Source: Zingiber officinale (taxonomy: Eukaryota > Streptophyta > Magnoliopsida > Zingiberales > Zingiberaceae). From it: 64,000 bases of DNA. Shown piece by piece: positions 1 through 64,000 of the stretch. How positions within the stretch are numbered: position 1 is the first letter of the stretch; each line of letters begins with the position of its first letter. The notes under the pieces were generated by a model. The model worked only from the letters and a program-made list of their open reading frames with translations, was not told the origin of the DNA and searched no databases. A program made the translations under genes and the position numbers. The DNA is taken from contig NW_024589855.1 in NCBI RefSeq assembly GCF_018446385.1, positions 1 through 64,000 on the forward strand. Direction: 5' to 3'.

Positions 1-537
1 TATAAGATAAAATATATATCATTATCATAAAATTTATATATTATAAGCTATATTTTATACCTGGTGAGGCGGATTACAAAAATCCAATCCCGGGCTCGCC
101 CCATCCCACATAATCACCTATCCCCTTCCAATTTATTTATTCGGGTAGTGTGTAACAAATGTCATCGTGAGACATGTTGTGTTCTCTTCTTACCAACATC
201 TCTCTTTAATTTTCAAGTTCCAGACATCTTCTAGTTGATAGTCCTTTATCTTTAGTATGTGGTATAATACTAAAAAGCATGGGGGAGGATAGTGAAGGCT
301 ATCAAATGTAACCATTTGGATTAGTCTTATTTGTAGGAGAAAGCACTGGGGTGGAGAGTGAAGTTGATCTAATAACCATTTGGCTTGAAATTTGTCCCAT
401 CCATCCATAACAAGTCTAATTCTGCACCCTCATCACACCCTTGCCGCTGCCACTGAAGACACGCACCCGCATGATCTGCAATCATTTGAGATCCCTAAGC
501 AAATCAGTGGCCTGTGTTTCTGATTTTTGAACTGTTA
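1..537. other. Intergenic, no gene recognised
   Basis: AT-rich with a short GC-richer patch around 420-480. Only short, unconvincing reading frames are present and no repeat ends or RNA gene were recognised. Confidence 0.5.
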
Positions 538-1274
538 GGGCGCGTTTGGTTTAGGGTGATTGTTGATAACCTTGTTTGGTTTAGGTTATGATCAATTCCC
601 GAGTAATGCAGCTTATTGCTACATCAGCAAAACGTTATCAAATGAGCTATAACTCCGGAATCCGATTACCTTGGCAACCTAAGGTCTTCGGTGATTCTGG
701 AGGTTAATGATTTTTTTGGTCAAAATTATCCTTTATTTTGTTTTTGACGCCGATGACTCATGGGTTATTCTCCAACGGCTCGTAAGGCGAGCGACGGGGC
801 AAGCAGCAAGCAATGGGGTGAGGCGAAGCAAGTGGCAACGGCATGACGAGGTGTGGGTGAGAGGGAGAAGATGACACAGTAATCGGATGAGTGATCTTAG
901 GTTTTTTAATTAAAATTTTTCTTAATTGATTCAATCAAATCCTAACTTAAATAGGTAGTTTAAATAGACTTTCTCAAACCTTAATCGAATTATCCTATTA
1001 AAATATATATAAATTTATTTCAAAATTTAAAAATTATAAATAAATTATATTTATTTATTATATATATTATCAATTTATTGTTATCATTAATATTATTAAT
1101 TTAATTTATTCTAAAAATAAATAAATATCAAAAATATTTAGGATTGAACCAAAGGTAATACGGTAAATGTTAAACTATATTATACACTAAAACTTTCAAA
1201 CAAACAAGTTTTTATTGCATTACCTAAGATTGAACCAAACAATATTGGGTTATGTTTTATTCTCCATAATCTTA

Positions 1275-1499
1275 GGTGGCGTTTGGTTAAATGATGGGAA
1301 TGACTATTGATATGAGTTTGATAGTAAGGTGTAATGGGAGTGAGAATGGAAATGAAACCCACCTAGTTATATGAGTTTGGTTGATTCCCATAAATCTAGA
1401 AATCATTCCCAAATTATCATTCTCAAACCCACAACCCAAACACAATCTTTTACTATCATTCCATTACCTCATTCCCAAACCCATCAACCAAACACCACC
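1275..1499. mobile_element. Tourist-like MITE (225 bp, TTA TSD)
   Basis: The ends are inverted repeats (GGTGGCGTTTGGTT on the left; GGTGGTGTTTGGTT on the other strand at the right). The similarity continues inward through a G/A-rich arm (gggaatga-type words). TTA lies immediately outside both ends (1272-1274 and 1500-1502), the classic 3-bp target duplication of PIF/Harbinger-derived MITEs. It has no coding capacity and was inserted inside the outer element at 538-2531. Confidence 0.75.
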
Positions 1500-1510
1500 T
1501 TAGTTATGTG

Positions 1511-2469
1511 TAGAGCTGTGCAAAAAAAAATGGAAAACCGAAAACCGGACCGGAACCGGTAGCTTACTGGTTCCGGTTTAACTGTTAACCGGTTTTAACC
1601 GGTTTTTACCGGTTTATCAGTTGGTTCCCGGTTTAGAATTTTTTTTACTGGTAAACCGATAAAACCGGGAACCGATCGGTTTTCTTTGGAGAGCCCAATA
1701 ACCCACTTGAATGCTTCGGCCTACTTTCATGTAAAGATGAACAAAGCAAAAGCATTTGGAATAAACCTTAAAGCTCCCAGTTTAAGATGAGTTCTATTAT
1801 ATTGCTCTGATCGTGTCTCCACCAGCTTGCATTTGCCACTACTTCATGGTTACCTGGTTAGCTTTTTTAATGAAAAATGTTAAACTTTGTAGATTAATAC
1901 TCCAACCTCTTTTAAGGAAGAAAATTGTTAAATTTAATTAATACATGTACTCTGCCAAACGTAACAAACTAGTGGTAGATGGCTAACTTTCCTGTGCTGC
2001 CATTAACATAACAGCGCTATTGAAAAGTAAATCCAGGGAGCGACGATATCTTTATATGATCTTCCGTTTGTCTATAGCATATAATACAACAGAGTGTTTG
2101 TGGCAAATTCATGAAAGATTTCTATGATGACAGGAAGAAGAAATTAATTTAACAAAACAAAGATATGAAGAAGTTAACTCTTATCTTCTTCCCTGATGGC
2201 TATTGAAGCGTCATACACAGTTCACGAGAAGAATTTCTAGCTTCTGGATCTAAATTATGTGCTAGTGCAACAAAATAATCAATTAGCACAGCAGCTGGAA
2301 CCGGTTCTCGGTTGGAACTGGTTAACCGGCCAGAACCGGTTCAACCGGAACCGGTAGAACCGGAAAGGATACCGGTCGGTTAACCGGTTCTACATAAAAT
2401 GTGGTAAACTGGAATTAACCGGAACCGATAAACCGGTAAATCCGTTAACCGACCGGTTGAACATGCCTA
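1511..2469. mobile_element. Non-autonomous hAT element rich in CCGGTT words
   Basis: The ends TAGAGCTGTGCA and, on the other strand, TAGGCATGTTCA form short imperfect inverted repeats of hAT type. A perfect 8-bp duplication gttatgtg flanks them (1503-1510 and 2470-2477), which is diagnostic of hAT insertion. The subterminal 150 bp on each side carry many AACCGG/CCGGTT words in both orientations, as transposase-binding subterminal repeats usually do. No transposase frame is visible in the 959 bp, so it would need a partner element to move. Confidence 0.8.
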
Positions 2470-2777
2470 GTTATGTGATTACCTGATAATCACATAACTA
2501 AGGTTATGCATGATAACTTGAACCAGCACCCTTAAAATTTTCACAGTGGCTAGTATGAATTCCAGGTCATGATTAGGAAGTTTCTGAGTTACTTGTACTT
2601 AAAAATAGCTCTCTAGTATACCTTATTTTTTATTGATCATTACTAAAATAGAAAAATCATGTATGATCATAAATCGATGAATTCCAAACAAGTGTCATAT
2701 TAATCTTGGTTGGAACAACTAGATTTGGAATACAGTGAAACTGGAACAGCTCTGCTCTCTTTGCTTGTGTTAATTAC

Positions 2778-3868
2778 TAGGGCTGAGCTTTCGGGTGAAA
2801 GAACTGACCGAACAGAACAAACCGAAACCACATAAATCAAAAAAATTTCAAACAAACCGAACCGACCAAATTTTTCAACAAAACCTGAAAAAATCGAACC
2901 TATATAACATCGGTTAATTCAGTTTTCGACTGAATTAACCGAACTTCAACAATCAAACAAAAAAAATCAGTATTGCTTGCAAGAGGCCAATTGCCGTTCT
3001 CACAGAGCTCCTCAGCTGTCATTAATTCTTGAACTCTAGAAATCAAGCCAGCTAACACAATTCCAGCAATTCTAGAACCTTAGATGAAGAAATAAAACAA
3101 ATGCTTCAATCGAGGAATAGTGAAATGCGGAGAAAACGAAAATTGAAGTAATCTGCATGAGCTACCTTCAGATCTCGACAAGCGGGGAGATCATTCGGTA
3201 AAGCAAGGGATATCAAGAGTTAATTCGGAGAAGAGTGCTTGGAGGAAGGAAGGGGAAGAGATCGGGAGACATCAGTGAGGTAGCAATCCTCCACATAGAC
3301 GGGGGTAATGGTGAATCGAAGAGAGACTGTGTTGTTGCCGGTCGTTCGCTTGTTGCGGCCTGCGTGAGGACAAGGGGACTCATAGGCGATGGTCTCATCT
3401 GCGGCGAGAGCTACAAGAGGGGAGGGAGGGCTTCATAGTGTTGTTGGTTAGTTGCTCGCTCGTTGGCTACGGCCTGCATGAGGACAAGGGGACTTAGAGA
3501 GTTGCTGGCGATGGTCTCATCAGTGGCGAGACCCACAAGAAGGGAGGAGGTAAGAGTGTTGGGAGGAGAGGCGAGAGTGGGAGTCATGAGGGGAGGTTGA
3601 CAAGATGAGTGGGATTCCCACAAGGGAGGAGGTAAGAGTGTTGGGAGGAGAGGCGAGAGTGGGAGTCACGAGGGGAGGCTGACAAGACGAGTGGGATTGG
3701 AAATTAGGGATTTTAATTTTTAAACTCCCATCTTGGTTTGGTTTTAGATTTTTAAAACCAAAATCGAAGTGATATTTTTTTTTAAAAAAAAAGAACTTTC
3801 GAATTAACTGCACCAAATTTTTAATTTCGGTAGTTAATTTGGTTTAACTAATCTTTTACTCACCTCTA
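2778..3868. mobile_element. Non-autonomous hAT-like element
   Basis: The left end TAGGGCTGAGCTT and the right end read on the other strand TAGAGGTGAGT are hAT-type inverted repeats. The flanking octamers ttaattac (2770-2777) and attattac (3869-3876) are close to, but not exactly, an 8-bp target duplication, suggesting an older insertion than the one at 1511. Subterminal AACCGA-type words occur on both sides. The middle is G-rich and contains an 82-bp tandem duplication. No transposase was recognised. Confidence 0.65.
3535..3698. repeat. 82-bp tandem duplication inside the hAT-like element
   Basis: Two adjacent copies of a purine-rich unit (containing gaggtaagagtgttgggagg) begin at about 3535 and 3619. 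They differ at only a few positions, for example gtcatgag versus gtcacgag. Confidence 0.75.
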
Positions 3869-5210
3869 ATTATTACTATGGAATTAACTGCAGCATTTTA
3901 CCATTTTTTAAATATTTGTCTGAAATAGGTTTATTGAGGTAATATATTAGAATCATATTTCATTGAAGTCTAAAGGTTCTTATGAGTCCTGCATCACCAT
4001 TTCTCAAGTTTGCTGCTAGTTAAAGCTGGTACAGTTTTGTTAATAACTACTTTGCTGAGAGGTGGACCATGCTAAAGCCACGCTGGATGACATCCGCTGG
4101 TGGTACCAATCAATTAGAGCAAATTGATGTCTGAGTTGTATATTGTTCCCAATGAAGTATGAAAAGTCTCATGGTTTGCATCGCCCTTGCTTTATGCCTC
4201 ATCTCATGTAAGAAGTCTCACCTTTAGGAAATCATTCTAGCATATGTGTCACAACTCCACGTCTCAATCTGTACCATGCATTGTTGCCCCACCTGGTGCA
4301 AAAATATGTTTCATCTGTGCTGACCACTACAGAACCTTGTTTTTAAGCGTGAATAAAGTCTTATTGCAAACTTGAAATACAATAATCTTCTAGTTCTTTA
4401 ATGCTGCATGTAATTGGAAACTCCTTTGTTGGTTACTTGGTTGTTGCGTCTATAGATTTCAAGCCAATTAATGGAAGTGTTCTCATATTAATTTGGCTAG
4501 TTTTACAGTTCTATGTAGAGAATTAAGGTGGGAAACCACTTTTACAGAATCATCGCAATAACACATTTTAGATGTTACAAAGAAGCAACATAATGGATTT
4601 TACTGTAAAAATAAATCATTTTAGTTAATTTCATATGATAGTGTTGATACATTCGTTCGAGCTGTATATCTCATTTTCATATGGCAAGGTTTTTCAGGGA
4701 CATGATTTTGATTCTTGACATATGTATATATTCTAACCATATTGGGTAAGGTTTAAGGCTGTCACTTCATGCAGTAGTCATGTGTATCTACATTTCTGTT
4801 ATTGAAATTCTATTCCCTAGTAATATCTTCCTGATCTTCTTTTGCGGCAATTTCCAGATTTCCGATCTATTATATGGACATTTTGGACATGCCAACTGTT
4901 ATGTTGACCCTGCTATCGCCACATAGAAAATATTCCGTGTCTTTCTCTATGTTGCTGCATCTTTTGTATCTTAGAATTAAGTGTATCCTTTTCTCAACTA
5001 AGAATGATAGAGGTAGCATAGTAGTGCTCTATATTGTCTGGAGGATTGATCCAGCTTAAGCATTAACATGGTAGATCAGGCCTTGCTAATGTTTGATTAC
5101 ACTATTCTCTTTGTTTTATCTTGGCAAAAACTTCCGATTATGCCATCTTTTTTAAGCTTTACATTCCATTTCTAATTGTTGGGTTTTTTTTGTTCTTTCA
5201 TGGCTTGCAG
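3869..5210. other. No gene recognised; possibly intron of the LARP1-type gene
   Basis: AT-rich sequence without recognisable exons or repeat ends. Its last bases form a good pyrimidine-rich splice acceptor (tttcatggcttgcag, ending at 5210). It may therefore be the 3' part of a long intron whose upstream exon lies farther left or outside the window. Confidence 0.4.
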
Positions 5211-5668
5211 GTTAAGAAATTAACCAATAACATCTCATATATATTGGATGCACTCCTAAATTCAACCATTTTGGAAGTACAGGTATTAATTGTGCTCTGT
5301 GCATTGGCTTTTAGCTTCCCTTGGATACGTTGACATTCATAGCTTACATTAATCACAATGAATATGAAAATAGTTTACAGTTATGGATTAGTTTCTTACT
5401 CTTCATTTGTAAAAGGTTTCACCTACTACTTTACTGTGAGTCTCTTTCTTGTCATCTTCTTGTTCAGGGTGATAAAATAAGACGACGCAAGGATTGGATG
5501 AACTGGATTCTTCCTTCAATATCCAAGCGATATGGCATTGTTCCAGGGCCCGAGTCTTTAGCCACGTCGGATGATGGTTCTCTTGATACTCTTGTCCAAA
5601 ATCTTGGCTTGGAGGATGGTGCTGCTTGCCAAGCCATATATAATGGGACACTTGAAAAAGTCAATTAG
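5211..5668 (+). pseudogene. LARP1-type La-motif gene, two 3' exons only
   Basis: Exon 5211-5282 encodes VKKLTNNISYILDALL and ends LEVQ. It is joined by a GT-AG intron (5283-5467) to exon 5468-5668, which encodes GDKIRRRKDWMNWIL, then about 50 more residues, and stops at 5666-5668. This is the end of the La motif of plant La-related protein 1 (LARP1b/c group: 'VKKLT..I..ILDAL..S..VEVQ' then 'GDK.RRR..W.KW'), RNA-binding regulators of mRNA translation and decay. The splice sites are intact. The upstream La-motif exons, with the YYFSD and GWVPI motifs, could not be found in the preceding 5.2 kb. It is either the 3' end of a gene whose intron filled with transposons, or a truncated duplicate. The tail after the La motif is shorter than is usual in the family. 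Confidence 0.55.
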
Positions 5669-6771
5669 TCCCTAGACCAGAGTTCCTTGGAATGTGTTGC
5701 ATTACACTACTGGATCAAAGCACAGAGAGACAATTTTAAGATTTCCAAAATACAAATAATGAAATAATGAGGTGGCTAAGTTGCCACTATCATGTTCCTT
5801 ATTTTGGCTTGGTTTTGCTAATGATTTTGGTGAGCGATACTCTATCTCGATTTGCTGGTGGACCGACAAATTATCCACATCCTTGTTGGTGAATACCTTC
5901 ATGGCAATAATGACTCGTGGTCAGCCACTCACCCCTGGATGAGTGTGGCAATGACATCTGTCACAACTGTTATCATTTTCTGTTGTCTGGTAACTCGGTT
6001 TATTGCTATTAGCTGTTTGATGATTGTTAAATAATTGAAACTATTTTTGACTATCTATTTTAAACTTTGTTTCATACTTGGATGAAAAGTTAGTTCAACG
6101 TTTGGTCCAGGCATTGAGTAGTGAATTTGTTTTGCTCATTTTGATATCTAAATGTTTTTTTTTGTATTTGTTGTTAAATTTTTAATTCAAGTTTGTCTTT
6201 GATACAAAATAGATCAAACACCATATTTTGGTACCAAAATCTCCCGAATGGTTTGTGCTATAGTAAGCGTAGACAGCAAATTTTCGTAGGTCTTGAAGAT
6301 AATTTAGCAAGAAACCAGAAAAAAAAAAATGTAGCAACCAAAACTTTCCGAGTAATGATTTATACTAGATCCAGATTTGAAAAAAAAAATATTTTATTTT
6401 GTATGCAGGCATTTTAAAAAAATTAAAAATAAAAATTCTCGTCCTTAAGTTAATTGAACCAAAGAAGCCAAGTAATCAAGAACGATCAGCTGCATTGGGC
6501 AACCGAAGCATAGTACAAACTTTTAATAAATAACAAGCTCTATAAATTAGTGTTACTACTTTACTAGAAGATTCAACTAAGAACACCGTGGACTAACTCT
6601 GCTTTTAATTCTCTGTAACTAACAACCCACGGACATGCGATTAGAGGTTGACTTAGAATTATAGATAAGCAAAATGAGCTCCTGCAGAACATAGCAGCCC
6701 ATAAATTAACAGTTTCAGGTCAACGTATTAAATTAAGAGAAGCAACTGACTAAAGCAGAAGCTGGCGTAAA
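5669..6771. other. Intergenic between LARP1-type fragment and proteasome gene
   Basis: Presumably 3'-flanking DNA of two convergent genes. It is AT-rich; no repeats with clear ends and no convincing frames were seen. Confidence 0.4.
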
Positions 6772-9565
6772 CTAGACTTGGCTATCTTTAGAAGGGGGCT
6801 TCTTTGCAGCCTCCGCTGCCGCTTTCTCAGCCTCAATCTCAGCGACGATAGCATCAATCTCGGCTTCTTCAAGTTGACGAAGACCCTGTTCTTTTGTCAT
6901 CACTGCAATCTCGATGTTCTTTCCTCCACTCTCAACAACCTGATTAATACAAAGGAATTCATGCTTCAATCAGATTGTGTTGATGAGTATGGTTGCGAGA
7001 GTGAAGGGAATGAAAAGTTGTTCAACAGATATAAATAAATGTAGAGATGAGACAACCAATCATCGATAGATGACAAAAAAAAGATGCAAATAAACTCTGG
7101 AAACCAAATCTGTGAAAGATCTCACTTTTCTAGGTTAAGTTTCACCAATAATAAGTACAATTACAGTCATACACACTTTAAGGAGGATAGATGGAGTTAA
7201 ATTTTTGAGCAAATAATGAGAACATGGAAGATGTTGTTTGTTCAAGATCACAACGTATAACATCCAAAGCCTACCCTATATATATATATATATATATTAA
7301 AAATACTTACTGGTATATAGAGAGGCAAACCTGGTGAAGATGGAGAGATGTATAACCAACAGTGGCAACATAGAAAAGAATGATATGCCCAACGTAAAGG
7401 CTCAAATCTTTCAACTTGAATTATCACACTGGATTCACAAATATGCTTGTTATAATGCTAGGCCTACAAAGTCGTATCATTTTTCAATGTTATTTTAGCT
7501 TTTCTTTGTTGTCCTATCAATGATCATGCTAATTGTGTTCCTCATAATTTTCACTAACTCTCTACCATGTCAAATATTAACAACAATTACATCTTTGCAA
7601 TCCTATGAATAAAGTCTTGAGTTTGCCATTCAGCATTCAAATACTAGTGCTCATCAACAAATCATTCAGCATTCAACATTGCACATCTAAAATTCTGCGC
7701 GTAAATATCAAGAAAATGGTTTGCAAATATGATTTGTATGCCTTGTGAATATGGCCTTACAAGGATGGAAAGCATGGCGAGGAGCCAACCCAAGCTGAAA
7801 ACATATCATGTGACTGCGGTGAACTGTGATAATCACCAACTCTTAAAATGAAGCATGTTTATCCATTAGTAATTAACAGCCCTAAAAATCTTCTTACTTT
7901 CTCTCTCAAATATCTGCTCCACATGGAATAATTTAGTATCATCTTCCCAACTGATGCGATGATAAAGGGGGACCCACCAACTACATATCAAGGGCGGAGA
8001 AAGCAGTCAACGTGGAGGTCAAAGTCAAAGCAGTCAACACTAAGGAACCAACGGGCTCACTAAAAGTGGGCTGAGCGGAGGTCGACTTCAACTACCGATT
8101 GGGCTTGAAGGGTCCGATAGAGCAGGAAGCTCATCGAACTAGACCGCTCGCCAGAACAGGGTCATATAGAAAGAGCATCAAATGACGCACAACTAATCGA
8201 GCGAGTGCAGGTCGACTGGAGATCGTGTCCGGTCAGGCAATAAACAACCTGCCGAACCGAGGTACTACGAAGAAAACAGCTCAAACCGATTGGGCGGGGG
8301 TCCTGGCCGAGCGACTACCCCGCTCGGCCACACAGTGGGGCCCTCCCATATCTCAGGATATCCCTTTGGGAGGTAATGCCGCTGACAACAGGGCATGGTC
8401 AACAGATAAATCGTACGACGAAAGCTTCTATGATCATATCAGAGATTTGCATGACCTGTTAAGGTATGGTGTCAGACACTTTTCTGACATGTCCTTTCAT
8501 AGAACGGTTGGAAAAATGTGCCCGCGTCTTGAGAAGTATGCATGTGCCTACTGTACCACTATTATGACATGTCATTCCCAGACCCGGCACCGACATTTCT
8601 TGTGTTGCAGATCGAAGCAGAGTTTTTGTGAGGTCAATAGAGGAGCGGCAAGAGCCACGTCCCCTGCCAGCCTTCTTCACGATTTTCGGACAGTATCACC
8701 AACTATTTAAAATATTTCCAGCATCCAGTGCCATAATGGACTGTATTTGTTTGGATATATATACGAATTGCCATAAGATTTTTAAGTCATGGGATCGTCA
8801 GACTTGATGTTCTCTCGTAGGATCAAAAGAAAAATCAACAATAAACGAATAATAATAAAGGGAAGAAAGAAACTTACTTCAAGCAGTGCCCTAATGGCTA
8901 GCTTCACAGTCTCTTGCCCAGAGGTCTCCTTGTAGTTCTTCTCCAGAAACTCCCGCATCGAATTGGAATTTCTCCCAGTGGCGTTGGCCTTCCAGGCAGA
9001 AAATGTCCCCGAGGGATCAGTCTGGTACAGGGCAGGGACGCCAGTGTCCGGATCAAATCCAACGATGAGTGCGGAAAGCCCAAAGGGGCGCACGCCTCCG
9101 CTCTGGGTGTACTTCTGCTGCAGGCCGGCGATGTAGCGGGTGATGTACTCGACCGTGACGGGATCCTCCACTGTGAGTCGGTGGCTCTGACACTCGATTC
9201 GGGCGCGGTTGATGAGCACGCGGGCGTCGGCTTTCAGACCCGCGCACGCCAGCGCGATGTGCGTGTCCAGGCTCACGATCTTACGCACCGATCTGGAAAA
9301 GGAAAAATGCAGGAAGCAAGCGGATCGTTAGAAATAAAAAAAAACCCGACGAAATGTGATCCCGCAGAAACCCTAATGAATGGAGAAAATACCGGGAGTC
9401 CTGGAGCTTGGGGGTTGATTTCTTCTCGACGCCGAGGACGATGGCGTCGGTGCCACGGACGCCGACAGCGGCGTTTCCCTTGCGGACCGCCTCGAGGGCA
9501 TACTCGACCTGGAAGAGATGGCCGTCGGGGGAGAAGACGGTGATGGCACGGTCGTAGCGAGCCAT
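6772..9565 (-). CDS. PAD1: 20S proteasome subunit alpha type-7 (PAD1/PSMA7 family)
   Basis: Complement of exons 6772-6939, 8878-9292 and 9393-9565; 251 aa, the usual length for plant alpha-7 (alpha4 in the older yeast/human order). The protein is a structural ring subunit of the 20S core particle that degrades ubiquitin-tagged proteins in cytosol and nucleus; alpha subunits are non-catalytic and gate the pore. Residues 4-26 match the proteasome alpha N-terminal signature ([20 protein letters not shown]). The [12 protein letters not shown] junction across intron 1, the FGLSALI and [12 protein letters not shown] motifs and a Lys/Ala-rich tail ([14 protein letters not shown]) follow. Both introns are GT-AG and the reading phase is consistent throughout (173+415+168 nt). 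Intron 2 is about 1.9 kb and carries a solo LTR. The start is the first ATG of the family-conserved [13 protein letters not shown]. The gene looks intact. Confidence 0.96.
7277..7297. repeat. TA microsatellite in PAD1 intron 2
   Basis: Roughly ten uninterrupted TA units. Confidence 0.9.
7952..8698 (+). mobile_element. Solo LTR, Ty3/Gypsy (Tat-like) family, in PAD1 intron 2
   Basis: A 747-bp block begins TGATGCGATGATAAAGGGGG, ends GACAGTATCA, and is flanked by a perfect 5-bp duplication ccaac (7947-7951 and 8699-8703). There is no internal domain, so this is a solo LTR left by LTR-LTR recombination. Start, end and the Ccgctcggcc-type words resemble the LTRs of the element at 45703-48566 read on its coding strand (TGATCCGGCGATAAG... 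to ...GGACAGGATCA), so it is probably a diverged relative. It lies in an intron, away from the splice sites. Confidence 0.85.
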
Positions 9566-10308
9566 TGAATTCGATCGCCGATAGAATCGTGCCGTTCGTT
9601 CCAATAAGAAAGTCAAAAGGGTTTGCTGGAGGAAGAAGATGGCGAGGAAGTTGGGCCGGTTCGGTTTGGTCGGCCCATACATTCTCTGCTGATTTATTTG
9701 AAAGAAAACTCCACCCAATCTTATCTTTTATTACAAAATTAGGCTATAATGCTACAATAATATTCATATAGTCTTTTAAATATTTACTATTTAATTCTGA
9801 ACTACGAAGTATTATAAGATATTTTTCTTAATGGGACGATAAATCTAAAATATTGAATTGCTGAGTCACCCAATACGAGAACTTTCGAATTTATCCTGAT
9901 GACAATTAGACCGAACTGATTATTCCCAAAGATTATGACACTTCGGAGAGACCTCAAATATGAATTTCACAACAACATAGATAAAGAGTTCTGAGTTTTT
10001 AAAATTGACAAGTTTAAGACTGATGCAATTAATGTTTATTAATTACCATCGCAGCTAACTAGTTGATCAGCATATTTACCAACTCAGGTTCAAATACATC
10101 ATCAAGAACGATGCCATCTTCTGAAATATAGTTACAAAATGTTTATTAATTAGGATCGCAGCTTCAGCTAGCTACAGCTTCAACAAGTTAGCTTTAATCT
10201 GGGTAAACATTGAACTATATTTGCTTCATAACTTACAAGAACTTAAAAATGTCAGCAACATCAAGATGCACAAAGAAAATGAAATTAAGACGGTAAGTTT
10301 TGTATGGA
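9566..10308. other. Intergenic: PAD1 upstream region and ERD2-like 3' flank
   Basis: Holds the leader and promoter of the proteasome gene (roughly the first 150 bp) and the 3' end of the ERD2-like transcript. A word like atgtttattaattaggatcgcagct occurs twice (near 10030 and 10139) as a loose direct repeat. No TATA box could be assigned with confidence. Confidence 0.4.
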
Positions 10309-13300
10309 TCACACAACACCAGATGGAAGTCGGAGCACCAGCTGACCGCCAAAAATACTGCAGGTAGGAACGAAAAGGATGATTCAGAAACTGAAATTAA
10401 ATTGCATACATGGATTATCGGATTAAGTTGCATCGAAGTACCTCTTCACGTAGTAGTAGCAGAAGTCAGCAAGGATGAAAGTTTGAATGATTTCGGAGAG
10501 GAGGACCATTGGCGGCCATAAACCATAACCCAAAGCAGTCAATAAGCGCCCTCGGGTATCAAGAACCTGCGAAATCATTTCAGAAGTAGAAGTGATGATA
10601 TAGCAGTTTTTATTTCTCTTCAAATGATTTAGTTGTCTACCATCTAGTTGCTATTTATCAACTAGCATATAGTCCCTCTCAATTCTGAATTTGGGATAAC
10701 TCCCTACATATATAGTACATTATAGTTTTTTGATTTTTTCGCTATTCACTACGAGGAGTCCACACCAAATTAAACGTGACAAGATTATGCCCCCTCCCAT
10801 TTCAAGTTACGGGGTTGAATTTCAGAAAGAAAAAACAACTAGAAAATTCCAAATATGCAAAGCTTTAGCATTCAAATATGGTAGTATAGGACTGTAGGTT
10901 AAATTACACAAGAGCATTTCTTCACTTCTAAAAGAAAGCAGAATTTTATAACTGTTTATTTGATTGGAAAGAGAGGAAAGCAAGGACGGTGGGAGAGAAG
11001 GGAAGAAACAAAAAGGACAAAAATTAAAAGGGCACCCCAAATTTTATAAATCATCAAAAGGATGCCTTTTTTCAAAAAAAAATCAAAAGGACCCCTTCAA
11101 TGTTGTTATCCCGAAAATACCTTTAACTCAACGCTGTTGTAGAAGTTATCGGATAGTTGCTACAATATGCAAATGTGCAGAAGCTACCGGCCACCGAGTA
11201 GCTGCTACAATGTGTAGAAGCTACCGAGTAGCTGCTACAACATGTTTAGAGTGAGTTTAGGGTTTAGGATTAAGGTTTACAATATGCAGAAGCTACCTAG
11301 TAACTACTACAGAAGTTACCTAGTAGCTGCTACAATATATAGAAGTTACCCAATAGTTGCTGTAACGTGTTTAGAGTGGGTTTAGGGTCTCTGAACACTA
11401 TTATATCAAAAATTATCTATGAACTTGGTCAAAATTATTTAAACTTCATCAAAATTATTTTAAAATGGTTGTAGAAGCTATTATGTAGTTGTTACAACCC
11501 TAAACTCTCCCTAAACACGTTATAGCAGCTACTGGGTAGCTTCTATACGTTGTAGTAGCTACTCGATAGCTTTTACAAGGTGTAAACTCTAACCTTAAAT
11601 CCTAAACTCACCCTAAACACGTTGTAGCAGCTACTATGTAGCTTCTACAAATTGTAACAACTATCGGTAGCTACTACAACAGTGTTGGATCAAAGGGGTA
11701 TTTTGAAATAAAATCATTGAAGGATCGTCCATTTTGAATTTTTTTTTTTTTTGTAAAAAACAAAGGGCGCCCATTTGATGCTTCTCTTAATTTGGGTCGC
11801 CCTTATGATTTTTGGCCAAAAAGAAATAATAAAAAGTTGCTTACCTGGATGGGAGGGGAAGAGAGCTGGGGAGGAACTGAAAATTTTCCATCTCTACTCT
11901 TCAACCTTTCCTCCGTCCAATTTGAGAGGCAACGGTGGTACACATCTAATAGTGGCCTGATGATGGTTTGGTGGTAATGGAATTTGAAAACAAGCATTAA
12001 CTGGTGGACAACGAATACTAGTCTTTTATCATTTCCCCCCTCCTCTCCTTTTCTTCTCTTAATGCTTACCCTGTACCAAATCCTGGAATAGAGCACTGTA
12101 CAATTACCTAGTCTGTCTAAAGCAGAGTATCACGACCTCCCATTTCTATTCGTTTTTAAGATTATATAACTAACAGACTTTGATTGAATAGTTGAAGAAC
12201 AAAGATAAATTTGACCAAAGAGATATCTGATTAACTAGGAATTTGATGGTACAAAAACATAGTTAAATTAACAGTTCTACATGGAGTTCAAGTACCATTT
12301 AGTATAGGATATCAGAAACCTAATTGATCTTCTTTCATGGAAAAGGGCAGAAGAGAAGGAAAAAAAAATTCAAACTTCAGTAATTATGTCATCCAATGGA
12401 CTTGGAAACTAAGAGTTTTCCTTGATGCCTATGTACCATAATCTCTTTGATCATGAACAGAAAATGCAATATGAATAGCAAAAATTTTCTTCGATGAACC
12501 AAACCTGAAGGACCCAGTGAGCACAACTCAGAAATCTTGCAACACCAAGAGCAAAAACATAGTGAGCTGTGAATGGCTCTACAATCTGAAGGCATATTTA
12601 AAAATATTAAAAGAAAATTTCACTTCAAAAATTCAGTCACAAGGTTCTCAGACATCAAGTTGTACAATTGTACCTTAGTATTCTGCATTGAACGTAGCTG
12701 AGGTAATACTGAAACAGCTTCCAAATAAACACAAAATGCCCAAGAAATCCTATTGACTATATTATGTGAGGTAGAAGGATGGACTGCAAGGGCTAACAAA
12801 GCACAAGGCACCACCTAGAATCATATATAAATCAATCAATTTATAACTTAAAGAATGAAAACACCCTACGGCTAGCCAAGAGTAGAATGTTCATAGAAAT
12901 CTTCAAGTCAGAAGATTTCTCTCCTTATACCAAACAAGAATTGATGTCTTTCAAAAGCCTGAAATATTCCATATAACAATCCTCAATGATTTAGTGTATC
13001 ATTGCAAGCTCCTTATATAATACAGAGATTATTGTGTTATTTAATCTCAAGGATCAACTATAACAACACAAATGAGCAAATATCATAACTAATGGCATGC
13101 CTGAAGATACATAAGATGATTGTAGCACTAAAGAATATCAAGACCCAAAATGGCTTTAAAAACATAAATGGAATAAGGTGTCAATTTCCTTTAACATAAT
13201 TGTTTTGACCGTAAATATTATAACCAATGGCATGCCTGAAGATATATAAGATGATTGTAGCACTAAAGAATATCAAGAACCAAAACGGCTTTAAAAACAT

Positions 13301-14605
13301 AAATGGAATAAGGTGTAAATTTCCTTCAACATAATTTTTTTTTGACCGTATTATAGTGCACCGCCTCTCATGAAGGAAAGGAGAAAGTTCATATCCAACG
13401 ATTTCATTACGAAGAAAAAGCAACTGAATGGTAAATTGGTTCATCAATTCGTTATGTTAGTTATCACATGTACAGACTACTTTCCATGACAGTATTTAAC
13501 GATGATTGTGAACTAATAAAACTAATATGTAAAAGAGGACTCAATATGTTCAGATTCTCTGGAAACTTGTGAAGTATCTTACCACATAATATATTGGAAA
13601 GTTGTCCTTATCTTCCATGTAGCTCGACTTTAATTTAAATCGAATCATGTATACAACCCAAAGAGTACTAGCAAGCGTGGCAGTATCTAACAATGTGTGT
13701 ATATCATATTCCATGACCAAGCTGCAATACAGTCTCACAGCTAGAAACAAAGCGGTTAAATCCTGTGACTTCAGTGAAAGACCTGAAACATTTCAGAAAA
13801 TATAAATGGAAGAAAATCAAATCAAGGACGCAAGTGCATCTTGTGTAATTGCGGCAAGTAAAATTGAATCTCAAGCCATTAAATAAAGTTAAAGCTATTA
13901 AGCCCAAATGAAACATTCTAGAGAAAGAAATAGTTAAGAGAGTCAAACTAGATAGGCAGTGAAAAAAGCCTGTGAGATAAACTACTTAGGAACTTAAAAT
14001 TTAAAAAGTTTAAAATTTTATTTTTCTGTAAGAATATAAGGAAGATCCAAATTATGTTGTAATCAAATCCTAACAGATTCTCAACTGAAACCACGATCTA
14101 ACACCAGCATACAAGTTATTTCAGAAGAATGGGAAAAAAAATTCCTTCTGTAGCATTGAGTGTATTCTTTGTTTGCATATCACAACTATTCAAGCAGCCT
14201 TATTAATCGTTTAATGCGGTAGGAGGGGAAAAAAAAAACAAGAACGAAGTAGAAAAAAAACTAATTTTTAATTAAAACTAGTGAAATAAAGTCTGGTTTC
14301 CTGCATCAGCTACAGATTGAACCAACACAAAAGCGAATAACAAAAAGAGAGGAAGAGGGATAGAGAGAAAGAAAGCGGGCACCGGCACAGGTCCTCTCCT
14401 TGGTGAGCTTGTAGATTAGGACAGAAATACCAAAAGCATGTACAGCCTCGGCCGCGACGAACAGGTTATCGTGGTCGTGGACGATGAAACGAAGGAAGAC
14501 GAGCGCCGCCATGCCAGCCACCACGGACAAGAACGCCTTCACCTTGGGCGGCTGCCGCTTCAGCCATGTCGCCAACGCGTAGATCGGTCGCTTCCCCCCG
14601 CTCAT
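10309..14605 (-). CDS. ERD2-like (ER lumen retention receptor-like) membrane protein
   Basis: Complement of exons 10309-10357, 10442-10566, 12505-12585, 12674-12814, 13583-13782 and 14383-14605; 272 aa, the usual size of plant ERD2-like proteins. All introns are GT-AG and the phases agree. The N-terminal extension (GKRPIYALATWLKRQPPKVK), then FIVHDHDNLFVAAEA, SSYMEDKDNFPIYYV, HPSTSHNIVNRISWAFCVYL, QNTKIVEPFTAHYVFALG and LADFCYYYVKS are hallmarks of the ERD2-related group. It is a multi-span membrane protein of the ER/Golgi with several hydrophobic segments. Family knowledge: true ERD2 retrieves H/KDEL proteins from the Golgi, but the extended ERD2-like group is not established as an H/KDEL receptor, so the function here is less certain than the family. 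The start is the first ATG, MSGGKRP, at 14605. The exon 1/2 codon is split G|GT. The gene looks intact. Confidence 0.95.
11028..11804. mobile_element. Foldback/MULE-like MITE in ERD2-like intron
   Basis: The ends are about 40-bp imperfect inverted repeats: aagggcaccccaaattttat on the left and, on the other strand at the right, aagggcgacccaaattaaga. The 780-bp interior is filled with repeats of GTAGCTGCTACAA / AGAAGCTACC words in both orientations, each itself partly palindromic. No coding region is present. No target duplication could be fixed. It lies in the 1.9-kb intron between coding exons 5 and 4, away from the splice sites. Confidence 0.65.
13080..13350. repeat. 135-bp tandem duplication in ERD2-like intron
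   Basis: Two successive copies share tggcatgcctgaagata (at 13093 and 13228) and run through gtagcactaaagaatatcaa to ttttgaccgta. Only a handful of differences are visible, so the duplication is fairly recent. Confidence 0.85.
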
Positions 14606-15850
14606 TCCGACGCCGCCGCCCTCGCTGGGATCGCAGATCGCTTGCTCTCGCCGTGCTCGAAGAAAAGGGGAACGTAAAACTCGCTCCTTCCCTGCCGTAT
14701 CCTAAATTTGCTTTAAATTTATTAAAAAAACAAAATAAATAATTAAAGAAATGCCTTCTTCTTCTACCAGATAGCGTACGCTGTTCTGCGTCCCATTTGA
14801 TCCAAAACGACCGAAACTGATTCGGATTCAACCATAAGGAAACTGACCCAATAATAATAATAATAATAATAATTTCTATTACGCATGGAATGAAATGAAT
14901 GCCTCCTAAATTTCGAGCCAGGATCTCCTAAATTTCTCAATGGAATTTGTTTCTATATATATCTGGAATATATTCATAGATGAACCGGATGATATTTATA
15001 TGAGTATTTATTTTAATAAATTTTAAGAATGATTTTTAGTAAATAAAAAAATATCTTATTCGATATCTAATTTCTTCGTATAAAAGGTTGTTTTATCAAG
15101 GTAAAATATCTTTCGTGATTTATTTATATGTATCTTTATCTTAAAACAGGCGGTCGATATCTAATCTCTTCATATAAAAGGTTGTTTTATTAAGGTAAAA
15201 TAATCTCTTCATATAAAAGGTTGTTTTATTAAGGTAAAATATCTTTCGTGATTTATTTATATGTATCTTTATCTTAAAACAGGCGGTCAGTATTGAGACA
15301 TTTAAGATGAATGATATCATCTTTTGCTCCTTAAGAATTTATTTAAATGCTCAACAGATAATTCTAGTGAGAACTCGTTGTGTCCGTAGGGGATGATGAT
15401 CCTTTGTAGCGAAATCATTATCGCATAAAAGTGCACGGTGATATTCTTCATCCCTGATCTTGTTGAGATACCAAAGACATACGATTGCTAATATCGATCA
15501 CCAAAATGATAATCTTCTGTTACTGAAAACAGCACTAAACTCATCTGCAATTTTCAATATGACCAAAGAAGAAAATATGGGTTCAGTGATGAATAATATT
15601 TCACCAAAAGAGAAGATATCTTTCCAAATTGGATTTAAAAGGAATACTTGCAGGAGACCTAACATGATAATATGCCAAAACTAAGGGGAAAACACACTAA
15701 ATTTTCTGCATATATTGGATAACATAGTCATTTGCTCAAATCTACGGTAGTATATGTAGATATCGAATTGCACTTCAGAATTGTCGTCATGTTTTTCAGT
15801 TACATGTTTTTCAGTTATTCACAACTTCCACATTCCGACCATAACTAACC
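14606..15850. other. ERD2-like upstream region and intergenic DNA
   Basis: The first 100 bp are GC-rich and probably leader and promoter of the ERD2-like gene. The rest is AT-rich, with an (ATA)n run at 14850-14873 and the tandem array described at 15061-15288. The stretch 15300-15850 presumably contains the 3' UTR of the SEUSS-like gene; no polyadenylation site was assigned. Confidence 0.4.
15061..15288. repeat. Tandem array, two full and one partial copy (~90 bp unit)
   Basis: Copies start at 15061, 15154 and about 15202. They share tataaaaggttgttttat followed by aaggtaaaat; the first and last also share tctttcgtgatttatttata and aaaacaggcggtc. The middle copy is truncated. Confidence 0.85.
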
Positions 15851-18800
15851 TCACCAAGAATCCCCATCAAACATGTCATCGGACAAGAATTCTTGAGCAA
15901 TATTTTCGAGCTCTGGCAGATCCAAATTCTCAGGTAAGTCTGATCTTGAGTTAGTATTACTGCTGCTGATCGAAGGGTTGTTGGCGGAGGTAGTGGATTT
16001 GAAACTGTTGCTTGCGCTTTGCCCTGCCACCAGGTTATTGTTATTAGGAAGGTTGTTATTTGGCATGTTTTGCAGCTCTATTCCATTTCGGAATGAAGTG
16101 CCGCCGCCTACAATTAAGTTTCCAGATGTGTGATTAGCAGTTGTATTTGGAGAACTGAACGGCTGCAGTTCTGTTCCCTTGTTCCTCAATTCTTGAAGCA
16201 TCTTCTGAAGCATGTGCTGTGGTATGTGCTGGTTTATCTGCGAGGTCTGTGAATCATTATTCTGCACCATGTAACTATCAAATGGAGGTGGCTGTTGGCC
16301 GGGTAACTTATTCATGGAGGTGTTTGTCAGAGAAGATGAGCCAGAACCCTGAATCGAGACTGGCTGTGTGTGTTTAGAATCTCTTGGAGAACTCAAAGCT
16401 TCCTGATAGAGCACATTTTGCTTTAAATTAGACGGATTCCTCAGCGAGCTCTGGTAGTTGTTCAACGCAATTATGTTCTGCTGGCTGTTGGTTATAACTT
16501 GGCTAGCTGTGAGATTTTTATTTATGTAACCGCTTAGGCCTGGATGGTTGCCTACAACCTTGTCCAGAGATGGTTCACCTGTCAAACAATGAGAACTCAT
16601 TGACTCCTCTGGCTCCACCTTCAGTTTCTGGAGCTTTGCAGCAGCATGTCTTGGATAGTTCTTCAAACACTCTTAAAGAACAAAGAAAAACATCAGCTAT
16701 ATAAACTGTAATGGTAGCAACTATTTCTAATCCTTGTTAGAGAATTACACATTACTACATTAGTCAGAATGTTCAAAATCATTCGATGGTATCTTTATTT
16801 GTCAGAGTTGCTGTATTTTGGAGGTGACGTTTAAACCACAGAACAATTGTACAGCGCAAGCGATCCCGAATTTGCTAAATTATCATGTTTTAACTTAAAT
16901 TCATGAACATCAGATATATATGCACAAAGCATGTCACAGTTATATAACAGAAGAATGTAACTAAATGCTTCTGTAGTGTCAGATTTTCGATGTTGGCTTA
17001 ATTTTCATCATATGGTTCAGATGTTTGAATACTGACTGACATAACATGGGATGAATGTGTCACTACGTAATACTAATCATGCACAATTAGTATCTGGTCA
17101 AGCAATTAGAACGTAATATAAAAGATCAATGGATAAGAATAACAATTCGGTATGTTGCTAACTAAATCAGGAGAACACCATACCAATCGCCCCAACTTTC
17201 TGCTCCTGGCTAAAATCAATTAAGTCCTTCATGCTACAAACAACTTCAGCTATCTGAAAAAGTAAATAAGCAATCAACATTTACAAAGACAAGCAGCATA
17301 GAGTTTCTTCTATTAACAAGCAGCATAAAGTTTATTCTATATAACTAATAGAGAAAAACATTGAATCATTTACCTGCAAGCACCTGACAAATCTTTTCGA
17401 GAAACCCAAGTCATTTACTGATTGTAAATCCAAATTTCTTGCTAGCTGTCTGCCTGCTGCTGCAAACCTAAGAAAATCACAAAGAAATACCCACAAATGT
17501 CAGGGGAACAAACAGAAAACTGCATACATCAAGCAATTTAAAAATTAATTTCCTTCGTTAGTTTTATTTGTGTTAGCATAGACCTAAATTTGCTATTACC
17601 AAGCTTCTGTTGTGTGTTTAATATGTTCATTCGTCTTCTCATATCCATGAAAGTTTTACCACAGCGTTTGAGAAACCACTACAACATATATTCAGGCCCA
17701 TGTTAAAAGTGTCCATAATCTACTTAGGCCATATTAAAAGTGTTCATAATCTACATAGATTACTATGAAACAGTATCCTCAGAATTTACCTCAGTGGAAC
17801 ACATTGTCATCTAGAAATTCTACTGATTAAGACTTCATAAATGATAAATCACAAAAATGATAACAAGATTAATAAAAGATGCATGTCAAAAGTGTCATAT
17901 TCTAAATGCAGCGTAGCAGCCAGACAAGATGGTTTGCCAAGAAAGCTTCATGAGAAAGTAACTTGATCCTATGGGGATATATGACATTAGCAACTCAACC
18001 CAGCCAAAGGCACCTGAATTGGGGTTGCCAAAATGACAGGACACAACGTTCTGACCTCTCAAGAATAATATGTCAGCTAGAATGGTTCTGTATGCACAGC
18101 CTAATGGCTTCTTTAGCCACATTGGATATGAATTAAAAACTGCAAACAAACATTTTTTGGCTGACTGTTGATGTTTTGCCCCTCTCTCATTCTTTATCAG
18201 TACCCCTCCTCACATTTATATAAATATCATGTTTGGCTTAAACTACCTGAACCTATTAGCCAGTCACAATCTCTTCAATTGTTTCTGGATTCAGGCTATG
18301 TTTTGATTCAGTAGGTAATGGTTTCAAATGCAACAAATGGTGTATGGCAGTCCCAGCATGTGCCTAAAATTTGAGTTTTACAGCAAGAATAAGAGGTTTG
18401 ACTGATATAAGACCTGTTTGACAGATTTGTCAAGCGTAAGGTAGTATACTGACAGGGAACACAGGGTATTGCACACAAACAAAAAATAGTGGACCATCAG
18501 CAAGTAATTTACCACAATCAATTCATTAATTTCCAAAAGAATTCAAGACAGAGAGTATTAAAACAAAAAAAAGGAAAAAAGAAATAGAAGAAGCCAAACA
18601 AGTACAAGGAATGTATCAGCACCTAGCATCTTAATATTATTAAACTGAATAATCTCAACTCCCAATCTTAGGAAAAGAGTAAAACTCTAACATACAAAAA
18701 GCAAAAACAGATATTTAGATGTGATTGATTACAGCTTATAATTCTATAGATCAACATGAGAGATAATAGGTGATCAAGTGGAAACTGGTTGATGCACAAC

Positions 18801-21800
18801 ACAAAGATGCAGAGGTCAGCTCACAAGGTGCGCAAGGTAATTTCACTCTGCCAAGGGAGCAATCAGCAAGAGTAACAATCCTGACCTTAGATGAGTTATG
18901 CAGAGTTTTGCAGTAGAGTGGTGGCTTTTTCAACGTGTTGGCATGTATATGTATCATCTGCCTAATTGAGTGAGTTCCAACCAAGTGTATTTGACTTGGT
19001 GATTCCCAATCTTTTTGCAAGATGCAAACCAACCCTAAGCTAAATTGACAAACATGCAAACTTCTTATTCTATAGAAGTCAGCATAAATATATTGTGGGG
19101 TTCATAGTGTATCAAAAGATTAGAGGTCACTTGCTAACAATTGATAATATATCAGTTTGACATCTACATAACTGAAATTGTTTTGAGTGACAATGGATGC
19201 AGAAAAAACATCTACATACTCATTTGACATTAGTTCTTGTTTTGTGATTCTCTCAAATAACTGGTGATGAGATGTATTGCATCACTCAAAACTGAATGGT
19301 ACCACAATCTTATAAGAAAGCAATAGAAACAATACGATAGAATATATGATGGCGATGACTAGCACAGAAACAAACCAAGTGTATGCAAAACCTAAGTTCT
19401 CATGCTCATGACTCACACAAGCACATGACTGGAATCAACAGAATAAAAATGGAAAGAAAAGAAAGCATGTTGTTCTCAAGTGACAAGGGAGAGCTTAGCT
19501 AACATCATGTAAGATCAAATATCATCAAGATCATAATCTCCAACCACAATTACAGACATGATGTATAATGATCAATCATGCTAGAACACCAATTCCTCCA
19601 ATGCATATAGACCTCTTCATTGTGCGGTCCAATCCCATTGAGGATCAAATTTGTTATGCTAATGTAAATGTCAAATAAATGGATCATGACAGTTTGATGC
19701 ACACCTGCAGCAAGCCTACATTTGATTGGAGTGCATCACATCATATCAGTAGATTAAATTGCTTACTTTCAGTAGTTTTAGGCTTGATTTCGCTTGCATT
19801 AATCCAATTTTTGGTTAAAACTACTGTGTCAATAAGGTTCGAACCCAATTAGACAAGTTCAGTCTAGTACCAGTGTCTATACATATCCAGGCCTGAAACC
19901 ATGAATAATACAATCACTAGACAATTTGTTCTAATATAGAGGTTTCTGAACATCAATCATAGATATCATTATTTGAATATCCATTTAATGCTGGCTGATC
20001 AAACACAATTATAGCACAAGGCTCAGAACTTTTTCATGCATAATTAGTTTGACTTACATATTGCAGCTGGACTGCAAATCTTGATGTGAAATTCCAGCGC
20101 TGCTATTTTCAGTCATAGCTGTTCGATATTTTTGAGCAACTTGCAGAACTTGGTTAACCTGAATAAATTTTTTAAATAGTAAAGAACATGATCAAACTCC
20201 AAGACTAAGTATTCAAATACAGGAAATGTAGACATCCAATAAGTAATATAACTTTAAAAAATTAAGACAATGTACTCAAGAACATTGGATTTTTTTATGC
20301 AAGTTATATTTAATTTTTTTTTTCTTACATGCTAGAGATCACTTTTGCATGGCCTCTCAAATACTAGGTTTTCATGTATAACCAGAATAAACAAGGGAAT
20401 ATCAGATCATAAATAAATAGTAGTGAGCAATTTGACAAGAGTTACATAAAAACCAAATCAAAGCAAATAAGATTAGCTAGTAACCATCAGAACATGCCCA
20501 CAAAATAAGAGAGCGACCACTGATTCTAACATTCATGATGTTGAAGGAGCAAAAGTAGCACAAGCAGTTCATGGCAAATGCCCAACGATAATAGTGGAAG
20601 ATCATCAGATGAAAAGTCAGACAGCAGATGTAGAAAGGAGGTAAACATGCAGTTGGGTTTCATTTGCTGGTGGTCAAACTGTTGAAGAACAAATGGAAGA
20701 GAAGAAGCAGTTTGGCAGTGATTATGCTATTTATAGAAAGGACCAACAAGCAATTAAAAGTCAAGCCTAACGTATTTCATCAGATCAAAGACCAAAATAT
20801 TGTAGAAGGGATGGAAATATAAAAACAGCCCATCATCATTATAGCTAAATCATATGGCAATAATATTGACAGTATTATGCTCTATAAATTTGTGGGAAGT
20901 CCTGACTCGGCCCTTTACAGCTCCTAGTCCTGTTTACTATGCCATGACATTGCCAATCAGTTAATAAATATATTAATTTATAAATATCATGAAATTAGTA
21001 CATGAAAGCAAAATTGGAGGAGAATTTCTACTAAAATCAATCATGAATGCAAAATGAGTCTCCTTTCATTGTGGCCTATTAACATGAGAAGAAAGTAGGG
21101 AATCGAGAAATTGGAAGAAGATAAAGTCGGTTATATAGATCATGTTCCTGCTTACTTGGAAAGAAAAAAGGGAGGAAGAATAGAGAAGATAATCATACAA
21201 TTGTTCTCCTCTTTCTGTCTTACTCTCAAAATAAGTAAAATGAAGTGTTTTGAATGAATGTTCACCCATCAGAATTTGCTGACTGATAGGGAGAAAGAGA
21301 AAGAGAGAGAGAGATTTTTCTTCTCTTTTTAAATTTTTTCCTCTTCTAAATATTATCCTTTTTCCCCTGCCAAGCTAACACTAAATATGGCCTTTGGTTT
21401 TTCTCTAAACATATTTAGATTCTTCCTGAAAGAAATTATCGCAAATAAACGAAATACCTGAGATGCTACCAATCTACGAGAAACAAATTCTTCATGTTTT
21501 CGTGCACAAAATTCCCAGGATAAAATCTGAAGGATAAACAAACAGAGTATAATTACAAAGTGAAAGGTGAGAGATGTAATCTAAATGAAATAGGCACACT
21601 CCCAAATCCATTTAATACAAAACCTTAAGTTCTGGTGTAAATATTATCCGCAATTGTCCCTCATGAACAGTTCGTAGATGTTCAAAAATACTTTCATGAA
21701 CAGCTCTTTCATACTTCAATACCATTATTCCTGAAGACAGCCGGCACTCATGTGGCATGTCGAGAAATAGATTTTCATCCACAACACCATGATCAAATTT

Positions 21801-24800
21801 AATTTGAAAAAGACGGGGCAATACTTCAAAAGTGGCCTCTGTTAAAAACATAAAACATATATTTATAAGTAACTTAGCAAACCATAGTATTTAGACTAGG
21901 AAAAATATTTTTAATATTTTTTAAAAAATAGAGATTGACATCCTATTTAAAAATCTATACAGAAATATATCAAATAGAGAACATATTTACAAAAAGACAA
22001 CTTGAAATAGCTTGCTCACACATTTTCTAAGAATGAACTCCGAATAAGTCAATTTGTTGAGAACAAGGACCAAAAGTAAGAATGAACTTGCCCCCAGGCA
22101 TAGCCGAGCTGGTCACTACGTGGTGGATTTGTAAAAATGGGCAAGGGTCGATTCCCGCGAAGCCGGCGGAAATACCCATCCACGTAGTGACCTGCTCAGT
22201 TTTTACCTCTCTACAAATGACTATGGAGCCGGTCATGTGGGGGAACACGGGGTCAACGTATGACCTTTTGCAAAAAAAGAGTGAGAATGAACTTCAAATA
22301 AGTCAACTTGCATACACTAACAAAGACCAAGAGCAAGTCTAGGAATTACATTTGCATTGTTTAACTGATTTGACATATGAACTAAGAAAATAATGGATAT
22401 AACATAAAAGGATAAGGTACCTCATAAAGAATAAAGGTGAACACATATATGCCAAAAAAATCATGGGATCAATCTAGTAGGATATGCCATAAAAGAAAAT
22501 GTTACTATGCATTCCACTTTAGAATCAACACTTTACTAAGCCCTTGAGGAACTTATCGCAAGGCAGAACACAAAATTTTTAGATAGTTGGGCCAGGCAAA
22601 AATGCATACAAATGCGTGTTCATGATACTCAAATAATAGTCAAACAGAAGCTCTGATTGTAAATTCCAAATACAATAGTATCACTGTTGTGCAATGACAG
22701 CAAAAACATACATTCCCGCTTGATAGTTAGAGAATAAAAACTTGACAGAAACCAATCAAAACCTTATTCGACTTAAAAGAGTATTAGGTCTAGTCAATCT
22801 TCTTGAGTTTAAAGGAGTTGACCTTGCCAAATTTTTGATATAATACCTGTTGTGTATAGAGCAAATTGCACTCATTTCAGCAAAAGTCCTTTTTTTCTGA
22901 TTCCAAACATTGGAAATATACAATTTCATTCCCTCTCACTGACCAAAATATCCCTCGTTTCACTACTTTTATTTGAGAAATAATGGAACAATTAAATTGA
23001 ATATGAATCTCAATGACAAAATGATATATAATAGATAAGTCATAAATGTACTTAATAAAGAAAATTATCCCATATAATAAAGTCAACAGAGGACGACTAC
23101 TAACCAAATCCTTTTCCACATTTGGAACCACAAACATCACATTGCCATCCATCCTGCAAAAGCCAAATATGCACAAACTATATTTATTAATCATTAAAAA
23201 TAAGATATATATGTTAATTAGGCAATAATATTTCTTAAGGAGCTCAACAAAGTCTCTCAATGACTTCGTTGAAGAGAAATTGCTTTTTCAAGAGATGAAA
23301 ATTCATCTGGAAAAGAAGAATTAAAAATACTGGCAATGTATAATCAACAACTACAATGTACAACATTTTTTAACAGCAAAACACAAGATTTCCATTTTGG
23401 TGCCGCTTCCCAACTGCACGCCCAGAGGCTACAGGTGGGATTTTCTCACATGGTCGATGTACAATAATTGGTTAGAACAGTGATTGGAGTATCTTAAACG
23501 GTCAGCTATGACTGCTCTTAGTGATCAGGTTACCATCCAGGAGATCTTTGACACGTACGAGGTTAAGATGCATAAATAACCATGAGAAGAGGATATATCA
23601 AAATAGTAGATTCCAGTGTATACATCAGATTGAGTTTATACTACCAAGGCAGCCTTTAGACTCCCAAATTGTAACATTGAATCTCATGTGAGAATAATTT
23701 TGTTCTCATACAATAGAGGGGAAAGGGTGACTTTCACAATGTATGGATTTATAGACAGCAAAATTGAAATTACTGTCCCTGGGCTTCATTGAAAGTCATT
23801 AATATGTAAGCTTACAATCCCAACCTAGATATTTAATTATTGAAATTGCCCAAATCATGCTGCAATACTGATATGGTTTCAAATATGCATGAGAAAGAAG
23901 CAGTGAAATTGTCAACTCCCTAAAAAGCACTGTGCATAGGGTAATTGTAATGCAATACAATTCACAGATATTAAATGGTAACTGATGCATCAAACAGAAT
24001 GCATTGAGATGAAATATCAAACATAAAAAAATGCTTACCACGGCCAACTGCGGGAAAATACCAAGTGTGTGGTTGCCTATATTATCAAACAAGGATAAAC
24101 ACCACCTTTTCCTAGCTCGTGGTGCAAAGTACTCGGTCACAAATTTCCTCCAGTACAATATAGAGTTATCCTACAAAAGGATTCATTCTTAGGACACTTC
24201 ATAGTATGCTAAAAACTTGTGCAAGGTTAGACATAGTGAACATAACACAATGTGCATGTGAAATAATGAACTCACTGCTGGTCGATGTCGCAGATGGTAC
24301 AAGTATTGCATAAGCCTGCGAAAACATATCCCATTATTAAAAGGAAGAGGCTGTTTGACGGAATTATTTGGGTGAAGATTAGGCTGCATAAGATGATGCA
24401 GCTGTTGTGGTTGCTGAAGAGCGATAGGGGGCCTTTGCATCTGAGAAAGAGAGTGAATCATCTGCTGCTGCTGCCGCTGACGTTGCATTAATCGCTGCTC
24501 TTGGAAAATAGCTTGCAGCTGCTGGTTTTGTAGGCCTTGCGGTGGCTGCATGGACTCATTTCTCTGCAAAAGCTGTTGGATTATCTGCTGCTGCAGGGCA
24601 TCATCATCCATTCCATCAAGCCGTGCTCTCTTTTGTGCGTTCATTGAAGCAGTGGGCTCTCGTTTCACAAGCTGAGATGTCGCTGTAGACAGACCCTGCC
24701 TCTGCACCTGTTCTTGAAGAGAGTTCTGCTGCATTATGGAGCACCCGTCCATCACGGAAGAACCCGATATGTTGGAGGAGAAAGACATGGGAGAGGCAGG

Positions 24801-24992
24801 GAGCCGCATATATGACTCGTTATTGAAGCTTGTGCTTCTTTGCAACTGAGAAACGCCAGAGAGTGCTGAGTTGGCATCCGTGACGAGGGAGCTTGCACCA
24901 ACACTGGGACCAGAGGTGTTTCCCGTGCTGTTGAGTATTTGGTTAATATCACTAGAAGCTGGTCCAAGACCAGAGCAGCGGTTTGCCGACAT
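15851..24992 (-). CDS. SEUSS-like transcriptional co-repressor (LDB family)
   Basis: Complement of nine coding exons: 15851-16671, 17184-17253, 17374-17467, 20058-20158, 21458-21526, 21624-21838, 23105-23153, 24039-24170 and 24276-24992; 755 aa, all GT-AG with consistent phase. SEUSS and SEUSS-like (SLK) proteins are nuclear adaptors that pair with LEUNIG to repress target genes in flower, ovule and embryo development. Visible parts: Ser-rich N-terminus with GASSLVTDANSALSG and NNESYMRLPASPMSFSSN (typical of SLKs); KREP and KRARLDG at about 110-125; Gln-rich tract to about residue 210; conserved LIM-binding domain about 224-394 (RRLMQYLYHLRHRPA, ILYWRKFVTEYFAPRARKRW, DGWQCDVCGSKCGKGFEA, SWEFCARKHEEFVSRRLVAS); then VNDLGFSKRFVRCLQIAEVV and an Asn/Ser-rich tail ending FDGDSW. 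Some family members are much longer at the N-terminus; here the first AUG of the leader exon is MSANRCSG (24992), while a conserved motif lies just upstream without an AUG. The gene looks intact. Confidence 0.93.
22090..22283 (+). mobile_element. tRNA-derived SINE in SEUSS-like intron
   Basis: A box A-like TAGCCGAGCTGG (22101-22112) and box B-like GGGTCGATTCCCG (22145-22157) mark a pol III promoter of tRNA type. The unit ends in an A-rich tail (gcaaaaaaaga). It is flanked by an 11-bp direct repeat agaatgaactt (22079-22089 and 22284-22294). About 190 bp long, no ORF, head on the + strand, antisense to the host gene. Confidence 0.8.
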
Positions 24993-25156
24993 AGAGCTCC
25001 CAGTGCCTAGGTCGTGACTACCATCACCTTCGAAGAAAAGACCAGCAACGCCAGAAGATTGTAACTGGCCTCTACCGTTAGCAGCAACTCACGAAGGAGG
25101 CTACTAGCGGTATGAATCCTGACGCTTATACAGCAATCCCTGTCTTAAGCAGCCTA
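24993..25156 (-). other. SEUSS-like 5' leader exon with in-frame conserved motif
   Basis: A splice acceptor (gattattttcttttag) ends at 25154 on the - strand, so the coding exon probably begins at 25153 with about 160 nt of leader and a further 5' UTR exon upstream near the GC-rich block at 25620-25790. The 32 codons between an in-frame TGA (25089-25091) and the ATG are open and read ...SSGVAGLFFEGDGSHD..., like the 'SSGIFFQGDG' start of plant SLK proteins. No ATG occurs in this leader exon before 24992. Confidence 0.55.
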
Positions 25157-27641
25157 AAAGAAAATAATCAATAAGTACTCGCCGGAGATCAATAGAGGGG
25201 AAAAGATGCGTTTTTTTAATCAGTGAATTGCATCCTGAACTATCAAGACACTAAACAAAGAGTTAAAATCAAATATTACTAACCGTAATTGCAACATACA
25301 GGTAAAAAAAAATGCAGCCTACTCATATAAAATTAAAATCAAAGACGACGACAGAATAGGAAAAAAAACCTAATTTTTGTATGGGCGGTCGATCGAGATC
25401 GACAAACGAAGCATAGAATCCAGCAATATTTCAGAAAGATCCTACCACTAAATTCCCACTACCCTCGATGAAATGCAACACGCATATTTCAAATAAGACT
25501 GCAGCAAAAGAAAGGGAGCCCTTCCGAGCGAAAAAAATCAAGGCGAAGAAGGAAAACTATGCTTTAAAAACAGATCTAGACGGAGCGAGAAATAGACCAA
25601 ATCAATGTGCTGAGCCTCCTGAAACCCTTCGGATCGCGGACTAAATCGAACGATGGGAAAATTTTAGGAGAGCGGAGGGATCGCAGGGAGAAGAGAGCAA
25701 GCGGCGTCTTCCCAGCTCCCTCTCGCCCCCTTTTCTGGCGGCGGCGAAAGATGGCGGTGGGCCGGGCCGCGACCGCCTCGGCCTAAATCATTAACGGGAT
25801 TCTCATTCTAGTATATCTGTTTCCGCATGAACCACGTTGCACATTTTCGACCGTCCATCTCCAAATCAACCCAATCTTACAAGAGGATCACGGACGACAC
25901 ATTTTATGTTTTTCAAATTTTAATAAAATAACGTGCGAGTCTAAAACTAATTTGCTTCCCTTTTTAGTTTTAGCTTAATTTGAATTTAATTCATTTAGAT
26001 TTTATCAATTTTTATTTTTGATTCGAGTTTATTTTATTATTTAAAACTTTACTTTTAAAACTTGTTTGGTTAATGGGTGATATTGTAACTTATTTATAAA
26101 ATCAATTTTTTAATTTTATTATGAATGCTTTTGCAAATAATTTACAATTTTTGTAAATTTGCAAATAATTTACAATTAATGAATTAACCACAAATATGTG
26201 TTAAATTTTATTTATTTATTTATTTTAGTAAATTATTTAAAGTTATCCCTTGTGTTACCACCGGCCTTGAAAGAATTAATTAATTATATGTTTAGTAGCT
26301 TTTCTATAATATTTAAATCTCACCTGCTAAAACAAAATATAATAAATTTTCAACTAAACGTTACTTACCGTTACTTAAACATCCGTATTAATTTAAACCT
26401 AATATATACAGATTGTTCAAAAATATAAGATCCATATATAACATATTCATTATATTAACACCTTCGTTTTTAATGACATAATTGAATTAATATCTAAATA
26501 GTGGACTCGCATCAGTAGATAAGGTTCAAATAACTCTCTCACTTAAAGAGTTGTTCGTATTTAATTTATCTTTCTTCATCGTACCATAAAACCGATGATG
26601 AAAAATATTTGATGCGGATGTTATCACATTTTATAAGAATTATATTAGCATCTATCTTTTATTAACAAATTCATATTTATTTTAATATTAATTCATCTTT
26701 ATTTTTAAAATTATAAATGTATTATATGTTGAATAATAAGTGAATGGAGAAAAGGTGAAAGAGAAAAAAGAGATTTCATTGTGAATGATTTTTAGTCTCA
26801 TATTAGGAGTTTTATGGCATGATGATTAGTTTATATTAATTCGCATATATTGAGGATGTGAACAAATACATGGGAGAGGCTCTCTTTCACACGTGAGTGC
26901 GTAGGAGGGTGCAAATTCAGGGCCTAGATTGTACTGAACCATGTTGACTTGTGTGCGGACACGACCTGCGCGTCGAATGTCGGACTGATTGGGGCAAAAT
27001 TCGCCCAAGTGGAACAATCAACGTTTTGTCACTTAAACCTTTTGTTACTGTAACGGATGCATTAAGACATTTCACTGCTTGGCTAGCATCCAAGATCCTT
27101 TGGATCGCAATCTTTGGTCTGTTTTTAGATTAAGAGTTGCTAATAGGTGAGATCCCACGGCTCCATAAAATTCCACCTATGAATGAAATGATTCATTCTC
27201 TCCATCGCACTTAAATTGCGATATCTAGAGGATCCGACCTTCCGCTTTCCACAATGCATCGCACTAGGCGTTCATATGTGAATATTTGATTAACTATAAT
27301 AAAAACACTTTACCGTTGCACTGAGCAACTTATACCTAAAATAATGCAAAAGATAAAATCCATGACTCTTACGGCCTCTCACTGTCCCATGACATTAGGA
27401 AGAAGTAAATCAAATACCAAGTAAGTCCCTACATGAAAGGATATTTTTTACCGACTTCGTTGAGATTCAATTTTTACTCCATGCTATAAATTTATCATAT
27501 AATTACCAACTCGGTTATACCCTTGGATGATTTATACTTAAAATCTATGGTAAAAATAATTATCCTCATCCCTAATAAACTGAGTATAACCCGCCCAAAA
27601 ATAAAGATGACTTAAATCTAAAATTTCTACAAAAGATAATT
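25157..27641. other. SEUSS-like upstream region and AT-rich intergenic DNA
   Basis: 25157-25790 probably holds the first 5' UTR intron, the GC-rich first exon (25620-25790, with GGCGGCGG words) and the promoter. From 25800 to 26800 the DNA is very AT-rich and featureless. The segment 26820-27320 is less AT-rich and may be a decayed transposon, but no ends or protein motifs were recognised. Confidence 0.4.
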
Positions 27642-28102
27642 CACTACAAAAAAAAAAAATCTATATAGGGACGGCTTTTTTACTTTTAAGAGTGACTTTC
27701 AACCACTCCTATATTTTTACCAACGATTTGAAAACCGCTCCTCTTGTCGCCGTCCCTATATCCTATTGAAGCTGTTTTCGTAACCATTGATAAAAATTAA
27801 AAAACCGCTCCTATTATAGGTACGCTTTGAAACCGATCTTACACGTTATACATATAAGAACGATTTCAACCCACTTCTATAACTATATTTTCAGGAGTGG
27901 TTCAAACTGCTCTAAAACTCTTTAAGTGTTAGAATGATTTTAAACCACTCTTACACACCATGGATATAGGAGCACTAATCCTACAAGTAGACTCGCCAAC
28001 CTCGGGATCTTAACCGGGTCAATGGGTCAAGTGCCAGTTGACCCTATTTTTATTTTTATTTTTATTTTCTTTTAAAGTTGGAAAAAAAATTAGTTGTTAT
28101 TA

Positions 28103-28160
28103 GAATTCAAACCTAGGTCTCCTAAATTATAACTTAATATCTTATCAACTATACTACAAC
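28103..28160 (-). other. tRNA-like (SINE-type) relic
   Basis: On the - strand a box A-like TAGTATAGTTGATAAG is followed at normal spacing by box B-like GGTTTGAATTC. It is too diverged to fold as a functional tRNA by eye and lies inside the CACTA element. It may be an old SINE head or a common tRNA-like module in plant transposons. Confidence 0.4.
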
Positions 28161-29370
28161 TATTAATATTTGTATGTGTTAGTTAATTATTTAATAACTA
28201 GTTAATAGTTTCTTTTGTTATATTGTTATTCTTAGTAATTAGGAGAAGATTAAGAGACATATTTATTCATCTATTTATTAATTTATAATCACTTACTGAA
28301 AGATAAATTTATATGCTAGTTAATTATTAATTAATTAATTAATAATTTTCTTTTATTATACATTTATTCTTAATAAGTCCAACAATGTCGGGTTTAGTAA
28401 AAGATTTTAATTACCTATGGAAATATGAGACTAAGATGATCTATAGAAAGGACTTTGGTTCTAGTTGATACTAAAAATGGAAAGGAAAACATTTAGGTTA
28501 ACTTTACTTGCAATTAGAGGCTAATAAAAGCAAAAATTTAAGAGAAAAAAATAATAAGGTTAATATGTTTTAAAAATAATGATTCTATATAAATAATAAT
28601 AATATTTAATAATATTCTTATCATAAATAATCTAATATTATTTTTAAATTTTAGAATAAATAATTTTTAATAAATGTCATTATAAAACATTTATAAAATA
28701 AATAAATTTATATTTTAGTAGTGCGAATTGGAGGATGGATAAAAAACGAATAAAGAAAGAGAGGTTTTTTAGAGTGAGATTTAGGATTTGGAGTTGAATA
28801 GAGGAAGAAGAAAAGTTTTTTGCGTGAGATTTAGGTTCGAAGTTGAATAAAAAAAAGGAAAGATTTTTGATATGAGATTTAGAATTTCGGAGATAGATAG
28901 AGGAAGATGAAGGTGTGAGGTTGCGTGCGATACCAGAAATGAAAGTTATGTGTTTAGGGAAAAAATATTAAGGAAAAAAAATTAAGGAAAATACATATAA
29001 GAAAAGAAAGAAAATTGGTATATATAAAATTAAGAATTTTTTTTATTTAATTAAGAATTTTCTTTTAACAAAAATAAAAATAAGAAAAGAATGAAAATTG
29101 ATATAAATAAAATTAAGATTTTATAAGAATAATTTGTTTGACTAATAAATATTTATATTAAATAAATAAATTTAAATTTGAGATGTACAAAATAAAATTA
29201 CATTAAGTAAATTGTACACTTTAATTGTTATTTTTTTAAAAAAAAAATATTGATCAATTTTAACTTCGATAAGAGTGGTTTACAAAATGACTGCTAAAAG
29301 TGTACTGTTTAATAACTATTATTAGAAATTAGAGAAATAAAACAGTTAGTAGCATCGTTTAACATAGAAT

Positions 29371-30949
29371 TGATAGATCGGATGAGTACGATAGAGGGGG
29401 GGTGAATATCGTACTCTTTGAAAACTTTTCTTTTCCTTTTTGAAATCAGAAATGTGCAGCGGAAAGTAAAGAGAGAGACGTTCGTTTACTTCGTTCGGAG
29501 CCTAGCTCGACTCCTACTCGAAGGTCCGCGGTCCTTGACCGCACCGATGAGCAAATCACTATAATCCTTCTTTCCGAAATTCTTGGAAAGAAGTGAATCG
29601 TACAAGTACAAATATGTAAGATAGTAACACTCCTACTATCTTACAGAAATTTAGTGCAGTACTAAAATAAATATATAACGACAATAGAAGTAGTAAATCG
29701 TAGCTCGGTCGGCACTGTTGGATGAAGTCGCTTACAAACTTGATGACGACATGTAACGTGAGCAGCTTGCAGAAGAGCACAAGAGTTGATCAGAAAGTTC
29801 TATACATCCTCTGACTTCGAGCCTCAATTTATAAGCCTTGGGCGTTCGGTCGACCGATCCCACTGTTCGGTCGACCGAACCCGCTCCCTCCTTCCTTCCT
29901 GGCCGAAGTCTGAAGCTGGCTCGGAAATCTGCATTAACTGATCTTTAATGGTTCGGTCAACCGAACCATCTTTTCGGTCGACCGAACAAGTCTTTTCCTT
30001 GTTCGTCGAAATCTGCCAGAGATCTTTTTTTAATGTTGTTTAATGCTGATTGGATCGGTCGACCGATCAGGCATCGATCGGACTGTGCTTCGCTTTGGTC
30101 TGAACTGATCTCTGGTCTGAGTAAAGCTGGTTCGATCGACCGATCCTCCTGTTCGGTCGACCGATCAGGCCGAATCTGCAAAACAGAGTTAAACAATATT
30201 CCTGCAAAATAAAGGTTAGCACAGTAATATAATGCATGAGTAATATAGACAGTAAAACTGTCTTGATCTCAATTTAGAAACCTTCCCGGTTTCTTCAGCT
30301 GGATCAGCGATCTAAGGTTGTTCCCTTTAGAAACCCGACCTCCCTATCGCTCCTCCAGTTGCATACCTCAACTTACCTGCCAAACATTGGTCCTCCAGAC
30401 CTGTTTGGACTTTTGTCTGCTCAGTATCTGATCGCCCGATCCACTAAGACTTTTCCTGCAATACTACATTAGCCAACAGCAATAATAGTAATACAGAATA
30501 CAATGGTAAACCTAAACCTAGATTTACCGAGATCCGCTGGTCTGGTCGACCCCGCGCGGTCGACCGGAAACCATCCGATCAATCTTGCTAGGAGTTCACT
30601 CCTCCAAGACTTCTCGTTACCTAAGGTTACCACCCCCAAAGATTTTCTCCACTTGGCTTCACTAACCAAGACTCAGTATTCGGCTACCCAGGGATCAAGT
30701 CCTCCAGACCTATCCACCTGGCTTCCACGATATATTGAGATTTCCCTTACCTAGCCTACAACTAGGACTCAGTATTCGGCTACCCAGGGATCAAGTCCTC
30801 CAGACCTATCCACCTGACTTCCACGATATACCGAGATTTCTCTCCTTGCCTAGCCTCCAACCAGGACTTCCCTTAATCAAGCTCAATACTTAAACATACT
30901 TAAACATATTTGTCTGACATTAAAACATTGGAGGTCGATTGCACCAACA
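29371..30949 (-). repeat. 3' LTR of the Copia-type element
   Basis: 1579 bp, closely similar to 35004-36596. It contains about nine GGTCGACC-centred palindromes (29845-30565) and a short tandem repeat of actcagtattcggctaccc (near 30669 and 30768). Confidence 0.88.
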
Positions 30950-30999
30950 ATCTCCCTCTTTTTGATGTTTGACAAATATGTTTAAGTTAGGTCAATTCA

Positions 31000-33610
31000 A
31001 AAAGATTTAGATTTCTAACTTAAACCCTTCTTTTCCCCCTTTTATCATACAACAAAAAGAACTCTTCATAAATGACAATAATTGCTAAGGATCCCTAAGT
31101 TTTGCACGAACAATGATGGAACACTTTTAAATATTTTCAAGATATGCCTAAGGTATTCTCTCACCCATTTGATGTATAATAACGTTTTCAAAAATGATTC
31201 ATAGAGATTTTGAAAAAGCCTCATTCCGTGAAAAAATTGAGTAAATTTGCAGTATCTTTTTCAAAATAATTTTGAAGAATGCACTAAGTAAAATCTCTCA
31301 AGAATATGTTTCAAAAAATATTTCAAGACTTAAAGTATTTTTGCAAAACCATGATATAGAAGACTTAATGCTTGCAAAATTTCTTTGAAAGATATTTTTA
31401 TAGAATATTTTTCAAAAATATTTGTAAAGAGTTTTTATCAAGCATCCTTGTTAAGCTGAGTTCAAAAAATATTTTCAAGTAATTTTCAAGGAAATTCTTA
31501 AATAAATTCTCTAAGTAAAATTTTATTTTCAAGGAATTTTCAAAAAATTTGATGAATATGATTTTGAAAAGATAATGCTTGAGCTAGGTTTAAAAGATAG
31601 TATTTTGAGTTTTGTAAGCAATTTTTCAAAAACATTTTTTAAGTTAATTTCAAAACCATATTTATTTAAATAAGTATGTAAAGATAATTTTCAAAAAGTG
31701 TTTGATTAAGAGATTTTAAAGATAATTTTCAAAAAGATTTGTAAAGAATTTTTATCAAGTAATTTTTTTTTAAATGTTTGGAAACATTTATTCAATATAT
31801 GTTTTCAAAAGTAAGATTTTGAATGATATATAAAAAATATGTCCTTCAATCAAGTCTCTCCCCTTTAATCAGACACTCCTTTTAGATATCCTTGTTACCC
31901 ACAAGGAAGACTTTTCTATGTGTATCTAAGGATGACGATTGACTTAAGGTTCTAAAGACTTAGGCGATGAACAATAATAATTTATATATATAATACACTC
32001 AATCAATCATCAATCAAAATAAAATCTTTTAAATTTTAATTTTCTTAACATCTCACCCATTCTAAATTTTCAAGTATGGTAATCTTATAATTGTGTGAGA
32101 TGACTTTATTGATTTTGAATTTGTTGAAACTTAAATTGAATTTTAGTTAAACTTTGATTATTGTAAGTTAAATAGATGGTAACATTTATTTTGTGAATTA
32201 ATTGAATTAATGTTTAGTTTAGAAATTGTAAAGTTATTAAGTGGATTTGGTTAAGAATTGTTTTTAATAGCTATGGTTATAGGTTGATTGCTAGATTATT
32301 GATTGATTTAAACATAATTTAAAAGTTAGTTTCAATTTAATTTAGTATTATTATTAATTAAGTTAAGAATTAATTTTAATTGTTAATTAAAGTTTCATCA
32401 TTAATAGTTACGAATTAATTGATTATGAATTATTATTAATTTCTTAGGAATTAATTAGGTAAAGATTTTAGGATTAGTTATAAAAATTTAATTTTGTTTA
32501 AGGTTAAAGTACTTTATTTGTTGATTAAAATTAAGATTTCAAGTTGAGATTTTTAAGAATTAATTAAGTGTATTAAGTAAATTTAATTAAGTTAAACTAG
32601 TTAATCATTAGGGTTAATTAATTAATTTAGTTTATTTAATTAAGTTTTAAAATAATTTAAGTTTTAAATAATATTAATTAAGTTTTTTTAAAAAATAATT
32701 AAGTTTTAAATTAAGTTTCAAAATAAGTTTTAATTAAGTTTTAAATTAGATTTTAATTAAGTTTTTAAAATCATGTTAATTAAGTTTTAGAATAATTTTA
32801 ATACTTAATTAAGTTTTAAAATAATTTTAATAAAGTTTTAAAATAATTTTTAAAATAATTTTAAAATAAATTCAATTAAGTTTTAAAATAATTTTAATTA
32901 AGTTTTAAAATTAATTGATTGTTTATTACTATTTTTTTTTTTTTAGGATTGAACTTGAAAAAGGTTATTAAACTCATGTTAGATTCAAACTTAGCTTTGG
33001 GTTAATCAAGCAGACGTCCTAAGGATAAGCTTTCAATTCAGTGGCGAGGCATATGCCCTTCTTGTATATCAACGGTGGACCACTTGCTGAAGACTTTCCA
33101 AACTGTTTCCGCTAAAAAAACTTAATACTAAATTTTGGTCTAACTAGCCCATGTTTGACTGGGATAGCTTCGGTCATATTCACTAAGTCTAGTGCACCAG
33201 GTAGAATTTCATGTTCAGCCTAGACATGCCTTCGAGAAAGTTTTCTTGACGTACTATCATCCCAATCCATTCCGATGTTATGTTGTTAGGGTTTGGTAAA
33301 CCTTTTTATAACTAACCGTTCTAACATCATAAAGAGAAGATGCATAACATGGTATTTAACAAATAAGTATGCATGATCATACCAAGTCAAACAAGTCACA
33401 TTATTATTATTGTTTTTATTTATTATTGTTTATTATTACTGTGTTATAGTTGTTTTATTTTTATTGTTGTTATATTATTATTTATTATTGGTATTATATT
33501 ATTATTTATTATTATTGTTATTATACTATTATTTATTATTATTGTTTTTATATTATTATTGTTGTTGTTGTTTTATTGTTATTATTATTATTATTCATAT
33601 TGATTAGTTT
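31000..33610. repeat. Low-complexity interior of the Copia-type element
   Basis: About 32560-32920 consists of degenerate tandem units like taattaagttttaaaataat. About 33395-33600 is a TTA/TTG microsatellite-like tract. Frames called here are by-products of these repeats. 31000-32000 is rich in tttcaaaaatat words. Confidence 0.7.
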
Positions 33611-34097
33611 CATAATTAAAGGGTACATTAAGTTTATGAAAGTTTTGTTTCAGATTTGGTTTTGATTTATAACTGAAATATAGATTTTGTGAGTTGATAA
33701 AATTATTAATAATTTTTTCTAATTCATTAATTTTATTTTTCAAAACATTATTTTGTTTTTCTAGTTTTCTAAAATTTGATTTTGTATTTAATTTATAGTT
33801 TTGTTTCTTTTTTTTTTTCTAAATTTTTAGTTAAGTTATGTTTATTGTTATTTAATTCTAGATAATTATTATTTTGATTTAAATTCAAATTATCTTGAAT
33901 AAATAAACTTTGATTAACTGAATCGGGGTCTTGATTAAGGTTTGAGTTGATTTGATCAATTTTAATTTTATTTGAATTATTTAATTTTTTTATTAATTAA
34001 ATTAGTTTTGTTAAGTAAGGTAGGATTTTCATGCATTTTTAGATTCATAGTACAAACAAGAAGGATCTAAATCATACAATTTTTCATGTATCATAAA

Positions 34098-34757
34098 TTA
34101 TTTTACCTTAATTGCTCCCCCTGAATCCTTGGGTCTTCTCTCCAGACATTGAGATTTGTAGTGTCCCATCTTTTTGCACTTGAAGCATTCAATGTGGTCC
34201 TTCCTTTTCCGGACTATAGGCATCGGTTCCTCCTTTGCCTCCGGTTGTGCGAATTGGTTCATCGGGCATTTATTTTTGTAGTATCCTTTTTCTCTGCAAT
34301 TAAAACATGTTATGTGTTCTTTAAATTTTAAATTTACAACATTACCATCTGAATCCTTATTAGAATTCTCCCCCTTGACCATTGCCGTTTCAGATTCAGA
34401 TTCGATTGTTTGGTAGGACTCGGGTTCGGATCCATTAGCCTCCTCCTCAGCCACTAGTGCTATGAAGCTGATTTGGTCTTATTCTTCTAGATTTGGTTCT
34501 GAGAATAGCTCTTCGGATTCGAATTCAGACTCACTTTCGCATTGATCTTCTAGCCTCGACGGAATCTCGTGAAGCTCGATCAATTTGGTCCACATCTCAA
34601 ACGCGTTTTTGTAATCTTCTAATTGACACAAAATTTTGTTAGGCAAAACACTAATGAATATATCTATTACCATTGTGTTTGCTTGTGAGTTTCGAGAAGA
34701 TTGTCTTAGTGCGATCCAATTGTCAAAACTCCCACTTCCTATGAAAGACTCCATCAT
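34098..34757 (-). pseudogene. Gag remnant of the Copia-type element
   Basis: A UBN2-type gag segment (ALRQSSRNSQANTMVIDIF, NAFEMWTKLIELHE) is followed by an acidic stretch and two CCHC zinc knuckles (CFNCREKGYYKNKCP and CFKCKKMGHYKSQC), as in Copia gag proteins. It lies just inside the 5' LTR. It appears broken and is treated as a fossil. Confidence 0.75.
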
Positions 34758-35003
34758 TCGCCTCCAGATATTGAAACAAACCTGATCGTACGGTGGAGGT
34801 ACATAGATACTTCTCCCTTCTTAGTAGGATGTTGACATTCTTGCAAGAAAATAATAGAAAATCAAATTTCCAAGACTTTCGTCTTGGGATTAGTAGTGCA
34901 TGATTAAGAGTAAAAAGAATTACTAAAAAAAATTTAAAGAAAAGAAAAAAGTTGCTCGGAAAACGGTTAAGTAATTTCAGAGCTACCAGACTCTGATACC
35001 AAT

Positions 35004-36596
35004 TGATAGATCGGATGAGTACGATAGAGGGGGGGTGAATATCGTACTCTTTTAAAACCTTGCTTTTCCTTTTTGAAATCAGAAATGTGCAGGGGAAAGT
35101 AAAGAGAGAGACACGCTCGTTTACTTCGTTAGGAGCCTAGCTCGACTTCTACTCGAAGGCCCGCGGTCCTTGACCGCACCGATGGGCAAATCACTATAAT
35201 CCTTCTTTCCGAAATTCTTAGAAAGAAGTGAATCGTACAAGTACAAATATGTAAGATAGTAACACTCCTACTATCTTACAGGAATTAAGTGCAGTACTAA
35301 AATAAATATATACCGACAATAGAAGTAGTAAATCGTAGCTCGGTCGGCACTGTTGGATGAAGTCGCTTGCAAACTTGATGACGACGTGTAGCGTGAGCAG
35401 CTTGCAGACGAGCACAAGAGTTGATCAGAAAGTTCTATACATCCTCTGACTTCGAGCCTCAATTTATATGCCTTGGGCGTTCGGTCGACCGATCCCACTG
35501 TTCGGTCGACCGAACCCGCTCCCTCCTTCCTTCCTAGCCGAAGTCTGAAGCTGGCTCGGAAATCTGCATTAACTGATCTTTAATGGTTCGGTCGACCGAA
35601 CCATCTTTTCGGTCGACCGAACAAGTCTTTTCCTTGTTCGTCGAAATCTGCCAGAGATCTTTTTTTAATGTTGTTTAATGCTGATTGGATCGGTCGACCG
35701 ATCCCTGGTTCGGTCGACCGATCAGGCTTCGATCGGACTGTGCTTCGCTTTGGTCTGAACTGATCTCTGGTCTGAGTCAAGCTGGTTCGGTCGACCGATC
35801 CTCCTGTTCGGTCGACCGATCAGGCCGAATCTGCAAAACAGAGTTAAACAATATTCCTGTAAAACAAAGGTTAGCATAGTAATATAATGCATGAGTAATA
35901 TAGACAGTAGAACTGTCTTGATCTCAATTTAGAAACCTTCCCGGTTTCTTCAGTTGGATCAGCGACCTAAGGTTGTTCCCTTTAGGAACCTGACCTCCCT
36001 ATCGCTTCTCCAGTTGCATACCTCAACTTACCTATCAAACATTGGTCCTCCAGACTTGTTTGTACTTTTGCCTGCCCAGTGTCTGATCGCCCGATCCACT
36101 TAGACTTTTCCTGCAATACTACATTAGCCAACAGCAATAATAGTAATACAGAATACAATGGTAAACCTAGATTTACCGAGATCCGCTGGTCCGGTCGACC
36201 GCGCGCGGTCGACCGGAAACCATCCGATCAACCTTGCTTGGAGTTCACTTCTCCAAGACTTCTCGTTACCTAAGGTTACCACCCTTAGGATTTTCTCCAC
36301 TTGGCTTCACTCGCCAAAACTCAGTATTCGGCTACCCAGGGATCAAGTCCTCCAGACCTATCCACCTGACTTCCACGATATACTGAGATTTCCTTTAACT
36401 AGCCTACAACTAGGACTCAGTATTCGGCTACCCAGGGATCAAGTCCTTCAGATCTATCCACTTGACTTCCACGATATACCGAGATTTCTCTCCTTGTCTA
36501 GCCTCCAACTAAGACTTCCCTAGATTAAACTTCATATTTAAATATACGTAAACATATTTGTCTGACATTAAAACTTGGAGGTCGATTGCACCAACA
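35004..36596 (-). repeat. 5' LTR of the Copia-type element
   Basis: 1593 bp. Carries about ten GGTCGACC-centred palindromes (35480-36220); one more unit than its partner LTR largely explains the difference in length. Confidence 0.88.
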
Positions 36597-36868
36597 AGAA
36601 TTGTTGCTAAATGTACTCAATATCAGTAGTTTCAAGATTAGTTTTAATAGTTGAATCATTAAGAGTGATTTTAGTAGAGGTTTATTCAAATCGATGTTAG
36701 AACTATTCAATAAAAGTGGTTGTAAAACCATTCTAAAAAGATAAGGCATTAGAAAGGATTTAATTGAAACTATTTTTATTGTTTGATTTTCAAGAGCGAT
36801 GTTAAAATCGCTCCTATACAAATATTTTTTTTTTAGTGTAATAAGCTGACCTCAGGTACTCAACACAA

Positions 36869-37160
36869 TTGGCCTCATTATCATTTATAAAAAGATAAAT
36901 AAGAAAACCGTGTTGGCCTCATTATCATTTATAAAAAGATAAATAAGAAAACCGAATAAGTAATCATATTTGATGGTATTTCTTATTTTTAACTAAAATC
37001 AATTATGAAAGTGATTATTTCTTATTTTTAACTAAAATCAATTATGAAAGTGATTAGTCTAATCTTACAAAAGTTTTCCACTGTTCATCAATATAAATTG
37101 CTTCTATCAATATAAATTGAGAAGCACTAATAGAAATTGAGAAGCACTAATAGAGACACA
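36869..37160. repeat. Cluster of three adjacent short tandem duplications
   Basis: A 44-bp unit (ttggcctcattatcattta...) occurs at 36869 and 36913. A 39-bp unit (atttcttatttttaactaaa...) occurs at 36978 and 37017. An overlapping pair of short units (atcaatataaattg, and aaattgagaagcactaatag) is doubled at 37088-37156. The copies are nearly identical. Confidence 0.85.
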
Positions 37161-37539
37161 TCCAAACGATTAGCATTCTTATATTCACTTTTTACTTAAA
37201 GAAAAAAAAATCTCTAGGGAACACCACAGTTGAGATTTATTCCTTTAAATTAGTTCACTTAAATAAAAAATCAGAATTTTATACTTTTAATCCATCCATC
37301 TCAAATTAATTTATTCCTTTAAATTAGTTTAATTAAATATAATAGATAATTGAAATCAAAGAAGCTAAGTCTTGGATTTATAATTAATTAAGGATTTAAT
37401 TAGACTGATAATCGCAAAACTCAGTATACGCATTTACAAATAAGGAATATCGCAATTGCTTTAGTTTCGAAAGAAGCATTATTTTGATCCCGCAAGTAAT
37501 CAATCAGGATCATCAACAAAAAGGATTGCAGCATCGAAA
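37161..37539. other. 3' flank of the histone gene
   Basis: AT-rich; nothing recognised beyond the probable H3 3' UTR next to the stop codon. Confidence 0.4.
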
Positions 37540-38035
<496 letters not shown>

Positions 38036-38104
38036 GGCAAAGGATCTGAAGGATTTGAACGAGAAGCAAAAAGCGGGATACAATTTGAGGTTTTGAATAA
38101 GGAG

Positions 38105-38208
38105 CATATTTATGGGAATGGGGAACGGTTCGATCCGTGTGGAGTTGGATCGGACAGTCTTGGATTGGTTAGGGAAAGCACACGATCTGCGTGCTTTACT
38201 CTGATTGG
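38105..38208 (-). promoter_or_regulatory. Histone H3.3 promoter elements
   Basis: On the - strand a TATA-like CATAAATATG (38105-38114) lies 70-80 bp upstream of the ATG. Two CCAAT boxes (38164-38168 and 38204-38208) lie 50-100 bp farther upstream. Spacing is suitable for a core promoter; function is inferred. Confidence 0.5.
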
Positions 38209-38717
38209 ATGATGCGCTTTGACAAGGATCGCTTACGTCATAAATCGTTTCTACATTTTGTATTGTATTTCGACGGTCTCGATTAGTGGAAGTTGGATCG
38301 AACGGTTTAGAAGGGAGAAAGACAGTCGAGTTTGGGTGTCTTGCAAACTACGGCTTGTAGGCTGAGCCGATTTCTGTAACACGGTTCACACGGGCCATAA
38401 AAGTATAATTTGTCTAAATAAAAGTATCTTTTAATCTTTGTCAATTTATCTTTAAAATCAGTTTATATTTTTTTAATCTTATCAATTTTGTAAAAGATAT
38501 TTTACGAGAACATTCAACCGACCATGGAGGAAAATTCCAAGTGGATAGCAAAAAAAAAAAGCAAAAAAAAAGGAAAGAAGAAAAAAAAAACAAGGTGGGC
38601 AACAAAAGGAAGGAAACGGACCTGCCTCAACGGTTAGATCGCATCACCATCGCCTACGAAATTTGAAGTATCCATTTCGTGACCGACCAAGGATCTGCAA
38701 TGTCGTGACCGCGCAAT
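38209..38717. other. Intergenic between histone H3.3 promoter and ADC 3' end
   Basis: Distal histone promoter and the 3' UTR of the arginine decarboxylase gene. There is an A-rich stretch on the + strand at 38550-38592. No gene. Confidence 0.45.
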
Positions 38718-40889
38718 TCACATGCTCAAGCAGCGCATGAACTCCCAATCTTCGTCTTCTTCCCCATCCCTGCCTCCGCCGCTGGCCTCCGAGTCGCTGG
38801 TCATGGCGTCCGTGGCCTCGCCGTCGCTGCCGGGAGCTGCTGCTCGTGCAGCGGTGCGGGAGACCAGGTACGGCATGGAGTGGAAAGCGTGGGCGAGGGC
38901 ACAGGAGAGAGCGTCCCCGGACCCGGCGGCGCATTCCTCGGCTCGGTGCTTGAGGGCGTCGAACATCATCGCAGGCTCATGCTGTAGCGCACGGAGGACG
39001 TCGGCGCACGACTGGCCGGGAACAGCTAGCGTCACCGCGAAGCAGTGCGGCCCGTCGGCGTGCGACACCCGCACGACGCTCGGCCCCCCGAATAGGTTGT
39101 GCAACCCCCCGAGCGCCTCCTGGTAAGCCCCGCCAAGAAACATCCCCAGGTAGTATCCGCCTTCCTTGCCTGTGATTCCTCCGAGCTCGTGCAGTGGGAG
39201 GCTCGACTGTCCGCCGATGAACCTGTCGACCTTGCCGTCGCTGTCGCATGTCAGATCCGAGAGAATACCTTTGACCTCAGGTCGCTGATCGAGATGGTGA
39301 ATTGGGATGATGGGGAAAAGCTGCCCGATGGCCCAGAAATCGGGCAATGAGGTGAACAGAGAGAGGTTAACATGGTAGGTCTTCACCGAATCAGCAACCC
39401 CCATTTCCTTCGACACAAGGTCGCACAGAGCATCGACAGCCGCAAGGTGCTCCAGCCCGAGAATGCCCTCCTTGAATTGGTCGACGCACCTCCACTTCAA
39501 CCGGTCGGCATAAAGAGCACAGGTCTCGTACTCACAGCGGAACGCAGCGGCCATCAAATTACGGTAGTCTGAACGAACATCGTCTGCAAGCTCATCGAGA
39601 AAGTAGGCCAGATTTGGGGCCATGGACGACAATGTCTCAGCTTTGCTGGTGCTGGATGAGATCGCTTCGAAGATAAGAACCGAGTGGTGTGACACGAGAG
39701 CCCGGCCGCTCTCGCTGCAGATGATGGGATGGCGTATGTGCTTCCGGTCACAGGCGAGCATCACGGATCGAACCACAGCGTCGGCGTACTCGTCGAGGCT
39801 GTAGCTCACTGACATATCCGTTCCGCCTGAGTGAGAGCCATCGTAATCAATGCCCAGGCCACCGCCGATGTCAATCACTCTCATCGAGGCCCCAAGCCTT
39901 GAGAGTTCACAATATATTTGGGCGGCCTCGCTGACGCCGTCAGAAAGGAGGGCCGTCGACGGAATCTGCGAGCCAATGTGGAAATGCAAGAGTTGAAGGC
40001 AATCGAGCATGTCAAGTCGCTGGAGCTTGTGCGCAACAGAGAGGATCTGGGCGGTGGTCAGACCGAACTTGCCATTTTCACCAGAGGTAGATCCGAAATG
40101 GCCGGAATGTTTGGTTCTGAGCTTCGCACGAAGACCAATCACCGGCCGGACACCGAGTCTCAGGCTAGTCTCCACCACGGCGTCGAGCTCCTCCTCTTGT
40201 TCCAGGACGATCACTGTGTTGAGATCCATGCTACGAGCAATTAGGGCGAGGACTATGTATTCCTCGTCTTTATACCCGTTGCAGATGAGGAAAGCTTCAG
40301 GGCTTCCCTTGGAGAGACAGTTCATGGCGAGAAGAAGCTCCGCTTTTGACCCGGCCTCAAGGCCGAACCCAAAGGGCGCCCCAAATTCGACGATGTCCTC
40401 CACGATGTAGCGATCCTGGTTGCACTTCACCGGGTAGACCCCCTGGTAGGGAGAGCCGTAGCCATTGGATTGGATGGCAAACTCGAAGGCGGAGTGGAGG
40501 GACTCGAGACGGTGCCTGAGGACGTCAGGAAAGCGGACGAGAAGCGGGAGGCGGAGGCCTAGACCGCCGTCGAACTTGGGGTCGGAGGCTTTCTTCACCA
40601 CCTTCATCAGATCAATCTCCTGGTGAGGGAGAGTGGCAGCGCCGTAAGGCCGGACGGCGATGTCGCCGGCGGCGTTGATGCAGAAGTACGGCACGCCCCA
40701 ACTATCGATCCGGTATAGCACGGCGGAGAGGTCAGGGGACCACGGAACGGGGCGGCCGTCGGCGGCGTCGCCTACTGGCGTCGTCGGAGCGCCTCCAGGG
40801 AATATCCCTGGTGCGGGAAGGGCGCCGTCCCACGCTATGCCATAGCTAGGGGGCGAGACAGCAGCATCTACGCAAGCGAGGGCTGGCAT
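38718..40889 (-). CDS. ADC: Arginine decarboxylase
   Basis: Single exon, 723 aa, the usual length of plant ADC. A PLP-dependent enzyme (EC 4.1.1.19) that converts arginine to agmatine and CO2, the first step of the plant stress-induced route to putrescine and polyamines; family members act in chloroplast and cytosol. Visible landmarks: [11 protein letters not shown] start typical of plant ADCs; PLP-binding Lys155 in [18 protein letters not shown] at about 303-311; glycine loop [13 protein letters not shown] at about 340-352; [14 protein letters not shown] at about 391-404; catalytic Cys548 in [22 protein letters not shown] and [12 protein letters not shown] near the end. The acidic tail ends [12 protein letters not shown]. 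No introns, as is usual for plant ADC. The first AUG downstream of the TATA box is Met1; an in-frame open leader upstream lacks an AUG. Strongly GC-biased, unlike its flanks. Confidence 0.97.
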
Positions 40890-41238
40890 CCCTTCCCGAT
40901 CGCCGATGGGGGCTTTAAAAGCCGCCGAGGCCGGAGCCCCGGCCTCCCCCTCAAGTGAAACAGGAAGAGACTTCGATGAAGAAGGGAAGCCCCGGCGCGC
41001 TAACGGAGGACAGGGCAACCACCACGCCGGACGCTCAGGAGAAAGTAGGACGAAGAAATCACCGAAAGGCAATTAACCTACGCCGATGGACCTCCGGCTA
41101 AGTAGAGGCCCGGCGATCCCAAGGAGGAATGGCGGAGGCGAACAGATCCCTAGAGGAACAAGCGGCGGGAGCGTTATAAATAGCGAGTGGCGGAGAGGCG
41201 GAGTCGGAACCTGACGAGATTGGAAAGCGGGGGAGGAG

Positions 41239-41247
41239 TTTATATAG
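41239..41247 (-). promoter_or_regulatory. Probable ADC TATA box
   Basis: CTATATAAA on the - strand, 350 bp upstream of the ADC start codon, in GC-rich promoter DNA. It implies a leader of about 320 nt containing no AUG before Met1. Confidence 0.55.
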
Positions 41248-41299
41248 CGAGATCGAGGGATATATAACGGTATGTTTCAAAACAGTGGCATAGAGGAAG

Positions 41300-44200
41300 G
41301 CGGCGAGCTTAGTGCCGTTTTATTAGATTTTATAGGACGAGCGCTGAATATATCGTTTCTATTCTGTACTCACGAGGATGTGAGTTTACCCGCAGCCGAT
41401 CTCGGCGTGGTTCGAGCGGGCCCCACGGAGATTTAAATCAGGATCGCCCAATCAGAGGCGGAGCGGAGTCTTTTAGGCCGAAGCGCGGCGTGTACGTTTA
41501 GTGGGTGACGATGAGAGATGTTTTATCTGGATGCGGAGGCGTAGAAGGAGGATCTCAACTGACGGCCTCGATCGTGCCACGTTTCGAATTTTAAGGCATC
41601 GGTTACGATGATGCGTCCCTTAATTAATTTTTTAAATATCTCGGAAAAAATGTGCGTTGCGTTTGGATTTTCAAATGTAACCTTTACGACTTCCTATGAA
41701 AAAAAATAATTTAATTTAATTATATTTATTTTAATAAAAAAACTAAAAAATATATATTTTTTATTATTGTTGATCTAAAATATTTATAAAATTTTTTTTA
41801 ATCATAGTGTTATCAATTCAGACTAATTATATTTTTTTATATAAATTAACTAGAGAAAATTAATGATAAAAAAATTAATAATAATATGTCGCAGCTAAGT
41901 CTCGAACTCTAGATCACTGATTGTTTCATTTGTGGAATTATTAATAAACTTTGAATTATTTTTAGTGTGAATAGAAAAAAAAATATTAATGTAAATTTAT
42001 TTTAGGTTTTACCAAAGTTAATTAGTAAGGGAGAGATTTTTAATAAAATAGTAAGATAGTAAGATACTAATAATTATTTTTTTGACGTTAATTTACCTTC
42101 TAAATAAAAATATAATACATACACATTTGACAAGAATATACAAGTATATACTATTCTATAAAATTATAAAAAAAAAATATTAGCAATTTAACTAAAAATA
42201 TCGAATTAGTATATATTAGTCAGAAATCATATATTTATATATAAATAAAAACTATTTTTAGTGTTTATTTAGAAAGCCATGAGAGAGTTATGAATGTTGT
42301 TCAAAATTAATTGCTAATTAAAAATTAATATTCAAATGTCAAAATTATTAATTATTAAAAAAATAATAATTGATGATTTTAGTACATGACAATCAAAGTT
42401 GTTAATTATTTTAAAAATAAATATTAATTTATTCTCATTCATAATTAGTCAATTAATTAATTAATCAATTTATTTAAAAATTAAATGTTGTTTATCATGT
42501 ATAATTTTGATTATGTGATTACTTGATAATCACATAACCAAGATTATAGGGATTAAAACCTAACCAAATATTATTTGATTCAAAAGTAATATATTAAAAT
42601 TTTATTTGTATGAAGGTTTTAATAAATAATCTATTTTATTATTTTACTATAATACCCTTAGTTATAAAAGCAACCAAATATTATTATTATTATTAAACTC
42701 TACATTTTTTTTACTTTTTCTTTTTCACATTTTCTTTATTTTTATGTATTTTTTACTTTATTTTGTTTACATTTTTTATGATTTTTTTTTCCATTTTTAA
42801 TTTTTTACAAATTGTTTATTTTTTAAATTTTTTATAGTTTTTTAAAGTTTTTATTTTTTTACAAATTTTTTATTATTTTTTATTTTTCATTATGTTTTAT
42901 TTTAATTTTTTTACGTCTTTTCTATTTTTTTTGTTTTTCTATTTTTTTACGTTTTTATAATTTTTTATGTTTTTTTATTTTTTACGTTTTTTTATTTATT
43001 TTTATTTTTTTATATTTTAAATTTTTTTTTTTTTTTTACATTTTTAGTATTTTTTAAAAAAATACCTTTTTCCTTGTTTTTATTTTTTCTATTTTTATTA
43101 TTTTTTTTTTACATTTTTCTATTTTTTATGTCTTTTTTCTTTTTCAAAGTTTTTTATTTTATTATTTATATTTTTTATTTTTATTTTTTAATCACATTTT
43201 TCTTTTATCTGAGAATATTTTAGATAAAAAAAAAAATTATTAACCCTGGAATAAAAAAAAACCTTTGTTTTTCCTAGATTTTCGTTTTGGGTTTCATACT
43301 CCTTTTGCTGATATGTCGGATATGGATCATTACTCGGAAATCATCAATTACCTAAACAAATAAAGTTTTATTGATAATTTTAGATGAATAATCAAGATTA
43401 TTAAGAATAATTCTCAATTAAATGCACCCTTCGATTCGATGTGTCTATAAGTGGGAGGCAAATCTTAGCATTATCATCATCGTCTATCACGTTGAAAATT
43501 CGAATCTAACAATATTTATTTATTTAAAAATATGATATTTTCGATATAGTCGACTTTAAACTCTTTCCCTGGTTTTGGTTAACGTTAAAAGGCCATATTA
43601 TTTTTTAAAAAATAAAAAAGATGTTTTATTCTATATTTTATTCAATAAATACTTTAATTCTAATTTTCCCATAACTTCTGGCCTAATGTTATAATAATTT
43701 TAGTTAAAATGGAAAAAGTATAATATAAAGAAGAATAAAAAATTGGTTTATTAAATATAAAAAAATTATAAAAATTCATAGCAACAACCAAATAAATTTT
43801 TATGAAAATAAAATAAGATAAAACTTATAAAATTTTTTAAAAAAGAAATTACTGATTAACTATAATTTTCTGATTATCTTTATAAAGTCGACAATAAGAC
43901 CTTATAGCAAATTCCATCTTTGCTACCCGAATTATGCTTCATTGATGACGTCATTACCTTCACTCCCAAGAAATTAGGTTTAAATTTTGCCGTGTTTGTG
44001 CCCCCAATTTCAGGATTCATGCAATCCGCCATATTCAAGTGACAATATTTGACTTTTTCATTGAATGAAAAAAAAAATCAAGGGAGAATATCTAATATGC
44101 AAACAATAAAAAGGAAAAAGGATATTTTTCTTTGGCCACCGATGAAAAAGCAAGACTTTTCATATAGCACGTTGAGCATAAGTCTTTACTGTTGACTGTT

Positions 44201-44540
44201 GACTTGACTAAAACAAGGGTCCGCACATTGGCCTGCACTAGTTACGTGCAAGTTTTTTCGCTTTCCATTGGATGCAGGCAAAAAAGAACATTTTAATTTT
44301 TTTATTATTTTTATTGAGTTAAATTTTTAGAATATTTCAGTGTTTTACATATTTAGGGTTTAAATATTTAAGCATGCTTAATTATTTTTAAAAAGTTTTT
44401 TTTTAATAAAAATTTATGGTCATAATGTATTTTTTCAAATGTAAACTTTCGTTATCTATTTCTCAGTGTTTTATAAAATTTATAGGATTTAAAAAATTAG
44501 TTTTAGTATTGATATGCAAAACTAATAATTATTCGTTGGG
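41300..44540. other. ADC promoter region, then AT-rich gene-free DNA
   Basis: 41300-41600 is GC-richer distal promoter. Farther right no gene or complete transposon was recognised. A palindromic word (tatgtgattacttgataatcacata, 42512-42536) also occurs, with one change, in the outer element near 2473, marking a shared MITE family relic. Confidence 0.45.
42700..43230. repeat. T-rich low-complexity tract
   Basis: About 530 bp in which the + strand is almost entirely T with scattered A and short ttttta[tc] words, giving a strong strand asymmetry. It has no unit that repeats exactly. Confidence 0.85.
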
Positions 44541-44544
44541 TTAA

Positions 44545-44712
44545 TAATTATGGACCAGATCCTCTTGACCACTTTTTACGGTCCAAAGGATGCTCCCTAT
44601 ATATATATTGGTTAGGATGTATAGTCCCTACTTGTAAAATAGATAGGGATCATGCATCCTCACCATGGAAAGGGAGCATCCTCTAAATCACAAAAAACGG
44701 TCCAGAAAATCT
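44545..44712. mobile_element. Small MITE with imperfect TIRs
   Basis: The left arm tggaccagatcctcttgacc...ggatgctccct is matched on the other strand at the right (ctggaccgttttttgtgat...ggatgctccct). About 165 bp, non-coding. It shares the agatcctcTkGwCCAC word with the element at 50255-50405, suggesting one family. Confidence 0.55.
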
Positions 44713-45702
44713 CCTCTCTAACAATTATCTAATAAATAAATAAATAAATATATATATATATATAGAGTAAAACTAAAGTAATTTAAGACAATTGAAGTTT
44801 ATAATAGAATGTAAAATGTGTGTAACTCATCTAAATTATTATTAATATTATTTAACAGATGCATTATTAATAATAATAATAATAATAACAACAAATGCAT
44901 AATTGATATATAGAAATAAAGATGTTATACATATATTGGTCCTCTCTTTGTCTATAAATACAAAGCATAATAATATTTATAATGAAAATGAATTATGTGC
45001 TTTTTAAAAAAAACAAGAAGAGAGAAATCAATATATGCATATTAATTACATTGCAATGGTTTCTTTATTAAAATATATAGATTTCACGATTCATTCGATT
45101 TTGTTCCGAAGGTGAGATGCCTTGTATTAAGATTAAGAGGATATTTTTCAAAGTTAAGACTCATTTCTACCATTTTGTATACATACATATAACTTTCATG
45201 TAATTTTATTGATTTCTATATATTTTTACACCTAGTATCATAGTGAAATCTATATATTTTCATATGAATTTATTATGCTGGATTATAAATTAATATATAT
45301 GTATTAATGGCATGGAACACTTTTTGCTATTAATTATGTTGAATAAAAATTCATTTATCAAATGTAAATTAGTTTTTTATTATCATTAGTATCTTTAATA
45401 ATGCATGATATAATAAAGTTATGCACTGATTTATTATAGTTTATTAATTAGATTAATGAGTGTAATATATATATACATATTTTAAATATAATTAAGATTG
45501 CTTAGGATTACGATATAAATATATGCATAATTTTATGTTAATTAAAATAGTTTAGGATCATCAAAGTGAATTGTCATGCATAAAATAATCATATATTTAT
45601 CATATTTATAAAATACCTATTAAAAAAGGATAAATAATAAGATATTCATTGATCATTAAAATTATGGATTTTCTCAAAGAAAAATTAATTTTTTATGATT
45701 AG
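44713..45702. other. AT-rich DNA similar to the right flank of the large CACTA element
   Basis: 44790-45060 resembles 62685-62905 (shared taaca[g]at...(ATA)n, aaataaagatgtt, ctataaatacaaagca, gaaatcaatatatg words in the same order). No gene is present. Confidence 0.6.
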
Positions 45703-46434
45703 TGATCCTGTCCGAACCAGGAGTCAACGGACATTGGATACGTGGCGCTCCCTGCTGGATCCTTGAGTGCTCCGGCGAACCTGCAGCAAAATCGAGCCGG
45801 GAGGGGTGCCCCGGCGACGGCCCTCCGACGCTCAAGTTAGGCGAGGAATAACAAAAAGGTGGTCTCAGGATGAAGACTTGCCTCCCTCCGGTGAAGAAAT
45901 GGAGACCTTATATAGACCTCTCGAAGGAGCCTGGGCGCGCCAATCAAAGCAATCACCTGCTTTCGACCATGCCCAGGTATGGGTCTGTCAGAAGGACCAT
46001 GCCCAGGTATGGGTCTGTCAGAAAGACGTCCATAAGGCTATACCGCTACTGTACCAACCTCTTCATGATGTGACGGCGAGATCCTCCATCGTGCACTCTT
46101 GTGTACAGCGTAATCATCAGACATGCCTTTGCTGACATCCCATATCCTGAGCCAAACGAATAGGCCACTCGGCTAACCCTCGTACCCTCGCCCTTATCCT
46201 GGCCGAACGGACCACCCGCTCGGCCCTTCGGTCCCAGCCGGGCAGACGCCCCGCTCGGCCATTCGGTTCTCCCGCCTTGGCGTCGGAAACCCAAGCCCAT
46301 GGCTGAGTTATCTTTGGTTCCGCTCGGACCTACTCAACCACTCGGCGCGACCATTAACCGCTTAGTCAGCCATTCATCTGTCTTCAAGCTGAGACCCTTT
46401 AGGAAGTGGATCCCCCAATCTTACCGCCGGATCA
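45703..46434 (-). repeat. 3' LTR of the Gypsy element
   Basis: 732 bp. Contains a tandem pair of about 32 bp (gaccatgcccaggtatgggt, near 45966 and 45997) also present in the other LTR, so the pair predates this insertion. Confidence 0.93.
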
Positions 46435-47789
46435 CTTGTGGAGTCTCTTCCGGTTGGCCCACCAGCAATAACATTGATCTCGCCTCGGGAAGTATTGCCT
46501 CTGCTTTCCTCTTCCCAAGCGGACGGTCGGGACCGTTCTCTGGACGCTCGGCGATTCTCCTGCCTTGGAGAACGATGTCGATCGGGCGTATGTTGATGTC
46601 GCCTCTCGGGGCGGGTCCGGTCTGCTTCATGGGTCCTTTGTCTCCTGTCGCTGGGAGGAGACCGTCGTTCGGCATTCCTAGGAACGGGATTAGCCACGAA
46701 GGGAAGACTTCGACAATCCTTCGTGTTGTGCGTATCCGTCCGGTGGAAGGAGCAGAACATAGGGGTCCATCTCTTCTTTGGCTTGGGCCGAGCGGCAGCT
46801 ACTTCTTGAACTTGGGACCTCCCACGAGGGGAGCGGACTGCTTCGGCCTTTGGTCCTCTAGGCGGCTGCTGAGCGGCGTGCTGTTTCCGTTCGGCATGCA
46901 TAGGTGCCCGCTCGGTTGGAGTTTCCTTTTTCCGGGCGGCTTGCGCTTCTTCCACGTTTATGTATTCGTTAGCCCGATGTAGCATGTGATCATAATCTCG
47001 GGGCGGCTTTCGGATGAGCGACCGGAAGAAGTCCCCATCCACAAGGCCTTGCGTGAAGGCATTCATCATCGTCTCTGATGTGGCCGTTGGAATATCCATC
47101 GCCACTTGGTTGAATCGCTGGATGTAAGCTCGAAGCGATTCTCTTGGCTCTTGCTTGATGGCGAACAAGCTGACGCTTGTCTTCTGATAACGCCGACTGC
47201 TGGCGAAGTGGTGGAGGAAGGCCATTCGGAAGTCCTTGAAGCTAGTGATGGATCCATCCGGCAGCCTCCGAAACCATCGTTGAGCCGATCCCGAGAGAGT
47301 GGTAAGAAAGACTCGGCACTTTACTCCATCTGTATATTGATGGAGCGTAGCTGTGTTATCAAACTTACCCAGATGATCATCTGGGTCTGTTGTTCTATTG
47401 TACTCGCCGATCGTCGGAGGCATGTAGTGCTTGGGCAGAGGGTCTCGTAGAATAGCCTCCGAAAATTGGCGATTGATCCGCTCGGGAGATGAGTCCGCTC
47501 GGGGAGCTTTCCCCTTTCTGTCGTCTCGCCTAGGCATTTCGTCGGAAGAAGATCCTCTATCTCTCCGAGTCGGTACGGCTTCAGGGGTGCGAAATAAGGC
47601 CCGATGGAATGCGACGGTGGCTTGAGGTGCTTCCGCTCGGCCACCCGACGCAGATGTTGCTTGTTGCTCAGGCCGCTCGGCTGATGCTTTTTGTTTTTGC
47701 TCCACAAGTTTGGCGGCCCTCATCTCGACCAGAGCGTCGAGTTCTTCTGTTGAAAGCGCCACCGTGTGTTGTCGTCCAGCCTCGTCCAT
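46374..47789 (-). CDS. Gag-like protein of the Gypsy element
   Basis: A 471-codon open frame filling the interior and running slightly into the 3' LTR. It begins MDEAGRQHTVALSTEELDAL and contains a retrotransposon gag core (LPKHYMPPTIGEYNRTTDPD, SGSAQRWFRRLPDGSITSF, HHFASSRRYQKTSVSLFAIK, ESLRAYIQRFNQVAMDI) and a Cys/His segment (CSFHRTDTHNTKDC) before a basic tail. This is the capsid-type protein of a Tat-clade LTR retrotransposon; pol is not present downstream. Confidence 0.88.
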   Translation of the reverse strand: MDEAGRQHTVALSTEELDALVEMRAAKLVEQKQKASAERPEQQATSASGGRAEAPQATVAFHRALFRTPEAVPTRRDRGSSSDEMPRRDDRKGKAPRADSSPERINRQFSEAILRDPLPKHYMPPTIGEYNRTTDPDDHLGKFDNTATLHQYTDGVKCRVFLTTLSGSAQRWFRRLPDGSITSFKDFRMAFLHHFASSRRYQKTSVSLFAIKQEPRESLRAYIQRFNQVAMDIPTATSETMMNAFTQGLVDGDFFRSLIRKPPRDYDHMLHRANEYINVEEAQAARKKETPTERAPMHAERKQHAAQQPPRGPKAEAVRSPRGRSQVQEVAAARPKPKKRWTPMFCSFHRTDTHNTKDCRSLPFVANPVPRNAERRSPPSDRRQRTHEADRTRPERRHQHTPDRHRSPRQENRRASRERSRPSAWEEESRGNTSRGEINVIAGGPTGRDSTSDPAVRLGDPLPKGSQLEDR

Positions 47790-47834
47790 CGTTTCCGTTC
47801 GGATACAGGTGCGTTCCCACAGACGGCGCCAATT

Positions 47835-48566
47835 TGATCCTGTCCGAACCAGGAGTCAACGGACACTGGGCACGTGGCGCTCCCTGCTGGATCCTTGAGT
47901 GCTCCGGCGAACCTGCAGCAAAACCGAGCCGGGAGGGGTGCCCCGGCGACGGCCCTCCGACGCTCAAGTTAGGCGAGGAATAACAAAAAGGTGGCCTCAG
48001 GATGAAGACTTGCCTCCCTCCGGTGAAGAAATGGAGACCTTATATAGACCTCTCGAAGGAGCCTGGGCGCGCCAATCAAAGCAATCACCTGCTTTCGACC
48101 ATGCCCAGGTATGAGTCTGTCAGAAGGACCATGCCCAGGTATGGGTCTGTCAGAAAGACGTCCATAAGGCTATACCGCTACTGTACCAACCTCTCCATGA
48201 TGTGACGGTGAGATCCTCCATCGTGCACTCTTGTGTACGGCGTAATCATCAGACATGTCTTTGCTGACATCCCATATCCTGAGCCAAACGAATAGGCCAC
48301 TCGGCTAACCCTCGTACCCTCGCCCTTATCCTGGCCGAACGGACCACCCGCTCGGCCCTTCGTTCCCAGCCGGGCAGACGCCCCGCTCGGCCATTCGGTT
48401 CTCCCGCCTTGGCGTCGGAAACCCAAGTCCATGGCTGGGTTATCTTTGGTTCCGCTCGGACCTACTCAACCACTCGGCGCGACCATTAACCGCTTAGTCA
48501 GCCCTTCATCTGTCTTCAAGCTGAGACCCTTTAGGATGTGGATCCCCCAATCTTATCGCCGGATCA
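47835..48566 (-). repeat. 5' LTR of the Gypsy element
   Basis: 732 bp, same length as the 3' LTR, adjoining the primer-binding site at its left edge on the + strand map. Confidence 0.93.
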
Positions 48567-48571
48567 ATTAG

Positions 48572-48983
48572 TAACATAAATAAAGAAAATTAAAATTCAT
48601 GGATCGAATATATTTTGTTTATCAAATGCATTTGATTAAATGTTTTAATTTCATAGTAGGTTAGAAAGCATTTAATTTTTGATGACTTTTCTACTAAGCG
48701 TTTTATTAAATTCGAGTTATATGGAAATACTTCAACAACTTTTACTCAAAATTAATAGTAAGAATTTGATATTTGTTTCTTGCTTATGTTTTTTTGTTTA
48801 TGGTATAAAATTAAAAATTGATATTTATATCCTTAATAAATGTATCATTTTATTTAATTATCGCCACACTTTTGACCTAATTTTTCTCACTTCTCAAATC
48901 ATTTATCAAATTTCATTCATATTTTATTATAAGTATTCATTTTTTAAATAGTATTTTATATTTTTATATAATTTACATTTCCA

Positions 48984-49017
<34 letters not shown>

Positions 49018-49813
49018 CTGCATTTTGTCAATTTTTTATATTTTTATTTTTTAATTAATTTTATGTATTTTCAAACATTCATGTTATAAAAATAATTTTG
49101 ATACAATATTCAAAATATAATAATAATTATATAAACACATTATTGACGATGTATCAAAATTATATTTAGATAATTAAAAAAGATTAATTTATATATTTTA
49201 AGGATATTATTATCATTTAAATGAAAATTAAACTCGAAGCAATTATTTATCGAACACTCAAATTTTATCTTGTATTAACTTTGAACTTCTATTTGCAAAC
49301 ATTCCATACTTTAGCTTCTTACAAGTTTAAAATAATAAGAAACACTTTTAAATAAACAAAATCTCTCCCAAACACTCCCTTATTTACAGCAATTCCCTTG
49401 ATTCGCAAGCTTCTTCAGTTTAATGGTTTGAACTTCTCGATCTTGACTTGGCACTATTAAAAGAAAAGTCCACTGCTATTACTTATTCAAATAGTGAGAA
49501 AGAAAAGTTCAAATATAAAGTATGGGAATGATTAAATACATAAAGCCTTATGTTTATGCGAACATCAGACTATCATTCTTATAAATAGAAAATGCAAAGA
49601 AATATTTTATGGAAGAATGTTTTTGTTAGGCTTTATCTTTATGCGAACACATTAAGACTATCATTTTCATAAATAGAAAATGCAAAGAAATATTTGAAGT
49701 TTATGGAAGAATGTTTTTGTCATGCTGATAAGTCACAGGTACATTAACGGCACGACTCATGACCATAAAATTTGATGGGTCATGTAGTATGCAAGGGCAT
49801 ATCATTGAGATTA
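48572..49813. other. AT-rich gene-free DNA
   Basis: Contains a (TA)n microsatellite at about 48985-49015 and a local direct repeat around 49549-49700 (ttatctttatgcgaacat...aaatagaaaatgcaaagaaa twice, about 90-110 bp apart). Nothing else was recognised. Confidence 0.5.
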
Positions 49814-50438
49814 GGGGTGTCAAAAAATGAACTCGACTTGACGACCTGACCTGATGAGTAGACCTGAGTCAACCCGAAAAAGATCAAGTTCAGGTTGGGG
49901 GTTTAGGAGTTTGGGTCGGGTTCGGGTTAGTCGGTTTTCGGATTAGAAATTTTTGGGTTAGTTTGAGTTGACCCGGATTGACCCAAATTTAGGTTTTAGT
50001 GAGTTTTTGAGGTTAAATCAAATTTCATTTTAAAAATTATGATGTTTATATATATATCAATTTTAATGTTAATATGATAATGATGACATGTGGAGATAAA
50101 AAAAATAAGAATTATAGGAGAAACAACAACAAAAAAATCATTTTTAATCGGGTTATTTAGGTCGGGTTCGTGTTTAAGTTTAGGGGTTTCGTGTTCAGGT
50201 CATATTCGAGTTCGGGTTGGAATTTTTTATAAATTTTTTTAACCTGACCTGATGAGAGCAGATACAATCTAGAGGATAGACCACTATATTGATTGGTTGA
50301 TTTGAATGAACCCCGCTTATTAAATAGATAATATCTATCCAAATCAACCAATCACCTTTTATGGCCCATCCTCTAGTCGGTAAAGTGTGGACCAGAGGAT
50401 CTCGCCTACAACCCGATGCACTGGAATTAATATCCCTA
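49814..50438. mobile_element. Non-autonomous hAT element
   Basis: The left end TAGGGGTGTCAA and the right end, on the other strand TAGGGATATTAA, are hAT-type. They are flanked by a perfect 8-bp duplication attgagat (49806-49813 and 50439-50446). The interior has gggtCGGGTTCGGGTT-type subterminal words on both sides and holds a smaller MITE. No transposase is present. Confidence 0.8.
50255..50405. mobile_element. MITE nested in the hAT element
   Basis: The arms ctagaggatagacca...gattggttgattt and, on the other strand, ctagaggatgggcca...gattggttgattt pair with each other. About 150 bp. It shares words with the MITE at 44545-44712. Confidence 0.55.
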
Positions 50439-50719
50439 ATTGAGATGACTAATATTGTAACAAAATTAAAAACTTTCTCATTGTCTCTTGAATTTGATGT
50501 TTCAAATTAATTATAATATTATTTAAGAAAAGTGGAAGGTTAATGAATTGATATGCAAACTTATTTAAGAGGAAAACAGACTTAATAATTTGATTCTATC
50601 AACTTTACTATTCAAGGAGCTAAAGATAATGGTATATAGTGTCATCTTGAAGGTTTAGTATCTTCAAAAGCCAAAAGTACTAAAAGCAAAAGCTAAAAGT
50701 TTTAGTATCTTCAACTAAC

Positions 50720-51450
50720 TTGAAGGTTTTTCAATTGAAGAAAAATGTCATCTAGTGTATGTAAACTTAAAACCTCAATATATGGACTTAAACATGCTTT
50801 AAGATAATGGTATATTAAGTTTAATAATATCATTATATCTTTTGGTTTTGAAGAAAATGTTATTGATCATTGCATATACCGAAAGATCAATGGGATCAAA
50901 ATTATTTTTGAGTCCTATATGTCAATGATATTTTACTTGTTACTATTGATTTGGACAAATTGCATAAGATGAATATTCTGTCTTTAAGAATTTTGAAATG
51001 AAAGATATGAGCGAGACATCCTGTGTGATCGAAATTGAATATTCCGTGATAGTTCACAAGGACTATTGAATTGTCGCAAAAAAACTTATATTAAAAGAAC
51101 TTCAGAAAGATTTAATATGAAAAAATGTTCTACTATAATTTATCTAATTCAAAAAGGAAATAAATTTAGTCTTATGTAATGTCCAAAAGATATAGAACGA
51201 AAACAAATGGATTCAATTCCATATGCTTATATTATAGGAAGTCTAATGTATGTCTAGTCTTATGATATATAAAAAGAAATATGTTATATAATGTACAATC
51301 GGTATAACCAACATTTAGTATTCTATTATTCTAAGGTGATTATGATGTTTTAAAAGGATGAATTTTTTTATGCTTAAAGGTATAATGTATCCTACTAAAT
51401 GCTTTATGTTTAATTTATCCAATTTTAAGCCAAATGAGAGAATGTTAGAT
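50720..51450 (+). pseudogene. Copia reverse transcriptase/RNase H fossil
   Basis: Short stretches resemble the Copia RT region (KLKTSIYGLKHAL, then SFGFEENVIDHCIY, and downstream SIPYAYIIGSLMYV at the RT-RNase H junction) on the + strand. The copy is heavily broken, lacks recognisable LTRs and is clearly old. Confidence 0.75.
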
Positions 51451-51477
51451 AATAATTATTATATAATATATATATAG

Positions 51478-51998
51478 AGTGTTGATCTACTGTGGACATT
51501 TCACCATGCGCTCGTGCACACCCACCGATCTAGGTGCCTGGATTAAATCCAGGAACGCCTATATTCCAATTTTTTTATATCAATATTTAAAACAAAAAAT
51601 AACATTACTCCTGAAAATAACATTATACTCTATGAAATTTATTTTTTTTTCTTAAGCACTATAATTCAAAAGGGAAACCTAAACCCTGGAGGAAAAATTT
51701 TGTTGGCTTAAATCCAGTATAACTCAACTTTTAAATAATAAAATCTTAAATGCTAAATACATATAATATACCCCGTGAGCATTTAAAATTTTTAATTTTG
51801 AATACTATCATTTAAGAGGGAATCCTGAACCCTAAACCCTATAGAAATTAATCTTATTCGCTTAAATCCATGATAACCCAACTCCTAAATTTTAAAATTT
51901 TAAATTTTAAATATATATAATATACTCCAAAAAATAAACAAAAAAACTTTGTGCTTGAATCCAGACGTCCTAGGTTTGCACAAGTATACGTGTGTGTG
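51478..51998. mobile_element. Possible decayed MITE
   Basis: The left part (cgtgcacaccc...ctaggtgcctggatt) resembles the inverted right part (cttgtgcaaacctaggacgtctggatt). The interior is AT-rich. Ends and target duplication are uncertain. Confidence 0.35.
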
Positions 51999-52013
51999 CA
52001 TATATATATATAT

Positions 52014-52879
52014 TTGTTATGCTACGGACTCTATCCTACGGATTACTACGGACTTTGCCATGTCATTTTAATTTTAATTTTTTAAATGCAATATTTTCTC
52101 TTTCTTAATTGTTTTCTTCTTCTTCTCGCTGTAACGAAACGCTCACCGCGCTGACTGGACGCGATCGTGTCGGATTTCGGACTGGATGCTGCCGACTGGA
52201 CGCTGCCGACTAGACGCGATCGTGCCGACTGGACGCTGCCGACTGGACGAGATCGCGGCCGGATTCCGGCGCGATCGTGGCCGGATTCCGGACGCGATCA
52301 CGTCCAGTCGTGAGCGTCCAGTACGTCGCGATAGCGGTCGGATTCCGGACGCTATCCCTGATGGGTTCACCTTCTGGTCTATAGTATGGGTGTCTCCAGG
52401 CGGCCGGAGGCCGCCGGCGGTGGGCAGATGGCCGGTGGTAGGGCGTGTGGCGGGCGCGCGAGGAGGCGCGGTGAGCACAGTGAGCAGCGAGAACCAATTG
52501 TTTTGGACGCGACCGGGCGGTGTAGACCATCGCCCCATGGGGTTCGATATGGAACGCTTCGTTGCGATGGGCGGCCTGGGCGGTGGGCATGGCCGGCATC
52601 TGGGCATCGCATACCGCGCGCATGGGCCGGATTGGGCGGAACTGGCGCTGCCCGGCCGGCGGTGGGCGGGTGGGCGGGTGGGCGATGGGCGGGTGGCCGG
52701 CGGCGAGACTGTCACGATGGCCGCCTGGCACGATGGTCGTCTGGCTTGGCACACGAACGGTGTTCGTGGTTTCGGCAACGAGAGAAAAAAAAAGGAAAAG
52801 TTGCATTTAAAAAATTAAAATTAAAATGACATGGCAAAGTCCGTAGCAATCCGTAGGATAGAGTCCGTAACATAACAAA
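52014..52879. mobile_element. Mutator-like long-TIR element with GC-rich cargo
   Basis: Terminal inverted repeats of about 78 bp (52014-52091 and 52802-52879) differ at only two positions by eye and start TTGTTATG[C/T]TACGGACT. Between them lies about 640 bp of very GC-rich DNA, sharply different from the AT-rich TIRs and flanks. Long, nearly identical TIRs around unrelated cargo are the mark of Pack-MULE-type elements. No transposase is present. The target duplication could not be fixed because both flanks are TA repeats. Confidence 0.75.
52186..52818 (+). other. GC-rich captured segment with thioesterase-like stretch
   Basis: An open frame of 210 codons spans the cargo, but frames on the other strand are similarly long, so openness alone means little at this GC content. 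The first part (52143-52330) is built from repeats of gactggacgctgcc and gattccgg. From about 52540 the frame reads MERFVAMGGLG, then HGRHLGIAYRAHGPDWAELAL, which resembles the start of bacterial PaaI-type hotdog thioesterases. After this the similarity fades into Gly/Arg/Trp-rich repeats. There is no evidence that it is expressed or functional. Family assignment is tentative, from pattern recognition only. Confidence 0.35.
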
Positions 52880-52950
52880 ATTCTATATATATATATATAT
52901 ATATAACTTATCTAAAGTAACTTCATGTAGTTGAAGTTACTAATGAAATA

Positions 52951-53945
52951 TATATTTTTGAAAATTTTTAATTCCAATTTGACCTAATTTGGTATTAAAA
53001 ATTTGAATCACTTAAAATATTATTTAAAAAATATGTTTTGTGACATATTTACGATAAGGGCAATGATACGAACGCATAGAAACTTGTTTCATCAAATTCC
53101 GATGTCTCTAGGTCAAGATATAAGCTTTCGGTCTTTGATTTAATTTTTTTTAAATTATTTTAAGTTTTGGGACGAATCTTGGATTCGTCCCAAAATTTGG
53201 GACGAATCCAGGAATTCGTCCCAAAGTTTGGGACGAATATCTGGATTCGTCCCAAAAATTTAAATATCTTTTAAAAAAAAAACCAAATGGGACGCCTTAT
53301 ATACGGACCTAGAGACATCGGAATTTGATGAAATAAATTTCTATGCATTCGTATCATTGTCCTGATCGTAAATATATCCATAAAAATATTTTTTACCAAA
53401 TATTTTTATTTTTGGAATTTTTTAATTCCAATTTGACCTAATTTGGTATTAAAAATTTGAATCACTTAAAATATTATTTAAAAAATATGTTTGGTGATAT
53501 ATTTATGATCAGGGCAACGATACGAACGCATAGAAACTTGTTTCATCAAATTCTGATGTCTATAGGTCAAGATATAAGCTTTCAGACACTAATTTACAAC
53601 CGTTCACTACACAACACCTTTTTAGCTAATAACAACCTATATATGTATTAAAAAATATCTACCTAGAGACATCAGAATTTGATGAAATAAATTTCTATGC
53701 GTTCGTATCATTGTCATGAGCGTAAATATATCCATAAAAATATTTTTTACCAAATATTTTTATTTTTGGAATTTTTTAATTCCAATTTAACCTAATTTGG
53801 TATTAAAAATTTGAATCACTTAAAATATTATTTAAAAAATATGTTTGGTGACATATTTACGATCAGGGCAATGATACGAACGCATAGAAACTTGTTTCAT
53901 CAAATTCCGATGTCTCTAGGTCAAGATATAAGATTTCGATCTTTG
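52951..53945. repeat. Alternating forward/reverse repeat array
   Basis: A unit of about 100-190 bp (containing gatacgaacgcatagaaact and tcaaattccgatgtctctag) appears forward at 52951-53140, reversed at 53306-53400, forward at 53402-53585, reversed at 53661-53757 and forward at 53758-53945. Adjacent forward and reverse copies can pair over more than 80 bp, giving two large hairpins. Copies are about 90-95% alike by eye. Confidence 0.85.
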
Positions 53946-53964
53946 ATTTAATTTATTTTAAATT

Positions 53965-54060
53965 AATTTAAGTTTTCGGACGAATCCCTAAATTCGTCCC
54001 AAAATTTGGGACGAATCCAGAAATTCGTCCCAATTTTAGGGACGAAATTGGGAACAAAAA
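53965..54060. repeat. Left subterminal repeats of the CACTA element
   Basis: Four or more gggacgaat/attcgtccc words in both orientations, the same words that fill the right end. A related cluster lies at 53165-53270 inside the repeat array. Confidence 0.8.
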
Positions 54061-54109
54061 ATATTTGTTCCTAAAAACCCTAGATCTAATTCCCAACCCG
54101 ATTCTTTTT

Positions 54110-54490
54110 CCCTTCTCTCTTTTCTTTCCTCTCTCTCCCCCGTTCCCCCTTCTTCCCATCTGCGATTTCCAGCTTTCGGCCACATCTCCGACCGATGACG
54201 GCGTGATCTACGACGATCGGCGGTGGAAGGTTTTCGTTTGGTAAGCAAAACGCTCTCGGATCTGCATGGCCGGCGGCGGCAGCCGCTGCCTGGCCGGCGG
54301 CGGCACCTGCTGCCTGGGCTCCGGCAGGCCCTGCATGGCCTCCGGCAGCCTCTGCCTTGCCTCCGGCAGCCTCTGCCTGGCCTCCGGCAGTCCACTGCCT
54401 GGCCTCCGGCAGTCCGCTGCCTGGCCGGCGTGTGGCTGCCCGCTGCCAGGCGATGGCTGGACGGCGTATGGCTACCGCTGTGCACCATTT
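54110..54490 (+). promoter_or_regulatory. GC-rich leader/promoter block of the CACTA element
   Basis: A CpG-rich island in AT-rich DNA. 54260-54440 is a minisatellite of cctccggcagcctctgcctgg-type units (about seven degenerate copies). A GC-rich, CpG-dense region upstream of the transposase is known from En/Spm elements, where it is the methylation-controlled promoter and first exon; the same role is inferred here. Frames on both strands are repeat by-products. Confidence 0.5.
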
Positions 54491-54575
54491 TGGCAGTTGG
54501 CTGGACTGTTTATGGCTGCCGGAATTTGACCATTTTATCAGTTGTTTAAGTTAATATTCAAATATTACTGTCTGA

Positions 54576-54785
54576 ATTGATAATGTTCTTTTGTGCAGGT
54601 CTCATTTTGGCGTGATCTCAGTGTAGTTGAAGACATATTTGTTGACTTCTTTTCGGTATTCTTAAGTTCTTTATTATGCATTTACTTTATATATAAAGTT
54701 AGCTTTAAATAATTTTATTATAGTTGATTAATTGCGTTCCGTCTTTTTGATTAGCTGTTGTTTTTTGTTTTGTCCTCAATGATAA
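54576..54785 (+). repeat. Leader segment duplicated downstream at 60698-60971
   Basis: Shares tttgtgcaggtct, gatctcagtgtagttgaaga, cttttcggtatt and atatataaagtta in order with 60698-60971. A splice acceptor-like ttttgtgcag ends at 54598, so this is probably a 5' UTR exon and intron of the transposase transcript. Confidence 0.85.
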
Positions 54786-54841
54786 GATTTATCTATAGTA
54801 ACTTTTAATAATGTTTAACTAAACAGTTGAATTCAGGTAAA

Positions 54842-57800
54842 ATGCAGAATGAGCGAAGTTGGATGTATAACAAAAATTTGCCTAATCGTCAGGGGTTAAC
54901 TCTTGAGTTTATCACTGGACTGAGGCAATTTTTAAATTTTACATCTACTCAAGTTATGTATATGGATGGCAAGAAGATAAGGTGCGCGTGTAGAAAATGT
55001 CACAATGGGAAATTTTTAGCCACCGATAAAGTTGAAGAACATCTTTGTAGATTTGGTTTTACTCCGAATTATTATAATTGGACAAGTCATGGCGAACCGT
55101 TCATATCTGATGAGGATTATGGACGGAATTTTCAAGCCTCTGCTAGTGGGGATCAGAGTTATTATGAACAATTCAATCCATATCAGAGGATGGTAATTGA
55201 TGCAAGTTGTCAGAATTATATTCCCGAGACGCTTGGTGCAAGTTCTAGTTTTCCTCCAACAAGTGAACAAATGTTTGCCACTAATACATTGCCGTTGGAG
55301 GAGCCTGATGTACCAGGTCTGGATGAAATATATTACAAATTTCAAGAAGTATTGAGTGCTGCAAATGAACCATTATATTCCGGTTGTGACAGTCAGACTA
55401 AATTATCTCTCACATCCAGATTATTAAATATAAAGGCAGATCATAATATGTCGCAAGATTGTTTTAATGATGTTGTTCAAGCGTTTAACGATACATTGCC
55501 ACGTGATCACAGTTTGCCTCTTGATTTTTACAGTATGAAAAAACTGGTGAAAGATTTAGGTCTTCCAGTTGAAAGAATTGATGTTTGCAGAGATGGTTGT
55601 ATGTTATATTGGGGAGATGATGCAGAAGTAGAGGTTTGTAAATTCTGTAATCAAGATAGGTATAAGACAACCAGGAGTCAACAACGACGTAAAGCACACA
55701 GCCAGTTGTTTTATTTACCTTTAACTCCTAGATTACAAAGATTGTATGCATCAAAGGCAACTGCGGAACACATGACTTGGCATGCAACTCATCAAACAGA
55801 AGAGGGTTTAATGTGTCATCCATCAGATGCAGATGCTTGGAAAAATTTTGATAGAACATATCCAGATTTTGCAAAGGAGACTAGAAATATTAGATTATGT
55901 CTATGTGCTGATGGATTTGCTCCGTTTGGTAAATCAGGAAGAAATTATTCTTGTTGGCCAGTTATTTTAACGCCGTATAATCTTCCGCCTGGGATGTGCA
56001 TGAAAATACCTTATATGTTTTTAACATTGGTTGTACCAGGTCCGCAAAATTCAAAGAAGTTAATAGATATTTATATGCAACCTCTGATAGCAGAACTTAA
56101 ACAACTATGGGATGAAGGTGTTCCTACATACGAAGTTCATTCTAACCAGATGTTTATACTGAAGGCTGCTCTTCTTTGGACCATAAATGACTTTCCAGCT
56201 TATGGTATGCTATCAGGTTGGAGTACTGCTGGGATCTTGGGATGCCCAATATGTATGGAGAGATCAAAGTCATTCAGATTGAAACACGGAAAGAAACCAA
56301 GTTATTTTGATTGTCACAGGCAATTCTTACCCACAAATCATAAGTTCAGAAAGAATAAAGATGAATTCACTAAAAATAAGATCGAAAGAACACTTCCGCC
56401 ATTGAGATTGGCAGGTCAAGATATTTGGTACAGAGTGCATCACTTTCCCTCTGTTATTGAACAACCATATGGTACAACATATGAATACGGGAGTACACAT
56501 AAATGGACTAAACGAAGTATATTTTGGGATTTACCGTATTGGTTTAGTCATTTGATACATCATAATCTCGATGTAATGCATATTGAGAAGAATGTTTTTG
56601 ATAATCTGATAAATACTGTGATGGATATCACCGGAAAAACAAAAGACAATCTCAATGCAAGAAAAGATATGCGACTCATATGTAAAAGACCCACTCTTGA
56701 TGTCGATGAAAATAGTAGAGGACCAAAGCCAAAGGCAATTTATACATTAAATAAGGATCAAAGACGTGTCCTATGTGAATGGTTGAAATCTTTGAAATTT
56801 CCAGATGGGTATGTCTCTAATCTTGGAAGATGTGTTGATATGAAAGAATGGAAGTTAATTGGTATGAAAAGTCATGATTGTCATATCATAATGCAAAGAC
56901 GGATTCCTATTGCTTTTAAGGAACTCTTACCACAATTTGTATGGGGAGCGATTACGGAGTTAAGTATTTTCCTACATGATATTTGCTCAACAGTTTTGAA
57001 ACGTTCACACATGGAGAAGTTAGAGAGAGATATTCCAATCATTTTGTGCAATTTGGAAAGAATATTTCCACCCTCTTTTTTTGACTCCATGGAGCATCTT
57101 TTGGTTCACTTGCCATATGAGGCCAAAGTTGGAGGACCCGTTCATTTTCGGTGGATGTATCCATTTGAAAGGTAGAGTGTCTTATTTGTATAATTCGAAT
57201 GTTTGAATGAAAAAAAATATTTCTACTCCTGGATTATTTATATATATATATATATATTTAATATAATTTTATATATCTTCAACAGATTCTTATATCATTT
57301 GAAGAAAAAGGTGAAAAATAAAGCACGAGTTGAAGCCTCTATTGTTAATGCATACATTGTGGAGGAAGTCACCACTTTTGCATCATATTATTTTGAACCT
57401 CATGTTCAATGCAAAAGGCGAAGAGCGGGCAGAAATGATGAGGGTCCTATTGATCCAAATGTTACCTCATTTTCAATTTTTAACTACCTTGGTCGACCAA
57501 GTGGACTATGTAAACAAAGATACTTAACTGGTAAAGAATGGCGAGCAGCCCAAACATATATTTTACTAAATTGTCCAGAGTATCATCATATTACGAGTAA
57601 GTATATATTTTTATTTTTATTTCTTTATTTTTTCAATTATTTGTGTAACAATATGTTTTTTTGAGTAGGATATTTACCAACTTATATTCTGAATTATCGG
57701 CACAAGAGTTCGATCGATTTTGTGAAGAAGAATTTGCTGCATGGTTCAAATCATATGTAAGTAAAAAATCTATATTTGTGTGATACATATGCATACTTTT

Positions 57801-58555
57801 AACAATTTGTGTTTTGACCTTAGGTTCAAGCTAATCAATCTCACCTTGAACAAGAATGGCTAATCCATCTGTCATGGGGTCCAAATTCATGCGTACGCAC
57901 TTGGCCAGCATATTTCATAAATGGATATAATTTTCATACTCAAGACTATGGAATGGGCAAGAATACCATGAATAGTGGGGTGTGCGTATCGTCATCCAAT
58001 GAAGGAGGTCCAAGTAATGATTTTTATGGTTTGTTGGATGAAATTATAGAAGTAGAATACCCAGGACCACAAATGCAAGTTATATTATTTATGTGTCGCT
58101 GGTTTGACCCTATTAGAGGGATGAAAGTGCATCCACATTATAATTTAGTTGAAATAAATCATAAGAGATTTTATAAGAGATATGAACCATTTGTGTTGGC
58201 ACAACAAGCAATTCAAGTATTCTATTCTTCATATCCGAGTTTGAAACGCGATAAGATTGATTGGTGGGCTGTTTGTAAAACTAAAGCACGAAAAAAAATT
58301 GAGGCACGTTGGGAAAACATTGCATATCAACAAGAGGAAGTTTCAAGCACCTTTCAGACTGAGGAATATATTATTCCAACTTTACGAGATCCCAACGGTG
58401 TAGTAATCAACGTAGATAGAAGTGAAATTGATGATGATGATGATGATGATGATGAGGAGGAGGAGGAGGAGGAGGAGGAGGAAGAGGAAGAGGAAGAGGA
58501 GGAAGAGGAAGAGGAGGATGAGGATGATAATGACAATGATGACTTTGATTTTTGA
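54842..58555 (+). CDS. TNP2-type CACTA transposase
   Basis: Join of 54842-57171, 57286-57579, 57669-57756 and 57824-58555; 1147 aa with all introns GT-AG and the phase kept. It cuts and joins CACTA elements at their ends. Domains: transposase-associated N-terminus (MQNERSWMYNKN..., Cys/His cluster CACRKCHNGKFLA at about 45-60); Cys-rich CKFCNQDRYK at about 268; TNP2 core (Transposase_21) about 300-600, ending in the conserved HHNLDVMHIEKNVFDNL; DUF4218-like about 690-800 with VGGPVHFRWMYPFER spanning intron 1; NCPE across intron 2; DUF4216-like about 970-1005 (GLLDEIIEVEYPG, FMCRWFDP). The C-terminus is an Asp then Glu run of about 35 residues encoded by GAT/GAG microsatellite. ATG 54842 is chosen because the family begins close to SWMY; the open frame extends five codons upstream without an ATG. 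I see no interruption, so this gene may still make protein. Confidence 0.88.
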
Positions 58556-58733
58556 TGATGAGTAAGTTTTGTTAGCTTATTTAAAGAAATTTCCCATATT
58601 TTATTGTATATACTGTCTCTTTTATAATTTGATTTACTTTATCTGTTAACACATTGTATTTATTCCTACAGGTCATCAGAGGTCACATTTCATAAATTTC
58701 CCCTCCATCCTTTTCCATAATCTTTACATAAAA

Positions 58734-60437
58734 ATGGTAAGTTTTTAATTATCCTTTGTTATGTATTAGATCTGTAATTAACTTTATTAAATTGTTGAAA
58801 TTTCCAGCATATATTTCGACGTGGTGGACGTAGACGGCGACCACAGGACCAGACACATCCATCACCTGCCAGTGAACCTAATCCACCCCCTACTCAAGCA
58901 GGCCCATCCCATGTGTCTTCTCCACCGGCATCATATTCTCCTGCCAGTGTACCTATGCCACCCTTCATCAGCCGGGCCCTTCTCATGTACCTTCTGCACC
59001 GGTTTCATATTCGCCGCCACAAGTACCTTACCCAGAACAGTTACATGTCCACTCAGATCCTCCTGACTCAGCAAGAAATTCATTTGCTGAGTTTAGGAAT
59101 GATAGAGCCCCTTTAGTCCCCATCGGTGATTCGTAAGTACTATAAAATATTTTATTTGTTAGATCTATCTTAATTATATAATATCATTATTTTGTAATTT
59201 AATGCAGCTTTGAAAATCCGGTACAAGTTGTTCGAGAAATAAATAGGATCGTGAACAACCATTGGGGAGGGGATTCTTTGACATATTCAAGCACTCCACC
59301 GACCACAAAACAACTTTGGTGGAGCGAGTTCAAAGTAAATTTTCTTAACTTTACTTCAATTTTACAGTGATTATATAATAAAATAAATTTCTATTTCAGC
59401 GCTTAAATAATTGGGACCCGAATGACGAAATGGAGATACGAAGAATATTTAAAAAGAAATGTGGCGATCACATTAGACATGTATTAAGTCACGCAAAGAG
59501 TCGGCGGAAAAAACCAAACTTCATCACTGAAGAAAATTGGGAGAGGATCACTCTATTTTGGGCAACGGAGGAAAGTAAACAAAGGAGTGACCTGAATAGA
59601 ATGAATCAATCTCACAATTCTGGTGACTCAAGTGCTATATATGCGGGAGACTCCATTAACATAGATGAGCATAGACGGAGAATGGTAATAGTTTCACTCT
59701 TTCACAAATTTTTAATATATATCAAATTATTTCGTTATTTGAAATAATGTTTTTTTAGACCAAGGAGACAGGGAAGGAGCCTTCTTTCATTGATGCTTTC
59801 ACTCGCACTTTTAAAAAAAAAGATAACACATGGAGTGGGGCGAGAGCAAAAGCAGTCAAGGTTGGAATTAATTTTTATTTTACCTTAATATATGGTTTAA
59901 ATTTAATTAGTTACCTACCATTATTGTCTTAATATTATATGTGTTTCTATTATATCTAATCAATATCGTATGTGTTTTACAAAACAGGAAAAATATGATC
60001 AACTCGAGCTAGCTCAAACATGCTCACAAGCTGGTATCGATAGTCAGGGGTCTGAGGAGTCTGTTGGCAATAATTTGAGTTTATGGTTAGAGGCCAGTGG
60101 AGGACCAAAAGGGGGAAGGATATTGGGGATGGGTTCCTTGAGTAGAACCCAAAGATTAGTTGGAACTTCTTCCTCCACATCAGCACTTACGACCCAAATA
60201 AATACCTTGACTGATGAGGTTAGCCATCTGAAGGAAATAATATCGCAAAGAGACCAAGAAAGGGTGCAAAGAGACCTAGAACGGGCTAATTTGGAGAAAG
60301 ATATTAGAGAAATGCGTCGACAACAAGAATTTATCATGCAACACCTTCAGTTGAGCTCCGCTCAATGTCAGAATCCTCCCAATGATGACGATGATGATGC
60401 CTACGATGATAACGATGATGGCGGTGATGATTTTTGA
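58734..60437 (+). CDS. Second CACTA gene (Transposase_24/TNPA-like), one frameshift
   Basis: Predicted exons 58734-58736 (only the ATG), 58808-59132, 59208-59334, 59400-59684, 59759-59860 and 59988-60437, all with GT-AG borders. The product begins MHIFRRGGRRRRPQDQ, has a Pro/Ser/His-rich spacer, then the plant En/Spm 'Transposase_24' region (VVREINRIVNNHWGGDSLTY, LWWSEFKRLNNWDP, FKKKCGDHIRHVLSHAKSRR, KETGKEPSFIDAFTRTFKKK, WSGARAKAVKEKYDQLE) and a C-terminal coiled coil (EVSHLKEIISQRDQERVQRD) ending in an acidic tail. TNPA-type proteins bind the subterminal repeats and help excision. Exon 2 is one base short of keeping phase: the frame that fits both its start (SSPPASYSPASVP) and its end (PSAPVSYSPPQVPYPEQ) shifts around 58955-58975, so this copy is probably inactivated by a 1-nt deletion. 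The 3-nt first exon is unusual and should be treated as provisional. Confidence 0.7.
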
Positions 60438-61954
60438 TAATTTTAATAATGTATGATGATTTTTTTTCTTATGTTTACTGCTTTACACATTAATCAATGG
60501 TTTTTTAACTTTTCAACTCTGCCATTTGTAGGTTAAGTCTGTTGTCTTCTTGCACTGTTCCACTGTCAATGTATGAGATGACTTATCTTTGACGTAGACT
60601 AATCTATATGATTCTTAGTTGTGTACCAGTAACAAAATTAAAGCATAATTAGGCAATATGAATGAAGTCACTAATACTCTGACTTTATTTTTTTCCTGAT
60701 TTGATAATGTTGTTTGTGCAGGTCTCAAGTTGGTCTGATCTCAGTGTAGTTGAAGACAGCTGTATTTGTTCACCTCTTTTCGGTATTCCTAAGTTCTTTA
60801 ATATGCATTGACTGATCTATATATAAAGTTAACTTTAAATAATTATGTTATAGTTGTTTAATTATATAAAGTTAACTTTAAATAATTATGTTAAAATTAG
60901 CTTTAAATAGTTGTTTAATTGTGTTCATTCTTTTTGATAAGTTACTCTTTCTTGTTGTCTTCAATGATAATGATGCATAAAAGTTCTGAATTTGATCTAT
61001 GTATAGTTTCAAAACTATATAGATACATAAAAGTTTTATATTTCATCTAGAATTACATTACACTATTCTAAAATTCTTTACTAGATAACGATGCATCCTC
61101 CTACCTTAATATTTTGTAAAGAGTTGTTAAAAATGTGCTAAAGTTATTCATATGAAATTGTCAACTAGTTAACACAATGAAATGAACAATTATTTTAAAC
61201 ATCCTTTAGTTTACATTAAATATCAACCAAAGACAAAACTATAAATTCAGCAAATTAAAATAAAAAATAAAGTTAACTATGTGAGAAAATTTAAACCCTA
61301 ATATCATACTTCACAATATCTCTCTCTCTTTTTCTCTATATGATGTGTCAATTATATTAGGTTGTATCGTAGTTACGATACATGTACTTAGCTTCAAAAT
61401 AATTCTTATAATTTTATTTACCGTTGTTATGACATGGATGATTCATATCGTTGGTAAATATGACTTTTATTATAATTAGGGCTTTTATTAGAATGTTTAA
61501 GGAATTTCATATTTATGTTTTGTTTCCAATTATTCTTTTTACATGGCCATATCGTATAATATTTACAATCTTTCTTGTTAGACATGATCTAGTTTATTTG
61601 TTTGTTGTTATGTAGGCAAAAGAGATTTGATGGGGATCAAAGATTTTGTGGCACATGAAGATGACTATATGTATTCTTAGTGTTGTTGGTTGGATGATGG
61701 ATTTATAAAACATTGGGTTGTTGAACTTTGTATCATATTTTCTAGTAGCTTGAACAAGATGGATATTGTAAACTTTGTTGCAAACTTTATACTTCTTGAA
61801 TTATGAGTTGATCGATGTGTTGAATGTTAAATTTGTATGTGTTGAATGTTAAATTAGGATGTGTTGAATGCATATTATTTGTTATTTGAATTTGGTTTGT
61901 ATGTATTTGGATTGTATTGCAGAAAAAGATTGGAGCTGGAAAAAATTATTTGAA
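60438..61954 (+). other. 3' region of the CACTA element
   Basis: Non-coding. Holds the leader-like duplicate (60698-60971), an AT-rich stretch and a probable 3' UTR segment near 61620-61870 with a tandem tgtgttgaatgttaaat word. No third gene was recognised. Confidence 0.5.
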
Positions 61955-62679
61955 ATAGGGACGAATTTGGCAACGAAAATTATTTGTCCCAATTCTATCG
62001 TAATTTGGGACAAAATTATTTTCGTCCCAGAATTCGTTCCAGATTTTGGGACGAATTTTGGGACGAATCCACAAAATTCATCCCAAATTTCGTCCCAGAA
62101 TCTGGGACGAATCCACAAATTTCGTCCCAGAATTTGGGACGATTTCTGGGACGAAAATTTATCTGGTGTGCAATGAACTTGGCAAGTTTTTGTTGCGAAA
62201 TTCGTTGCCAGTTTTGCAACAAATTTATTATTCGTTGCAAAATTAGGAACAAAGATGACAACAAAAATAATTTTGTCACCGAATTTGTCCCCAAATTCGT
62301 TGCAATATTAGGGACAAACTTGGCAACAAAATATAATTTGTCACCGAATTCGTCCCCAAATTTGTTGCAAAAATCAAGACAATTTTGGCGGAAAATTTAT
62401 GTAAATTCGTTCCTAAATTTGTTCCTAGGTTTGCAACAAAAACAGTTTTCGTTGCAAATTTCTATACTTTTTTGCAACGAATTCGGGGACGAAAATTTTT
62501 TTCGTCGCCAAATTCGTCCCCAAATTTGCAACAATCCATAATTCGTTCCAAAAGTTGGCATCAACCATTTTGGGACGAAAAGATTTTCGTCCCAAATTTT
62601 GTCGCAAAAATTTTTGCAACGAATTTTTTTTCAAAATTCGTCCCCAATTTTATCCCGAAATCCTTTATTTTTTGTAGTG
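61955..62679. repeat. Right subterminal repeats and terminus of the CACTA element
   Basis: More than twenty gggacgaat / attcgtccc / gcaacgaat words in both orientations over 700 bp, ending with the CACTA terminus. In En/Spm elements such arrays bind TNPA. Confidence 0.88.
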
Positions 62680-64000
62680 TATGAAATGTAACTTATATAA
62701 ATATTATTATTATTATTATTTTAACAGATAATAATAATAAATAATAATAATAATAATAATAACCACCGATTGATGGATGCAAAAAATAAAGATATTATAT
62801 ATATATTGATACTCTATAAATACAAAGCACAATAATGTCCATCAAAATAAATTAAGTGTTTTCATAAAGAATGAAAGAAATCAATATATGTAAAATAATT
62901 ACATAAAAACATTCACATCATATTCTCTATCCAAAATTTAAAATTTATAATATAAGAATTATTTTATTAAATTTTGACAAATCAATATTTTACGGTACAT
63001 TAGCTTTCAAATAATTTATCATATCTTTATTATTTTTATTATTTTTTCTCTCTCCTCTATATTTTTTTATTATTATCTATGTTCATAACAAATGTGGAAG
63101 CATAAATTTAAAATTAGAGGAAATAATATTTTAATATTTAGAGAATGAATTTCATTCTTAAAATTTAAAGTACTATTTACAAAATATAAATTTAAGAAAT
63201 GAGTAGGGTAGTTGATGTAATTTTTTTTTATATAAAATTTAAGGTAGAATCTTTATTTAGGCAATCTAATGTGCTATGTAGAATATGTAAATTTTGAGAT
63301 CAATTTCATAAACTAAATATAATAATAATGTAAATTAACAGGGCAATCCAGGATAAGGGGCTTCAAAAGTTTCTTGATTGATCTCAAGTATTATAGAATC
63401 AATCCCTACTTTATGCTCTTTTCAAATACAAAATTCGTTAGAAATTATTGTTGTTTGTCTTGCATGAATAGCTGACTTTGTTGGCTCTTCCTCCAATTTG
63501 ATGATGGATGAGCGCAAATATGTGATTTTTTAACTTATGGATATAAAAATCTAGTAGCTGTTATTCTAAATTTGAAGGTGAATTTTTTCCATCCTGGAAA
63601 GAACAATGCTAGAATAGAAGCATAATTTTATTTATTTTTTAATTATTTTTGTTGAGTTAGGTTTTTGAGGATGTTTTAATCGTTTGCATATTTAGGATTT
63701 AAATATTTAAATAATGTTTAATTGATTTTAGAAAATTTTTTATTAATAAGAATTTACAATCGTACTGTTTCATCCCAAACGAGTGTGATTATATATTTCC
63801 TGATATTCTAGAAAATTAACCGGATTTAGAAAATCCTTAATATTTGTGCATGAATTAATGAAACCAATACTATTCATTGTCACTTGATGATGAATCCTGG
63901 TTGTAACAGTAGATTTTATTGATTTAATTCGAATGACAAATAGATAAGATTTCCCTTTAAAATTTTAATAATCTATAAAAAAAGATTTAATTAAAATTAT
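62680..64000. other. AT-rich right flank, no gene
   Basis: 62685-62905 resembles 44790-45060, with an (ATT)/(ATA)n microsatellite at 62700-62760. 63640-63790 resembles 44300-44470 (shared gttgagttaa/ggttttt, catatttaggrtttaaatat). Both look like copies of unnamed repeats. No coding features were recognised to the window end. Confidence 0.55.

Follow-up and report, generated by a model that had tools for sequence, protein, structure and literature searches.

We identified a short stretch of bacterial DNA inside one copy of a transposable element in the ginger assembly. Judged by its sequence, the segment at 52519–52653 of the window (the whole 64,000-nt stretch analysed, which is the first 64 kb of the 157,716-bp contig C74) is Sphingomonas DNA, which on the forward strand holds the leader of a PaaI-type thioesterase gene together with its opening codons. 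Concerning its origin, our judgement leans slightly towards a chimera over a real insertion into the plant genome.

Identity and extent of the bacterial piece

The original prediction had recognised the N-terminus of a proteobacterial PaaI-type hotdog thioesterase in this segment, and the searches bore this out. The 50-residue translation starting at 52537 was compared with bacterial and archaeal genomes and matched at least nine loci far beyond chance, all of those listed belonging to Sphingomonas. At the DNA level, seven of the nine Sphingomonas loci matched the window from 52517/52520 to 52652/52653 with 87–92% identity, including the leader before the start codon, and the remaining two matched in part with 77–78% identity. 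A match to the piece was present in 65 of 295 Sphingomonas genomes. The best of these genomes, G250, showed 97% identity over 135 bp at locus L056, with four differences, two in the leader and two in a single codon that reads Val in the window and Ile in G250, and the final 92 bp were identical. Plasmid records contained one match, to a Sphingomonas parapaucimobilis plasmid (92% identity in protein and 85% in DNA). In addition, NZ_CP155751.1 lists the corresponding gene as a PaaI family thioesterase, and the full-length G250 product matches both PF03061 (4HBT) and the TIGR00369 hotdog thioesterase model.

The piece contains 39 open codons (MGFDMERF...ELALP; 52537–52653, forward strand). The peptide quoted in the original prediction is present, with its ATG at 52537 and "MERF" at 52549. 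These codons end before the 4HBT domain; in the complete bacterial protein, the Pfam match to this domain begins at residue 51. As would be expected of a fragment lacking the domain, Pfam and NCBIfam scans of the peptides from the element's reading frames (four peptides in one scan, three in another) gave no match, 4HBT included; a PDB sequence search with the 40-residue piece gave no match either. As the fragment stops short of the domain, no working gene would have moved, and the earlier idea of a transferred gene found no support, as only 39 codons are present and no other copy was found in the genome.

The bacterial piece has undergone almost no decay. It shows no indels relative to its nearest relatives, and when it is aligned with 15 bacterial rows (two more, out of 17 in all, were excluded because of gaps) it carries one state that is absent from all of them, at a third codon position (52563). 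In the tree built with these 15 bacterial rows, the end branch of the window was 0.0056, compared with a median of 0.028. The tree paired the window with G250 with a support of 91/84, and no fork reached the strict mark.

The element carrying the piece and its siblings

The piece lies within a copy of a Mutator-like element (MULE) family that sits in a (TA)n repeat and spans ~52011–52883 (no strand assigned), as judged from its inverted arms and from reading its ends against sibling copies; these bounds replace the span of 52143–52818 proposed originally. The terminal inverted repeats are located at 52011–52106 (forward strand) and 52786–52883 (reverse strand), and both belong to an arm, I1, that is also found in the siblings. 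The inverted arms (52000–52106 and 52786–52892) measure 107 nt and are 91% complementary when the simple-repeat ends are counted in. A length of ~96–107 nt places the terminal inverted repeats at the low end of the range for MULEs, in which they are typically 100–500 bp (PMC3310237). MULEs characteristically produce target-site duplications of 9–11 bp, but the TA repeat at the insertion site masks any such duplication of the window copy. In the one sibling copy examined for this feature, L022, which lies outside a TA repeat, a duplication of 9–12 bp with one mismatch was found; its flanks are TATTTATTACCC and TATTCATTACCC, and its element ends are GAGTTTTG and GATTTG. Taken together, the arms and the L022 duplication fit a Mutator-like element, in agreement with the original prediction. 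Of the element ends listed, in the window (52000–52020) and at the sibling loci, most fall within TA or GA dinucleotide repeats, which hints that the element prefers such targets.

A search of the ginger genome (3.09 Gb, 211 contigs) with the element returned 235 matching stretches, and many of those listed were parts of copies with both ends. Outside the bacterial piece, the window element differs by ~2–4% from its best-matching siblings. The sibling alignment defined a common left interior at 52107–52508, GC-rich from ~52126, and a common GC-rich right interior at 52654–52785 (neither with an assigned strand); many GC-rich short repeats are found in the interior. In 200-base steps, the GC content of the enclosed segment was ~60–72%, compared with ~22–34% in the surroundings, so the contrast described earlier holds. 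The accompanying statement that the segment matches nothing around it is true for the 135 bp only, and the GC-rich cargo as a whole is not foreign, as the remainder of the GC-rich interior is common to the siblings. A GC-rich interior is to be expected, since MULEs of rice reportedly take up GC-rich sequence (PMC4858842). The window contains a second GC-rich stretch at ~54.1–54.6 kb.

When 26 loci (25 siblings plus the window) were compared without gaps, private stretches of at least 30 bp appeared at three of them, namely 132 bp in the window, 212 bp in L021 and 195 bp in L023. A gapped comparison displayed such stretches in L021 and L023 only, its alignments having bridged the window's piece. 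The L023 stretch (L023:868–1072) is ginger DNA, with ~205 bp at 94% identity to loci on C18 and C17; it occurs at six places in ginger, itself being one, with relatives of 73–74% identity at three. The L021 stretch lies between tandem copies and has 22 ginger matches, itself being one, several of which are paired ~4.7–5 kb apart, and these pairs may correspond to the long terminal repeats of a retrotransposon, which they resemble. Both stretches were considered as possible further bacterial patches, and both match ginger DNA; the family therefore acquires host sequence, and the bacterial piece is the exception among the copies examined. By manual count, 9 of the 13 differences between L023 and its C18 donor are G/C in the element and A/T in the donor. 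Element copies in tandem or with common ends were observed at L018 (C10:11.067–11.070 Mb) and L021 (C16:24.987–24.989 Mb). This arrangement is similar to the layout proposed for Pack-TYPE capture, in which elements insert in tandem and chromosomal DNA is re-mobilised (PMC8903248). This route alone would not bring in bacterial DNA.

The same-genome search suggested in the original prediction recovered the sibling elements, whereas the bacterial piece had a single match in the 3.09 Gb, namely itself, and no donor locus was found. When the 20 kb surrounding the gene in G250 was searched against the whole assembly, with simple repeats and very common words ignored, nothing beyond the piece itself was detected; patches are thereby bounded at roughly 600 genome-wide if they come uniformly from a Sphingomonas genome of 4.2 Mb. 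Moreover, a comparison of 537 kb of Sphingomonas sequence with 244 kb of ginger sequence, both sets containing some overlapping loci, yielded the piece only. The 27 sibling loci (two pairs of which overlap) showed no match to the nine Sphingomonas loci at E 1e-4, and amplification of the piece along with the family was rejected on this basis.

Contig C74 appears to be unplaced, outside the 22 chromosomes. In a search for the other allele of the locus, the best other match of the left flank of the element was on C7 near 122.263 Mb (pieces of 95% and 89% identity), where no element copy appeared among the matches listed. The right flank, from ~52953 onwards, consists of a CACTA repeat with many copies, which is uninformative about the other allele. 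This CACTA-type transposon (52953–58555) adjoins the element, its repeats having many genome copies from ~52953 onwards, and its name is based on the domains found in two frames, one of 782 aa that carries Transposase_21, DUF4218 and Transpos_assoc (54827–57175) and one that carries DUF4216 (57953–58555). Further along the contig, C74:107501–110000 (L042) is a run of 2500 N.

Junctions and origin of the join

Microhomology between sibling and donor sequence was found at both junctions, GGTG (4 bp) on the left and CCC (3 bp) on the right. At random breakpoints, matches of at least 3 bp are expected by chance in ~8% of cases (0.08) and those of at least 4 bp in ~3% (0.03). The siblings have ordinary family sequence of ~70% GC at the place of the piece; by manual count, ~160 bp of family interior is absent from the site, which holds ~135 bp of Sphingomonas DNA instead. 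Because the window copy is also ~26 bp shorter just left of the join (manual count), the left edge of the piece is uncertain by ~10 bp.

Between the anchors GGCGGTG and CCC, the sibling interior was 128 bp long in 7 of the 10 anchored rows (one of the seven being a duplicate, and two further sibling rows having no anchor), 120 bp in two and 146 bp in one; a looser anchor comparison gave one row only, of 149 bp. The window copy also measures 128 bp between the same anchors (52523–52650), and such equal length would suggest a fixed-length overwrite. The bacterial block agreed with six sibling rows at 31–34 of 128 positions, compared with shuffle means of 37.6–38.0. As this identity is no better than that of shuffles, and as ~26 bp is also missing left of the anchor, the equality is probably a coincidence.

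We consider it slightly more likely than not that the join arose in the material sequenced or assembled and is not part of the inherited ginger chromosomes. Bacteria occur in rhizome tissue and would have supplied Sphingomonas DNA to the sample; Sphingomonas sequence would then have entered the sequencing data and ended up inside the GC-rich element, on a short contig off the 22 chromosomes. The assembly is taken to be that of ginger "Zhangliang" (PMC8342452), as distinct from the separate ginger assembly of PMC8342499. Rhizome DNA was its starting material, sequenced as ONT reads and PCR-free Illumina reads (HiSeq X Ten), and the assembly went through many rounds of polishing or gap closing (seven of Pilon, two of LR_Gapcloser and five of NextPolish; PMC8342452), which is consistent with a chimera. 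The same holds for the near absence of decay in a piece whose host element is itself ~2–4% away from its best-matching siblings, for the single match in the genome, for the short and apparently unplaced contig and for the position of the piece within a tract of ~70% GC. Furthermore, the ~135-bp piece is just below the length of a short read in this assembly, which we take to be 150 bp. However, we know of no library or software step in this pipeline that would, in our judgement, place 135 bp of foreign sequence, cleanly bounded on both sides, into a contig, and since the block resembles the family interior only at chance level, stray reads should not have mapped there. Neither the 20-kb search of the whole assembly nor the comparison of 537 kb with 244 kb disclosed more Sphingomonas DNA, which also weighs against a chimera, and the 4 and 3 bp of end microhomology fit repair in a cell. 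Literature searches on contamination and polishing gave nothing helpful among the matches listed.

A real and very recent insertion is a serious alternative, which we hold as slightly less probable than a chimera. In a ginger cell, a break in the element copy would have been repaired by microhomology-mediated end joining with a fragment from an associated Sphingomonas as filler, and clonal propagation would have kept the insert, the element itself having had no part in selecting its cargo. The two clean junctions, both within the element, are consistent with such an event, as are the two microhomologies, each uncommon by chance, the ~160 bp of family sequence gone at the site and the absence of indels relative to the nearest relatives. 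Polymerase-theta break repair in Arabidopsis uses short microhomology (~3 bp on average) and fillers and captures T-DNA (PMC10923293), and ginger "Zhangliang" is propagated asexually (PMC8342452). On the other hand, the evidence for an insertion comes entirely from assembled sequence, in one copy on a short contig, and a chimera would equally show the lack of decay. To our knowledge, there is no confirmed natural plant filler from a bacterium such as Sphingomonas; among the literature matches listed, no natural filler of this kind was found in a plant. Capture by a Pack-MULE of a bacterial gene resident in the ginger genome after an older horizontal transfer is very improbable. The ~205 bp of ginger DNA in L023 shows a sibling with host sequence, but the piece and its surrounding 20 kb have no other match in the genome, and the piece has hardly decayed. 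These results contradict such a capture, unless a donor copy is absent from the assembly or was passed over in the search. Pack-MULE capture of the bacterial piece, as envisaged in the original prediction, found no support, with none of the 27 sibling loci matching it and junctions that look like end joining or a chimera. Least probable of all, to the point of being refuted, is a GC-rich repeat or native plant gene that looks bacterial by chance; the many short repeats of the interior would speak for it, but the 97% DNA identity over 135 bp, non-coding leader included, and the short branch among Sphingomonas sequences speak against it.

Implications and comparison with known systems

It is a real possibility, though we rate it at somewhat less than even, that a ginger chromosome gained a 135-bp fragment from an associated Sphingomonas during break repair in a transposon, and the novelty of the finding depends on the insertion being genuine. 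If real, it would provide a new natural example of a plant nuclear genome containing DNA of a non-Agrobacterium plant-associated bacterium, and this within an element capable of mobility. Plant-associated bacteria of ordinary kinds, with no DNA-injection system known, could then leave filler in plant nuclear genomes, a mobile element could afterwards spread this filler DNA, and the frequency of such uptake would become directly testable. If the join is a chimera, it would serve as a warning that short internal bacterial patches in published plant contigs may escape whole-contig screens.

Contamination in plant assemblies usually takes the form of whole contigs or contig ends. The window resembles bacterial contamination or chimeras of plant assemblies in carrying almost undecayed DNA of a plant-associated genus, but, unlike the usual contamination, its patch is internal, measures 135 bp and is sharply bounded on both sides. 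The likeness to filler and T-DNA capture at plant double-strand breaks lies in the foreign fragment, the microhomology at both ends and the local loss of sequence (PMC10923293). Unlike in T-DNA capture, the donor is Sphingomonas and the insert is known here from assembled sequence. We know of no DNA-injection system in Sphingomonas. Among the literature matches listed, no title or opening of an abstract dealt with a bacterial fragment in a MULE; papers naming Sphingomonas and ginger rhizome were listed as well. The family itself is similar to Pack-MULE and Pack-TYPE elements in that it has long terminal inverted repeats, a GC-rich interior and numerous copies, with a host-derived fragment in one of them (L023); unlike the cargo of those elements, the insert in the window is bacterial, occurs in a single copy of the family and stands in place of part of the interior.
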